Source: Bolinopsis microptera (Eukaryota > Ctenophora > Tentaculata > Lobata > Bolinopsidae). Taken from it: a stretch of DNA of 64,000 nt. This document shows, piece by piece, positions 1 through 64,000 of the stretch. A program made the position numbers and the translations under genes. Numbering within the stretch: the stretch's first letter is position 1; every line of letters starts with the position of its first letter. The notes under the pieces were generated by a model. That model made no database searches. It had not been told where the DNA came from and worked only from the letters and a program-made list of their open reading frames with translations. The stretch lies in NCBI RefSeq assembly GCF_026151205.1, contig NC_087078.1:6279675-6343674 (forward strand), in the 5' to 3' direction.

Positions 1-39
1 TAACCTCCCATACAAATCAAAATTAGTCCTGATGGTTAA

Positions 40-969
40 ACACACACCAACGCATTTTTATCCTCAGAAACCAAGGGATCTGAACAAGTAACTCCTGCAG
101 ACATTCCTGTACCCCCCTGCGTTCAGGAAGACAACCTAGAACAAGCACCCACCACCTCGACGACTGCAGATCTCATGGGGGCTGCCCCACTCACGGAAAC
201 ACCTCCCGATGCGGGACCTTCAACCACGAATCATCCGAACGAGATAGAGCTCTCAGACCAGCTGATACAAGACATGCTTGCTGAATCTATACCTCAACAA
301 CAGCAAGAACAAGAGAAAATGGAAAGTAATACTGACAAGAATCTATATCCTATATGGATCCACAAATCGGATTACCGCCCAATCTCTCAGAATGAGAGCG
401 ACGCCTTGAAATCTGATATGATGAAGAACTTTCTGACTCTTGCGAGAAATGGCGACCTCACAATTGACTTTCGATTCACCTCGAAATTCTCGGACCTTAA
501 GTCCGGTAAGATGAAACTAACATCAGAAGCGCCTGAGGCCGCAGAGGCTATCAAGCGGGTCTTATCTAGCATGCCTTTTTGGAAGGTCTTGACCACGGAG
601 GACCTGAACACACAGGAAGGCAAAACTTTCTGGGTGTTTGTTCCCCCGGTGTGCCACGAATTCGTTGAAGACAACTCACTCAACGAGTTGATTCGTGCAC
701 ACACCGGGTGGTTCTTAGAACCAAACGATGTCAGAACTGCGTTACCCCCGAAAAAAATTAAGGAAACTAGAAATCACCTTTGCTACATATTCTTTAAATC
801 CTATAAAGCCCAGTGCTATTTCTTACACTTTAGATGGAATATATCCCTTCTTGGATGCACCCTGAAGTTACAGGAATACGGCGAACGAAGGGACACCACA
901 CCAACACTTACTACAGACAACTCTCCTCAAGATCTTGTTAATTCACTATCGAAATCATCCCTTCAATAA
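40..969 (+). CDS. Unidentified ORF, possibly a retroelement ORF1-like protein (5' end not seen)
   Basis: The frame is open from position 40 to a TAA at 967. The first Met is at 175, but the frame continues upstream through a pyrimidine-rich stretch ending in CAG near 68, so this may be an internal or last exon. The roughly 60 N-terminal residues are acidic and rich in Pro, Thr and Gln (low complexity). A globular part of about 180 residues follows, with motifs such as IWIHKSDYRPIS and FWVFVPPVCHEF and a pattern that could be two alpha/beta (RRM-like) units. It vaguely recalls the DUF4780-type ORFs of invertebrate retroelements, but I cannot identify it firmly. Codon composition is less AT-rich than the flanks, so it is or recently was coding. 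It could equally be a host orphan gene. Confidence 0.45.
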   Translation, partial: THTNAFLSSETKGSEQVTPADIPVPPCVQEDNLEQAPTTSTTADLMGAAPLTETPPDAGPSTTNHPNEIELSDQLIQDMLAESIPQQQQEQEKMESNTDKNLYPIWIHKSDYRPISQNESDALKSDMMKNFLTLARNGDLTIDFRFTSKFSDLKSGKMKLTSEAPEAAEAIKRVLSSMPFWKVLTTEDLNTQEGKTFWVFVPPVCHEFVEDNSLNELIRAHTGWFLEPNDVRTALPPKKIKETRNHLCYIFFKSYKAQCYFLHFRWNISLLGCTLKLQEYGERRDTTPTLTTDNSPQDLVNSLSKSSLQ

Positions 970-1410
970 CTAACTCGTACTCGCCCTCAAACTGGAACAC
1001 GGAACTAAACAACCACGCGGGACGTGGATGTCTTTTAAAATTCATTTCATGATTGAATGAAACTTGAATGTCTTATTTATGTGGCTTCGAAATTCTTACC
1101 ATTTCAATCAACAAATATTCTATTATATTTTCAATCATATTTTTGTTAAATTATGGTGTGGCTACAAATTACTGAAATGCCAATTAAATTCTTTTCGTAA
1201 GACAAAAGTTCTTCACTAATTCATGACAATTCTAATTTTTGATTTCAATTCTTGATTGAATGATATGTTAAACGTGCTAGAACACTTGTAACCTTCTCGC
1301 TCTTCTCATTCCCTGATAGATTTAGCTACCTAAAAGTAAAACTGGGCCATGAAGGAGGCAATTTATATTTATTACCTACTAACAATCAAATATTACCTCT
1401 TTAGCAAACC
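970..1410. other. AT-rich intergenic stretch
   Basis: No coding signal, tandem repeat or terminal inverted repeat was recognised here. It separates two plus-strand ORFs. Confidence 0.5.
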
Positions 1411-2163
1411 ATGGTTGGAAGTATTACTACTCACGCCAAGGATGATGGAGAAAAGACTCCAGATTCTCTGGTGCTTGTTGTTGGAAAGAAGACTGCCAGC
1501 TCTTCGCAACAGAAGAAGACTCCAGAGTCTGTTGTTGAAAATCAGTCAAGATCCTTGCAACGAAAAAAGACCCCAGAGTCTGTTGTTGAAAAGAAGTCCA
1601 GATCTTTGCCACGAAAGAAGACTCCAGACTCTGTTGTTGAAAATCAGTCCAGATCCTTACCACGAAAGAAGACTCCAGACTCTGTTGTTGAAAAGAAGTC
1701 CAGATCTTTGCCACAAAAGAAGACTCCAGATTCTGTTGTTGAAAAGAAGTCCAGATCTTTGCCACGAAAGAAGACTCAAGATTCTGTTGTTGAATATCAG
1801 TCCAGATCCTTGCCACGAAAGAAGACTCCAGATGTTGTTGAAAATCAGTCCAGATCCTTGCCACGAAAGAAGACTCCAGATGTTGTTGAAAATCAGTCCA
1901 GATCCTTGCCACGAAAGAAGACTCCAGATGTTGTTGAAAATCAGTCCAGATCCTTGCCACGAAAGAAGACTCCAGACTCTGTTGTTGAAAATCAGTCCAG
2001 ATCCTTGCCACGAAAGAAGACTCCAGATTCTGTTGTTGAAAATCAGTCGAGATCCTTGCAACGAAAGAAGACTACCACGAGAGGAGCCTTGGCTCAAAAA
2101 CAGCTACAGAGAAGTTTTCATAAAGTAGGCAGAAAAAGGCTTACTGAAAACGAAAAAAAATAG
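1411..2163 (+). CDS. Basic protein built of eleven 16-17-residue tandem repeats
   Basis: The 250-codon ORF starts at an ATG and ends TAG. After about 40 residues, residues ~50-225 are eleven head-to-tail units of the form KKTPDSVVENQSRSLPR, with variants (E for D, KK or YQ for NQ, LQR for LPR). Three units lack the Ser codon and are 16 residues long. Every unit therefore changes length by whole codons (51 or 48 nt), and no stop interrupts the array. The tail is Arg/Lys-rich (KQLQRSFHKVGRKR). Each unit has a KKTP and an RSLPR motif, which could be kinase sites or a nucleic-acid-binding repeat; this is inference. No family was recognised. The opposite-strand open frames are shadows of the repeat. 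It could be a real fast-evolving gene or a minisatellite that happens to be open. Confidence 0.4.
   Translation: MVGSITTHAKDDGEKTPDSLVLVVGKKTASSSQQKKTPESVVENQSRSLQRKKTPESVVEKKSRSLPRKKTPDSVVENQSRSLPRKKTPDSVVEKKSRSLPQKKTPDSVVEKKSRSLPRKKTQDSVVEYQSRSLPRKKTPDVVENQSRSLPRKKTPDVVENQSRSLPRKKTPDVVENQSRSLPRKKTPDSVVENQSRSLPRKKTPDSVVENQSRSLQRKKTTTRGALAQKQLQRSFHKVGRKRLTENEKK
1507..2072 (+). repeat. 51/48-bp coding minisatellite
   Basis: Eleven tandem units beginning AAGAAGACTCCAGA, each 51 bp or 48 bp long; the shorter ones lack one TCT codon. Neighbouring units are nearly identical, so expansion is recent. The three 48-bp units are adjacent, which points to block duplication. Confidence 0.85.
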
Positions 2164-2346
2164 TTTGGGGCTAAAAGGCAGGAATTCATTGAAAAGATAA
2201 TGGAGGTTAATCACTTTGTGGCACCAAGAGAAATTTCCTACTCCCATTATCAAAAGATATTATCAAAATGTGGTGGCAGCAGGAAAGTATGTCAGAAGAA
2301 CAACATAGATCATGCTTTCAAAAGAAACGGTCCAAGACAAATGTGA

Positions 2347-2673
2347 AGACAGACATTTTCTGTCGTGGATGCGGTGTTAAAGAACTATCCTGACACCAAG
2401 AGGCTGTTGCTTGTGAATGATCCGCCTGAGCATAAAAAACCCCAACCTCAGAAATTGCTAATTCAGGATCAGCCTATGCCCGGATCCTCTCAAACTAAGA
2501 TTGTAGACTTCAGTATAAAGAGGAGAAAGAAAATGCCGGCGTTTAGTTACAGCTCGGTCTGCTATATGGCAGTGCAATTTAGAAAACGAAAACACGGACA
2601 TGAGACCGTCGAAGACGTCATAGAGGTAGAGTTGAGTTACATTGAGCAATTGTTCAAGCCAAGGGTATGTTAA
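2347..2673 (+). CDS. Unidentified ORF fragment
   Basis: Open frame of 108 codons with no ATG before the motif KNYPDTKRLLLVNDPPEHKK. It follows a stop at 2344-2346. It is Lys/Pro-rich, with a basic segment (SIKRRKKMP). No domain was recognised. Its position between the repeat protein and the zinc-finger ORF suggests all three may be pieces of one mobile element or split gene. Confidence 0.25.
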   Translation, partial: RQTFSVVDAVLKNYPDTKRLLLVNDPPEHKKPQPQKLLIQDQPMPGSSQTKIVDFSIKRRKKMPAFSYSSVCYMAVQFRKRKHGHETVEDVIEVELSYIEQLFKPRVC

Positions 2674-2744
2674 ATGTTTCATTGTAGATTCCGTGTTACG
2701 TAATTTTACAAATTCATTTCATCTCACACCCTCACTCAATCAGC

Positions 2745-3023
2745 ATGGAAGCTGCTGATCCTGACATTCCTAATCCTCACAAGTCCTTCAAGTGTAACCT
2801 TTGTCCTAGCAAGACCTTCTCACATAAGAAGAACTTAGACCGACACCTGTTGACTCATAGTTTAGAAAAGAAGCACACGTGTGAAACATGTTCATACAGC
2901 ACAACAAGAAAAGATCTGCTGAGCAAGCACAACAAGACGCACGAAGTCAAGAAGACAGCTTCTAGTAGTGGAAAGAAGAAGCCTGGCTTTTTGTACTGCA
3001 GCATCTGCAGTTTGCTAATTTGA
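2745..3023 (+). CDS. Small C2H2 zinc-finger ORF, probably a fragment
   Basis: The 92-codon ORF starts with ATG. It has two C2H2 fingers: residues ~18-39 (C-x2-C-x13-H-x3-H, one residue longer than usual in the loop) and ~46-66 (C-x2-C-x12-H-x3-H), separated by a short linker. A further C-x2-C pair (YCSICS) lies just before the stop without its histidines, so the frame may be truncated there. Between them, KKTASSSGKKKP resembles KKTASSSQQKKTP at the start of the repeat protein at 1411, though with different codons. Zinc fingers of this class bind nucleic acid. As a two-finger 92-residue protein it is unusually short and may be one exon of a larger gene or a transposon ORF. Confidence 0.5.
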   Translation: MEAADPDIPNPHKSFKCNLCPSKTFSHKKNLDRHLLTHSLEKKHTCETCSYSTTRKDLLSKHNKTHEVKKTASSSGKKKPGFLYCSICSLLI

Positions 3024-3084
3024 TTCTAATTCAAGTTGCAAGCTAACTTATCACAAATAGCAGGGGCTCGTATAATACAATAAT

Positions 3085-3162
3085 ATTTGCGTTTTTGGCA
3101 CAACTTGGGAGTCTAAATTTTGAACTCTAAAATTCCTATTTCTTATCTAATTTTTTTATTTT
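3085..3162 (+). repeat. Dispersed repeat shared with 26290-26372
   Basis: The segment beginning GCGTTTTTGGCACAACTTGG and running through CCTATTTCTTATCTAATTTTTT aligns with 26290-26372 with few changes. It is probably an LTR or transposon end. Confidence 0.6.
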
Positions 3163-3364
3163 ATGTTTAGTAAGATGGAAAAAATACAAAGCAGCAGCAG
3201 CGACATCGCGGTAGAGGTAGCAGGGCGTGTCCGGTTTCTTAAAACCAAGAGGACTAGTGCTTCTAAACTGATCCAACATTTTGCGTTAACGGGTGGGAGT
3301 GGGATTCACATTTTATTGTATTGTACTAACTTATTAACTTCAGGGGTTCAGCTTTGAGCTATAT

Positions 3365-3724
3365 GTTTAGTTTCTGTGAGTCCTATAGAAGATACATTAT
3401 TGGCGACGAGGTGAAAAGATGGCATACGTGGGTATGAGAGTATTTGCTGAGGGACAGAATTATGAGGAATGGGTCGAGGATCTCGAGTTCTTCATTATGG
3501 GGATGGGGCTGGGTGAGACAGATGATACTAGGAAGTTGGGGCTATTTATCACTTGCGGGGGAGCCAAGGTGAAAGAAGTCTACATGCTAAATAAGAGTGA
3601 GACAAAAGCTAAAAAGGAGGATGGAACAACTGACCAAGACATGCTAAAGGTAGGCATTCAAAAAAATCTTGGTTTTGTATTTGTTTTAGTAATTAAAAGT
3701 AGGTTTAAAGAGGATAAACTCTAA
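3365..3724 (+). pseudogene. Ty3/gypsy-type gag N-terminal fragment with leader
   Basis: ATTGGCGACGAGG (3400-3412) just upstream resembles the leader/primer-binding region that follows the 5' LTR in many invertebrate gypsy-like elements. The ATG at 3419 opens a 101-codon frame with the gag N-terminal pattern W-x-x-W...F...G, then K..L(L/F)....G, seen here as NYEEWVEDLEFF ... TRKLGLFITCGGAKVKEVY. The frame is lost after about 80 residues. This is a truncated retroelement remnant. The RT/RNase H remnant at 13918-14500 could belong to a related element, but the LTRs were not found. Confidence 0.5.
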
Positions 3725-3827
3725 TATTATTCAATTGATGTTAATTATTATCTGAAAGATTTTAAATTCATATCAACTCTAGAAGGGATTGATGAATTTT
3801 TTAATTTTAATGATATATAGATCACTT

Positions 3828-4010
3828 TTAGAATGGAATGGAGTTGGAGGGGATAGCCGTCAAGAAAAATGGGTATCTCACACTCAAAGTGTGGGACCTG
3901 AAAAAGATACTGTCACTGATGAACCTCCAGCTATAAGGAAAAGACAGCCAGCCAAGCCCAGAACCAGCAGAGGAAAGTCGATAAGTGTAAGTAGTTTTAT
4001 CTTACTATTC
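3828..4010 (+). pseudogene. OB-fold-like ORF fragment, copy 3
   Basis: One frame reads MELEGIAVKKNGYLTLKVW. After a frame change the next reads EKDTVTDEPPAIRKRQPAKP followed by RTSRGKS. Both halves match the product at 21703-21860 (MEGIASTSNGYTTLKVFEK, then a Pro/Lys-rich tail). This is a diverged, frameshifted copy of the small ORF family described at 20489. Confidence 0.45.
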
Positions 4011-4156
4011 GATAGCCTCGCCAAAACAATCACCATGGAGAGGTGGGCTGTCCATCAGAACAAAGCGCTGGCAGACCTGTTGTAGTTTATCCTCAAAGGA
4101 CAGACCTTCGGATGCAGTCCGCCCAGCAGTCAAAAGAGGAAGCCCCGCAGTCAAGC

Positions 4157-4330
4157 AGCAAATGTATGCCTCAAACTATCAAAACAATCTTTAACAGCGA
4201 ATAGCGACAATATGAGCCCAATTATTTCTAAAAATTGTTATTATTGAAAAATTAAATAGATAAATTGTTTTATTTATATCATCAGTTTTATCATCATTTT
4301 TATCATATCTTTTATCATATCTATGGGGCG
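4157..4330 (+). repeat. Dispersed repeat ending in a TTTTATCAT array, copy 1
   Basis: The segment AGCAGCAAATGTATGCCTCAAAC..., followed by TTATTATTGAA..AAATTGTTTTAT and then short TTTTATCAT repeats, recurs at 6612-6900. It looks like the 3' part of a transposon family whose tail is a TTTTATCATATC array. Confidence 0.6.
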
Positions 4331-5243
4331 GTGGACACATTTAGTTTTAAAATCTATATCCTACCTCCCCTGCTCCAATATAGATCTTATAAGCTCACTT
4401 GCTTGAGTAAAACAAGAATAATAACGGTGTGGGTTAGTAATTGACCATCAATTAGAATACAAACACGATCAGAATCGACTAACGGAATGAGGACATTGTC
4501 AAGTCACAACAATTTATCAGGCGAGAATACATAATATAATATAATAATTAATCAATAATGGCAACATATTACAGGTAATAATGCGATGAGTATGTTAATG
4601 ACGTTGCCCAAAACAATTTCATATTTACGATATCCAAAATATGAACAAAAATCCGAGTACTCGAGAGAGATATTAAAATTAAAGATTGTCTCCAAAGTAA
4701 TTTAATTCCCTAATCGAAGTTGAGAACTCTAAGACGAGCTAGAGTTATAGTGGACCTATAATGGACCATCTACTATAATATAATCAACCAGTGAGTTAAT
4801 TTATTTTAACAGACTATTTACTAGTTGTTCATTTTTTCTAGGCATTAAATTCTATTAAATTTCTGTGGGTCACACACAGCTTATGTAACATACGTAAACG
4901 ACCTATACAGCAGTGTGCAGAGCTACAGATTTTGTGTTCGCTTCTCCTATCTGGAATATTGAACATAAAAATAACGGTACCTTTGTGGATAGCACTGATA
5001 CAATAGTAATAGGAAACACAATCAGAAGAAACTAAACACCAAGCTTGCGCTATGTCCAGAGACACACAAATTTATAACTGAATTCAAAAGCAAAAGCTCT
5101 TCAGAGAAACGGAAATTTAATGGTGTAAAGAAGGAGCCTAAAGCAAAGTACAAAAAAACAGTAGGGACAGTGAAGACTTGAAGAAATCGAAACTTCATAA
5201 AGTCGTTAAACTTGACAAACCCAGTGGACACAATCTATGCTGG
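4331..5243. other. AT-rich region without recognised genes
   Basis: No ORF, repeat boundary or RNA gene could be supported here. Confidence 0.45.
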
Positions 5244-5433
5244 TTGAACTCTTTGGCGTACATGTTGATATCGGTTGATTAAGTCAGCGTCCTTGCTAAG
5301 TTCCTGGTCTCTTTGCAAGGAATCGATGAATTCTCCAGCCTTGCTCAACGTTTCTTGGTGATGATTAATTCTGGTATATAATATGACCAGGAACACCAGA
5401 CAAACTACAGTGAAGCTGAGCCATGGAAAAATT
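5244..5433 (-). CDS. Possible short membrane plus coiled-coil exon
   Basis: On the minus strand an open frame of about 60 codons reads a hydrophobic segment (LSFTVVCLVFLVILY), then a polar, heptad-like stretch (ETLSKAGEFIDSLQRDQELS), and ends in TAG at about 5244. There is no ATG in frame and an in-frame TAA lies just upstream. It may be an exon entered by splicing or a chance frame. The composition (one transmembrane helix followed by an amphipathic helix) is the only support. Confidence 0.2.
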
Positions 5434-5789
5434 AAGAGATGTTAAACCAATAAGTCAGAAGAATGTATGTTATTGGTCTTATCTTTTGTTTTTAATCAAT
5501 AAATAATTTTCTTTCATTTTTTATTCATCAATTGTTTAAGATTTGATCTATTTATAATATACATTTATAATTGTTATAAAGTTATTGTATTCGTAAACAT
5601 TGACTGGCTAATAAACCAGCCCCCAAAAAAAAGGAAAATTAGTTTCAAAACCCCCAGCGGATAAGAAGAGGAAAAAACAAGCCTCTTAACCGGACAGTCC
5701 ATTTGTAGACCTAAGCTCCTAAGCAATATTCCCGATAATTCATCTGTAAAATCACGTGTATGGGAAATATTTTATTTTTCTACAAAGAA

Positions 5790-6150
5790 ACAAGAGATGT
5801 ACACTGAAATCGATATATTGAAACCGGTTTACAGCGGAGCTAAATGGTTTGTAGATGACAAAGCAGGTGGAGGGAAACTAGGAGATGTTCTTGTCTAGTG
5901 GAGAAAACTTTCTAAAACTTGACCACTGTTTGGATATTATCCTAAGGCAGCCAAAACATGAACAATTGTAAAACCACAACATAAGGAAAAAGCTGAAAGG
6001 TCGTTTCCAGAGATACAGATAACAGATAACAGATTATTCTGGAGGACAGTATTCTGTTGTTTTGGAGGTGGGGCTTCAAGAGCATTCTACTCCCAACTTG
6101 GGAGGGAGAATATAATGACTCTTGCAGTCCCCTAGGGTACAAGGCTGTAA
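5790..6150 (+). pseudogene. Remnant of a retroelement reverse-transcriptase ORF
   Basis: In one frame, with a stop at an expected Trp, the sequence reads WFVDDKAGGGKLGDVLV, then WRKLSK, then LFGYYPKAAKT and IVKPQHKEKAERSF. This matches the order D-D-A-G-x-G-x-L...WW..L...GP.YGY.P...KT...VK......A...F. That pattern is known from a common invertebrate retroelement ORF; the family match is from memory. VDD would be the catalytic YxDD-like box. Several stops are present. C-terminal pieces of the same kind of ORF lie at 37165-37681 and 38540-38765. Confidence 0.5.
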
Positions 6151-6611
6151 TTTCTAATTTCTATAGTTCTTAAACTCGACTATGTACAAATGTGATACTG
6201 GAGTGCTTCTACTGCTTTGTGGGCATATATCGAAATTTAAATATTTTTACACCGAAGGTTGAGAACTGCTGAAGTTTTGTTACAGACTTACAGATTAAAG
6301 AACACAGTGGAAAGTATTTGAAAGAAAGTATATCAAAATATCTAAATAAAACAGAACATTGGTTAAATATCGACTAATGAGCCTGTTTCCTCACGCCCTT
6401 ATTTTTAGGCGTGGGAAGTGCTACGAAAACTAAAAAAGTGCTATTTGTAAATTTTCCAACATTTTAATTTCTCAATTCACATTTTTCACTCCTCTTGTGA
6501 TCGTACATCGGTTTGATGCCCAAGCGAAAGTCTACGGCAACTGCAGCCTCGGCCAGTGTATCATCTCACTCGTCACTGTGATATCACATGAAAACTAAGC
6601 ATACATTTCAC

Positions 6612-6900
6612 AGCAGCAAATGAATGCCTCAAACAATCAAAACAATCTTAACGACAATGTGTGCCCAGTTATTTAAAAAATTGTTATTATTGAAGAAAAA
6701 TAATTAATAAATTGTTTTATACATATTATCACTTTTATCATATTTTTTATCATATCTTTTATCATATTTTTATCATATATTTTGTCATATCTTTTATCAT
6801 ATCTTTTATGCTCATATCTTTTACCTTATCTTTTATCTTATCTTTCTTATTTCATGGATTTTATTATTTCTTTTATCATATTATATTATATCATATCTGC
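6612..6900 (+). repeat. Dispersed repeat ending in a TTTTATCAT array, copy 2
   Basis: Matches 4157-4330: CAGCAGCAAATGAATGCCTCAAAC, then TTATTTAAAAAATTGTTATTATTGAA and AAATTGTTTTATAC. The tail here is longer, a run of TTTTATCATATC-type units to about 6900. The long Phe/Ile/His ORF over it is an artefact of the array. Confidence 0.65.
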
Positions 6901-8032
6901 TTAGATTTCAATCGCGTTAACCACCTATTATATATTCAACCAACAAGTACTCTATCACCATGTTTTTGATTCGTTGGAACTTACTGGGAAAACGAAGAAG
7001 GGACATAGAAAAAAAAGGTTGCAGTCTGGGGAAATAGTTAAGAAATACGACGGTTCACGGCAGGGTGTGACCCAGAAGCCTCTGGTATCATGGAATGACA
7101 TTGCCATCCTCATGTCCGTATGCACCAAATTCCCTTTTAAATACGACCTTGGCTTTAAATATAAAGCTGGTCTCCCCTTTACAGCGGGGCTTTAAAATTT
7201 TTCGTATGCTCCAAAAATTTAAAGGTCGCCTTTAAATCTAAATACGAGGTCATCTTTATCGATAAAGGGGACCTGAACTTTAGCTACTTTGCCGGTATGC
7301 TCCAAAATTTGAAGACGAGCTGCTCTTAAAAAACGGTCATCTCCATATTTGGAGTGAGAATTGACCAAATAAGGCAGACCCAGTTTTACTTCCTGTTCAC
7401 ACCTTCCGGGACATCCGTCACACTTCCTCTCACTCAGGTATGGTTTACTGCAGCTTTTCTTTGATTTTTCAGCCTGACTGTGTAGGCATGTTGACTCAGT
7501 AATTCCTCCGTGTTCCTTTATAACATCCCTCTAAATTGTAATTAATTTTATCAGCCGATAAATTCGTCGTCACCGCGGTCCCCGCCCAGAAAAGATTCCT
7601 TGCTTTAACTTCAGCACTACGTCTAGTGAGCGGGTGCATCATACTGTCGCACCAATCATAAGATAGTTTGATAAATGAACTTGCTCCTCTCAGGTTGTGC
7701 AATACTTAGATCAAATTTTCGGCTACATGCCTCTGTAGGCTCTATCGTTAACTTGTACAGTGGTTTATATTGTTAGCTTTGCACTGTATTCTCCACTGCT
7801 ACCTTTGTACTGTGGTCTCTATTGCTATATGATATATGTGGTCTCTATTTCCAGCTTATTACTGTATTACTGAAGTCTAACTTTTTACTCATGTCTCGAT
7901 CGCTTGCTTTTTACTGTCGTTTTAGACAGGGCAAGCTCTGTACGGTAGTTTAGTAAATGTATTGATCGTTATTTCTGCCACTTCATTCGAATTAATTAAA
8001 CCATTTTGTCAGTCGTGAATCGAGTCAGAGCA

Positions 8033-9091
8033 ATGGAAGACGCATTAGATGTGCTTGAGAACGTTGAACCAAATGAATATGTCAGAAGACCTATGAAAGA
8101 TCGAATGAACCCATTGAGTCAGTATGATGATACAGAGTTCTACATTCGTTTTCGCCTTAAGAAGGATGGATTCCAGTACATTTTCAGTTTAGTGGAGAAT
8201 CAACTTAAAGAGCGTAGAGGCCGTGGACGGTTCCCGTCAGTTCCACCAATCATGCAACTTGCTGTGACTCTGCGTTACTATGCTACTGGTGGATTTCAAT
8301 CGACAACAGGGGATCTCTTTGGACTTCACCAATCGACAGTTAGCCGACTGATAAAGATTACATCCGAAATCATAGCTTCACTTGCACAGGATACCATCAA
8401 GACTCCAAGCTCTGAAGAGTCTCTTAAAAGCAATATTTTCTTCCTGGAATATAGTAGTCTCTCTGGTGTCACCGGTATAGTCGATGGGACTCACATTTGG
8501 ATTCAATCTCCAGGGGGACAAACTGCTGAGCTTTACCGGAACAGAAAGGGATGGTTCAGTCTTAACGTTCAGGTGGTGTGCAATGAGAAGCACAAATTCC
8601 TAAATGTGGTGGCACGATGGCCTGGTTCAGTTCACGACTCCAGGATATGGAAGAATAGCAAGATCTGTAGAGATCTGGAGGAGGGCAGACTGCAAGGAGT
8701 CCTTTTAGGTGATTCTGCATACCCTCTGTCGAAACAACTGCTGGTTCCATTCGACTATCCATGTTCGACTGCTCAACATGGGCGGTTCAACCGCGCTTTG
8801 TGCAGATGTCGGGTCTTTATCGAGCAGACCATCGGAATATGGAAGCGACGCTTCCCAGTGCTGTCGTACAAAGTTAGAAAGAGTCCAGAGAATGCGGCAG
8901 TGGTAATTGTAGCTACGGCTGTGTTGCACAACTTGTGCACTGATTTGAATCAGCCTGTGCCAGGAGACGACCCTATTAATGAAGCTGAACTAAACCTAAA
9001 CAACTTGTATGACGATGAGCCATTCACTCCTGACGAAGATTTCGTTTTCACTGGCAAAGAAATTAGGGATGCTTTGGTCGAAAGATTCTAG
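8033..9091 (+). CDS. Harbinger transposase (DDE_Tnp_4 superfamily endonuclease)
   Basis: The 352-codon ORF is counted from the first ATG; the frame is open 9 codons further upstream from a TTG at 8006. An N-terminal helix-turn-helix-like region (FGLHQSTVSRLI) precedes the RNase H-like catalytic core. Counting from the TTG, the acidic triad is D160 in GIVDGTHIWIQ, D236 in GVLLGDSAYPL and E273 in RVFIEQTIGIWKRRF; D211 lies in PGSVHDSRIW. TAVLHNLCT near the end is the usual DDE_Tnp_4 closing motif. The length is normal for the family and there are no internal stops. It cuts and rejoins the element's ends in the nucleus. HARBI1 in vertebrates is a domesticated relative, but inverted repeats around this copy show it is part of a transposon. 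Confidence 0.93.
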   Translation: MEDALDVLENVEPNEYVRRPMKDRMNPLSQYDDTEFYIRFRLKKDGFQYIFSLVENQLKERRGRGRFPSVPPIMQLAVTLRYYATGGFQSTTGDLFGLHQSTVSRLIKITSEIIASLAQDTIKTPSSEESLKSNIFFLEYSSLSGVTGIVDGTHIWIQSPGGQTAELYRNRKGWFSLNVQVVCNEKHKFLNVVARWPGSVHDSRIWKNSKICRDLEEGRLQGVLLGDSAYPLSKQLLVPFDYPCSTAQHGRFNRALCRCRVFIEQTIGIWKRRFPVLSYKVRKSPENAAVVIVATAVLHNLCTDLNQPVPGDDPINEAELNLNNLYDDEPFTPDEDFVFTGKEIRDALVERF

Positions 9092-9557
9092 TGCAACTAT
9101 CGGCCACAACAGATTTGAACTCTACAAGCTATTACCTTATTTTTGCTTGTTGATTAATTTTTGCAAGTAGTATTATTGTAGAGTGCATGTGTTCTGGATG
9201 GCAACTACCTTTCACATTTCATAGAGGTATTGAATCATATTGCGGAGCCGTACTGTAAAATAGGAAATCATGACTTCATTTACATTTAGAAATTATGACA
9301 AATCATGCCACGACGTATTAAATTATTAAATATTCTTTCGTTCATGTTTGACTTTGTGGCTATTACCTATTTCTTTCTCAAATTTATTTCTTGTAAAATA
9401 TCTTGTAGTTATTCGTTATAACATAATTCTATCTCGATTTAACATATTGTGCATACCAACTAGTGGCTACTCATACTTCACTTGTGTTGTTATATCTTAA
9501 AATTTCTCCGTTTTTTCAAACAATTAACATATTTTGTCTTAGGGAGATCAAACTAAT

Positions 9558-10432
9558 ATGAAGAATGAAAAAGATCAGGTGGAACCCACAACGTGCAAGA
9601 AAGAACCAAGTGAATCTGATGGTAACTGTAAGAAAAAGGGGAAAAATTGGTCTAAGTCAGAAGAAGGGATATTAATGGACCTGATAGCGGACAAGCGGGA
9701 TATTATAGAATCAAAAGCCACTAATCGCACATTTAAAAACTTAAATCTGAAAAATCAAGCGTGGAAAGAGGTTTTTGCATTATACAACAATAACTTGGGT
9801 GTTAATCACCGCAGTATTGAGCAGCTCAAGAGCAAATGGGACAATCTGAAAACTTCTGCCAAGAAAAGGAGTGATGCACTGAAACGGCATCTAAATCAGA
9901 CTGGAGCAGCCCCCAATCCTAAACTGAATCTGAGCCCGAATGAAGAAAAGATACTGGGAATCATGATGGGGGCCTTAACGACAGCGATAACGCAATTGAG
10001 GAGAAGGAAACTAAAGTGGAGATGACTGGTTGTGTGAGCCCTGTTGCCACTGTGATTGATTTGGAAGAGGACTCCCGGCCAGAGGGTCAGCTGGAAGAGA
10101 CAGATGACATGGAGACGGCAACAAGGAAGCGTGACGTTGACGTGATGAAGACACCAGGTAACAGTGGGACTGCCGCCTCTAAAAGACCCAAGACTCAGGC
10201 ACAGACTGTAAACCAGCTAAGAATGGACTATATGGAGCTACAGAAGACGCTGCTGCTAGAACGGCACCAGAGATATATGCAGCTGATGGACACTTTGGAA
10301 ACCTGTGCTAGGGAAACCTCCAGGTTGCGTGAAGAGAGACCAGAGCACAGCCAGCTGCAGGATTTGGAGACAAACACTCAGCTGGCAGACCTCATCACCC
10401 AAAGTTTTGGGGTCATATCTGAGGACAACTGA
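9558..10432 (+). pseudogene. Harbinger Myb/SANT-like DNA-binding partner, one frameshift
   Basis: The first frame (9558-10025) holds a Myb/SANT-like domain (Myb_DNA-bind_5 type): NWSKSEEGILMDLI ... AWKEVFALYN ... QLKSKWDNLKTSAKK. The second frame (to 10432) has an acidic segment and then a C-terminal coiled coil (NQLRMDYMELQKTLLLERH). The frames overlap. Reading the second frame back gives GLNDSDNAIEEKETKVEMTG, which continues naturally from EEKILGIMMG of the first. A single missing G in the run at 9968-9972 explains the break; it could be a real mutation or an assembly error. In Harbinger elements the Myb-like protein helps the transposase enter the nucleus and bind the ends. Here it lies about 470 bp after the transposase, same strand. 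Confidence 0.85.
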
Positions 10433-11069
10433 ATTTATACTAGTACCTGATAATATATGCAAATGATATGTACAGTTATACACAACTGCAATTTCTACCT
10501 ACAATTTTTTTTGACAATTTTATATACAATTTTTATTGACAAGATTTTACTGCACAATACGACAGTTTTATTCCTTTGTTTGACAAATATGGCCTTCGGT
10601 ATGACAAAAACTTGAGCATCGCATTTCGTAAATTATCAGGCACAGTTCTAGTGCCATTTAAAGACGACCTTGTCGTTTAAAGTACATGGGGACCCTACTT
10701 TAAATTTTCTTCGTTTAAAGTCCAACTTTAAGGGTGACCTGGCCTTTATAATTTTGGAGCATACCGGTTTAAAGTCAGCTTTGCAAGGTGCCCTTTAAAT
10801 TTTAAAAAATGGTGTAAAAATTTGGTTTGCATGCGAAATTATACAAAACACAACTTTAAAGCTCAGCTGGGCTTTAAATGGGCTTTAAAGTCGACTTAAC
10901 CGTTTGGAGCATACGGACATCAGTCCTTTACACTGCATGCTCAGATCGTTTGACTTCATCCTCAAGATCATTGATATGTACTTGTATGTAATAATTCTAT
11001 AATACTGAATGATTTAACATCTTTAGGGTCTAGCTCCCAGTTTATGATCCTGTGTTTACCTTATAACAA

Positions 11070-11495
11070 ATGGATACGGGCACAGTAACCAGCATCAGGG
11101 ACTGGTTCGACAGATTAGAAGGGATTTTTCAATTGGAAGGAGGATTGCACGAGCTACCACTTGAATGCAGCTGTCTTCAATTGGTCAAACAAAGAAAAAA
11201 CTTTGGGGTATTACATATTTATATCACCTCATACTCATGTCTTATCGGAGAATCATTGCAAGAATGAAAAAGTATCGCTCAATTGGGAATTGAAGAGTGC
11301 AAAACATGCGACCGTTACGCAATTCACAAGGATAGCTCATTGATTAAGAAAATGGGTTCTAAACGAGGTTATACTGAATTGTGTCAAGCGTGTTATGAGA
11401 CGTGTGAACTTTGTGACAATTTCAAGCGTCACATTTCGATAGCAAAATGTGTTCGCACTTCATACAAGAAAGCTGAAGCAGATACCGTTGTTGTT
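11070..11495 (+). pseudogene. Possible gag-like start and a CxxC-rich fragment
   Basis: The ATG at 11070 opens TSIRDWFDRLEGIFQLEG, which resembles the start of gypsy-type gag proteins, and dies after 65 codons. In another frame, 11283-11495 reads ECKTCDRYAIHKD ... LCQACYETCELCDNFKRHI ... AKC, with three C-x2-C pairs and a His/Cys that suggest a small zinc-binding domain. The relation between the two is unclear and no family is assigned. Confidence 0.25.
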
Positions 11496-11509
11496 TCGTG
11501 TGACTTTAC

Positions 11510-11880
11510 TTTTATTGTATCTTTTATCATATCTATATTTTTCATCGTATCTATATCTTTTATCATATGACATATCTATATATCTTTTATCATATCTTTT
11601 ATCATATCTTTTATCATATCTTTTATCATATCTATATCTTTTATCATATCTTTTATCATATCTTTTATCATATCTTTTATCATATCTATATCTTTTATCA
11701 TATCTTTTATCATATCTATATCTTTTATCATATCTATATTTTTTATCATATTTATATCTTTTAATTTTTATCATATCTTTTATCATATCTTTGTTATATC
11801 TTTTATCGTATTGTTTATCGTAGCTTCAATACCATGTATTTTATCTTGTTTTTATCAAAGCTTTTATCGTAACTCTATCA
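11510..11880 (+). repeat. TTTTATCATATC tandem array
   Basis: About thirty short units of TTTTATCATATC and TATATC, interrupted by TTTTTATCATATTT variants. Open frames on both strands through it are artefacts. Smaller arrays of the same motif lie at 4290-4330, 6718-6890, 13020-13110 and 13775-13870. Confidence 0.85.
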
Positions 11881-12463
11881 TAATATTAAAGTCACTATTG
11901 TTATAACATATCAAGAATTCTTCGGGTCAAGAAAAAACTTTCACTGTGAAATGTTTACAGTGACCTGAAGTATTAAGTATATAAAGATGATTGGTAATGG
12001 TAAACTAAACTATCAAATTATCATCCAGAACGCGAATTATTTGCATAACTTGCACATCTTTTCAGATTGTGGAGAATGCACAAAAAAGATTGTAATCAAA
12101 AGATTGCAGGTCGTTAATATTTAAATAATTTCAGAATCCTGACAAAAAACCTGTGATTACCAATATTTCTCTAACAGAAAAATAAAAATTCAATCATTTC
12201 AGCCGTATCGTAGCACAAACCCGATATGAAGAAGAAGCAGAATTAGAAGCAGCTTGCAGTCAACGATATAAAAGAGTTAGAGAAACGGCTCCTATTGGAG
12301 AATAGGTTAAAGGCTGACAGACCACCTTTCAAACTTCATAGACTTGACTAGAGACTCAATTTAGATAAGAGATAGTTATCCGGGCAATGTTGGCCCACTC
12401 ATAGCTATAGGTTGTTTATCAGGTAGTTTACTTAAGAATACTTTATCCAAACATTTACCGTAG

Positions 12464-12706
12464 ATGAGGCGAAGTTTCTATAGGACACAGCTCCTTCGTC
12501 AACGGATTAACTTAACATCGGACCAGATAATATTTTATGTACTATGCCCCACGCACGAAAAGCTGGCTCGAATTTGTATACATCTAGGACCTATGTATAA
12601 GCAGCAGCTTCAGGAATTGGCATCTTCTGGACATTATCAGCCTGCTGATCTGGTTGACAGGAATTTACTATCGGCAATTTATCTTCCAACATACAACGCT
12701 CTCTAG
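12464..12706 (+). CDS. Unidentified short ORF
   Basis: 80 codons from an ATG preceded by TAG at a possible acceptor. It contains LTSDQIIFYVLCPTHEK and a polar helix LGPMYKQQLQELASSG. No domain was recognised. It is followed within 200 bp by unrelated AT-rich DNA, so it may be an exon or retroelement debris. Confidence 0.2.
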   Translation: MRRSFYRTQLLRQRINLTSDQIIFYVLCPTHEKLARICIHLGPMYKQQLQELASSGHYQPADLVDRNLLSAIYLPTYNAL

Positions 12707-13139
12707 ATGAGTTCGTCAAATACTGGAAGGGTCATATTAAAACGATCTTATCAAATTTGATAAAGAGATCGTACGTCTGACAAGTCGTATGATCTTTTAC
12801 ATATTGTCGTGGTAACGTGACTAATTACTTTTAAGGATACACAATGGCACAGGAGCTTTCTTCCAATATTTAATTTTTTGTAAACCACTTTTGAAGTATG
12901 ATAGCAGATCTGACTCTGATATATAATGTGTTCGGGGCTCTCTCCGTAATATTTCTAATTAGTAATTCTCAACAAAGAGAGCAAAAGAGCATGTTGATAT
13001 ATGCTTGGCTTGCTCGCCCTTGTTCTTTCTTATCATTTTATTGTATCATATCATTTCTTGTTTCTTATTCCATATATTTTATCATTCATGTATTTTATCA
13101 TTCATTCATATCCTACCATCGGACTCATGTTATTAAATC

Positions 13140-13434
13140 ATTCGGGATTGATTTGAAGGCAGCACTGCTGTACCACCTGGCCCCGTTGGCAAGGCTGCCA
13201 AAATCCACAGAAGCAGATTTAGAGGCCATAGATGTAGCCATGCAGCAAGCTCTGGCTGCAATAGAAAGAGAGATTTTCTCCCGAGTAGGCGAGAACATGG
13301 CACCGTTTACGGAGGCCATGAGATGGCGAGAGGCCACCAGGCACAGAGTGCGAACCATCAAAATAGCGGCCCGATATAACTTGGACAGCCTCACAGAAAG
13401 TTTGCAACCTAACGTGTTTCATTGCATACAGTAA
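13140..13434 (+). CDS. Unidentified helical ORF fragment
   Basis: The last 98 codons of a longer frame have clearly more balanced base composition than the flanks. They are Ala/Glu-rich and helical: EADLEAIDVAMQQALAAIER, REATRHRVRTIKIAARYN. The preceding part of the frame runs through a TTTTATCAT array and is not coding. A further open piece at 13605-13758 (EALAGTKAKRRKAEGEAEKT) may belong to it. No function is proposed; retroelement origin is likely. Confidence 0.3.
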
Positions 13435-13774
13435 AAACTTGTTAGTTAAATAAGTAATTAACTGTTGTCCAATGTTGATAGGTGCGCGGAATACCGTGAG
13501 AGGCCCCGATCATTAAAATAGGTTAAACCACTGTGCTACTAAAGAAGAGCCGTTCGTATTCTAAAAATTATACACGATAAAGAGATCAACATGATATGTG
13601 CATTATGTTATTAGCCCACAAAGAGGCCTTAGCCGGAACAAAAGCAAAAAGAAGGAAAGCTGAGGGGGAAGCAGAGAAAACTGAACAGGAAAGCCGCCGC
13701 AGTGAACCAGGAAATGGTGAGCAGCGGCCGAGCCACCAACAAAACCTCACCACCTCATAATATATAATCTGTTT

Positions 13775-13870
13775 TTATTTCTTTAATCACTGTTATCATT
13801 TCTTTTATCATTTCTTTTATCATTTCTTTCATCATAATTTATTTCATCATTTCTTTTATCATTTCTTTTT
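13775..13870 (+). repeat. TTTTATCATTTC short tandem array
   Basis: Units of TTTTATCATTTC (and TTTCATCAT), related to the 11510 array. Confidence 0.7.
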
Positions 13871-13917
13871 TATTATCTTTAAACATCTCTTATAAATAGA
13901 AAACACAACCTCACATT

Positions 13918-14500
13918 AAGACTATACAAATTCTACCTAATCCAAAAAACCCTAAATCACTCCGATCATATCTAGGTACAATAAAAGAATTTTGTAGATT
14001 CTGTAAAGATTATTCCAGTATTGCTTCTCCACTGTTTCAACTTGCCGTAGTAGAGAAGAGAGATTTTATTTGGACCGATGAAGCACATGCACAAGCTGCC
14101 TTTGATGAGCTTAAAGTTAGACTATCAAACCCACCAATTCTGGCCTTACCTAGAGAAGATGATTAATTTATTCTCACGTAATGGAATAGTGTAGACAAAA
14201 ATACAGTGCCACAAAAAAGGAATTGTATGAAATCACCTTCTATGTTCAATATTTTAGACAGTATCTGGTTCGAAAAGAATTTTTAATCCAAAGTGATCAT
14301 AAATGCATGGACTAGTAAAGTGCCCTTTACTTGTCCAACGCTGGATATCTATCTTAGAAAGTTACTCTTATAAAATCATACATAAACCTGCCACAAATGG
14401 TTTAATTTAAGTAGTGGACGCGCTATTTACCAAGCAACCATGGATCCACCAAAACAAAAGGGAGGTAGATCAACAAACAGAGGAACAAGAGAGGACTGTG
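13918..14500 (+). pseudogene. Ty3/gypsy reverse transcriptase - RNase H fragment
   Basis: One frame reads SLRSYLGTIKEFCRFCKDYS ... ASPLFQLAVVEKRDFIWTDE ... AAFDELKVRLSNPPILALPR. This is the classic end of the gypsy RT domain (L-G-x-x-x-[FY]-x-R-F...PL..L......F.W......F..LK..L..PP.L..P). After stops and a deletion comes RNase H-like sequence: KKELYEITFYVQYFRQYLVR, then IQSDHKC, then QRWISILESYSYKIIHKPAT and VVDALF. Several stops and lost DNA make it a dead copy. No LTR was identified. Confidence 0.75.
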
Positions 14501-15384
14501 ACAAAGGAAAATAGAAGTATGTGGGGAAATACTTGCTGGGCTAAGAAGAATAGTTTACCTTTCGCATAAACTATGTATTAACCACCCAGTATATGTATTA
14601 AACTAATATCGTTTATTATTTCTTATTTATTGTATTTCTATCAGATATCAGATATCAGTTTTCATTTCATTAATATTTCTTTTTTCTTTTCGTTATTATT
14701 ATTTTTTTATCATTTCTTTCATATTTTCTTTTTTTTACATTTCTTCTTTAATCATTCTACCTGTTATATTTGATATTACATTTATATTATATTTGATATT
14801 GTTCTATGTTAACTAACCCTTTCATATCTTTCATAGCCTTTTATATGGAATGAAATAATCAGAGTATAACTTCTACCGCAAGAAACAGAAACTACCTTTC
14901 AAATGTATAGATAGAAAAAACAACCTCACATTAAGACTTTAAGGTATGGCTGCAGTTGTAAGTTAGGATAATTGTTGCAAGTCAGAAGTATTCGATCTTT
15001 TAGTAACACTTTTAGTAACACGGATAGTCTGTGTCACAGGCTGTGTATTATCGTGCTTATCTTAGGTTCTAACATCGCTTCCATCATAGCCTAGTAAACG
15101 TACAAACTCTTGGGAGAATTGCTTCACGAAGTTCAATGGCACAATATGTGAGCTAAGGTAACACAGACGTAGTCAAGCTGCTACAAGCAGACACACATTT
15201 GTATTGTCGCTCTGGTAGATTGGGTGGTAGATTGGAAAAGGGGAATTATCGAGTGAACCAAACCAATAATCTTATAATTAATTATTTAGAGAAGATGCAT
15301 AACAAAGTAAATCGTATTTCAATTTGATAAGCTCCTTGATGGTGAAACTTGCTTATTGGAACACCTTGTGACAGAAACAGAGCA
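14501..15384. other. AT-rich stretch with pyrimidine runs
   Basis: Contains T-rich imperfect repeats (14600-14780) of the TTTCTTTATCATT kind, and CAACCTCACATTAAGACT twice (13908 and 14921), so it is probably transposon-derived. No gene seen. Confidence 0.4.
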
Positions 15385-15490
15385 ATATGCTCATATACGA
15401 TATTCAGACTTGAACTTCAAGACAGGTAAAGAGGAACTAAAAACGTTCATCGGAGTTCTGCTATTTTCAGGATATCACAAGATGCCTTGA
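15385..15490 (+). pseudogene. piggyBac-like transposase fragment
   Basis: The open stretch EELKTFIGVLLFSGYHKMP matches the N-terminal block of piggyBac-type transposases (E-[LI]-x-x-F-[IL]-G-[IV]-L-L-x-x-G-Y-x-x-[LM]-P). A stop follows at the next expected position and the rest of the catalytic domain is not recognisable. Confidence 0.55.
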
Positions 15491-16069
15491 AATGGCACCA
15501 TGACTAATATTTCACCGAGAAGGACAGAGAAAGTTAACATAAACGACAATTAAAAATTAAAGGGCTTTCAAGAGGCCAACATAGCGTAATCCTCCTCTGA
15601 GGTAAGATAAAGGAGAGTCCAGTTCTCGAGTTTTTTAAAGTTCTTGTATTGGATCAGTTCTTTAAATCTGTTCTTTTCGAAACCAGTTTGTGGTTTAAAA
15701 AATCCATGAGATATATTTCATCGGTTGAATATTTGTGCACAGCTGCTACGGAATAGAATAAACACATCAATTTGTCAGCAAAATCACAAGGAGCTTAATA
15801 GGTACAGATATTCGTTGTATAACATGTCGTGGCCTAAATTCCTGTTGTCTTCACTTATTCTGAGATAAGCGAGATTAATAGTGAATATTGTCCATTTGAC
15901 TGATGACAGGTTAGAGATATAAAGTAGTTTGGAATAAATGAAAATATTATGTAAAGATATACTTCCCTACAAAAATAATTGTTAAATTTCATAAACAGAG
16001 GACCAGTGCCTTATTTCAATGTGACAGCAGCTAGCTGTAGAACTCGGCATTATAATTACCACATATTAC

Positions 16070-16240
16070 AGTGTTCCTGGTCATGGAAAGGTGCTGGTAG
16101 ACGGCATGGGTAGCTTTGGGTGCAAGGAGCCTCTTCGGAAGGCTATAGTGACAACAGATTCCTACTTAAGTGCAAGCAGTACGTTTATGTAAACTCAGAA
16201 CATGAAGTACCAGCCCTAGCCGCAGCACAGGGCTTCCCAA
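16070..16240 (+). pseudogene. Short coding remnant with GHGKVLVDGMG motif
   Basis: One frame reads VPGHGKVLVDGMGSFGCKEP followed by LRKAIVTTDSYLS. GHGK-x-x-VDG-[MIV]-G resembles a motif from transposase or retroelement proteins that have H-G-K-G-x-V-D-G; the match is from memory. It may belong with the piggyBac-like piece upstream. Confidence 0.35.
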
Positions 16241-17199
16241 CAAGGACTTTTAGATTATTTTCTTATTCAATTTATAACACCATGTCTTTAACATGGTGTT
16301 AACATGGTGCTTAAAATTACAGAAATTATGTATTAAAGAAACTGTGGAAACTCGCTCTCAATAAGAGAGTTACTGTCTGATAGATAGTAGGATGGAAGGT
16401 AATAACCCGACAAATCTGAAAGCGAAGCATCGGGTTAAACCGGGATGGTGAATAAATGTGTATTGTGTATCAAACGATTAATGCAGATAATATTTATCAT
16501 AATTAAATATCACTAGCAAGGTTTCATTCACTAATACTGTTCGAAGATAGCATGCTTACCTCAGGGAAAGACTAGTACGACCAATCATGGCTGATATTGA
16601 CCAAGATATTGACAATGTAATATATATTGTCTTATTGTGTTACTGAATAACACTGCCATAGAACTAAAGAAGGTCAGTAACAGATAGCAGGTCTGAGAAA
16701 TGGACAGCATCGACTGTGCCGAAATTAAGATAACTAACTAATTTTCTGTTATTTATACCAGCAATTCTAGTATTTTCGCTTTGGACTTAATTCCTGTAAA
16801 CAAACTTGTGAAATATCGTTGACGTGTGCTCTGCCATGCTTAAAATTTCTCTGCGCGCGCACAGAGTGCCTGTTAGGGACCTCAGTTTCTTGGGTTTGGC
16901 GTGAGCACCCGAGCAGCGGCCGCTAATCGTGTCCTAAGTCTTCGTTTAGTATGAGCTGAGTGTAGAGGTTCCTGGTTGTTGAATAAATTTACTCTGGTCT
17001 CTCTTGAGAATATTCTGATGTTCATAACTTTAGATGGCAAGCTTCACCCGGAGTACAAAACTGAAGGTTGAAGCCTTTGAAATGTTTTATCACCTATGCA
17101 TAATCAGATTATCTTTTTAATCTTGAATTAGCTGACTTTTTTACTTAACTTTATTGCTGTTGGTTAAGCAAATCATTGATCAATAATTGATATTATTAT

Positions 17200-17381
17200 G
17201 ATTATGTTAAAGAAAAGAAAAGATATTGTAATTATGCTCCTCGTGAGTGTAATTTACCACGGATGATGGATCCCGAACAATGGACGAGGAAAGAAAGTGG
17301 GAACTGAGTGCTGCCGAACTCCGAAGTTACACAAGTAAAGAGGGTCAAGAGCCAGAAGATATCACCATAACAAACGTGGTA
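17200..17381 (+). repeat. Repeat family A, copy 1, left part
   Basis: ACCACGGATGATGGATCCCG ... AACAAACGTGGTA aligns with 22190-22328. Copy 1 is interrupted at its TA (17380-17381) by the pogo element and resumes at 18886. Confidence 0.8.
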
Positions 17382-17950
17382 GGGGAAAGACGCCTCAAAT
17401 GGACCATTAGGGTGAAATGGACTTTTTCAATAATTCAACTTCTACTGTGATATGGCTATCATACTTCTGTGTATCATTGAAACACGTATCACTCACTTCC
17501 CGGAATTCTTTCTTTGATGTGATCACCAAAATTAGAAAATCTTGTTCCAAGTAATTTCAGTTCCTATGTGAGGTCCCAGTTTGATTGATCGTTGTTGCAA
17601 GGCATTTTGTTTTTCTCTCTCACTTTCAAGCGGCAATTCTGCATTAAACGTTTTGAAGCCCTGTTCAGCACAATTTAAGGCATAGTGTTTGGTTAGAACT
17701 TACTTTTTGCACCATTTCAAAACTTAGCACGTTTTCGCCAAATGGACCATTGAAATATTTGCAAAATGGACTGGTCCGTTTGGCCCAAAAAGGTGGTCCG
17801 TTTGACCTTATAATGAATAATCTGTACTGAATCCTAACTATCTGTGAACTATTAAGTCATTAACCATCAAAAAGGCATACAGCTTAATAATTTTGGTGTC
17901 GTGCTTGTCTAATTCAATGTAGAATTTAACGTTCAATTTTCTAAGTAGCC

Positions 17951-18217
17951 ATGGTTAACCATCGGACGAGGAAGACGGAACGACAATCATGGAGCCAGCA
18001 ATCGATGGCTCTTGCGATAAAAAGCGTTAAAGACAGCAAAATGGGGTATCTCAAAGCAAGCAAGACCTATAATGTTCCCAAAACTACGTTGATACGAAGA
18101 GTTCAAGGGAAAAATAAGATCGCAAAGGGGGTTAATAAATTCCTAGGTAACAAAGAATCTATACTTCCAACAAACATTGAGGCTGAACTTTCAGGAAACT
18201 CCTGGTACCTCAGGTGA
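17951..18217 (+). CDS. Pipsqueak/CENP-B-type helix-turn-helix N-terminus of a pogo transposase
   Basis: The 88-codon ORF starts with ATG. Residues ~10-60 form an HTH_psq domain: WSQQSMALAIKSVKDSKMGY then KASKTYNVPKTTLIRRVQGK. NKFLGNKESILPTNIEAEL matches the linker that normally precedes the second HTH. Instead of continuing into HTH/DDE sequence the ORF ends within 10 codons. In pogo/Tigger/Jerky-type transposases this domain binds the terminal repeats. The truncation coincides with the internal deletion, and the C-terminal frame overlaps it by 41 bp. Confidence 0.8.
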   Translation: MVNHRTRKTERQSWSQQSMALAIKSVKDSKMGYLKASKTYNVPKTTLIRRVQGKNKIAKGVNKFLGNKESILPTNIEAELSGNSWYLR

Positions 18218-18533
18218 AACCATACCAACTAATGAAGCTTCCATTAAGATAGACCAGCTTAACATAGGCGATTTTGTTCTGGTAAAGATTTGTGACCAAC
18301 ACTGGGTGGGCTACATTTGCCGCAAAGTCTCTCCCACAAAACTTGAGACACGGTTTCTGCGCAGAAAAACAACTAAGAGGGAGGAAATTTTACAATTTGT
18401 TTATCCCGAGGAGGAGGATATCATGAAGCACAAAGTGTCTGCGGTAAAGACAGTTTTACCAAAACCATCTACAACTGAGGGAACAGATCGAGTATCATAT
18501 CCTCTCGTATTGCATTTCCCAAGGACCTATTAA
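18177..18533 (+). pseudogene. C-terminal part of the same pogo-type transposase
   Basis: The 118-codon frame contains LNIGDFVLVKICDQHWVGYI and, later, LQFVYPEEEDIMKH. This is the pattern (G-D-[FW]-V-x-V-x-[YI]...[YF].G......[FW]-x-[YW]P..ED) found at the C-terminus of many psq-HTH transposon proteins. It is out of frame with the HTH ORF and probably has no start of its own; the ATG at 18177 lies in the overlap. Between the two, the whole catalytic core is missing. Confidence 0.6.
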
Positions 18534-18885
18534 GTGGTTTCACACCAATTTGTTGATTTATTTTTGTTATGTCAAAATAAGTTGTTTTCAATGTCTATTT
18601 AGGTCAAAATGGACCACTGAATGGGTCAAATGGACCAGTCCGTTTGACCCAATTTTTGAGGAGGTCCGTTTAGTAGAAGTGCTGTTGAGAAATTTGTCAC
18701 TGAGGGTCAAATGGACTTTCGTTGTATCGCATTAAATAACGGTTATTATGGTTGTCTAGGTTGTACATAATGCTCAAATGAACCAGAGAACAATAACTGG
18801 CTTAATAATTAGCATCATCACGCATTACTGAATAAGATATTATACCAAAAGCTTAGGGTGGTCCGTTCGAGGCATCTTTCCCCTA

Positions 18886-19640
18886 TATCATTATCGACAG
18901 GAGAATTCGGTGGCTACACGAACATTTCACCAGACATCATTAATCTACAGAACAAGAATACAGTGACATGCCAAATAAGCTTTAGAACTTGGCACACTGC
19001 TGCAAGAAGATATAATAGGCTTTATTTATCGATTATGTTATTATTTAATAACATAACTTTATCAGCTAAACAGTCCCAATATCAAGATGTCGACATATAA
19101 GGAATGTAGTGACAATCATTTATTCTAGCTTTTGCAACAGTTTAATAATTGTTCTATTAACAGTATTTTTATCTGCTGTTAAAATGTAATAGTTTTCAGC
19201 TGCAGAAGATATAAGCATGAGATTGCGGACTGCCATAACAGGCAGGGGGCCCCCACCTGCCGCGGTAACGCATCTTACTATTAAGATGCGGATTTTATTA
19301 AGATGAGGATTTTATTAAACATATCAAGCCACTACAATCATAAGAGAGACGTCAGTTAGCAGTTATTTCGTAATATTTGTTAAAATAAAGTAAATAATTT
19401 TATTCATTAATTATATAATATCGAAGTGTCTGTGCACAGCGTCAACATCTGGAACATGTCCACAGGATTATTCACGTACAGAAGAAGAAAATCTAGACAA
19501 AAAGAATGGATGGAAAAGGATCATGAGAGAATGAGAGAATAGTATTGATTAATGATTACTAACCATAATCTTAATCGGTGGCTAATAGATGGCTCATTAA
19601 TGATAATTAATAGCTAATATGGGGACCGAAAGTCTGATAT
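18886..19640 (+). repeat. Repeat family A, copy 1, right part
   Basis: TATCGACAGGAGAATTCGGTGG through ACAAGAATACAGTG..GAACTTGGCACACTGCTGC matches 22330-22620. 19310-19640 (GAGAGACGTCAGTTAGCAGTT, ending in GCTAATATGGGGACCGAA) matches 23395-23910. The 800 bp in between in copy 2 (22690-23390) is absent here. Confidence 0.75.
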
Positions 19641-19649
19641 AGCGAGGCT

Positions 19650-19935
19650 ATTTGCTCAAAACATAGAAAAGCAGCACCCGGGAATCCTAGGCGACCTTCA
19701 AGGAATGATAGGGGCTGCTGATGATACAAAGTTAAGAGAGGACATCACTCACGGGAAGAAAGTCAGCATTAGTGTCAATCCTCTGTCAGGGAACTTTGAC
19801 ATTCGAACTCACACAGATCAACATCCTCATCCTTTGACTGGTCAGATTCTCATTTATCTTCTTTATGATAGGTTCCACCAGTTTAATCACAAGGAGAGTG
19901 ATCATATCACCGAAAGGCAAATTTATGGTGAGTAA
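19650..19935 (+). CDS. Unidentified ORF fragment
   Basis: Open frame reading EARLFAQNIEKQHPGILGDL, DTKLREDITHGKKVS and FDIRTHTDQHPHPLTGQILI, ending at a GTGAGT that could be a donor. Base composition is less AT-rich than around it. It sits inside the repeat family A cluster and is likely transposon-encoded. No domain recognised. Confidence 0.3.
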
Positions 19936-20030
19936 CTAGTTATCTGATAACTTATCAGAATGGAAAGGAGTCAATCCAACACGACCGTTTTAAATATATA
20001 ATAACCAGAGAGGGGGGTAAACTCCTGTAT

Positions 20031-20261
20031 TTGAGCACCAGATCGTGGGAGACGATTGCACCTATATTTGGGACAATGGCTGAGGGAATGTTGGCGCTGG
20101 GGAGTGGGGGTTTCCGGAATGTTTATCCTGCGAGCGTCAGCTGTGAAGCTTTTGGCTGGACTGACCGGAGCATGGTCAGTAAGCACTATCATGCAGAGAG
20201 ACGGACTAAAGTTGTTGGCAACTTTTCCGAACTGGCTGCCTTAGAGGAGGAAACTATATGA
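20031..20261 (+). CDS. Unidentified ORF fragment
   Basis: 76 codons from a TTG (no ATG at the start) with IAPIFGTMAEGMLALGSGGF then ERRTKVVGNFSELAALEEET. A second open frame on the same strand overlaps it. Probably an exon or transposon ORF fragment; no family recognised. Confidence 0.25.
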   Translation: MSTRSWETIAPIFGTMAEGMLALGSGGFRNVYPASVSCEAFGWTDRSMVSKHYHAERRTKVVGNFSELAALEEETI

Positions 20262-20488
20262 ACTCTATGAACTAATATTGAGTTATTTTCATGTTGTTTC
20301 TTATATTGATTAATGTTTCCTTAGAAAATCATATATAATTCTACTTCGCATAGTGGAATTACATTACTTTATTTCATAGAATGAAAATTCACCAAATAAT
20401 TTATACACTTTATGAATCTAACCTATGCTATATTTTAAAATAGGAACAGAGATGGCTGTTATAGAACTTCCAAAGGTGGTGGGGGACG

Positions 20489-20740
20489 GTGGAAGAGGTG
20501 ACGACAAAAACTTCCAAACAAGGGGTCAGCTATAAATCAATCGTGCTCAATACGGAGGGTCATGGGTGCATCATAACAACTTACTTTGATGCTGACATCT
20601 CCCCCTGTGAGGGGGATGTCATCAAGGGCTATGTTGAAGCGCAAAACAGGTATCTCACTCTCCGCAACGCGACCCTCTTAGAAAGAGCCCCTGTAAATGC
20701 CACTGCAACAGCAATCCCATCAACATCGGTAAATTTTTAA
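20489..20740 (+). CDS. Small OB-fold-like ORF, copy 1
   Basis: The frame reads TKTSKQGVSYKSIVLNTEG, CIITTYFDADISPCEGDVIK then GYVEAQNRYLTLRNATLLER. The order K-T...G..Y.SI.L.......I...YFD.DI....GD.I.GYVE..N.YLTL.N matches the strand pattern of single-stranded nucleic-acid-binding OB folds (RPA-like); this is inference from pattern only. The exon could end at TCG|GTAAATTTTT (20728), a possible donor. The true start is unclear: GTG at 20489, with a further frame from the ATG at 20452. Two related copies exist at 21506-21860 and 3828-4010. Confidence 0.45.
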   Translation: MEEVTTKTSKQGVSYKSIVLNTEGHGCIITTYFDADISPCEGDVIKGYVEAQNRYLTLRNATLLERAPVNATATAIPSTSVNF

Positions 20741-21234
20741 AAAGTTTAAGAAACATTTTTTTATTTGAATCACCATAACTATCGAACATGCTAAACTTAT
20801 CTCTTGAGATTGTTTATTTAATTATACAACGATGAACATCAAAACAAAAAATTATAGTTACGTTAACGAAAATACCTTAGGGGAAGAAGAGGCTAGCAGG
20901 AGGGAAAAATGGTCCTCGCAAGAGGCCGACCCCACAAAAGAAGCTTGTGTCCACCGCTGCAGAACCCGATGATTCGCAGTTAGATGAACTGTTCGGGACG
21001 GTAATTGGATTTTAATTTAACCTTCTTTTTTCTTTTTTAAATAATTAAACAAAACAGTGTATATGCATTGTCTTTAACTCTTTTGAATACTATTACTCGA
21101 TAAGATCGTGTTAACAGATATTTCAGCTTATACCGTTTATTTCAAAATTAATCGTTACTATTCAGCAATAATTTCATATAGTATCTAATTTTTTTTTCTT
21201 CAGCCGTTGGCACACTACTTCGACAACTAGGATC

Positions 21235-21478
21235 TGACCCCTCCCCCTCCCCTCCGCCCCTCGTTACTGCTGGCTTCTCACCGAGACCCCCTCACGTTAC
21301 ATGCTGATCCCTCACCAGGAACCCTTCGTTACTGCTGACTTCTCACTGAGACCCTCCTCGTTACTGCTGGTTTCTCACCGAGACCCCCCCCCCTCGTTAC
21401 TGCTGGCTTCTCACCGAGACCCCCTCACGTTACATGCTGATCCCACACCAGGAACCCCTCGTTACTGCTGACTTCTCT
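21235..21478 (+). repeat. Minisatellite CGTTACTGCTGGCTTCTCACC
   Basis: About seven imperfect units alternating CGTTACTGCTGRCTTCTCACCGAGACCCC with CGTTACATGCTGATCCCWCACCAGGAACCC, preceded by a C-rich run. The larger period is a two-part unit repeated about three times. Confidence 0.8.
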
Positions 21479-21505
21479 TGTTTCTTATATAATTGATTTA
21501 ATGTT

Positions 21506-21860
21506 TCCTTATAAAATCATGGATGTTCAAGAAAAAAACAAAAGATATGTATACGTAAAAGGACAAGTTAAGTTCCTGCGGAATAAAACAACGAATAATG
21601 GCAAACCAATATTGATTTAATGTTTCCTTAGATGGATGTTCAACAACTGCAAGAAAACAAACGGTATATCTACGTTTAAATTTTTTTTGTAATTATTTCA
21701 GAATGGATATCTAATGGAGGGTATAGCCTCCACCTCAAATGGATACACCACGCTCAAAGTATTCGAGAAACAAGCGGCCCCTGGGCCCCCAAAGAAGAAG
21801 AGAGTACCCAGACCCACGAGCAAAGGCAAAACAATGCGCAACATGTATATACACAATTAA
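21506..21860 (+). pseudogene. OB-fold-like ORF, copy 2 (two pieces)
   Basis: 21520-21620 encodes MDVQEKNKRYVYVKGQVKFL then RNKTTNNGKPIL. A near duplicate of its first bases lies at 21631 after TTTCCTTAG (MDVQQLQENKRYIYV). 21703-21860 encodes MEGIASTSNGYTTLKVFEK and the basic Pro-rich tail PPKKKRVPRPTSKGKT. Together they look like the beginning and end of the protein fragmentarily seen at 20489. TTTCCTTAG and TTTCAG before the pieces are possible acceptors, so this may be a split gene rather than debris. Confidence 0.4.
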
Positions 21861-22079
21861 TCAATGAAACGAAAAGTTTCATTGATAAATAATAATCTTA
21901 AGCCTAGTTATATATTTCAGCCTTCAGGACCGCAACCAGTTTTTAGATAATATAGACTTCTAAACCTGTGTTGACCATTAGGCAATTCCACGGACATCAC
22001 GACTCTCCGCTACCTTGTTAAGGTTATCAATAACCAAGAGATCATAGAACTGTTCATTATCACCAATAAAAAGGGAAAG

Positions 22080-23910
22080 AAAAGTGGAGAAGGCCTTATT
22101 GCTGTTGATTTAGCAAATTAATAATTATTAATTAATATTATTATTATGTTAATCAAAAGAAAAGAATTTGTTATTCTGGTCCTCATGGGAGTAATTCACC
22201 ACGGATGATGGATCCCGAACAATGGACACGGAGTTCCTTGGACGAGGAACGAAAGTGGCAACAGAGTGCTGCCGAAGTTATGCAAGCGAGTCAAGAGCCA
22301 GAAGATATCACCATAACAAACGTGGTATATCTTTCTCGACAGGAGAATGCAGTGGCCACGAACATCTCACCATAAGTGCAGTTTTGCCTGTTCAATTCGA
22401 AGTTGCACACACATTCATAATGATGAAGCATTGTATTGACCTCATAAAAGCAGCTCAGTTCTCGTAACAAGTGGAAAAAAAGATAATTGGTGACATGTAT
22501 TTAACTACAGAACAAGAATACAGTGGCATGCCAAATAAGCTTTAGAACTTGGCACACTGCTGCAAGAAGATATAATATGCTTTATTTATAGATTTATTTT
22601 GTTTATTCAATAACATAAATTTATTAGCTAAACAGTCCAAAGCAGTTTCAATATCAAGACAAAGAACATACGACTCAAGGAGGAGATGTCACTGCAAGCG
22701 AGTGGAGACTGGCTGCCTCTTCTTGGCGAAAGAACGGTTGTTTCAGGTGAGCCGCCCCAAAGCACTCGAAGGAAGCCTTCTTATGGTGTTGCTAAAACGC
22801 CATTTAGCATAACTCATGACTTGCTTGAAGATATATGAAGACCGGAGGGAACAGTTAAGTGACCTTGAGAAAACTGTTTAAATAGCTAGGTGTTAAGCCT
22901 CTTCCTAATAAGTGAAATGAACTTATTGAGGCTATTGTGCAAGCTTATGTTCCTTATGACGAATTTGCTACTAAGTATTTCAAGTTAGACGGAAAGTCAG
23001 GTGGTACTGGTGTTGCACTTGGTTTTGTACACATGGGGTAGTTCACGTGATGAAGATTTTAGTCGGCCCAGAGGGAGTATCTGACTACTGCCAAATGCTT
23101 ACATCATTCGAGAATGCTCCAAATGTCATAATCATCGATTTTGGACCGCAGGTGGCTAGACACATGAATATAGTTGAACAAGACCAATCTTTACAAAAGA
23201 GTGTGATCGGTGCAGAATAAATGAATTAGCTAAAGATTATGTTATGGCTTTTCGATTCGTTTGTAACAACACTAAATTGTTTCAGAACTTTCAAATTGGT
23301 CAGACCGTGCCGGCAAATCCCTAAGTTGCCAATAGAATCTATTATCGCGGGGAGATAAAGGCATATGATGTCAGTAGCACTGGTATAAAAAGAGAATTTT
23401 ATTAAACATACCACAAACATAAGAGAGACGTCAGTTAGCAGTTATTTCGTAACATTTGTTAAAATGAAGTAAATAATTGTATTCATTAATTATAGATCGA
23501 AAATGTCTAGGTCAACATCTGGAACGTGTCCACGGGCCGGGATTGTTGTACAGAAGAAGAAAATCTACACAAAAAGAAAGGATGGAAAAGAATGAGAGAA
23601 TGAGGAGCTGAAACTTGTATCAACACTCCTCATATATAATTTTGTAACGTTATATAATTAATCGAATTGTATTCTTATATAATACATGGTTAGTAATGGT
23701 TAGTAATGGTTAGTAATGGTTAGTAATGGTTAGTAATGGTTAGTAATGGTTAGTAATGGTTAGTAATGGTTAAAGTAATGGTTAGTAATGGTTAGTAATA
23801 GGTTTGTAACGGTTAGTAATGGTTAGTAATGGTTAGTAATATACATATTACTAACTGTAATCAAAAGCTAATTAATGATAATTAATAGCTAATATGGGGA
23901 CCGAACACGT
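22080..23910 (+). repeat. Repeat family A, copy 2 (transposon with SAP-like and DDE-like coding remnants)
   Basis: The longest copy. It keeps the empty pogo site (TA at 22327-22328). The interior shows coding remnants: ASGDWLPLLGERTVVSGEPP, then a SAP-like helix pair (LRKLFK*LGVKPLPNK then ELIEAIVQAYVPYDEF), then after a frameshift CTHGVVHVMKILVGPEG and ENAPNVIIIDFGPQVARHMN. The last blocks resemble C-[PS]-H-x-[VI]-x-Y-x-x-K-x-L-x-x-x-E...PN[VI]x[VI]xD.....[VA].H.N, which I associate with HMGXB3/KDZ-like transposase-derived proteins (tentative). The same frameshift occurs in copy 3. Confidence 0.65.
23689..23852 (+). repeat. 10-bp tandem repeat TGGTTAGTAA
   Basis: About fifteen units of GGTTAGTAAT in a row with two small interruptions (GGTTAAAGTAAT and GGTTTGTAAC). 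A sequence-level expansion inside repeat family A copy 2. Confidence 0.9.
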
Positions 23911-24164
23911 CTGTACTCTGCAACTATGTCAGGTCCGCCGGTAAAAACATGCACCTCAATTCTCAAGAATGTTTTTGTAGGAGAGCATTTCTCAGCTGAA
24001 AGCCCTCTGTCGGGCAGTGGTTATCCAGAGAGATAACTATTTAGAGTTATCGGGGCTAATGACAGTAGCCCAGCAAAGCACACAGCCGCCTCCAACCACC
24101 AACCCCACTAGCCCCAACCTCTAAAAGTCTAAATCAACCCCTCGAAAGACCCTGAAAAGGGCAC

Positions 24165-24419
24165 CCCCACCGTCTTGAGGAGAAACTTGCTGAACTGCAC
24201 AAGAAGATGTCTGGATCTAATCTGCTGAAAGAGGTTCGACGGGCAACTGGTGACGCAAAACTAAAAGTTGGCGATTACACGGCCTGCTTTTGGCAAGATG
24301 AGAACGAACATAACACTTGGTATATTGGGAGGATCTCTAGAATCATAGCTTCCAGATCTGTGGCGTTAACAAGGTTATTGTTTTTCAAGATTATCCTCAA
24401 TTTTTTTAAATCAACATAG
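24165..24419 (+). CDS. Fragment resembling a pogo-type transposase C-terminus
   Basis: The frame reads EEKLAELHKKMSGSNLLKEV then LKVGDYTACFWQDENEHNTW and YIGRISRI. VGDY-x-A-C-x-[FW]...WYIG parallels the GDFVLVK...WVGYI of 18177-18533. It ends at TTAACAAGG|TTATTG without continuing. This is most likely a decayed transposon ORF. Confidence 0.35.
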   Translation, partial: PHRLEEKLAELHKKMSGSNLLKEVRRATGDAKLKVGDYTACFWQDENEHNTWYIGRISRIIASRSVALTRLLFFKIILNFFKST

Positions 24420-24904
24420 CTGCAAATAAAATTATACGATACTACCAAATATTCATACAGTATTATGACTCACTGATTTATCATGTTATCTTATCATTTT
24501 ATAGAGTGGTTCAAAAAGTGGTGGCTTTGGAAAGAGAAAAAGGAGAAGCCTGATGTAGCTTCTAGTTCTCCATCTACATCAAGAGGATTACTCAAGACGG
24601 TTAAACCAGTATGCAAAAGGAAGTGGATTTAACCATGTCATGAAGCTCCACATAGCTTCATTGTTTCAAGTCATCAGCCCCGGCCCACCGGTGAGTTATA
24701 GTTTTCCCCCCTATTTTTTATCTGAAAGCAAAATTCATTACTAGAGCTGTTCATTTTCGTTATATATGACTCAAGACGTGTAGTTGGTAAGTTATAGGTT
24801 TTTTAGAAAGCGTACATTATTAGCGCTGTTTACTTTTGTTATATGAAATGTATAAACCTAATTTAATTCAGATCAAAATCGTTAATAAGAAAAACCCAAG
24901 ACCT

Positions 24905-25710
24905 AGCACATCCTCAAAATGTATATTACTACAGAACAAGAATACAGTGGCATGCCAAAAAGGTTTAGAACTTGGCACACTGCTGCAAGAAGATATAATA
25001 TGCTTTATTTATAGATTTATTTTGTTTATTCAATAACATAAATGTATTAGCTAAACAGTCCAAAGCAGTTTCAATATCAAGACAAAGAACTTAGGACTCA
25101 AGGAGGAGATGTCACTGCAAGCGAGTGGAGACTGGCTGCCTCTTCTTGGCGAAAGAACGGTTGTTTCAGGTGAGCAGCCCCAAAGCACTCGAAGGAAGCC
25201 TTCTTGGTGTTGCTAAAACGCCATTTAGCATAAATCATGACTTGCTTGAAGAATGAAGATATGAAGACCGGAGGGAACAGTTAAGTGACCTCGAGAAAAC
25301 TGTTTAAATAGATAGGTGTTAAGCCTCTTCCTAATAAGAGAAATGAACTTATCGAGGCTATTGTGCAAGCTAATGTTCCTTATGACGAGTTTGCTACTAA
25401 GTATTTCAAGTTAGACGGAAAGTCAGGTGGTACTGGTGTTGCACTTGGTTTTGTACACATGGGGTAGTTCACGTGATGAAGATTCTAGTCGGCCCAGAGG
25501 GAGCATCTGACTACTGCCAAATGCTTACATCATTCGAGAATGCTCCAAATGTCATAATCATCGATTTTGGACCGCAGGTGACCAGACACACGAATATAGT
25601 TGAACAACCCCAATCTTTACAAAAGAGTGTCATCGGTGCAGAATAAATGAATTAGCTAGAGCTGAAGATTATGTTATGGCTTTTCGATTCGTTTATTTTT
25701 AAACATTTGA
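24905..25710 (+). repeat. Repeat family A, copy 3
   Basis: ACTACAGAACAAGAATACAG ... TTATGGCTTTTCGATTCGTTT matches 22503-23265 over about 780 bp with few differences, including the internal frameshift. Copies 2 and 3 are in direct orientation about 2.4 kb apart. Confidence 0.85.
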
Positions 25711-25749
25711 AATAATACATAAATTATCATAATATGATATGTTTATTGT

Positions 25750-26683
25750 CAGGGGGGGGGGGGGGGGGGGGGGGGGGGGAGGGGGGGGGGGCGGGATCAG
25801 GTACCAAGTGACGTCAACTAAGTGCAAATTTGGAATTTTTCAAAAGACCCACCCACCCCCTTCGCGGTATAGTAATAACGGCTTTTTCGGATAATAATTA
25901 AGACACTAGACACCCACCCACTTTTGCCGGCTTCTGCGGTACTAACTGTTGAGAAATCACTGTGTCTTGGTATATAAAATAAGATGCCCACCCATAAATT
26001 GCTTTAAACAGCTCATTAAACATTGGGAAATGGGCAAATTATACCCACTATTTAGTAGGGGTTTTGTTTTCAATGTAATCGAATTAGATAAAAAGTTACA
26101 AACTAAATTTTTAAATTATAAAAACCCAAAAAAACTCAAAAAACCTCAAAACCCATTCCCAAAATTAAAATTTGAGGTAAAATGGGTTTTTTTGGGGTTG
26201 GACATCCCCTTTAGTACCACTAGCAGGAACCCGTCTAACCCTAAAGTGGTGTCAAGACTCAAGAGACTAAAAAATAATTATTACCTATTTAATTCGCGTT
26301 TTTGACACCACTTGGGGGTCCAAATTTTGGGCTCTAAAACTCCTATTTCTTGGCCAATTTTTTATTTTTTCATGCTGATTTGAATGCCATTAAAGCATTT
26401 GACCCAGTCAAAAAAGTTTCAGTTGTATATCTTTTACGGTTTTTGCGGAAAGTCGTGTTAAAGTTGATGCCGTGGTGTCAGTAAAATGGCACGGATAAAT
26501 AAATATATATATATCGTCTCGCTTTATATATAGTAAGATGTACTGACTGTTTTTCTGGGAAATGAGCAGCAGACCCACCACTTAGTACAAAAGTACTAAC
26601 TGCGTTTTGAAAGAAAATATGACCCACCCCCCCCCCCCACGTCACATACGATTCTGGCCTTATGATCCCCCCCCCCCCCCCCG
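25750..26683. mobile_element. Non-autonomous element with poly-G/poly-C termini
   Basis: The left end is CA followed by about 41 nearly pure G; the right end is a run of C then G (26667-26683). Inside these, GGGATCAGGTACC..GTGACGT at the left and inverted GGGATCATAAGG..GTGACGT at the right are similar. TTATTGT flanks both sides (25743-25749 and 26684-26690), a putative 7-8-bp duplication. It contains the repeat shared with 3085-3162. A hAT affinity is possible from the CAGGGG end and duplication length. Confidence 0.55.
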
Positions 26684-26992
26684 TTATTGTATTATTGAAA
26701 ATATTGTGTTTAACATACTTCTTAAGCTGATTATTACATAAAATAAGATTGTATTGATCAGTTGAATAGGTCTAGCTATTAGACTTGAGCTACTTCAATT
26801 CTATTCAGTAATTTATATCTCAGGATGTTAACAAGAGCTCTAAAAAAGACAGCAAAAGGAGATATTTTGTCTATCTCGTTGGAGTTTTCCGACCCGACAA
26901 ATATCGGGTCGGAAACCTAAAAGGGAAAGCAGCGAAAGAAGCTAAAAACCATCACAACAGAATGAACAGTTCTTCAATGGAGAACTTATAAT

Positions 26993-29087
26993 CAGGGTTG
27001 CCGGCATTTTTGAGAGTCATTTTTAAGGTTTTTTCACGTCTTTTAAGGCCCCTTTTGACCCATTTTTAAGGTCCAAAACAGTTAAATTCAAGGTTTTTTA
27101 AGGTCCACAGTGCGAAAATTTGGACAAACGTAATGCAATAAAGGTGCAAATTTAAGGTTTTTCAAGGTTTTCCGATACAGAAATTGCAATCATATCTTAA
27201 AAGGGGGAAGGTATAATTTCAGAAAACCCCAATTAGATCTACAACAAGCTAGGTATAATTTCAGAAAAACCCAATTAGATCTACAACAAGCTAGGTATAA
27301 TTTCAGAAAACCCCAATTAGATCTACAACAAGCTAGGTATAATTTCAGAAAACCCCAATTAGATCTACACCGAGCTAGGTATAATTTCAGAAAAACCTAA
27401 TTAGATCTACAACAAGCTAGGTATAATTTCAGAAAATCCCAATTGGATCTACAACAAGCTAAGTATAATTTCAGAAAAACCCAATTAGATCTACACCGAG
27501 CTAGGTATAATTTCAGAAAAACCCAATTAGATCTACACCGAGCTAGGTATAATTTCAGAAAACCCCAATTAGATCTACAACAAGCTAGGTATAATTTCAG
27601 AAAAACCCAATTAGATCTACACCGAGCTAGGTATAATTTCAGAAAAACCTAATTAGATCTACAACAAGCTAGGTATATTTTCAGAAACCCAATTAGATCT
27701 ACAACAAGCTAGGTATAATTTCAGAAAAACCCAATTAGATCTACAACAAGCTAGGTATAATTTCAGAAAACCCCAATTAGATCTACAACAAGCTAGGTAT
27801 AATTTCAGAAAACCCCAATTAGATCTACACCGAGCTAGGTATAATTTCAGAAAAACCTAATTAGATCTACAACAAGCTAGGTATAATTTCAGAAAAACCC
27901 AATTAGATCTACACCGAGCTAGGTATATTTTCAGAAACCCAATTAGATCTACACCGAGCTAGGTATAATTTCAGAAAACCCCAATTAGATCTACAACAAG
28001 CTAGGTATAATTTCAGAAAACCCCAATTAGATCTACACCGAGCTAGGTATAATTTCAGAAAAACCTAATTAGATCTACAACAAGCTAAGTATAATTTCAG
28101 AAAACCCCAATTAGATCTACACCGAGCTAGGTATATTTTCAGAAACCCAATTAGATCTACACCGAGCTAGGTATAATTTCAGAAAAACCCAATTAGATCT
28201 ACAACAAGCTAGGTATAATTTCAGAAAACCCCAATTAGATCTACAACAAGCTAGGTATAATTTCAGAAAAACCCCAATTAGATCTACAACAAGCTAGGTA
28301 TAATTTCAGAAAAACCCAATTAGATCTACAACAAGCTAGGTATAATTTCAGAAAACCCCAATTAGATCTACAACAAGCTAGGTATAATTTCAGAAAACCC
28401 CAATTAGATCTACACCGAGCTAGGTATAATTTCAGAAAAACCTAATTAGATCTACAACAAGCTAGGTATAATTTCAGAAAAACCCAATTAGATCTACACC
28501 GAGCTAGGTATATTTTCAGAAACCCAATTAGATCTACACCGAGCTAGGTATAATTTCAGAAAAACCCAATTAGATCTACAACAAGCTAGGTATAATTTCA
28601 GAAAACCCCAATTAGATCTACAACAAGCTAGGTATAATTTCAGAAAAACCCAATTAGATCTACAACAAGCTAGGTATAATTTCAGAAAAACCCAATTAGA
28701 TCTACACCGAGCTAGGTATAATTTCAGAACATCCAATCAGATCTACACCGAGCTAGTTATAATTTCAGAAAATCTTATCAGGTCTACACAGAGCTAGGTA
28801 TAATTTCAGAATATCCAATCAGATCTACACCGAGCTAAGTATAAATTCAGAAAATCCAATCAGATCTACATCAAGCTAGGTATAATTTCAAAAATTTTTA
28901 CTAATCCGGAAAATCCATTTAGATCTAACATCAAGCTAGGTAATAATTTAGGTATGGAACCTTAAAAAACCTTAAAAAACCCGAAAATTTGCCCGTTTTT
29001 CACGTCTTTTTTTAAGGTTTTTTGCCCAAAATTGCCGTTTTTAAGGTTTTTAAGGTTTTTAAGGTTTTTAAGTCCCCCGGCAACCTG
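26993..29087. mobile_element. hAT-type non-autonomous element loaded with a minisatellite
   Basis: An 8-bp target duplication CTTATAAT flanks it exactly (26985-26992 and 29088-29095). The terminal inverted repeats are CAGGGTTGCCGG on the left and CAGGTTGCCGG on the inverted right (1-nt difference). TTTTTCACGTCTTTT and TTTAAGGTTTTT motifs occur near both ends in the same orientation. There is no transposase. Almost all of the interior is a 42-bp tandem repeat. Length 2095 bp. Confidence 0.92.
27210..28945 (+). repeat. 42-bp minisatellite, about 40 units
   Basis: The unit begins AGGTATAATTTCAGAAAAAC and continues CCAATTAGATCTACAACAAGCT. Two alternating variants of the last part (ACAACAAGCT and ACACCGAGCT) and a shortened TATTTTCAGAAACC form recur in blocks, so higher-order duplication has occurred. 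Because 42 is a multiple of 3, open frames on both strands cross it; none is a credible gene. Units at the right end (28730-28945) are more diverged. Confidence 0.95.
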
Positions 29088-29284
29088 CTTATAATACCAT
29101 TTTGTATACACTAAATATTCAATATTTGTTCGTGTTTCAAAATGTTATAATTCAATTAACTCAACAGTCAACAATCTACCTAGCAAACCATATGCTTATC
29201 TGGGTTTCAGACAGGCCCTATGTTTAGTAACCCTGTGTCCGGCCCAAAGCTAAAGGATTCAAAACGTTAAACGGTTTTTCAAAT

Positions 29285-29400
29285 AGGGTAAGTCATATTG
29301 CAATGATTCGGAAAGAGTAGGATACCCCGATAATTGGATAATTATTTAGGAAACAGAAGTTCCGGCATATCTTATCACATCGGAGTTGTTTGGAAGTATA
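29285..29400 (+). repeat. Repeat family B, copy 1 (partial)
   Basis: CATATTGCAATGATTCGGAA AGAGTAGGATACCCCGATAA followed by ACAGAAGTTCCGGCATATCTTATCACATCGGAGTTGTTT. The same segment recurs at 29578, 32408 and 32999. Confidence 0.85.
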
Positions 29401-29577
29401 ATACTATAATTATATAATTCATAACAGTTTCTCGATTTAAATTTTGTATCTTATACATGAGTGTATGATTGTATCTTATTCATGATTCGAATTTATCAGT
29501 ATTAATTACCACTTATAAAGTCAGATTTTTAAATTTTTAAAGTATATAATATGGAAAAAATAAGAAAAATGAAGATA

Positions 29578-29809
29578 TTTGGACAAGTCATATTGCAATG
29601 ATCCGGGAAGAGTAGGATACCCCGATAATTGTGATAATTATTTAGGAAACAGAAGTTCCGGCATATCATATCACATCGGAGTTGTTTAGAAAAATGATAT
29701 AATTCTATAATTTGCATAATATAATAGTTTTACGATATATGAATTGAACACTTATTTTCGTTTCGATTTTATCAATATCAAAAGAATATCAAACACCAGA
29801 GATAATCTA
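29578..29809 (+). repeat. Repeat family B, copy 2
   Basis: Carries the first half (GTAGGATACCCCGATAATTG...) and the second half (TTTTACGATATATGAATTGA..., TTTCGATTTTATCAATATC, ACACCAGAGATAATCTA). Confidence 0.85.
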
Positions 29810-30020
29810 TGTTTGGTGGTAAAAGATGTTGTGGCTGCTACCAACCACACCAGTGATTTCTTTGACTGTCTGGGCCAGGTTTTTTCGTTCGTTGGAGCGA
29901 GCTCATTACGCTGGGAGGAGCTAAAGATGAACTCTCCGGGCTTGGACCTGAAGAAACTATGCCCAACGAGGTGGTCATCTCGACATGAAAGCACAAGGGC
30001 CATCAAGAATCGTTTTATAA
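29810..30020 (+). pseudogene. hAT-type transposase fragment (ZMYM/DUF4371-like), flanked by direct repeats
   Basis: The frame reads NLCLVVKDVVAATNHTSDFF, CLGQVFSFVGASSLRWEELK then LDLKKLCPTRWSSRHESTRA. The pattern N-L-x-L-V...FF..L...[FY].F...S..RW..L.......LK.LC.TRWS.R is that of hAT-related transposases and ZMYM1-like proteins, C-terminal half. An 80-90-bp direct repeat (family B second half, 29720-29809 and 30018-30105) brackets it, so the piece lies between two copies of the same sequence. No ORF continues outside. Confidence 0.7.
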
Positions 30021-30165
30021 TTAATAGTTTTACGATATATGAATTGAACACTTACTTTCGTTTCGATTTTATCAAAAGAATATCAAACACCAGAGATAAT
30101 CTAATATGAAAGAAGGAATGAGTATCACACCAGGCCACGCGATGGTGGAATTGTCAGAATAAATG
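30018..30165 (+). repeat. Repeat family B, copy 3 (second half)
   Basis: TTTTACGATATATGAATTGA ... ACACCAGAGATAATCTAATATGAAAGAAGGAATGAGTATCACACC matches 33130-33245. Confidence 0.8.
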
Positions 30166-30806
30166 CCGAAAATGCACGCTCAACACTACATCTTCTGTTT
30201 GCATTTATATCTCGATGATTAGAATTAGAATTAGAATTAGTATCGATTATATGATTAGTACGAACTTATTATTCTTTCAAGGCTGATGAACTGTATAAGA
30301 GCTTACAGAAGGCGACGGATAAAGACAAGTTTCGAAAGATAAGAAGTTATGTAGACGACATGGACACTTGAAGCGTTGTAGGCCCAAGATATAGAAAATC
30401 TTGGGTTCACTCCAGAGCAGAGGCTGATTTCTGCTCGGCCATAAGCCATTATATCAAAGCATGCGATGATAGGGTTAATGATCCGGACAACAGGATAGAA
30501 ATTATGATGCCCCTGTTCCGGTTCGTAATGGACAGGGTTATGATCCCTCATTTCCACCTGTATGGGAAGGAAACAACATCAGGGCTGAACTACAAGAAAG
30601 GTTCCTTCAGTTGCTTCTCGATCAAGCTGGCACTGCTCGTTTTGCGATAAGTCGTATCACGAGACAAGCAAAAGGATACACGAACAGTCAAAAAAGCACA
30701 GGAAACAAAAGTAGGTGCAAATAAGTTAATTTTATGACCGCATTATCACAGCTGCTATACTAAATCACTTATTATCGTTAATAATTTACATTTCAACTAG
30801 TCGTGA

Positions 30807-31267
30807 ATGAACACCGTACCCGGTACCAGTCAGTGTAAGGATCCGCTTAACAGCACTGGATAGAAAAGCTGCTGATGCTGTGACTGGATTAGGAGGAGCA
30901 TACTGTGACTTGTGCCACATCTCGAAAGAGGGTTCCCACTGTGTTGAGATCTTGGAAGAGAAACAGCAGATAACGAGGACACTGGAGGACACAAAAGCTG
31001 TAACAGTAGCACTTTTCAACGAGTTTGGAGAAGTAGTGAAGAATAAAGGGGATTACGATGTCATAACCAGTAGAGAAGGAGGTGGAGGGTAGTCAGGGTC
31101 TACACATGCTTCATCGAGGTACAGACTGGATCCTGAAACTCCTATATTATCATGAAATAACCTGTGTAAATCACTGGTCTGAGTCCAACAACATGAGGGA
31201 TCTGCAATTCATCAAGGATGGCAAGAAGAGAGTAATGGATGCTGGCTGGATGTCTATTTCCTGGTAG
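30807..31267 (+). pseudogene. Transib/RAG1-like transposase remnant
   Basis: One frame (30807-31091) reads RLTALDRKAADAVTGLGGAY then CDLCHISKEGSHC and TRTLEDTKAVTVALFNEFGE, followed by NKGDYDVITSREG. A shifted frame (31085-31265) reads GLHMLHRGTDWILKLLYYHE then WSESNN and FIKDGKKRVMDAG. This matches the order in Transib transposases and the RAG1 core: a zinc-binding C-x2-C block, then an R-[ST]-x-E segment, DY..R.G, then LH.L.R..D..LK..YH.....W.ES......[FI]....KK (recalled pattern, not computed). The region between the frames appears deleted. The acidic catalytic residues are not in view. Confidence 0.6.
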
Positions 31268-32214
31268 CTGTAACCAGAATCCTCAAACGCTTTTCGACCC
31301 AGTTCCAGGTTAGTTTGTTTACCACGTTCACTCTTGGACAGTTTTTAAATATTACAATTTGTAAGCTTTTCATTAATTTTAATATTTTTCTTGTAAGCTA
31401 CTGTGTTAAAAATCACATTATATTAGCATCATCATTGATAAACTTTTGATTCAACGTAAATCGTATTACAACCCTCGATTTTCAGGTATCCCGATTGACC
31501 ATCGACTGATATATTAACGTGCTTGAACGCACATGCATCAAAGTCGATTTTCCTGACTCAGCATGGAAGCGCTACTTTGAGTGGTAATGCCTGCTGATTA
31601 CCAGCCCAGTACAGGGAGGCTTACCTGTAGCTAATCCCAGAACACCGCAGGGAGATGTTCCGGGTACTGGTTACCCCAGTGTCTGTTGGGCTTCAGGTAG
31701 TCAGCTCGTAAAATGCTTATACTACCCTATACTATAAGGTTGTGTAAGTTTCCTGAAGATTATTATATGTAACACAACGCGACAGTTTGTAGAAACAGGG
31801 AGATAGTAAAACGACTAATAAAGTAAGTTCAGTGTAACTTCTCTAACAATTTCGAATATAATACACAGAACCAAATTTGATCCTTTTAACTGGTTAATAA
31901 ATTTACGATATATTTTGAAGATAGCTTTATTCCAAAAAAGATACACTCAGACCTCTTTCAGCCCAGAAATTCAGGACATCCAGGTGACAAAGTCAGTTAC
32001 AAAAAAGGTTAGCTATGTTTGACATAGCTTTTCACAAGCCGAAGAATGATCAGTGATGATGATGATTCACAACTTGCTTGAAAATCAGTCATGGATATTT
32101 AATAATGGTAAGTTATACGGTAAAATTGAATAAAATTAAAATAACATTTTTTAAACAACACACTAAGAAATGCGTCTAGATTAGGTATGTTGTTTACATA
32201 TGTAACTTGCAATC

Positions 32215-32282
32215 TGTAATTATACTAACCTTTTTATAATTCAGGTTTATGGTGTAAATCTACGTGTAATCATTGTTTCCAG
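32215..32282 (+). repeat. Repeat family C leader, copy 1
   Basis: ACTAACCTTTTTATAATTCAGG then TTTATGGTGTAAATCTACGTG and TTTCCAG. Related, more similar copies are at 35955-36027 and 36838-36903. Confidence 0.5.
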
Positions 32283-32408
32283 ATGCCCAAAGCAGTGATA
32301 ACAGTGCCAGCCTACTTTGACGACATCTGGAGCCGGGCAACAAAAGACATCACCAAGATGGTGGGGATAAAAGTGGTACTAGAACTTATAAACGAACCTA
32401 CATCGGCA
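32283..32408 (+). pseudogene. HSP70 ATPase-domain fragment
   Basis: Directly after TTTCCAG the frame reads [20 protein letters not shown] then [20 protein letters not shown]. This corresponds to the conserved HSP70 stretch [10 protein letters not shown]-[ND]-x-x-x-R-x-ATK-D...G-[LI]-x-V...INEPT in the nucleotide-binding domain. Some near-invariant positions are changed (NDSQRQ is DDIWSR). Forty-odd codons later the frame runs straight into a copy of repeat family B at 32408, which destroys it. It is a captured or decayed exon rather than a working chaperone gene. Confidence 0.8.
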
Positions 32409-32545
32409 GATTGCAATGATTCGGAAAGAGTAGGATACCCCGATAATTGTGATTTAGAAAACAGAAGTTCCGGCATATCTTATCACATCGGAGTTGTTTA
32501 GAAAAATAATGTAATTTTATGAAAGTTTCACGATATAAATGTTTG
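32408..32545 (+). repeat. Repeat family B, copy 4, inserted in the HSP70 fragment
   Basis: GATTGCAATGATTCGGAAAG AGTAGGATACCCCGATAATTGTGA with an internal deletion relative to 29578 and 32999. Confidence 0.8.
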
Positions 32546-32745
32546 TATCTTATAACATTATAATTGAGTCGAACATCAGAATCAAGTACCAAATATTACC
32601 TAAGAATTCCCCATTCCACTGCACTAACAGCAAATGATGTGGTAGTTAACAGAGCCTTGTCTAAAAAACATATGAAGGAACAGGCTAGGGTATCTTACGC
32701 TGGAAAGAAGAAGTATGAAAGGTAACGTTATGATTTTCTGGAAAT

Positions 32746-32865
32746 GTTTAAATTTCAATAGCGGACCCATGGACAGCGGCTTTTGCATGGGATGTTGGAA
32801 CGGCTAATGAGCATCCCATGCCAAAGCTGCTGTCCATTGCATGGGTCCGCGATGGACATTTAAAC
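32746..32865. repeat. Long GC-rich perfect-type hairpin
   Basis: GTTTAAATTTC..GCGGACCCATG.. GACAGCGGCTTTTGCATGGGATG pairs with CATCCCATGCCAAAGCTGCTGTCC and CATGGGTCCGC..GACATTTAAAC around a loop of about 17 nt. The stem is about 48 bp with small bulges. It is more GC-rich than everything around it. Could be a foldback MITE or an RNA hairpin. Confidence 0.8.
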
Positions 32866-32998
32866 ATGTTCAGATCATTGATCAGTATAAGAGAATTTCT
32901 TTATAATTACAAACCCGGGTAGGTCGTATGCAGACAGTAGAACGGAGGACCATCGATACAGTGGGTTAACAATTGTCATACCCAAGCTATATGGAGTG

Positions 32999-33270
32999 AC
33001 AAGTCATATTGCAATGATCCGGAAAGAGTAGGATACCCCGATAATTGTGATAATTATTTAGGAAACAGAAGTTCCGGCATATCTTATCACATCGGAGTTG
33101 TTTAGAAGAATTATATAATTCGATAATACATATTTTTACGATATGAATACCTATTTTTGTTTCGATTTCATCAATATCAAAAGTATATCAAACACCAGAG
33201 CAGAGATAATCTAATAAAAGAAGAAATAAATATCCCACCACGGTGGAATTGTAAACATTTACACGGTGGA
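32999..33270 (+). repeat. Repeat family B, copy 5 (most complete)
   Basis: Contains both halves in order, from AAGTCATATTGCAATGATCCG to ACACCAGAGCAGAGATAATCTAATA and beyond to CACCACGGTGGAATTG. Use it as the family reference. Confidence 0.85.
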
Positions 33271-34646
33271 ACTGTGATATGTAGTAGTACTAATATTTTA
33301 ATATAGAACTAGAGGTAATTTATTGTGCTAGTTTTTATCTAATTCATGCGTGAATTAGATTACTGTTTTTCTGTTTTTTTAGTTACATATTATAGTTCTC
33401 CGCCAATTATTGAATATTAAGAATTATTGGTAGTAATATTAGAAAGTTCATTTAACCTCTTTTTAATTCTATTCAGATTTATTTAAATATTCTCTGTGAG
33501 ACACACTTCTCACCTTTATTAATTTATTGTTGAAATTTAGTCAGATGAATATGTTTAGACGAAAAAGGCCAGGGATCACAGGCGTGCAGGAAGTGCAACC
33601 TTAGAAACCCCCACTATGATAATAATTGTGCATCAAAGTAGATTAAGAAAGCCAGGAAAATAATTATGATTTTTCAATCTAAATTAATATCTATCTTGAT
33701 GACCTAACAAACACCTACAATGCTATACTAAATGAAAAATTATTCTAAATCACCCCTGAAAATAACAGATAAGTACCTGGACTTTACAAACAGCTTACTG
33801 CCCAATGGTATTGGTGAGCAGAGGTTATTGCAATGCTGATAATTACGTTGATGACATTATATCTTTAATATTAGGATATAGAACCAATTAGAGGTTGTTA
33901 GTAAATTATATAACACAGACTAGATGTTCGAGTGCGGTGCTAATGTGGAAATGATAAGGCAGGCTCCCGATGATCTGTCACAAGGGGGACCCAGTCAGTT
34001 ATTATTTTATATATAAAATTCCTGCTCTTTTGTAGTCTTTTAATAAGCAATTATAGCTAATAGATTCTCATAACCGATAACTAAATAGTAACATTTATAC
34101 CTCTTAACTAGATACCAGAATTCCCAACAGAGGAAAGATAATAATAAAATGATAAACTGTTTGGATAAGTCTAACAATCTACTTGTTTCATCAGTTACTT
34201 CTTTACGTATATATATATACTTGCAATGTCTAACAAGGAGATCTCTGAGTCTCTTGACTCTAGCTCCATTTATATCCCCCTGCCCTCCCAGGTCTAATTA
34301 TGATGTTATTGTAAGCACTGTTATTCATGATATCGAGACTGCCACTAATGATCTAGAGAATGAACATACCGTAAGACATCAGACATGTAGCCATTATTGA
34401 CAACCATTGAAAAAAGGAGAAGTTTCTGTTAAAAAGCTCAATGATTTTCGTATAAACAGCCACTGCTCTTATCAGTTTTCAAGAAGATGGGACTCCTAAA
34501 AATCTCATAAATTGAACCTTTTGAGCTAATACAATTAATTAATTAATTACAATTTACTTGAACAAAAGGTGTAACATAATTTCAAAGAGACATGTATTAA
34601 AAAAGCAATTTCAACGAACAATTACATAAAAACAGATAAAGAATAC
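33271..34646. other. AT-rich region, no gene recognised
   Basis: Only short open stretches are present, e.g. KEISESLDSSSIYIPLPSQ near 34240 and IVSTVIHDIETATNDLENEH in the next frame to 34370, which could be a frameshifted retroelement gag piece. Confidence 0.35.
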
Positions 34647-34723
34647 CTCTGCTGTTGCATACAAAACCAGATTGCCTGTGCCACTGTCGCGGTCGATGAT
34701 GGCTTGTGCTTCTTCTTCAGCTC
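34647..34723 (-). CDS. Candidate 77-nt host exon on the minus strand
   Basis: On the minus strand, TTTCAG|GAGCTGAAG ... GCAGAG|GTATTC gives good acceptor and donor sites around 77 nt whose base composition is markedly less AT-rich than both flanks. One frame reads AEEEAQAIIDRDSGTGNLVL then YATAE; another (ELKKKHKPSS...) is also open. No family is recognised. If real, the rest of the gene lies in introns or outside the window. Confidence 0.35.
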
Positions 34724-35489
34724 CTGAAATGTTTCAAGTGAGAGTTGCATTTACTAAAATATCATCGTGCAGGAATCTCCTGTCTCACTTTAGTCTGCTA
34801 CACCCATCCCATTTTATTTTAATATAGCTGTAACTGAATTTAAACAATTTAATATTCTAATTCATGTACAAACAGCTTGAATTCCATCAATGGAAATCTC
34901 GATACTAACTGTATGTAATACTAACTGTATGTAATTGAAGGGTACTCACGCTAAAATTAAAAAAGTTCCAATCCGGATATACTGATATAGAAGGAGACAA
35001 AGTTCAAAATGTCTCAAGAAGAGCTGAATTATTCACAAAATCACAAAAAAGAGCTCTATATCAATTATATAGACTCAAGATACAACTTTGGCATCAAAGA
35101 TTCAGCTAACTAACTTACTTTGAAAGAAGGAAATTAAATAAATCATTATCATATATGCAATATGCATACATCATATTGTATGATCTACTCTCTGTCAGAG
35201 GAGATTGTAATATTAATTACATCATTGCCCTATTGACCTAGAGACGAAATAGTCCTAAACATCATTGCTGATTATAGATCATAGTTACAAGTGAAACCAA
35301 GTACCCAAAGGTCAGTGTGAGGACCATGACCAGTGCTCTTAAATACATCCGGTGTTTATAGAACTATATATTTAATAGGAATATGATTCATCCTTCAGCA
35401 CAGAGAAAAAGCTCCCTTTTTTATACATTATGATTACAGAGGATCTGATATTTAGATATATATTGCTGTGCTGTAAAAATTGACTTAAT

Positions 35490-35512
35490 ATTTATTTATT
35501 TATTTATTTATG
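35490..35512 (+). repeat. (TTTA)n microsatellite
   Basis: TATTTATTTATTTATTTATTTATG, just upstream of a LINE RT fragment. Confidence 0.9.
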
Positions 35513-35596
35513 TACAATGCTATACAGATGTGCAAAACGTTCAAACCTTTTGACCAGGTTCATGTGTTGGGCATTCAAATTGTGAATTGAGCTACG

Positions 35597-35880
35597 ACCA
35601 TTCAGCACTGGATGGTTGAGTATTGCAATTGCTTACAACTTAACCCAGGAAAAACTCAAATACTTGTTATCATGTGTTAAACCAGCTCAGCATAGGAGGA
35701 GTGCAGCTGTCAAATGATACGGTTATCAGGTTTGTCAATACAACAAAAAACCTTGGTGTGGGAAATGACCATCCCCTCACTTTCAAACCTAAAGTCATGT
35801 AAAAAACACTGCTTCAGATTCCTTAGAAATGCAATCAGAAGAACAGAGTAAGGCTAAGTGGCTGAATATCTTAGGCTGGT
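35597..35880 (+). pseudogene. LINE reverse-transcriptase C-terminal fragment
   Basis: Reads VEYCNCLQLNPGKTQILVI then, after a frame change, ISIGGVQLSNDTVIRFVNTT then KNLGV. This is the L-Q-[LI]-N-x-x-K-[TS]-[QE]...L..SI.GV.[LI]......V..LGV pattern following the YADD box in CR1/L2/Jockey-type LINEs. Stops and shifts throughout. Confidence 0.7.
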
Positions 35881-35954
35881 GACCAACGATGTGAGGATTG
35901 AGCACCTGTTACATTATTATGTTAAAAATATATTTTTACTGTAATATTTTATGT

Positions 35955-36240
35955 TTTAATAATTACTAATCTTTTATAATTCAGGTTTTATGGTGAAATC
36001 TCGCATGACCTATTGTATCCAGTGACATAACATAAAATCCTAAGTATGAAGTGTGCAAGCTGGAATGTTCGCTCCCTAAATAACAAAGTTGAGCATGTTA
36101 TGAACTTCTTAGAGGATAATAACATCTATCTTCTTTGTTACAGAAACATGGCTAACTGATGAGAACAACAACACCACTGCACAAATTAAAAACCATGGTT
36201 ATAAACTTTACCAAATGTATCACAACATTATGTAAGTTAG
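35955..36240 (+). pseudogene. LINE 5' region with endonuclease start
   Basis: The family C leader (ACTAATCTTTTATAATTCAGG ... ATCCAGTGA) is followed by MKCASWNVRSLNNKVEHVMN then FLEDNNIYLLC, and after a 1-nt shift TETWLTDENNNTTAQIKNHG then YKLYQM. N-x-R-S-L-x-x-K......L.........[TS]-E-T-W-L...........GY is the start of the AP-type endonuclease domain of LINEs. It stops where the 36240 MITE begins. Confidence 0.75.
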
Positions 36241-36356
36241 GGGTCGTTCACATATTACGTAATCAGCCGAGGGGGGTACGCGGGTGGGGGTTTCAAATGC
36301 TTATGGTTGATTATTGAATTGGGGGGGGGGGGGTTTTGGTTGTTGATTACGTAATA
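36240..36356. mobile_element. Harbinger-like MITE, right end truncated
   Basis: The left end GGGGTCGTTCACATATTACG TAATCAGCCGAGG is preceded by TTA. A G-run lies at 36321-36333. The right end keeps only GATTACGTAATA. Confidence 0.7.
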
Positions 36357-36653
36357 CAAATTTCGTTTAGTAAGTGCTTTGCAATTATTTCATTCATTAA
36401 TCCCTTGTGATAGCTTTCAATAAATAAATGGCTTAACATGAGAACATGTAATAGATAGTACGGGGGGGGGGGGGGTCAATTACTAGTAGTGAGACTACTT
36501 TACATCAGAGATACAGTCCACGTAAGCTACATAGTATATGATTGTGCTTATAATGATCGCCTCTCACACAGTGTACCAATATGGTATACATGGTACTTTC
36601 CTATCGGTGTTGCTGTGTTTCAAGTATCTTCTCCTTCACGACACTCATTGTTA

Positions 36654-36813
36654 GGGGTCGTTCACATATTACGTAATCAGCCGAGGGGGGGTTTTCAAAT
36701 GCTTACGGTTGAATATGGGGGGGGGGTTCGGTCTTGATTACGGTTGATTACGGAGGGGCGGGGGGGGGTAAAAATTGCCAAAATATTGATTACGTAATAT
36801 GTGAACGACCCCC
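36654..36813. mobile_element. Harbinger-like MITE
   Basis: TIR GGGGTCGTTCACATATTACG TAATC at the left and GATTACGTAATATGTGAACGACCCC(C) at the right, flanked by TTA on both sides (36651-36653, 36814-36816). Contains G-runs. Shares termini with 36240 and 41827. Confidence 0.85.
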
Positions 36814-36837
36814 TTACATTATTATATTATTTTAATA

Positions 36838-37092
36838 ATTACTAATCTTTTATAATTCAACAGGTTCTATGGTGAAATCTCGTATGACCTATTATATCCA
36901 GTGATATCTGTCAAATAATATTTATCAGAGCCGAGCATGTTATCACCTTTTGGAATAAGTTACCATCGTTTGTTAGAAATTCAATGTCTTTTATTGATTT
37001 TAAAATTAATCTAGAGGAATTTATTATACAGAGCTACCACCAAGATGTGGAGGATCGGGTATCCCAGATAGGATGGAATTGGCAGAGAGGAT
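36838..37092 (+). pseudogene. LINE fragment: leader plus C-terminal tail
   Basis: The family C leader (ACTAATCTTTTATAATTC ... ATATCCAGTGA) is here followed by RAEHVITFWNKLPSFVRNSM then SFIDFKINLEEF, the W-N-x-L-P-x-x-[VI]...S...FK..L..[FY] block at the C-terminus of many LINE ORF2 proteins. Leader and tail joined directly implies a large internal deletion. Confidence 0.65.
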
Positions 37093-37164
37093 AAATTCTC
37101 CTATAAAGCAACAAGAACTTAAAGGAAGCTATTCTTAATCAGAATATCAGGTGCTTGACTCAAC

Positions 37165-37681
37165 ACCACTGGCAAAATTTATGTTCCAACTAGCTACTGA
37201 GAAAGAGGAGAGAGCTTGGTTATCAGCACTATCATTAAAAAAGCATGGCCTGGATATCTGATGAATGAACAACTGATTGTTGGGACTGCAAGAATATACA
37301 CGTTTATTACAGATCAAGATGTGATTGTTGGGCCTGAACAAACGAACCCGTTTCTTACAGATTTGCGAGATCTTATAAAGTTCGAGGAACTTACCACATC
37401 ACATCGGGATCAGTTAGATTAAATTATAAGTAAAGGAATTGACAAAGTTTATTGATTGATATAGATTTAATATTTATAGTAGATTGATATCAAAGAAGAG
37501 AAAGGAGAGTTACACAGATGTTATCAACTACATCAGGACCAAGATATGCTTTGCTATGCTTAAAAGCATAGTGGTATCAGTTCATGGTGTGAGGAGTCAA
37601 GAAGAAAAGAAAGTAACAAAAACGGTTGCTGACACAGCATTTGGACTTATACCTAGTATGACCTCTTATGAGTGCCGTTAA
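37165..37681 (+). pseudogene. Retroelement ORF fragments (same family as 5790)
   Basis: 37165-37262 reads FQLATEKEERAWLSALSLKK then HGLDI, resembling A-x-E-K-G-x-S-x-WL-[TS]-x-LP[LI]..[HY]GF. 37484-37681 reads YTDVINYIRTKICFAMLKSI then VVSVHGVRS, resembling Y-S-x-x-[MV]-x-[WY]-[IL]-R-[CT]-[RK]-[LI]-x-F-[AS]-[LM]-[IL]-[RK]-[SA]...RG-x-RS. Both patterns are recalled from the C-terminal half of a common invertebrate retroelement protein. Intervening sequence is lost. Confidence 0.45.
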
Positions 37682-37689
37682 ATTATTAA

Positions 37690-38539
37690 CAGGAAAATTG
37701 TCTTAATTTTGGTTGATCAAATGTTTTATATCAGATGTTGATTTCTTAAAGATAGATGTATATTTTTGCTATTATTTCTATGAAAGGGGAGGTACAGATA
37801 AAGTACCAAACCTTATTGTGTATATTAAAAAAAAATATTTATAGTAACCACAGATCATATCAAAACACAAAACATTCACTTAACATCTGTGTGAGTTTCT
37901 AGAGTTGTAGAGTAGTTGTTATATAACCAATTTGCTTATTAACACCTTGTATCCCAAGCGTTTAAATTGGTGCTCTCGTTACCCTAATTCTCCCAAATAT
38001 CATTTATAAACAGTGGTAATTGTTGGGACTGCAAGAAATCTTCGTAAAACTTTTCCATCTGGAGTTATACTAATGGAATGGCCTACAAGTGGATGTTAAG
38101 AATTCTTATGGATGATGATTAATCACTCTACACACGAGACTTCTGTCACGTGAATTTTTAAACACGTTCTCTTAATGTGATTTAGCATGCTCGAATTCTT
38201 ATAATGTAAATAATTTTTTAAATATATTTTTTAAAAGGACTGCATAAAAAAGGAACTTTTTGTGATCATCATCACTGGAAAGTGTTTGATGAGGCGTTAA
38301 ATAGAATTGAAGGAGAAAAACACCCAAATTGACTCACAAATTGGTGGTTTTAAATTTGGGCTGGACCTCAAAAAATCATTTGAGTGGTGGCTCCAAAACA
38401 GTACTTTGCTCCAGTAGTAGGAGATATAGATCCTACAGTTTCATGTGGGTACCATGGGAACGTACTTTGGTGCGGTAAAAACGATCTCATATCAGGAAAC
38501 TTGAGAAAAAAATAGTGCTGACACAAAGAACAATATTTT
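37690..38539. other. AT-rich region, no gene recognised
   Basis: ATTGTTGGGACTGCAAGAA occurs at 38019 and also at 37277, suggesting it is part of the same decayed retroelement neighbourhood. Confidence 0.35.
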
Positions 38540-38765
38540 ATACCATTTGTTCGGAAAGTTAAGATTATTCAAGAGAACACGAAACATATAGTCCTATCAA
38601 CAACAGGTGGAATGGGAAGAGAAGCAAATACTTTTTTCAAAAAGTTAGCTGATAGAATGTCTAGAAAATCAGGACAAAGATACAGTGAGGCAATGACATT
38701 TAAAGAATAAGATTTGACTTGTTGAGAACAACAATTATAGCTCGTAGAGGATAAAGAGGGATAAA
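38540..38765 (+). pseudogene. Retroelement ORF C-terminal fragment, second copy
   Basis: Reads VRKVKIIQENTKHIVLSTTG then GMGREANTFFKKLADRMSRK and YSEAMTF, then after a frame change IRFDLLRTTIIARRG. S-T-T-G-G-M-G-x-E-A-x-x-F-[YF]-K-[RK]-LA....S.K.....Y[SD]..M......F.LLR..I...RG is the same C-terminal signature as in 37484-37681 but more complete. Confidence 0.5.
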
Positions 38766-39797
38766 AAGTAATTGCGTCTTTGAATTGCGTCTTTTTGATT
38801 TAATGAACTACTGTAGACTCCACATTATTATAGTATATGCCATTAATTTTGTTCCGATTTTAAACTATTCCATTTTGACGAGATGCTAAATTAATTAATT
38901 AATTTTTTGAGACTTTACTACATTTTTGATGAGAATTTTTGACATTTTCAAACTAACCATTGATATTCTCAGATTATGTGACTGATTAAATGCTGAAGAT
39001 AAAAGAAATATATTCATTTTGCTAAGATTATGTTTGCGTTTCATTGCTCAACAGCTGTTCGAAGGATCAAATTAAAGATAAAAAGTAATAGCGCTGTTAA
39101 AATATCAGAACTAGATATAAATTTAAAGCCAACAAATTGAACTGGCTACTTATACTACTTAAAGAGTTTCTATAAAATTTACTAAGATTTTTTATTGAAT
39201 TTCATATTGAATTTTTATATAGGGTCAATGCTATATTATGTGTATATTGTTTGAATTTCCTAGTCAAGACGATTAGTCAAGCGCTAAACCCCATACCTAC
39301 CAAAGCTAATTTGATTTTTAAATTATTTCAATCAATCGAATTGGAACAACGATGAGCTATGATATACCGTTCATCTTAAATTATTGGATCAATTTTATTA
39401 TATGATTAGATATTATAAACTTGGCACACAAAAATTATAATGCGGAGATTTGCTGGTTCTTTTATAATAAATGCGACATCTGATTCAAAGAATGCTTGCT
39501 AGAGGATAAAACAAATAAATATTATCAGGCTATACATGAAGCGTGAGTAATTGGGTCGAATGAGCCTAGTTCGGTAAAATTTAAAAAGGATTCGGAAAAT
39601 GCAATACGCCACTCAAGTTTTTGATATTGTCGTCAGTATATTGTCCATTATTTATTGTTTATAATCTGCGTTCTGATAGTTTCAACAATAGTGATTTCTA
39701 TAAAATATGCAGCTTCAACTTAAAACCTACTTGTATCGGCTCTTACTAATTCGCTCGCCCAAACCATGCCAACAGTGACAACTTTTGCGCGTCTCCT
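38766..39797. other. AT-rich region, no gene recognised
   Basis: Nothing supported. GCTATATTATGTGTATATTGTTTGAAT occurs at 39229 and again at 48918, a short dispersed repeat. Confidence 0.4.
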
Positions 39798-40260
39798 AAA
39801 TGCGCGTTAGTACGGTGTACGAGGAGGGCCACTAATAAAAAATATAGCACTTTCGAAAAAATATACATTTTTTAGTATGAAATATATAGAAAATATAGAA
39901 AATATAGAAAATATATAAAATATAGAAAATATAGAAAATATATAAAATATATAAAATATACAAAATATATAAAATATACAAAATATATAAAATATACAAA
40001 ATATATAAAATATACAAAATATATAAAATATACAAAATATATAAAATATATAAAATATATAAAATATACAAAATATATAAAATATACAAAATATATAAAA
40101 TATACAAAATATAGCATTTATAAAAAAACATACTTTTTTTAAAAACGTACATTTTTGTAAAACGTACATTTTTTGTAAAACGTATATTTTTTAGTGGCCC
40201 TCCTCGTACGACTCGTGTACGAAAAGGGCCACTAAAAACGTACGTGATACGCGCGCATTT
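39798..40260 (-). mobile_element. TATA-rich MITE with hairpin end, copy 1
   Basis: Bounded by AAATGCGCG (39798) and CGCGCATTT (to 40260). Next inside come GTGTACGAGGAGGGCCACTA at the left and, at the right, a double hairpin module AGTGGCCCTCCTCGTACGACTCGTGTACG..GGGCCACT. The middle is a run of AAAATATA(C/T)A units. The same element lies inverted at 46480-46961. The reading frames over it are repeat artefacts. Confidence 0.85.
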
Positions 40261-40517
40261 ATATAGGAAATGGCAAGCCCTAAATCGCAAAAAATCACTT
40301 TATTTTTATTGTGCGCATTGCCATAACTATTTACAGATTTGGTCAATTTGAAAACTGTTTTCATCACGTTGTTCCTTATGAACAAATAAAAGTTCGCATA
40401 TCAATTTCCACTAGGTTTGACTAATTTATGTGCCTCTAGACTCATCTAACCATGTTCCTCGTGCAAAATAGTCAAGAGTAGCCAAATAAATACAAATTTA
40501 GGGTAATTAACTAATTA

Positions 40518-41213
40518 AGGTTGGGCTTTGTGGCTACAGGGGCAATAAAGTTTGATGAGGGGTTCCGGGAAGTAGGCACCTTCAAAGTAGTACATGCCTT
40601 TGAAATAGAAACACCAATCCTAACCGGAAAGTTTGTGCTAAAGCACTTGAAAGCAGCAGAAAACATTCGAAATTGCATCGAGAATGTTTGCAAATCGAAC
40701 TATGATGAAATGACTCAGCGAACAGTGAAGATAGCAGCACTATGTAATCACTGGGTGGGGCGGTTTAACCAGTCGTTTCCTCCAGATACGGTACTGCAGC
40801 TGACTCTCGGTGCAATAGAATGTTGCTTGGGCCAGTCGTTCCAGACCCCAACACCAGAGTTCGCCAAGGGAATAACCTTCCCAATAATAATAGAAAGGTT
40901 TTTTGGAGGTAAAATCACGAAAACAATCAACAATGATGGCGAGATAATTTATCCAGGTACCCCCGAATCGGACCTCACAGAGGCCTTTGTGCACTTTGTG
41001 TGGCTCGATTCGGGGAAAACCGCCATGCCTTTGGATGTGCAGTTTTTCCGTGAAAAGAACAACCTGTTTATTACAGACACCGAGGTAGCCACGTATGGCA
41101 ACAGCACTTCATGGGAGTTCTGTGCAGGAAATTTGGGAGTCAATGCCATAAACAAGTTCTTGATCAAGCATGTCTGCAATGACATATGCACCGTTCTGGC
41201 ACTGGGCCTTTAA
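40518..41213 (+). CDS. Unidentified intronless 231-codon open frame
   Basis: The frame opens after a TAA at 40515 and runs to a TAA. There is no ATG until residue ~64 (DEMTQRTVKIAAL), so the start is by splicing (TTAAG|G at 40519 or CTACAG|GG at 40539), non-AUG, or lost. Composition is strikingly less AT-rich than the flanks and there is no internal stop. Notable segments: GAIKFDEGFREVGTFKVVHA, PDTVLQLTLGAIECCLGQSF, FVHFVWLDSGKTAMPLDVQF and SWEFCAGNLGVNAINKFLIK. It looks like a compact globular protein, with no transmembrane or low-complexity part. I do not recognise it. Retrocopied host gene, endogenised viral gene and transposon ORF are all possible. Confidence 0.55.
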   Translation, partial: RLGFVATGAIKFDEGFREVGTFKVVHAFEIETPILTGKFVLKHLKAAENIRNCIENVCKSNYDEMTQRTVKIAALCNHWVGRFNQSFPPDTVLQLTLGAIECCLGQSFQTPTPEFAKGITFPIIIERFFGGKITKTINNDGEIIYPGTPESDLTEAFVHFVWLDSGKTAMPLDVQFFREKNNLFITDTEVATYGNSTSWEFCAGNLGVNAINKFLIKHVCNDICTVLALGL

Positions 41214-41826
41214 CTGTTCCCACCTATCAGAAAACGTGTTACCAACTATCAGAAAGCGTGTTAAACGTAATTGAACTATTAAACGGTAAAATTTATAATC
41301 ATCATGTTGTTTGCTTGTATTGTTTGCTTGTATTTGGGGATCAGGGACTAACTGCATGACATATGCGGTAAGTTAGTGATATTTTCCTATTTTTTTGTCG
41401 AAACACCTACCACCCCCTATTTTACTCCCTGGGACTACCTTATTTTCACCTTCTATGTTTATATTTTGACACCCGCCCAAAAATCGTAGGCAAGCCCCCC
41501 CCCCCCCCCCCCCTCCGTAGAGTTAACACTTTTTCAGTTTCCATATATTATTTTATGGAGCTCTAGATGCTGCATAGGAAGGTGAAAAAGATTAAAATCC
41601 GGCTTTCCGTGCCGAAGATATCACCCATTAAAGTTTGAGGTTTTCCTCTCATTACATTGCGTGCGAAAACTTTGTTGGTTTCTCAGTATTGGGCTAAACT
41701 AAGGCAAGTGCAGGGCTTGTGGCTTGGCACAATTTTTCCTTGGGCAAATACCTAAAAAAGTGGTGCAGCGTTTTATTTTTAATGCTTTGTTTCTAAATTT
41801 ATAAGGTTAACAATGTTGAAAACTAA

Positions 41827-42257
41827 GGGGTCATTCACATATTACGTTATCATCCGAGGGGGGAGGGGTTGGCAAATGATTACGATTGATTACGGGGGAG
41901 GGGGGATTGGCCCACTGATTACGTAATCAATTTATCACAAAAATCGTCCTATTTACGGTCGATTACAGGATTGATTGACTATAATCATCTTATAAATGAG
42001 CACATTTGACTTGACAATCAAGCTCCCAGCTATTTTAATAGTCTTTCTATTGTTTATTTTCGTAAGAATAATCGAGAAATTCACTGAACTTTGAGTTCCC
42101 GGGGGGGGGGGGGGGGGGGATCGAGCCATGATTACGTTAATTTTCCTCACAGGGGGGGGTCTAAGCATAATAACATTTAACATTTAACATTTAACGGTTG
42201 ATTACAGAGGGGGTAAAAATGGTCAAAAAAGTGATTACGTAATATGTGAACGGCCCC
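41827..42257. mobile_element. Harbinger-like MITE inside the loop of a palindrome
   Basis: GGGGTCATTCACATATTACG at the left and CGTAATATGTGAACGGCCCC at the right, with TAA on both sides (41824-41826, 42258-42260). Contains a 20-bp G run at 42100-42119. Confidence 0.88.
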
Positions 42258-42749
42258 TAAGGAAATTCGCTACTTTTTGACATTGTTAAACTCATACTTT
42301 GAGAACCAAATCATTAAACATAAAACGCTGCACCACTTTGTTAGGTATTTGCCCAAGAAACAATTGTGCCAAGCCCTGCGCTTGCCTTGGTTTAGCCCAA
42401 TACTGAGAAACCTAAAAAGTTTTTGAGTGCAATGTAATTACAGGTAAACATCAAACCTTGGCACACAATATCTTCGGAACGGAAGGTGGGATTTGCATAA
42501 TTTTTCACTTACTTGTTTAGCATCCAGAGCTCTATAAAATATATAAAAACTGAAGAAAAAAAAGTTTTTACCCCACCCCTCCTCCCTCTGGCCTTAAATA
42601 AGGAAACTTACTGATTTGGACACCGGTCAGGGTTCATAAGAGAAATAAAGTAGGCACCCAAACTAGATATTAGTAAATTATTTTTGGAAAATCATCTCGA
42701 AGTGTTCATTGGTGGTCTGTACAACAATATTAATCGGATAATGCCGGAA

Positions 42750-43110
42750 CGATTGGGTAAGAACGTATGTTTGATCATGGTGAGTTCTCAATCGTGTCAA
42801 AGCGTAACACACCTTGTACAGGGGGGTTTTTAATATTGGTTCCCTTCTATATGGGCATGCATATTGCACAAATAACATACGCTGTGTTACCATCTGTCCC
42901 AGGTAGTTGCACTACCTGGGACAGATGGTAACACAGCGTATGTTATTTGTGCAATATGCATGCCCATATAAGGAGGGAACCAATATTAAAAACCACCCGG
43001 TATATAACTTGATAAAGCGGAAATCCCGCGAAATATCGTTCGAAATAAATATTCGTTTACTTTGTTACGCTTTGACACGATTGAGAACTCACCATGATCA
43101 AACATATGTA
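42750..43110. repeat. Long palindrome centred at about 42907
   Basis: The left arm (…GGTGAGTTCTCAATCGTGTC AAAGCGTAAC ... TGTTACCATCTGTCCCAGGTAG) is nearly perfectly complementary to the right arm after a 5-nt loop TTGCA. The right arm has an extra ~60 bp (43000-43060). Mirror-image ORFs on both strands come from it. Confidence 0.88.
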
Positions 43111-43504
43111 CAACAACAAACAAAAAACTTTCGAATTTTCTTTAAATTTTGTTCTCGAGCGTCAGTGCAGCGAATAATTTTGAGAATTTCCTTCTAAAAC
43201 GGTTTCAAGCCAATTTTCCGTGATATTGGGCTGATTTCTGCCTCAGTTTCTCCCGGGGGACTTACTGATTTTTGTATCCGAAAGACTCGCACCCACCCTG
43301 TGTCATACAGTAAGTCACTGATCCCCGGCCCCCGTTAAAAGGTGCAATTATTTTGTACTAGTATTAAATCATTTTGACTGCACGATTCTATGTTGTTTTT
43401 TAAAAGGAGCTTCAAAGTCATGGTTATCTAGATATATCTAGATATACCATATAAACGTTGGAAGTTTTAAACATAATATTAATAGTGAATTGTAATCTAA
43501 TCCT

Positions 43505-43990
43505 TTTTCGGCTTGGAAATATCCTGTACGAATCTTGCATATGTTGATTTTTATGAGTTTTGCCACATTAAAAGCCACATTTTTTAATACGGCACAACCA
43601 CTGTTTAGCCGTGATTTTTAAACAAATTTAAGTATTTAGTATTTAACAGATGTATGTGTTAACATAAGAAATGACATGAATCCTGAATATGTTTGTTGCC
43701 GTATATTTTGCCACAGTAAAAGCCGCAATTATTTTACAAAACCACATTTTAGTCTTGATTTTTACATATTGAAGTATTTAGTATTTAACAGTTGCATGTG
43801 TTAACATTAGAAATGGCATGAATCCTGAATATGTTACCTGTCGTGTATTATGCCACATTAAATTTAAGTTAAAAGCAGCAATTATTTTACAAAAACACAT
43901 TTTATTCGTGATTTTACATAGGTATATTGAAGTAGTTAGTATAACAGTTGCATAAAAATGGGATGAAATTTGAAAATCACATACTACAGT
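43505..43990 (+). repeat. ~150-bp tandem repeat, three diverged units
   Basis: GAATCCTGAATATGTT..GTATTWTGCCACATTAAA..GTGATTTTTA..AAGTATTTAGTATTTAACAG recurs three times with small indels. Confidence 0.75.
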
Positions 43991-44324
43991 ATCTTCGAAT
44001 TAAGTAATTAAAGGTCTTTCACATTCATTTGTAGGAAGATGGTGCTTAGAAACGTGCCAACGGAACAGGGCCGATTACTGGTTACAGCACTGTACTCAGT
44101 ACTGTCTACATGTCGACACCTGCATCAATACAGAAGATTTCTTATGGAAGGTGAAACCATGGTTAATTAATCAGTTGAATCTTTATTGCCATATTCAAGC
44201 AAACTTATTCAAGCTAACTTTCAAAGTAAAATGTGTCTTTCAAGTACGGTACACTCTGTATAATTTTAAAGAAGAAAATTAACACGAGGGAGTTTATTGC
44301 TCAACGTTTCAGAAGGAGCTGTAG

Positions 44325-44500
44325 TTTGGGCTGGGAAGAACTCGGACTGCGGCTTGTGCTAGGAGAGGAGCTTGGGCTGGGGCTGGAAAGAGCTCGGGCT
44401 GGGAGGAGCTGGGCTCGGCTCGGGCAGGGGCTGAATTTGGGGCCTGGCCTGGCACTCGGGCTGGCATTCGGGCTGGCGCTCGGGCCTCGGACTAGGTGGT
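44325..44500 (+). repeat. GC-rich GGGCTGG/CTCGGGCTGG imperfect repeat
   Basis: Runs of CTCGGGCTGG, GGAGCTGGGCTCGGCTCGGG and TGGCATTCGGGCTGGCGCTCGGG. The ORF over it (Gly/Leu/Arg) is an artefact. It stands out strongly from the AT-rich surroundings. Confidence 0.7.
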
Positions 44501-45106
44501 GGAGCTACGACAGGTGACTTTTGGGAAAGCCCGGGTTGGACCCCCCCCCCCCCATTTTAGCTGAGTGGGGTATGGTATAAAACAATGTTTTCATGATTTT
44601 ACGATTTTGACCCTGAGATCGGCAAAATGGGCATGGGCATGCCCATTTATGCCACAAAACGTTCCCAGTTTTTGGCAAAACGGGCATTGGCATTGATGGG
44701 CAAAGATGTGCTTGCCCTCCCCCCCCCCCCCAAAAGTTTAAAAGCTAAAGAACTGCATTTAGAACTTTGTATATCTTCAGGAAAAGGTACTAAGATATCC
44801 GAATGTTGCGATTGACGATTTATACTGCCAAGATATCCACAATTCCGTACAACTCTCTACAGCGATGTTTTATAGTCTGTAAACTACGACAGCTGATCCC
44901 GATACTTTTGACACAATATTTGATTATTCTAGTCGAGTGAGAACAAACTAAATCAGTCAAGATGAACTCAGAACTTGCAAGTAACATTCTAGACTCAGGA
45001 AGAAGCGTTTTAGTAACTAAGAAATGGTGTATATTTAACTGTTTATATTAGTTTAATACATATTCAGTTCTTGCAAGCATCGCCCTGTCGGAGATAAACA
45101 TAATCT

Positions 45107-45490
45107 TGTTGCGGTACTCGAGACAGAAACTTTGTTCATGAATTTTGGGCGATTCGCCTTCATCAGATAATTAGCGGAAATTTGTTTTGTAAAGGTTTAA
45201 ACTTTACAAATCTACTTCATCAACACAAATTTGCGCTAGTTATCTGATAAAGGCGGATCGCCGAAAATTCTTGAATCCAGAAAGTTTTTTCGTCTTAAAA
45301 AGTTTCGAGTACAGTCACTTTCGGATTATATCCCGTTTTGGGAGGAAACGGATATTAGTTATCAACGGGATAAAACCCGAAAGGGGATATAATCAGAATC
45401 AAAATGCTAGTACTTTATTGTGTCAGGTAGGAAACTGATATGCCAATAAAGTGGGATATAATCCGAAAGTGACTGTAGTACCACAACAAT
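45107..45490. repeat. Palindromic element interrupted by a MITE
   Basis: TTGCGGTACTCGAGAC ... AATTTTGGGCGATTCGCCTT CATCAGATAA pairs with TTATCTGATAAAGGCGGATC GCCGAAAATT ... TTTCGAGT / ACCACAA. The right arm is split between GAGT and ACCACAA by the element at 45311-45476. Confidence 0.75.
45311..45476. mobile_element. Short MITE with TIR ACAGTCACTTTCGGATTATA
   Basis: Left ACAGTCACTTTCGGATTATA TCCC; right GGGATATAATCCGAAAGTGA CTGT. AGT flanks both sides (45308-45310, 45477-45479), and removing the element plus one AGT restores the host palindrome arm. A TA duplication reading (CAGT ends) is the alternative. 166 bp. Confidence 0.85.
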
Positions 45491-46479
45491 ATTATACATA
45501 TGATTATAGTATTAAGGATTTGTAAATAAATTTGTTGAATAATTAAACGATTCTAGAATTCAGATGTTAATCTACAAACTAAAATGATCTGAAATTCATT
45601 TTAAGGTGTTTTACAGTATAGCTAACTTTGAGAGTAACTTTCGATTTATTTCGAGCTATATTTTGTATTTTATACAGAACTATGTTTGTGCGTTTTCAAA
45701 GAAATCATTTTTACTTGTTATGTCTCTAAAGCACTAAAATACGGCGGTAGCGATCGTTAACATGTTGTGAACGCCAAGAGGGGGGCCTGGTATTGTCATA
45801 ACGTGTATACATTTCCTCTATAAAATGTCTAAATTTGCTTATGTTCGGGACTCGGGAGGGAAGGATTTATGTATTTAGAATAGACAGAGATACGCTTACG
45901 TAACATGTTAACGGCCCCTTGCCGGGTGATACACTTTGTTCGGGCCAGTTTCTGGTTTCGGACAAATTTGATATTATCTTACATCGGAAATATAAGAAAA
46001 TTCTCAAAAACATGTAATATTTTACGTACACGCTGGTAGTAAACCTAATTGAATTGAAACTATTCAAAGAATAGTACAGCAATGCTGCGATACATACCTC
46101 TAAAACCTTTAAAATATAAGACAAAACTCCAGCTAAAGCTCCTGCGTACCAACCTAAATGAGGGGAACTTGCAAAACCCTTCCCATGGTTGATCCCGGAA
46201 TGATACCACCGCCTATTTGAAAATATCTGAATGAGCTCTTAGACAACAGGGGAAGTAGCCGTTACAATAGACTTTGAAAATTCTATACTTGACGGGCCTA
46301 ATCAGCACGAGTCTTAGTTTAATAAAATAACATTAGGAATAAAAATTGTCTACATCGGCGACAGTGTACATTCTGCCACTATCGGCCTCTAATGCATGAA
46401 GCATATGGTGAGGTTTGGCTGTCATCTATTGGCAAATATTGTCGAGCCGCGAACTCCATACGCAAATTTAATAGGTGAC

Positions 46480-46961
46480 TGCGCGCGTATCACGTACGTT
46501 TTTAGTGGCCCTTTTCGTACACGAGTCGTACGAGGAGGGCCACTAAAAAATATACGTTTTACAAAAAATGTACGTTTTACAAAAAAGTACTTTTTTTTAA
46601 AAAGTATGTTTTTTTATAAATGCTATATTTTTATATTTTATATATTTTGTATATTTCATATATTTTGTATATTTTATATATTTTGTATATTTTATATATT
46701 TTATATATTTTGTATATTTTATATATTTTATATATTTTGTATATTTTATATATTTTATATATTTTATATATTTTGTATATTTTATATATTTTGTATATTT
46801 TATATATTTTGTATATTTTATATATTTTATATATTTTATATATTTTCTATATTTTATATATTTTCTATATTTTCTATATTTTCTATATATTTCATACTAA
46901 AAAATGTATATTTTTTCGAAAGTGCTATATTTTTTATTAGTGGCCCTCCTCGTACACCGTA
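46480..46961 (+). mobile_element. TATA-rich MITE with hairpin end, copy 2
   Basis: TGCGCGCGTATCACGTACG TTTTTAGTGGCCC..GTACACGAGTCGTACGAGGAGGGCCACT, then a TATATTTTGTATATTT array, then TTAGTGGCCCTCCTCGTACACCGTA. It is the inverse of 39798-40260, about 6.5 kb away, and lacks the outer AAATGCGCG. Confidence 0.85.
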
Positions 46962-47599
46962 GTTAGATATCTATGATAATTTTAGCGCCGGCGAACCTCA
47001 TGGTTAATGGTGTGGCCTTGAGAGTTCACTCAAAACGTTCCGCGCCCGCGGACAAGTCAACATTTGTGGTTTTCAGAATCCAGATATTAAGCCATCTTGA
47101 TAAGTCTATATAAATATCAAAACTCTTCTTATCAACAGTCAGAGTATAATTAAGGCGCACCTTCATATAATTAACGGGTGATACTCTTAAAATAGTTGTT
47201 CCATATATTGGAGTCCAACTCGGCGCGCGTCCTGGTAGGTTGTAAACCTACAGCTTCATAAGCTTAAATTATTTATTTATTGAGGCAGCCCGCAGCCAAC
47301 CAACGTGCAGCAGCTTTATCATTTATTTTGATGGTACATGATTTGATTTTTAATATTTTAATAAATACCAAAATTTAAAATTTGTTATTTACTTGCTTTC
47401 TATTTATTACGTTTCGGCCCTTTAATAAAAATCTTTGTTTTAGAAAAAATAAGTTTAAGCCTTATAAATATTTTTCAAGTTAGGATCTTTGTATTTTACT
47501 AATCATGATTGATGATTTGGCTCGGCGCGCGCTACTTCATAGCATTTGATATCGGACAGAAAGCGGCGCGCGCTACTTCGAAGAAATTTAGACGAGTAA

Positions 47600-47950
47600 C
47601 ATCGGCCGTCAATGTATTTTATTAAATTATTTTGTCAAATATGAACAGTTCGGTTAATTGACGAAGCAACGTCAATTTTTCCAGATTGTCGCTTTACGAA
47701 TGAACTATGTCGATCTTGATTGACGATGTCAATCCTTCGCATCTCGCCGATCTGCCGATGGTTGCGAGGAGCATTATTTGATGCGCGCGCGACCCAGTAG
47801 TGCATCGCGCTACAATGTCGATCATGCAAAGTAAAAGTGATAATTTGCTCGGCGCGTCGAAGTGGCGAAGTCCTCCAACGCATTTTGCCGATCTAACGAA
47901 GTCGTGGTTGCAAAAAGAATTATTGAATGCACGCCAGTAACGCATATATA
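47600..47950 (-). repeat. Dispersed repeat family D (CGCGCG-containing)
   Basis: On the minus strand one frame reads GGLRHFDAPSKLSLL, similar to GGLRRFDEPSRKLAFL at 51720-51770 on the plus strand. GGCGCGCGCTACTTC motifs occur at 47525, 47563 and 47780. Function unknown; probably a transposon end. Confidence 0.45.
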
Positions 47951-48216
47951 AAGCCTAGCTACAAACATTTAGGTAAATTTAAATATAATCTTTTAATACA
48001 TGTTTTTTAAATGCATTATGACAGTACGCTTATGCCCATATTTCGGCAAACTCATACATTTTTGAAAAATTTCAGTCCGTAATATAAAGTTAACTTATCA
48101 ATATTTTGATGAAAACAAACTCGATCTAAAAGTTATACTTAAACTCAACATTCTCGGCAATTGACATTTCAATATAACTGCAACTGCTCAAATTTCAAAG
48201 TAAAGGTCAGTGCATA

Positions 48217-48542
48217 CAGTGGCGTAACTTTGCCTGTTGGCGCCCCCCGCTCAGTGACGAAAAGCGCCCCCCTAAAATTTTTTGTGTCCCTAAAAAAAAA
48301 AAAAAAGGTCGGGTACTTTTTTTCTCGCCCCCCCCCCCCTAAGGCTTTTTGCGCCCCCCTGAAGCAAAACAGGGTACCCCAAATATTTTTTTCGCGTCGA
48401 CCGAACGCTAAATTGGACAGGGAAATACACAAACAAGACGTTTTTTCAGTGAAAGGGCCTAAAATTCAGGAAATTGCGCCCCCCCTTATACGGCGCCCCC
48501 CCCCGCACAGCGGGGTCTGCGGGGCCCTAAGTTACGCCACTG
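48217..48542. mobile_element. hAT-type MITE
   Basis: TIRs CAGTGGCGTAACTT (left) and AAGTTACGCCACTG (right) are flanked by an exact 8-bp duplication AGTGCATA (48209-48216, 48543-48550). CAGTGGCGTA is a common hAT end. The interior is C-rich with runs of C and a 14-A run. 326 bp; the ORFs over it are not genes. Confidence 0.95.
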
Positions 48543-49179
48543 AGTGCATATATATTATGTTTAATTGTAAATTCTATCTGGTGGATTCGTGTAGTGTTTT
48601 TGAGTCTCATGATTTGATAGTTCTTTTATTCAAATTTCTGATTGTTTCTGAATAGACTCAGTGATGACAGATTCTAATGGAAATAAATAGCTGAATAACG
48701 TATCGACATTTTTACGTCATACTCATATTCTGAAATAGTATTAATTCAATTATAACGATCAATATTCACATTAAAAATTTGACTTATTACATATAATAAG
48801 TCAAATAACAGTAATAAGTAAATATTATTTATTAACTTATTACATATTTGTGCTCTGCTTTAGCATCACTTGACTATTAAAGTTCAGGCCATGACCTTAT
48901 AGTCAGCCAATTGGCCATTGCTATATTATGTGTATATTGTTTGAATATTCTTTTCATTAAAAATTTGACGACGAAATTTATTTCAAACAAAATATATAAC
49001 TGTAAAATAGTTATCAACCGTAAATAGTTTTTAACGAAATCGGAGCAAATATGAACATAAAACTGACAAAACTTATCAAATAGGGCTCATCTGAAAATTA
49101 ACGAATAGCGTGACGTTATACAGGAGATAAAAGATTAAAAGAGATAAAAGAATTAAACGAGAATATTACTATTTACACG

Positions 49180-49806
49180 TCACTCAACTAAAAACTGTGT
49201 TAGATTGTTCAACTCTGTTTTATCGTTGAGTGTTGGTTTATTTTCAACTAAAAATCGGGCTTCTTTAATCTTTCTGTTGATGAGTGATGTTCCTCTATCT
49301 ACGATTTGAAGTTTAAGTTTTGGGGGGCCTTTGTGCTGAGGGTGACTTTCCCTGTAGTGCTTTGCTAGTGGCTTATCTTCGTAAGATTTTGCTGTTGGAT
49401 TTGCCGCACTACGGTAATGCTCGTCGAACCTGCACTTGATCGGTCTGTATGTTTCCCCACCATAGTTCTCGGTACAATTGTCTACTTCGCAAGTGATGTG
49501 GTAGACGGTATTAGTTGTGGTGCATTCTCCATCGGTTAAAGCTGCGCATGTTCTGCAGTTTGATGTTGTACAGGATTTCTTGTCAAGGGGTCTGGAGTCT
49601 GTAAGGAGATCCTTCAGTTTCCGTCCAGGTTTCTCGACAATTTTGATGTGGAGTCCACTACGTCTGACAGCATCTCTGTATTTGCGACTAGTAGCTTCGT
49701 TAACATAGGGTAGTTTGAGAATCGCTCCGTCTTGGTCTTTGTTCTGTACTTTCTGATTAATTCTCTTTCTACGTTTTCTCTTGTTCTTTATGGTTTCTAA
49801 GACTCA
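49180..49806 (-). pseudogene. Penelope-like element, GIY-YIG endonuclease part
   Basis: Read on the minus strand, one in-frame TGA (49804-49806) separates this 208-codon stretch from the RT C-terminus. It contains KKSCTTSNCRTCAAL...C, the Cys-rich finger that precedes the nuclease in Penelope-like elements. The nuclease core follows: TVYHITCEVDNC then NYGGETYRPIKCRFDEH, i.e. Y...C...Y-x-G-x-T-x-R-x(5)-R-x(2)-E-H. This is the GIY-YIG arrangement with catalytic R and E in place, and the usual Y-[IV]-G is YGG here. It ends at a TGA at 49180. It nicks target DNA during retrotransposition. Stop-containing, so not functional as it stands. Confidence 0.85.
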
Positions 49807-50100
49807 ATCAGTGTAGCCGTTGTTGATGAGAAGTTTATCTATCATCTTTTCTGAGTACTTCTCGTTTTCTCTGTTGTTAGAGACTGCCTCTGCGGTGTTG
49901 TACATACTCTCAACAGTAGCATTCTTTGTACGTGTTGTATGATGAGAGTTGTAGTGGAGGGTGAGTGGCTTTTTCTGTGGTTTTCTGTAGAGTCTAGAAT
50001 GTACTATTCCATCTGAGTCGATCTTTATTTCCGTGTTGAGGAAGGGAACAAAGTCGTTCTGATTGTCAGGGTAGTCTACAGTTAGTTTGATAAGTTTGTC
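49807..50100 (-). pseudogene. Penelope-like element, RT thumb region
   Basis: Minus strand: KLTVDYPDNQNDFVPFLNTE then IKIDSDGIVHSRLYRKPQKK and LTLHYNSHHT. F-[TKL]...........[VL]-P-F-L-[DN]-x-x-I...G...[ST]-x-[VL]-Y-[RK]-K-P.......Y.S.H matches the segment after the YxDD box of Penelope-like RTs. It ends one stop before the nuclease. Upstream (50101-50498) the ORF is broken by inserted DNA. Confidence 0.85.
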
Positions 50101-50498
50101 AAAAAAATACAGAGAAAAAGCAAACATTTGATTTTTGTTTCGGCGACTGAATTGTTGATGGGCCGGCAAATATTTGTTGTCGAGTAGTGTTGAATACTCA
50201 TATTAACATGATTATTGATTTAATTTAGGAATTGTATATAACTATCTTTGACCAAGTTTAATTGTTAATGAGAATGCACCCCAGCACTGGGCGCGCGCGG
50301 CGGCTTTGATGTTAGCGGCTATAAGCTTGAAGCTAGGCAGCTGCAGAAAAGGCGCCGCGCGCGTTCACAGTTCAGCGTACGGCTTTTCGTTTTTGATTTT
50401 ACAAATGACAAAGCAACTTTTAATGATTATTAATGGATTTATCGGATATTTATAATTCAATATGTATTGATTCTTCTGTGGAAAATAAAAATTGTATT
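50101..50498. mobile_element. ~400-bp insertion in the Penelope-like element
   Basis: This block separates KYNFK of the RT from KLTVDYPD of the thumb, which are adjacent in the family. It contains GGGCGCGCGCGGCGGC and GGCGCCGCGCGCG in otherwise AT-rich DNA. At its right edge AAAATTGTATTTTACTT is present twice in tandem (50487-50520). The insertion type is unknown. Confidence 0.6.
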
Positions 50499-51374
50499 TT
50501 ACTTAAAATTGTATTTTACTTTGTCAGGATCTTGTTGTTCGATGAGGTTGCACAGTTGCTGAGCTTTTCGTCTGTTGGTGGTGGCTCCGTTTAGATCGTC
50601 GTAAAACCTGCTGTAGGTGGGCAGTGTTATCCTCAGGTCTACGTAGACTGAAAGTTTTTCCAGTTTCCACATTTTGACAGTAGCTAGTATAGGTGCAGGG
50701 TTGGTTCCCATGAACAATCCAAGAAGCTGTAGGTAGACTTGATTGTTGTAGACAAAATATGACTTTCCTAGGATTGTCTCTAGTAGTTCTTGTAAATCAG
50801 AGAGATGGAGACCGTATGTACTGATTGACTGTCTATTTTCTTTGGCAAATTCCATGACATCTTCTATTGCTGTTAGTACGTTGATATTGGTGTATAAAGC
50901 TTCGACGTCTGCTGTAAAGAAAGTAAGACTCTTCAGATCATTTGGTGTGATGTTTCTAATCCTTCGAAGAAAATCGTGAGTGTTTTTCAAATGAGAAGGT
51001 ACTAGATTCATCAGAGGAGATAGGATGTGACAGACGAACCAAAGGATTTTGTGGAAAGGGGAGTTGCAGCCTGAAACAATAGGTCTAGTTTTCATTGTGT
51101 CAGGGTTAAGAGTCTTGATCTCATCACTTGTGTACTTGTGGGTTTTAAGCATCACTCTTGCAGTAGCGAGGGTGGTGTGATGGCTCATTAACAGGTTAGT
51201 AACATCTTGAGGGAGATTACGACTCTTGGCAATGTTCTTGAATGTTGAGTTAACATCGTCTTCTAGAGTTTTAGTTAACTTGTTTATGTACTTTTGTTTG
51301 CCCAGTTTATCCTGTGGTATGTCGATCTTCTTGTAGACGTTTCCATTGTTGAGGTGAGTTGTAGTTGTCCTGTT
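50499..51374 (-). pseudogene. Penelope-like element, reverse-transcriptase domain (5'-truncated)
   Basis: The minus-strand frame is open from 51374 with no ATG until 51188, so the true start is missing; 5' truncation is usual for this class. RT blocks in order: RVMLKTHKY and TRPIVSGCNSPFHKI (fingers), TFFTADVEALYTNIN (motif A, catalytic Asp), LQLLGLFMGTNPAPILATV (motif B) and YSRFYDDLNGA (motif C, Y-D-D). The D-V-x-x-LYTNI form of motif A is diagnostic of Penelope-like elements, which are telomerase-related retroelements. It stops after KVKYNFK where foreign DNA begins. Confidence 0.9.
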
Positions 51375-51889
51375 CTATTGCATATTTGTTATTGCGCGAG
51401 CAATTTTTAATCGTGCGCACTGAAAATCGAGTCTAATTACTATAAATCCATTTTCTCCAACATTCTTTGAGCAATTTTTAGTCGATTTTGAAAATCTTGG
51501 ACTTCATTCTTTGACGATTTTTCGTTTCTATACAAAAATATGTAGTTCATGTTGTAGAGAATTTTGACTGAAAATTTTGATACCATTATTGCCATATTTC
51601 GAAGATTTTGACTTAGTTCCTTTTCTGAAAAAATAGCAGTATTACAATTATAGGCAAGAAAAAGATCCCTGAGGGAAGAAACCTATCGCATCTGCTAATC
51701 TCAAAATACTTTTGCTGTATATAGACTTTGGAGGACTTCGACGCTTTGACGAGCCTAGTCGCAAACTAGCATTCTTGCTTCGCAGAGCAGAGCAACGATC
51801 TTATCTGGAAGGGTTGACATCGTCAATCAAATATAGACTATACACAATACAAGATACAAGGGCAGGTCTCTCCCACAAGTTGGTATGGC
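51375..51889. other. AT-rich spacer with a repeat family D piece
   Basis: 51715-51845 is related to 47600-47950 (GGLRRFDEPSRK). Nothing else recognised. Confidence 0.4.
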
Positions 51890-52112
51890 CTGAGGTGCTT
51901 ATCTCCTTTTCAGTAACCCTAAGCCACTTTGTGCCGAGGCACTATACTAGCTGTATGGGGGTTAGTCCTTCGAGCCAGAGAGTGTGTATCACCAGCCGAA
52001 GCTGCACCAAATCACAGCTTGATAACTGTCCGACTTGCATCCGACCAGACTTGAACCCGGGCCTTCTGCTTGGGAGGCGATCGTGTTACCACTACACGTG
52101 TTTCAACTACAG
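51890..52112 (-). mobile_element. tRNA-derived SINE
   Basis: On the minus strand GTGTAGTGGTAACACG (A-box-like) is followed 30-odd nt later by GGTTCAAGTCT (B-box-like), with CTCCCAAGC in the anticodon-loop position, resembling tRNA-Gly (CCC). The acceptor stem does not pair, so it is not a functional tRNA. The downstream body (TTCGGCTGGTGATACACACT CTCTGGCTCG...) has no tRNA counterpart. A faint second copy of the distal part may be at 55785-55840. Confidence 0.7.
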
Positions 52113-52840
52113 AAAGAGGCATTATTTTTCGTCCCAGTAAACTAATTAGTCTAGAAACAGGCCAACTCGAGCACATACAATTGACTGCAGGGAGCTGTTT
52201 AGTCATGAAGCCCCCAAACACAGCTAGGCTTGTCTACACCTGAATCGTGTTACCCCTTGGTCAAGCCATTTGCCATTAGGTGTCAGTCACATATTACCAA
52301 ATCACTTTTTATTCTGGACCCTGTCTTGAAACCGGTTCTAACTTGGAAAGAAAAGACTCCTCAGATTCTTTTGTGTTGTTAACAAAATCTTGGGATGGAA
52401 TATCAGTAGTGAAGATCTCTTTGGCAGGATAGGGGCTAGTTTGGTTTATTATATCTGAACTGATCAAACTGAGGTTTAGTCTGGCAGGTTCAGTTCAATG
52501 CCACCCATATACAAAGGCTGCAAATTGTGGGTGAGGAATGTCACACCTAAATATGCAGAACATTAAATAGTCCCCATCATGCAGAAGAGAGTGCTTTATG
52601 GTAACCACCTTGTTGCAAATTCTGTTTTTCAAGTCGAGCTTATGAAATTCACACCCAGCTTAATTTATCAACATTACTTTATTTCAGCCTGAAGATTCTT
52701 GATCGTCCAACTTGTACAAATTTATCACAGCTCGACAGCTGTCCAAAGTTAATAGGAATTGAATTGTTTCATATGTACATTTCTAAATTTTCTTGTGTCC
52801 TGTAATCTAATCAGATTTTTGCAGAGTTTAGTGTAACAAA

Positions 52841-52893
52841 ATGACCAGCGAACAAAGATTCCAAGGGTACAGTCTCGGCAGGAACAGCTCCAA
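52841..52893 (+). CDS. Jupiter/HN1 (JPT) family gene, first coding exon
   Basis: TTTTTGCAG|AGTTTAGTGTAACAAA precedes the ATG, so the exon probably starts at 52825 with 16 nt of 5' UTR after a UTR intron. It encodes MTSEQRFQGYSLGRNSS and ends AA|GTAAGT (phase 2), a strong donor. Human HN1/JPT1 starts with a similar short stretch ending in RNSSR followed directly by V-L-R-P-P-G-G. Here the next exons all begin with A + codons for (V/I)(I/V/M)APPGG, giving NSSK-V-[IM]-APPGG across the junction. The match in phase, residues and spacing makes this the start of the gene whose other exons lie at 61850-63776. JPT proteins are small, disordered, microtubule-associated or signalling adaptors. Its intron of 8956 nt is the longest seen here. 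Confidence 0.8.
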
Positions 52894-52974
52894 GTAAGTA
52901 AAAATGACTCTCTGGGCTTTTCCCTCTTTACTCAAGTTAATCTACACCTTATTTTAGGATTGACAGGATTTTCT

Positions 52975-53245
52975 GCCTTTCCCGGGATTTGTCAGGGTTT
53001 GTCGGGGTTTGTCGGGGTTTGTCAGGGTTTGACGGGGTTTCCGGTTTGTCGAGCCTGGAGGCTTTTCTTTTTTTTTTTTTTTTTTTGAGTCTCAGAACAA
53101 AAAGCCGAGACGGAGTCATCAAGCTTTACGTGGAAAAACACTATACAAGAAGGCCTCATGTAGCCGGCGGGCCCGAGGCAAAACCCCTCGACAAACCCCG
53201 TTTGTCGGGATATGTCGGGGTTTGTCGGGGTTTGTCGAGCCTGGA
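52975..53245 (+). repeat. GGGGTTTGTC short repeats around a poly-T tract
   Basis: Five to six units of GGGGTTTGTC/AGGGTTTGTC at 52985-53045 and again at 53195-53240. Each block ends with GTTTGTCGAGCCTGGAG (53043 and 53232). Between them are a T22 tract and a unique segment. Lies in the first JPT intron. Confidence 0.8.
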
Positions 53246-53908
53246 GACTACATGATGCCTTATTGGGAGTAGTGTCAATTCAGAGAAATTGATCAAAATG
53301 GGTTTCCCAGTAAACCCGTGCATTTTCATTAATACAACCTGTAGGTTAGAATTCACAAGCTGAAGTTATTCAGGAAAAATGCAATTCAATACAAATAACA
53401 TAATTACACATTAAAACACACAAATTAGCTTATCGCAATCAATTAAAATATGGATACGCTTTATATGGACAGGCTACAATATGAATTGACCATCTACCTA
53501 CATGTGGACTAAATTTAAAAAATTAAACTTTTCGAGTTTAACTGGTCACTATGAATTGGCATTTAATGCAACGATAGAACAGAAAAACCCAGAAAAACTT
53601 GAAGTATCAAAAAATGTTCACGTCATTAGCAATCACATTGCCGATTTAAGGAAGGTATTCATTAAACATGTTGTTGTACACAAAGAAGTGTAGTGTATTA
53701 TACGTGTAACCACTGCACCATGATCACCATTCAAATCTAATCATATCATGGTACCGTCTGGTATTGAGTAATATCAGCCATCTGATACTGTTTCCAACTC
53801 CAGACACTATTAATCAGTTCATAACTCCAGTCAGCTCAGTATTCAAGCTCAGTACACTATTCATAAATATATGCATATTAATAAGTGTAGCAAAAATACT
53901 ATACATTT

Positions 53909-54128
53909 ATCACATGCCTTCTCATGCGATATCAAAACTTTCGCCCACGAGGCTTGCCGAGTTAGCGAAAGTTTCGATATTTCCCGAGGCTTGCCGAGGG
54001 TTATATCGACATTTTCAATCACGAGGCTTGCCGAGTTTTGAAAATGTTGATATCGCATGAGAAGGCATGTGATTAATGTTTTATCACACTTTCTTTGGAG
54101 CCAAATTTGGCCGGGAAAGCAGAATTTG
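53909..54128. mobile_element. Foldback MITE with conserved side module, copy 1
   Basis: ATCACATGCCTTCTCATGCG ATATC pairs with GATATCGCATGAGAAGGCAT GTGAT around two inner hairpins. CGAGGCTTGCCGAG is present three times inside. A side module (TATCACACTTTCTTTGGAGC CAAATTTGGCCGGGAAAGCAGAATT) follows; its inverse is at 56229-56266. Confidence 0.75.
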
Positions 54129-56167
54129 ATCAAACGTTAGAACTTATAAATCTCACCAAAGCAAACTAGACATGTCGAACTTATTTATGTTTATAATTTC
54201 CAAGCTATATATAGCTCTCGATGAGTTAGTATTTCAGATATCGAAGATACAATACGTAAAATTAGGATCTCACGTTCCCACATTTATGACACAGTGAATG
54301 CTGTATGCCGCGCCCAATTTGCTTTCTATTGGTACGTAGTGCATCGAATATCAATATATTCACGCCTATGGGTCTTGTACTTATTGCATTCTAGAATATT
54401 CCACCACCAGCGCGTATTTTAATCATAAATTATTTCCTGCATATCAATCGATGTGAGGTGATTCTTATACTTTATTTCTATTAGATATATTTTGAGTCAT
54501 TAAAACTGAAGATGTATAATGTATAGAACATCTGTTTTAGTGTTGATTACATCCTAGTCCTTATCATGTAATACTAATCTGCGATAAGGCGATAGTATTT
54601 CCTGGTTGTTATATTTGAATTGGGCTGTGGCGCCATGATTGTCTATTCATAAGTCCAAATTTTCAACTGTTCATGTTGTACTCGTACTACACGCCCTAAT
54701 TCATATATCAATGTAATATTATCGTCCGTCTTGATTGTCTGTTATTTCAGAATGATTTATCACTGGAACTTGTAATCATTGACTTTTATTGAATTTTATC
54801 GAGTATTATAATAGTCTGCTTATATTCATCTTGCCATTATTTGCTTCACTAGAAATTATCAGAACAGCCGTAATATAATGTATCTCTTCAATACAACCCT
54901 AGATTGTTTTAATATCAACAGCAGACATCCGTACTCTTTATTATTGTTTATGAAAGTAACTCTTGACTTAATAGCCCGATAATCGGCCTGGTAATACCAT
55001 TTTAGAACGCACTTCACCAGCCTATTATAACCACCCTGGTCATTGCCAGGCAGTTCACCCGTACTGTTAGCAATATTGAATTGGTCTAAAGAATGGCAGC
55101 ATATCAATCATCGGACCTAAATTTGCCCCAGCGACCAGACCAATTTATAACCGGATTAGCTGATTAAGTTACGCCATTCGTCCCTTGATATCTTTATATA
55201 CATAATATATTTTATAGAATGTTTTTTGTTGCACTAACTAAACTTCAGTTAAAACTGGTGCAGGGATAGAATTTTCGCTCTTTATTGTACAGAATTTATA
55301 AGTCTCTTTATATATCAGCCACGTATTTCGTAAGCCATTCTAGGGGAAGCCGGTTTGGAAAAGCCTAGTATAATTTCTGCACAATTTCTATATGGAATAT
55401 GGCTCACAGAAGGGATCAGAGGGGGTTAAAAGTGAGGTCTGAAATGGCTGAAATGTGGCTAAATTAATATGCGAATGATCCCATATCGTAATGTATCACA
55501 ATTTATTACGTTATGATTTGCTGACCATCCCTTTATGAATTCTTGACAATAATTTTCTTTCAAATATAACTACTTGACGCCAAGATTCTTGTTTTGTGTG
55601 TTTTCTTCGTTCGAATTAATCAAACATCGTTTAGTGTTTACTATTTTTTGTGAGGGCGACTGTAGTTTGTTCTGACATTTCCTTTTTAATTTCAAGTAAG
55701 TGATTAGGGAAATTAATTAGCCTGATTGATTGTATCGCTGACAAGTACCAAAACTTTGTGCAACTTTCAAGTCTGCTCGTAAACTTTGATCTCGTTTTCA
55801 GTAATCTTAAGTCACTTAAAGCTCGTACAAGCCAGGGAGTTTTTACTTTGTTTCATCATTCGAAGCTTAATTAGGCTTTGAACTATGAAGTGCAGTAAAA
55901 AAGCAACAGCTTGGAAAAGTTTTACAACAAAAAATTGTATTTTGCTTAACACATGTCAAACGCAAGGAAATGTTTTTAAAACCATCCATAAATATACATT
56001 TTTCCTAATTGTGGAAAGTTTATCTGATCATTGCATTTACGGTCATAGACTACTTCAGGTTGTTGATTTAAATCTTTATTTAAATCAGTACCTCACAGTA
56101 GTAGAACAGTTGTTGAGAGGGGGTTCCTTGTTCCTATGGGAATATCGGACTCTCTCTGAGCAACTGA
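54129..56167. other. JPT intron 1, no further gene seen
   Basis: AT-rich intronic DNA. A faint SINE-tail match is at 55785-55840. The 157-codon ORF at 55885 crosses a palindromic repeat and is not credible. Confidence 0.45.
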
Positions 56168-56270
56168 TTGATATTTCATGCCCCCCGGGTGAGAGCCAGT
56201 GCTCCCCATCGGGGCATGTAATATCAATTCTGCTTTCCTGCCAAATTTGGCTCGAAAGTGTGATAATAGT
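56168..56270. mobile_element. Foldback MITE with conserved side module, copy 2
   Basis: TTGATATTTCATGCCCC pairs with GGGGCATGTAATATCAA; it is followed by TTCTGCTTTCCTGCCAAATT TGGCTCGAAAGTGTGATAAT, the inverse of the module at 54085-54125. Confidence 0.7.
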
Positions 56271-56481
56271 CAGTATGCATACTTTTAAAAGTTCTTATCA
56301 TCCAGCAAATCTGATCATTCTAAATATTTCTGTTTCCTCTCACTTGATTTTACAGTGACCCTCATTCCCTATACACCTATTTTAACACACTACTTTAAAC
56401 ACTACTCTTACTAAATATAACACATGATCTCCACAATTAATTAACAGTTCTAATAAAACCACTTTTATAACAACATTAACT

Positions 56482-56482
<1 letters not shown>

Positions 56483-56516
<34 letters not shown>
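56483..56516 (+). repeat. (AG)n microsatellite
   Basis: An uninterrupted GA run of about 34 bp in the JPT intron. Confidence 0.97.
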
Positions 56517-56519
<3 letters not shown>

Positions 56520-58408
56520 CAGTGGCATTTGTTGTAATGGGTGTTTCCTTTTAGAGGTCCTAGCTCTCACAGATATTAGATCTGTTAGAACAATGTAGTT
56601 GTGTACACAGACAGGTGGTATTGTGAGTGCATTATCTGTTGTCTGGGATACAGACAGTTGTTGTTGTTTGTGAAGCAGACAGCTGTGTGATTCAACACAG
56701 TTTAACGATTAATGAACTTTTACTTTTTAAATTTCAGTTCACAAGTTTTGAAGAATTGGTGGAATTATTTGCTTCACATTCCTATTAGTTTTCAGGAATG
56801 AAATTGCTCTTTGTTTAATAGACATCTAGAAAAATGTATGGACTAAACACACATTCTGCCACTCACTCTGCTAAACATCTCACACAACAAACGATAAATC
56901 TTTTTGATTGATTTAAATAAGAAGGCTATGGTAATTCTCCACAGAACGTGGCGTCACTCCTTCAAACACGTGTAACATCAGTAGAATGACATCAGTGTTT
57001 ATACTGAATACTAATTAACAGTATCTTCAACAGACTCTCCTTGTCTCCTCTGTCCAATCTTCAGTACTTCAGTTCAAACGAACTGTCTCTGAAAGGGTTT
57101 ACAATTTAATATAATCTATAAGCCTGCCTGGGCTGACTGTTTCATCACAAACATCTCAAATATTTGACTGAAACCTCAACAATCCTTTGTGATGTGTGTA
57201 ACGGCTGGAATATAGATAGTGCCAGTATGATGGAAGTTCAAATAAGTATTTCCAGTTGAGAGCTTTGAGGAATTACGTGTTCTCGATATTATTCCTTAAC
57301 TCGCTGGCAGATTTCATAACAGAAATCTGAAAGATTGAATTTCATAATCATGCTGATGTAACGATAAAATATGTAATTTTGGGCAATTATAGATATTACT
57401 GTAGGAGAATCATCGCTCAGAGAATCATTCTAGAAGGAAAATCATGTCACTTAAAATGTAAACCGCGAACTGTTACAACTTTATAATAACAATGATACCA
57501 CAGCCATGAAAAATTTTGCTCAAAAAAGGTGCATTTTAAAAGTGTACAATTTATATAATTTCCCTAATTTGTGGTGAATTCCTCCGGGGATAAGTACACT
57601 GTACAGGTGGGTCCAGTTACTTTTCATCAAGATAAAATGTAGTCGACATACAGAGATTTATTTTCGGTTTTCCAGGGTTCACTCTTTCAGGATTAAATAC
57701 TCTAGAAGAACAATGATTAGACTGTGAATAAGTAAACTTTCTTCCTAACGCGTGTGAGGGCCATTTAACGAAATAGCCACGCATTCTGTAACGTCAATGT
57801 GTATAGTCCCAATGTATATAATTATTAATTATATACTCCCCCGAGCTGCAGCCGTGAACCTGTGTGTTTACAAGCAGAACATCACCACGGTTCATGCGAC
57901 TACAATTATTACTTTACCATGCTTAATGAGATGAGGCTAATTATTGCATCTTTAAGTCAGACAACTACAACTACTACCTACAACCTGCCATAATATACTT
58001 CAGGTCTGTTGCAGATCATACTATATCTTTCCATGACGTATGCTGTATGCAAGATTCATAGTGTATCAAGATTATATATACCATGGCAGCTTGAGATAAT
58101 TACCATTATTATAATCTAACGTTCAGGATATATAATATATTATAAAAGTACTGTTGGTTTGTACACAAGATAATGAAGGTTGTGTTGAATGAACAGTTAG
58201 ATTTATTAAAACATTCTCATTTAAAAAATAATAACTTAATAATACCCAGATCTTGTCGATCTAAACACAGTTAAACGGCACGGATGTGCTCGCCTCACTT
58301 AGCCATCCTCCAACAAAGCCTAATAGCCAGTCCCAACTTTAATTTTACTCAGTAAGTTTGCTTGAACCGGGCATATTCCCAGTTCCTCCCCGCATATCCT
58401 GACATAAT
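56517..58408. other. JPT intron 1, no gene or repeat recognised
   Basis: Intronic DNA with scattered direct and inverted words but no element ends or coding signal I can support. Confidence 0.4.
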
Positions 58409-58513
58409 ACACGTGGTAACCACGTGACAATACAGTGGTAACCACGTGACAATACAGTGGTAACCACGTGACAATACAGTAGTAACCACGTGATACCCAC
58501 GTGACAATGCAGT
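58409..58513. repeat. 22-bp minisatellite carrying six CACGTG E-boxes
   Basis: GTGGTAACCACGTGACAATACA repeats about four and a half times, with a preceding ACACGTGG and a trailing CCCACGTGAC. CACGTG occurs six times in about 100 bp; CCACGTGAC is the core of E-box sites bound by bHLH factors such as USF, MYC/MAX and TFEB-type proteins. Two more GTCACGTG sites lie at 58912-58934. Regulatory use is inference. It sits in the long first intron of the JPT gene. Confidence 0.85.
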
Positions 58514-60404
58514 GAATACAGCATGGCTCTCCAAGACTGGAGATCTGAAGTAAGTGACTGACTCTGATCTCAGTAACACTACCTGATCCCAGGTACCGTA
58601 GCAGTGTAGTATTGTACAGCTCCAGAGTCCAGCGGTATAACGCTCAGCAGCCCTTAAACAACGTATATACGTATTGTACACAGTCATGGGTAGTGCTAAG
58701 CGTTTAAATTAAAGGTATAGTAACTTGGATTTCCTTAAATAGCATCTACCCTTTACATACCTTATATACTTCTTATCTTTAGTAGCTGTTGTTAGATAAT
58801 ACGCTTCAATTCATTAGGTAATACCGCCCAATCTCCTGCTCCACTGTTGTTTGTTGAGTTCATGGATCATGCCCGTATATAATGCCATACCCATATTTGG
58901 GCATGTCAATAGTCACGTGTGAGTCACGTGTCAGGGGGCTAATGCGTACAACTCATTATTAGATCGCTGGATTTGAGCCAGGGTGCTCCCGGGGCCCTCC
59001 CGAGTTATTATAACATAGTAACCGTGGAAACCGTATTTCAAACTGTAATGTAACCCTGTCCTACATCGGGTCACGAGTGTTCCGCTACTCGTTCTACTAT
59101 TGATATAGGAGAAGCAGCAGTTCTATGTGAAGATAATGTATTGTATAAGTTAGTGAGTGTAATGAATTATTACCAGATGTAATGATACCAGCCGCACTGC
59201 GCGTGTAATATGACAGTATTTAATGATACACATGGCATATAACCGATATTAATTAAATGTATCTGCCAATAGCACCCATGTGTCAGGTAACCTATGTGCC
59301 AGGTAACTAAATACAAATTAATCGTGTCCCCCAATGAGCATGTGCCCTGATAAATCTCGTTGGTAAGGAGAATCTGTGATAGTGACTGATCTTGTGAACT
59401 TATCTGTTTGATCCGTGTTATGAACGTCCCACCATTTCACATTTGCCCTAAAGTTCCACGACAATATGATTATAAATATGTAGTTGTGGAAATTTGCTGT
59501 TGGTCCACAATTGTTTTGTCAGAACTGACTACACAATAATTGTACCGCTTATACAGATTATAGAGATATAGTACAGAACTTGCAATATCTCTTTTTTGGT
59601 TCCAACACCCTCCGTCAAAAAGGTCTTTTTTTGTTGACATTATCCAATACTTTCTCGAATTCCTGGAATACTCAGTGAGCTAGACTCCCATTCATCAATA
59701 CGTCCCTGTAGCTGTTATCAATTCAACTAATTCAACTTTCTGTCAAAGTCACACACTCAATTCACTGTCACTTCCCTGTAGATTAATTCTCTCCGTATGG
59801 GCTGTGTGCCATTATTCCTTATATAAGAATAGCGCTGACTGGTACCGCTTGTGTAATATCTATTGCACTTTCTCTTTTTCTGGCCTTGAAGAAAGTCTTT
59901 GAGCTGCTCGTTCATTGCTTGTTGCTAAAACTAGGTTTAATGCTTGTACAATTTCAATCCCACTGGAGTGTTCTGTGCTGGTACTTTAAATTGGCCCAGG
60001 ATATCACCTAAATTACACCTTCTTCCTGTTTTTATGTACACTTCTCGCTCTGTCCCTCCGTTCTAACATCAGGGGCCCCGGGCCATGACTAATTCAAAAT
60101 AACAATACTATTGTAGTGATAATACTCAATTTGTATTGTGATTTCACAGCCTGCTTTACAAGGCACACTACAGAGATATCCTGTTATCTATTTGTCTAGT
60201 TTACCCCACTTTAAACATCAGCTCTGAATTATAGCCAACTCTATGAATTAGTTCACACTTTGCTGTCAATACCTCCTCGAGCTGCTGATTTGTAATTCCT
60301 GTCACCAACTCTAATAACGTGTCCAGATGTAAAACATTGGCCGCTGAGCACGAGTTTAGTACATTACATACATACATGTTACATGGCGAGATCTCCATCC
60401 AAAA
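58514..60404. other. JPT intron 1, mostly unannotated
   Basis: Contains the two extra CACGTG sites near 58920. No transposon ends or genes recognised. Confidence 0.4.
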
Positions 60405-60689
60405 GGATTAGTCTGCGTCATCTATTATACAACTTCGGCGGGTAATATTTCTCCATCCTTTTCGATCTGCAGCCAATCTTCTCATACAATCAATCGTGAG
60501 TCCATTACGATCCAATCTCTGCTCAGCATCTTCAATAAATACATCATTTAAGCTCTTCCTAGGCCTGCCTCTTGATCGTTTCCCATGCTTGGGTTTCCAT
60601 TCAAGTAGTAGTACATTATTTCGAGTAATTTTCATCACAAAAGCCAATTCGAGCCTGAACACTAAACGTTTGCCTTGGTTTATAACCAT
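60405..60689 (-). pseudogene. LINE ORF2 C-terminal fragment
   Basis: The 93-codon minus-strand frame reads ITRNNVLLLEWKPKHGKRSR then GRPRKSLNDVFIEDAEQRLD and LAADRKGWRNITRR. W-x-P-x-x-G-x-R-x-R-GRP-[RK]-x-[SWT]-x.D......D.......[AM]..DR..W is the C-terminal signature of Jockey/RTE/R2-like LINEs. It is antisense to the JPT gene, within its intron, and truncated at the 5' side. Confidence 0.75.
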
Positions 60690-61849
60690 ATTCTCTTTGT
60701 TTGGTTTCTCTTTCGTGTACTGAGAGAGACTTGCAGCCAGTCATGATGAAAATAACTTCAGATAAAGCTCGTTGTCAGACTCAAACCATGATCTCTTTTA
60801 AATTTACAGCAGTTTTACGAGCTCCCATCTTTTAAAACCTGGCTTTTACCGGCTCCAGTGTGTCTCAGACAACGTTACGTCTAATGAGATGATACTGTAT
60901 TTGAGTGTGACAAGAGGTGTTGAAATTTAAAATGTAGTAGTTGTCCCGCTCCGAATTATTATAAACACTTGTCGTTATTATCTACATTACAGCTTTAAGT
61001 TGTCCTGGACACGAGATTTTGTTCACACCGTCAATTGATTATATTATCTAACTTTACATGTATTGATTTAACTGAGTGTGCTGGAGAGAATACATGACGT
61101 ATGTTTCACATGCAATAATATAAAAATCATCACTGACTTTTCTCAAAACTTCTAGGAAAGAAACACAGCGCCGAGATGAGGTTTGTTGTGCTACGACAGC
61201 TGAACTTGACAATGTTATGTTAAATATTATGTAAACGGTATAAAATATTACACAGTCTGTGCTCTCCAGCTCTCCACGCTATGTAATAATGTGGGAGTAG
61301 GATCAGGAGGTTAATATTATCGTGTAATATGATTAAATGATTTAATGTCAGGCCATACAAGTATAGTGTGTATTGAGTGTAATCGTGCATAGCAACACGA
61401 ACATGTGAATGTGTAGGCCAACCACCAAATTTTTATAGACTCGAGATCGAAGCAATGAATGATGCCTAATATTATGGTAATCTAATCTAAAAAGCAGTCA
61501 ACCCTTCAAAATGAACTTTTAACAAAATCCATAAATGGGTTTGTGGAACCCCGGCTAACTTTCCAGAGACTTCTTTTGTTCTCCCTGTCTTTCGATATCG
61601 AACGTTACTTTTTGTCACAGTCTTAATACTATTGTAATATTACAGTTGAATTTGCCGCCAGAATCAGGAAATTTGCATGGCATAATCACAATTTTTCAGC
61701 ACCTTGTCGACCGCAATAAGCGTGTGCAGTCATTCTGTGACCGCCTAACGGTAAAGTTATAGAGACAATCGCGCGAAAAATCAATCAGAGCGCGCGCAAA
61801 TCAGCGCGCGTAAGATTTTGGAGGGAAATAACGATCCCGTCCGTTGCAG
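60690..61849. other. JPT intron 1, 3' part
   Basis: No repeat boundaries recognised. GCGCGCG-rich words at 61770-61810 precede the acceptor of exon a; a weaker version (GCGCAGAATGTCGAGCAAAGCGTGCGC) precedes exon d, supporting shared ancestry of the two introns. Confidence 0.5.
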
Positions 61850-61990
61850 AGTGATAGCACCGCCAGGTGGCAAAACGAGTATCAATCTATTCGGTGGGTA
61901 CGGAGAAGACCCAGTCGAAGCTCCAAAACCAAAAGTAGCTGCTCCAGCTCCTGTTGCAGTCTCTGCTCCATCTCACGAACCCTTCCAACG
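61850..61990 (+). CDS. JPT family gene, PPGG cassette exon a
   Basis: Acceptor CCGTTGCAG|A, donor CAACG|GTAGAG. 141 nt, phase 2 at both ends, so it can be included or skipped without shifting frame. It encodes VIAPPGGKTSINLFGGYGED, then a Pro/Ala/Lys-rich linker and HEPFQ plus half an Arg codon. If the intron is not removed, CGG TAG follows, i.e. the same Arg and an immediate stop. PPGG(K/G)-[ST]-x-[IF]-x-[LI] is the hallmark box of JPT proteins. It is most similar to exon d at 63243 (both have NLFGGYGEDPV/SLFGGYGEDPV). The intron before it shares GGRAAATAACGATC with that before exon d, so the two exons arose by duplication including flanking intron. Confidence 0.8.
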
Positions 61991-62245
61991 GTAGAGAGCA
62001 TGTATGATGTACATATTGTCATCCATGTTGTCACCCCAGTGTAGCACAAAATTTAAAATGCGACATTCACGCTGGGTAATATCTCTGTCTCTTGTCTGGA
62101 CTCTTCTATTACTATTCCCTCTAATTCTATTCGTTACTTCGCCTTCTATTCCCTACACTGTTATCCCGGCAGTCGGCACCCTCTTGGTGTTCAACCAAAG
62201 TACACTTCGTATTTAAGAGGGTAATAACGAACCAGTCCTTACCAG

Positions 62246-62401
62246 AATTGTGGCACCGCCTGGTGGTCAAACGAGTATCAATCTGTACGGAAGGGGACAA
62301 CCCGCCGCCCCACAACCAACAACCGCTGCCACAAAACCGACAGCCACTGCTCCACCACCGGCTAAAGCAGCCCCTGAACCAGCTGCTACTCCATTCTATC
62401 G
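62246..62401 (+). CDS. JPT family gene, PPGG cassette exon b
   Basis: Acceptor CTTACCAG|A, donor CTATCG|GTAGAA. 156 nt, phase 2-2. It encodes IVAPPGGQTSINLYGRGQP, a Pro/Thr/Ala linker and ATPFY plus a split Arg. The donor overlaps an in-frame TAG, and AATAAA (62405-62410) starts one base after it, so the same exon end can act as a splice donor or as the last codon before a short 3' UTR. A GT-rich stretch follows within 60 nt. Near-identical to exon c (62738-62893), as are the flanking introns (GGTAATAACGAACCAGT, TTTTTGTTGGACAGGTTATA), so this is a recent tandem duplication of about 490 bp. Confidence 0.8.
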
Positions 62402-62737
62402 GTAGAAATAAAGCATTCTGTTACTTCAAGTGTAGTATTTTCGGACCATAAATATTTAATAGTTTTGTTTGTTCTTATCGCTAAAATGTGATGTTAGGTG
62501 CGATAATGTACTTTTTGTTGGACAGGTTATATTGTCAAGCTGTAAGTTAATTACTGCTTAACTGTTTTACCCAATACCCATGGATGGTAGTGAAATTTTC
62601 GGAATGTTGTCAGGGTGCAGTTATGGAAGGGGATGAGTTTATACGTGAAGAAAATATGTTTCAGGCCATTATCCCCAAAAAATCAATCAAAGTGCATTCC
62701 ATATTTTGGAAGGTAATAACGAACCAGTTCTTACCAG

Positions 62738-62893
62738 AATTATGGCACCGCCTGGTGGTCAAACAAGTATCAATCTGTACGGAGGGGGACCACCCGCCGC
62801 CCCACAACCAACAACCGCTGCCACAAAACCGACAGCCACTGCGCCACCACCGGCAAAAGTAGTCCCTGAACCTGCTGCTACTCCATTCTATCG
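62738..62893 (+). CDS. JPT family gene, PPGG cassette exon c
   Basis: Acceptor CTTACCAG|A, donor CTATCG|GTAGAA. 156 nt, phase 2-2. It encodes IMAPPGGQTSINLYGGGPP, the same Pro/Thr/Ala linker as exon b and ATPFY plus a split Arg. It differs from b by a handful of substitutions, several of them silent (GCT/GCG, ACG/ACA), which is consistent with maintained coding function after duplication. It lacks the AATAAA present after exon b (here GTAGAAAGCATCATG). If included with neighbours it adds one more PPGG module in frame, Arg being restored as CG|A at each junction. Confidence 0.8.
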
Positions 62894-63242
62894 GTAGAAA
62901 GCATCATGTCACCTAAAGTGTAGCATTTTCGGAGCAAACATATTTTGTTCTTATCACTAAAATGTGATGTTACTTTTTGTTGGACAGGTTATATTTTCAA
63001 GTTTTTAGTTAATTAACTACTTTACCCATGAGTTAAGAGTGTAGAAAATGTGGTGTTTTGTTCTCCAAAGATGACCATTCCAGATGATTTTGAATATCCC
63101 AAATTTTTGCTACACTCTTAGGGAAACAACTCTCAGCCACCAGTAGAATTGCATAGAGAATCGCGCAGAATGTCGAGCAAAGCGTGCGCCTAATCAAACT
63201 GTGTCATATTTAGAAAGAAAGTAACGATCTCTTCCCTTTCAG

Positions 63243-63477
63243 AGTGATGGCACCTCCTGGTGGCAAGACTAGTATCAGCCTGTTTGGTGGGTACGGAGAA
63301 GACCCAGTCGCCCCAAAACCTAAAGCAGCTGCTCCTGCAGCAGCAGCCGCCCCAGCCCCTGCTGCTGCCTCCGCTTCAGCTCCAGCAGCAGCCCCTGCTC
63401 CAGCTGCAGCTGCTCCAGCCGCAGCTGCTGCCTCTGCAGGCGAACCGTTTGTGCCTGCTGGTCAGCGAGTAGCAAAG
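63243..63477 (+). CDS. JPT family gene, main PPGG exon d
   Basis: Acceptor CCCTTTCAG|A, donor GCAAAG|GTTTTT. 235 nt, phase 2 in and phase 0 out. It encodes VMAPPGGKTSISLFGGYGED, then a long Ala/Pro run (about 35 residues of A, P and S) and EPFVPAGQRVAK, and continues in frame into the terminal exon. Where exons a-c end with PF[QY]R, exon d has EPFVPAGQR, so it is the ancestor-like form that reaches the C-terminal half. Expected minimal transcript: exon 1 + d + e. The Ala/Pro linker could be length-variable between alleles. Confidence 0.85.
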
Positions 63478-63623
63478 GTTTTTATTCTCAATCAGTTATT
63501 AATGCATCTTATTTATTCTTTTTGGAACCAGTAATTGCAGACTTTAGATTCAAACACTTTAGATAAAAACACATTTTACCTCAATTTATGAATTTAATAT
63601 TTTGCTAATTCTAATTTCCTCAG

Positions 63624-63776
63624 CCGGACAGATTCGAGAAGGAACACCAGGTGTCGAACTGCCAGAAAGCCAGGAACGAATCGAGTGTGTTCGGAGCCCC
63701 AGATCCCGGTGCAAGAAAACAAGTGGTCAAAATAGTCAGACCCCCTGGTGGCCAATCTTCCATCTCTTTCGGATAA
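63624..63776 (+). CDS. JPT family gene, terminal exon e
   Basis: Acceptor TTTCCTCAG|CCG, stop TAA at 63774-63776. 50 codons: PDRFEKEHQVSNCQKARNES then SVFGAPDPGA and a C-terminal VRPPGGQSSISFG. The SSVFG-x-P box matches the S-N-I-F-G-x-P motif in the middle of HN1/JPT proteins, and R-P-P-G-G-x-S-S-[IL]-x-[FL]-G ending right at the C-terminus matches the C-terminal PPGGKSS-[LI]-x-LG of vertebrate JPT1/2. These two boxes, in this order, are what identify the family. No AATAAA was seen in the remaining 224 nt. Confidence 0.88.
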   Translation, partial: PDRFEKEHQVSNCQKARNESSVFGAPDPGARKQVVKIVRPPGGQSSISFG

Positions 63777-64000
63777 ACTGAGAGATTTTTTGTGGCTGTC
63801 ACATATTTGGGGTTGTCTGGCCAGGCCCTATGTGAGAGGATTATAATGTGACTGCATGTTGGACAATGTCATAATCTATGTATTTATTGCGCTGACCGCT
63901 TAATTGGATTTAGAACCTTCTTGAAGGTTCTAAAACCTCATTTCCCAGTTATTTCCCCTTTTTGACTACCTGTTTGCATGATATTGATCAGAATGATTCC

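Follow-up and report, generated by a model that had tools for sequence, protein, structure and literature searches.

The gene at positions 52841-63776 on the forward strand of the window (the whole 64,000-nucleotide stretch of Bolinopsis microptera DNA analyzed here) carries tandem exons that encode PPGG boxes. Rereading the sequence gave a layout of exon 1, tandem exons a, b, and c, exon d, and a last exon e, and reproduced all exon coordinates, lengths, phases, and residues of a preliminary description of this locus. Exon 1 (52841..52893) encodes MTSEQRFQGYSLGRNSS plus 2 nt and ends at the donor CAA|GTAAGT. The three optional exons, which are in phase 2 at both ends, are a (61850..61990; 141 nt; VIAPPGGKTSINLFGGYGED..EPFQR), b (62246..62401; 156 nt; IVAPPGGQTSINLYG..TPFYR), and c (62738..62893; 156 nt; IMAPPGGQTSINLYG..TPFYR). 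Exon d (63243..63477; 235 nt) matches them in phase at its 5′ end only and ends in phase 0; it encodes VMAPPGGKTSISLFGGYGED and an Ala/Pro-rich stretch and uses the donor AAG|GTTTTT. Exon e (63624..63776) reads ..RNESSVFG..KIVRPPGGQSSISFG and closes with TAA. The PPGG boxes are VIAPPGGKTSI (a), IVAPPGGQTSI (b), IMAPPGGQTSI (c), and VMAPPGGKTSI (d).

Because the phase of a-c is equal at both ends, any subset of them leaves the frame intact. The preliminary description had held that these exons are multiples of 3 and compatible in any subset, and the joins support this: the seven exon combinations that were translated (d only, a, b, c, ab, bc, and abc) are all open to the TAA at 63774-63776, and the eighth (ac) keeps the frame by arithmetic. 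Its count of four alternative second exons is reduced to three, however, since d alone supplies the phase that e requires and is therefore obligatory. Another donor of d at 63468 (CGA|GTAGCA), likewise in frame, was set aside for its lower score (-3.67 versus -0.12). A start of translation at ATG GCA, present in c and d, would give a trans-spliced MAPPGG; it was rejected because a and b have no ATG.

Given this arrangement, we consider it fairly probable that a-c are in-frame cassettes spliced between exon 1 and d. Every included copy would add a (K/R)(V/I)xAPPGGxTSI box and an Ala/Pro-rich spacer, so that the protein would carry from one to four N-terminal boxes ahead of a single C-terminal box. 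In this lobate comb jelly, the cassettes would have arisen when the 5′ part of a PPGG exon was duplicated in tandem into an a-type and a b/c-type copy, and a later duplication would have split b and c. Each copy retains an acceptor, along with a branch-point-like element, and a phase-2 GTAG donor, so its insertion between exon 1 and d would be frame neutral.

The duplication itself is visible in the alignments. The unit common to a-d takes in approximately 50 nt of upstream intron, and all four copies have the branch-point-like TAACGA and the acceptor AG. Over 119 gap-free nucleotides, identity to a is 79% for d, 62% for b, and 63% for c, and the b and c units are 92% identical over 218 nt. 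Judged by these identities, the likeness of a-d is not due to chance and reflects one duplicated unit; the tandem PPGG exons described earlier are true duplicates, intron flank included. Either c would be a later copy of b, or the reverse. The closeness of b and c could alternatively mean that two alleles were placed in tandem during assembly, but we regard this as very improbable, and it would leave a unaffected (dS of 0.65 from b and 0.72 from c). Furthermore, although the b and c exons differ by only 9 mismatches and no gaps in 156 nt, the sequences behind them have drifted: the 178 columns aligned there contain 43 mismatches and 5 gaps.

Substitutions among the copies bear on whether they are in use. 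Relative to d, module a shows signs of constraint, with 7 synonymous and 2 nonsynonymous changes (dN 0.04, dS 0.68); by our own arithmetic, the probability of this pattern is ~0.001 if both modules are neutral and ~0.02 if only d is constrained. Between b and c there are 4 synonymous and 5 nonsynonymous changes, which by themselves give no sign of constraint. These changes, together with weak donors (see below), would fit decaying copies that see little or no use and are still open through recent origin or gene conversion. The freedom of the b and c exons from indels, set beside the gaps in the sequence that follows them, speaks for the cassettes. We consider such decay unlikely in view of the a-d pattern and of the intact frames and splice elements in a, b, and c.

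The weak link of the cassette reading is the 3′ ends of a-c. The exon 1 donor scores at least as high as 29 of 33 reference donors, and the acceptors of a, b, c, and d score at least as high as 14, 9, 9, and 23 of 33 reference acceptors. The donors of a, b, and c score -1.04, -1.90, and -1.90, which is poor even for this genome: 3, 1, and 1 of the 33 reference donors score equal to or below them, and 21.4%, 29.6%, and 29.6% of chance GTs (n = 548) score as high. Loose donors are usual in this genome, with GTAG in 1 of 33 confident introns and GTTTAC, GTACAG, and GTATCA in others. The weakness of these donors suggests regulated, partial inclusion of the cassettes, perhaps one copy at a time; mutually exclusive use is no less plausible than free combination.

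All three donors read CG|GTAG, so that the exon frame continues as CGG-TAG with a stop codon directly after. Because this TAG lies right at each presumed donor, a-c may instead be alternative 3′ terminal exons, a reading on which the preliminary description was silent and which we rate as possible, if rather unlikely. Exon 1 would then splice to one of a, b, and c, with translation ending at CGG TAG. The predicted products, which carry the same low probability, would be short proteins with one PPGG box, a Pro/Ala-rich tail ending in PFQR or PFYR, and no C-terminal box. The weak donors of a-c would fit this reading, as would an AATAAA at 62407, just 3′ of b, and tandem terminal exons have a precedent in fly pip, as described in a published account (PMC9013439). 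Nevertheless, the TAG is no argument against splicing, because every phase-2 GTAA/GTAG/GTGA donor reads as a stop, including that of exon 1. The signal behind b starts 2 nt after the stop, which is too near for a usual 3′ end. In the 255 nt behind a and the 349 nt behind c, no A(A/T)TAAA was found before the next exon, although a terminal exon should require such a signal. This absence is a weak argument, since most first-intron windows of such sizes also have no signal (50 of 174, 64 of 173, and 67 of 172 contain one). In addition, splicing would predict the final Arg codon (CG|A), for which the terminal-exon reading gives no reason. The residue created at the new junction is Arg in a, b, and c, and a K/R residue, which 3 of 16 dinucleotides would give, is also found at the exon 1-d join (K) and in both N-terminal boxes of an uninterrupted open reading frame (ORF) on another contig (K and R; see below).

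If the cassettes are spliced to d, one copy per mRNA might be selected by competing RNA pairing, in which AGTGTAG(C/T)A words behind a, b, and c vie for a single strand upstream of d. This mechanism is a special case of cassette splicing, its odds are contained within those given above for the cassettes, and we consider it doubtful. On the forward strand, the candidate selectors lie behind a (62038..62046, AGTGTAGCA), behind b (62429..62437, AGTGTAGTA), and behind c (62917..62925, AGTGTAGCA), and the candidate docking strand lies upstream of d (63104..63120, TTTTTGCTACACTCTTA); those of a and c and the docking strand are suggestive only, and the pairing of the b selector with the docking strand is unremarkable. 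A fourth AGTGTAG strand (63034..63048, forward strand) may fold locally onto the candidate docking strand as a hairpin. A 9-nt word occurs in the introns of both a and c, and one of the three introns holds its complement; 5 of 2,000 shuffles reached a word of this length. CTACACT is present at two places in the 64 kb, both of them in cluster introns; AGTGTAG occurs 10 times, 4 of them within 62038-63044; and of the 11 places in the 64 kb that pair best with the docking strand, 6 fall within 62016-63816.

Several observations weigh against this pairing, which was noticed after the fact. Of the six near places, only 62016 and 62901 correspond to the words behind a and c; 63021 belongs to the local hairpin strand, and 62566, 63231, and 63776 are other sequence. 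The full AGTGTAG(C/T)A is found twice more in the first intron (53884 and 58603), and the selector of b pairs poorly, with 979 of 12,774 windows equaling it. The best a-c intron similarity alone was reached by 33 of 500 shuffles, that of a-b by 109 of 500, and the whole-intron duplex by 23 of 400. Mutually exclusive clusters in flies (Dscam, Mhc, 14-3-3zeta, and MRP) likewise have tandem homologous exons of the same phase with duplicated intron flanks, and the position of the candidate docking strand 3′ of the cluster is a suggestive likeness to those of the 14-3-3zeta type. Unlike the fly exons, the comb jelly copies are also frame compatible in series. That the comb jelly picks among, or strings together, its tandem PPGG exons through competing intron pairings and so tunes box number and type in a JPT-like protein, with splicing as a valency dial for the PPGG motif, seems quite improbable.

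Multiple PPGG boxes are also encoded elsewhere in this genome. An uninterrupted ORF on contig C1 (C1:9674836-9675171) has three boxes, two N-terminal and one C-terminal, and a multi-box JPT-like protein is thus encodable here without assuming splicing. Like the cassette gene, it has LFGGYG(Q/E)D behind the second box and a C-terminal PPGGASSISLG; it differs in having no introns within the ORF and in its spacers. Two related copies (C1:9615637-9615946 and C1:9688630-9688954) have broken frames, and no further PPGG pattern was found in the 8.7 kb examined upstream of the second JPT-like locus. We considered whether the intronless gene might descend from a spliced cassette isoform, which the alignments do not decide. 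Aligned globally, the paralog does not pair its first box with the context of exon 1 and is therefore not assignable to any cassette isoform.

The protein was compared with human JPT1, which has one N-terminal PPGG box. Its N-terminal leader is identical to the human sequence at 17 of 38 positions (E of 3e-6 in a single BLASTP comparison). By eye, and outside the BLASTP match, the C-terminal box KIVRPPGGQSSISFG followed by a stop resembles NPPGGKSSLVLG of human JPT1, and RNESSVFG in exon e may correspond to the central SNIFG box. In this comparison, made with human JPT1 only, a short leader ending in RNSS(K/R)V..PPGG and a C-terminal PPGG(K/Q)SS..G are common to the comb jelly protein and the group of vertebrate JPT1/HN1, JPT2/HN1L, and Drosophila Jupiter. 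Unlike that group, the comb jelly gene has a long Ala/Pro stretch and three additional PPGG exon copies and falls below detection by Pfam JUPITER (PF17054; cutoff of 27; human JPT1 scores 33.6), which did not match two of the eight isoforms or five shorter pieces. A JUPITER profile search of the genome gave no match and is uninformative, since its controls gave none either. NCBIfam yielded 20 weak matches, all far under the cutoffs and mostly along the Ala/Pro stretch. The preliminary assignment to the JPT/HN1 family thus agrees with the N terminus and the C-terminal PPGG box but not with the PF17054 level; because that cutoff was missed, we call the protein JPT-like.

Microtubule association or NAADP binding would be expected of a JPT/HN1 family member, and to our knowledge the binding partner of the PPGG box is not settled. 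The NAADP site on JPT2 is given as unmapped in a 2021 review (PMC8452981). Among the matches listed in a search of the open-access literature, we found no published account of the PPGG box in JPT1/HN1/HN1L or of a ctenophore JPT. It has been argued that comb jellies are the sister lineage of all other animals (PMC10232365), and Iso-Seq and RNA-seq reads of Bolinopsis have been published, as stated in the same source. If a-c are indeed cassettes, box number or type may tune the binding of this low-complexity protein to a partner, and the gene would offer a compact example, open to checking, of splicing control over tandem exons in an animal far from insects and vertebrates. Isoforms that differ only in the number and type of N-terminal boxes would form a ready-made series for testing PPGG binding.

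A scripted re-reading of the window matched, base for base, the exon boundaries, lengths and phases of the preliminary description. On the plus strand, exon 1 (52841-52893, 53 nt, ending in phase 2 with donor CAA/GTAAGT) is followed by three tandem exons that each carry an N-terminal PPGG box, a (61850-61990, 141 nt), b (62246-62401, 156 nt) and c (62738-62893, 156 nt), all in phase 2 at both ends. These precede exon d (63243-63477, 235 nt, phase 2 to 0) and the last exon, e (63624-63776). Because d alone ends in phase 0, it is required for joining e, and a, b and c are optional; the proposal of four alternative second exons would apply to these three at most, d being obligatory. Splicing of any subset of a-c was claimed to preserve the frame, and indeed the seven translated combinations of the possible eight are open to a common TAA (the eighth, ac, was scored by alignment only). 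Across the window, this strand holds the PPGG codon pattern five times in all, once in each of exons a-d and once in the C-terminal box in e, and therefore no further copy lies in the 9-kb first intron at that stringency. Two clusters of 10-bp GTTTGTCGGG-type repeats also lie in the first intron (52967-53257), and a 22-bp tandem repeat, GTGGTAACCACGTGACAATACA, occupies 58413-58526.

The array of exons is genuine, and it is probably functional. Gap-free identity over 119 nt is 79% for a-d, 62% for a-b and 63% for a-c, and b and c are 92% identical over 218 nt. The duplicated unit is thus the exon plus ~50 nt of preceding intron, a similarity not attributable to chance. Exons b and c differ at 9 positions in 156 nt and at 9 in the 55 nt before the exon, both without gaps, and the sequence behind the exon (62402-62620) shows 43 mismatches over 178 aligned columns, with 5 gaps. 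When the last 60 nt before the exons are aligned, all four copies have TAACGA ~20 nt before the AG, a placement that suggests a branch point. Comparison of the first 21 codons of a with those of d shows seven synonymous and two nonsynonymous changes (dS 0.68, dN 0.04); by our own arithmetic, this pattern has P ~0.001 if both exons were neutral and ~0.02 if only d were constrained. Taken alone, the b-c exon changes (four synonymous, five nonsynonymous) show no constraint. Comparisons of b and c with a and d give dN 0.36-0.43 and dS 0.65-1.20.

The donors are the weak point of the cassette reading. To obtain a reference, three myosin sequences were aligned to six myosin loci under a GT-AG intron requirement and without a donor model. 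The alignments yielded 60 distinct introns, of which 33 came out identically with two or more references and were kept; the 27 from a single reference were dropped, one of them with a GTAGAG donor. Reference donors are loose (GTAA 11/33, GTGA 7/33, GTAG 1/33, other 14/33). Scored against matrices built from the 33 introns, with reference sites leaving themselves out, the donor of exon 1 reaches 4.72, and exons a, b, c and d have donor scores of -1.04, -1.90, -1.90 and -0.12. These four donors equal or exceed only 3, 1, 1 and 6 of the 33 reference donors, and among 548 chance GTs, 21.4%, 29.6%, 29.6% and 12.4% do at least as well. The acceptors are ordinary, equaling or exceeding 14 (a), 9 (b), 9 (c), 23 (d) and 9 (e) of the 33. 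Separately, a good acceptor-like site within 52805-52840, TTTTTGCAG, precedes the ATG of exon 1 by 16 nt and equals or exceeds 22 of these 33; it may belong to a 5' UTR intron or be a spliced-leader acceptor. Trans-splicing occurs in comb jellies. Just past the right end of the window on contig C7 (L005:632-1639), a single-exon ORF for the splicing factor CWC25 (PF12542, 48.5 bits) likewise has an AG acceptor-like stretch directly before its ATG.

In the exon frame, the donors of a, b and c all read CGG TAG, which makes it possible that these are alternative terminal exons where translation ends. The TAG is neutral in itself because every phase-2 GTAA, GTAG or GTGA donor reads a stop. Against terminal use, A(A/T)TAAA is absent behind a and c, and b is followed by a single one, starting 2 nt beyond the stop. 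However, this is a weak argument, since most first-intron windows of matching sizes also lack the signal (present in 50/174, 64/173 and 67/172). At the a-c junctions, CG plus the A of the next exon would encode Arg, and a K/R residue likewise stands before the box where exon 1 joins d and at the two N-terminal boxes of an intronless ORF on contig C1, which suggests splicing. With moderate confidence, we take in-frame inclusion of a-c before d as the best reading of the sequence.

A mutually exclusive choice among a-c by RNA pairing would be a special case of in-frame inclusion and claims only part of that confidence. Having noticed the pattern after the fact, we hypothesize that intron words pair to control this choice. 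Copies of the word AGTGTAG(C/T)A follow exons a (62038), b (62429) and c (62917), and the window holds a single copy of the complementary T(A/G)CTACACT, upstream of d (63108). Of 2000 shuffles, 5 produced a 9-nt word that was present in both the intron of a and that of c and had its complement in any one of the three introns. Wider shuffle tests are less favorable: the best a-c intron similarity alone was equaled in 33/500, that of a-b in 109/500, and the full duplex between the a intron and the c-d intron in 23/400. Moreover, the site of b is unremarkable (979/12774 windows pair equally well), and two more copies of the word lie in the first intron (53884 and 58603). Of the 11 places across the window that pair best with the candidate docking strand upstream of d, six lie within 62016-63816, but only two of the six correspond to the words that follow a and c; one is a local hairpin strand (63034-63048), and three are unrelated sequence.

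Comparison of the translated exons with JPT/HN1 proteins gave a divided result. Residues 1-37 of the 146-residue d-only isoform align with human JPT1 at 17/38 identical columns, including RNSS(K/R)V..PPGG (BLASTP, E 3e-6 for this one pairwise comparison), and by eye the C-terminal PPGGQSSISFG resembles PPGGKSSLVLG of JPT1. However, two isoforms and five shorter pieces of the predicted protein gave no match to Pfam JUPITER (PF17054), whose cut-off of 27 bits is exceeded by human JPT1 (33.6 bits). For this reason the gene is termed JPT-like here. The relative in flies, Jupiter, binds microtubules (PMC3375142).

Searches of the genome (264,652,675 bases, 232 contigs), with the matches then read, revealed two further groups of JPT-like loci. 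The first, on the window's own contig (C7), includes a two-box gene (C7:2127289-2128100, minus strand) with ISAPPGGHTQLNLFGG..QCQYERNKSSI in one exon and KIMQPPGGRTSLSLFG at its end, and a close copy ~72 kb away (C7:2055427-2056237) with a stop inside the last-exon match. The first PPGG exon of the two-box gene would begin at the codon position and phase of exon d. No exon 1 was found for this gene, nor any further PPGG pattern in the 8.7 kb examined upstream. The second group comprises three related intronless PPGG ORFs within 73 kb (C1:9615637-9688954; stretches L007, L010 and L020). One, an uninterrupted ORF of 112 residues (C1:9674836-9675171), has a pair of N-terminal boxes and a single C-terminal one, and two have broken frames (C1:9615637-9615946 and C1:9688630-9688954). 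Alignments did not show descent of the open ORF from the window gene. Judged from its open frame, a multi-box JPT-like protein can be encoded in this genome without assuming splicing. Elsewhere in the window, an ORF for a DDE_Tnp_4 transposase precedes one with a Myb/SANT domain (8000-10022), an arrangement known from Harbinger-type elements, and minus-strand ORFs at 49183-51374, one with weak similarity to reverse transcriptase (RVT_1, E 9e-4, short of the cut-off), are perhaps a Penelope-like element. A receptor encoded in this genome has its best matches among solved structures in the comb-jelly ML032222a receptor chains (E ~1e-62), followed by 4zdm, also from a comb jelly (4e-51), and then by others starting at 1.6e-27; the query sequence contained a 13-residue error. 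The window GC content is 37.2%; the genome is described as 265 Mb in 13 chromosomes (largest 26.2 Mb) and 346 scaffolds with 38.5% GC (PMC11797021).

Open-literature searches found no paper on the PPGG exon copies. The published annotation is described as drawing on RNA-seq and Iso-Seq (PMC10232365), and a public answer on exon use may therefore already exist. Messages may carry one copy or several, or may end in a copy, each being compatible with the DNA. Both a JPT/HN1-like gene and a tandem-exon cluster are known, and the array is a variant that joins the two.
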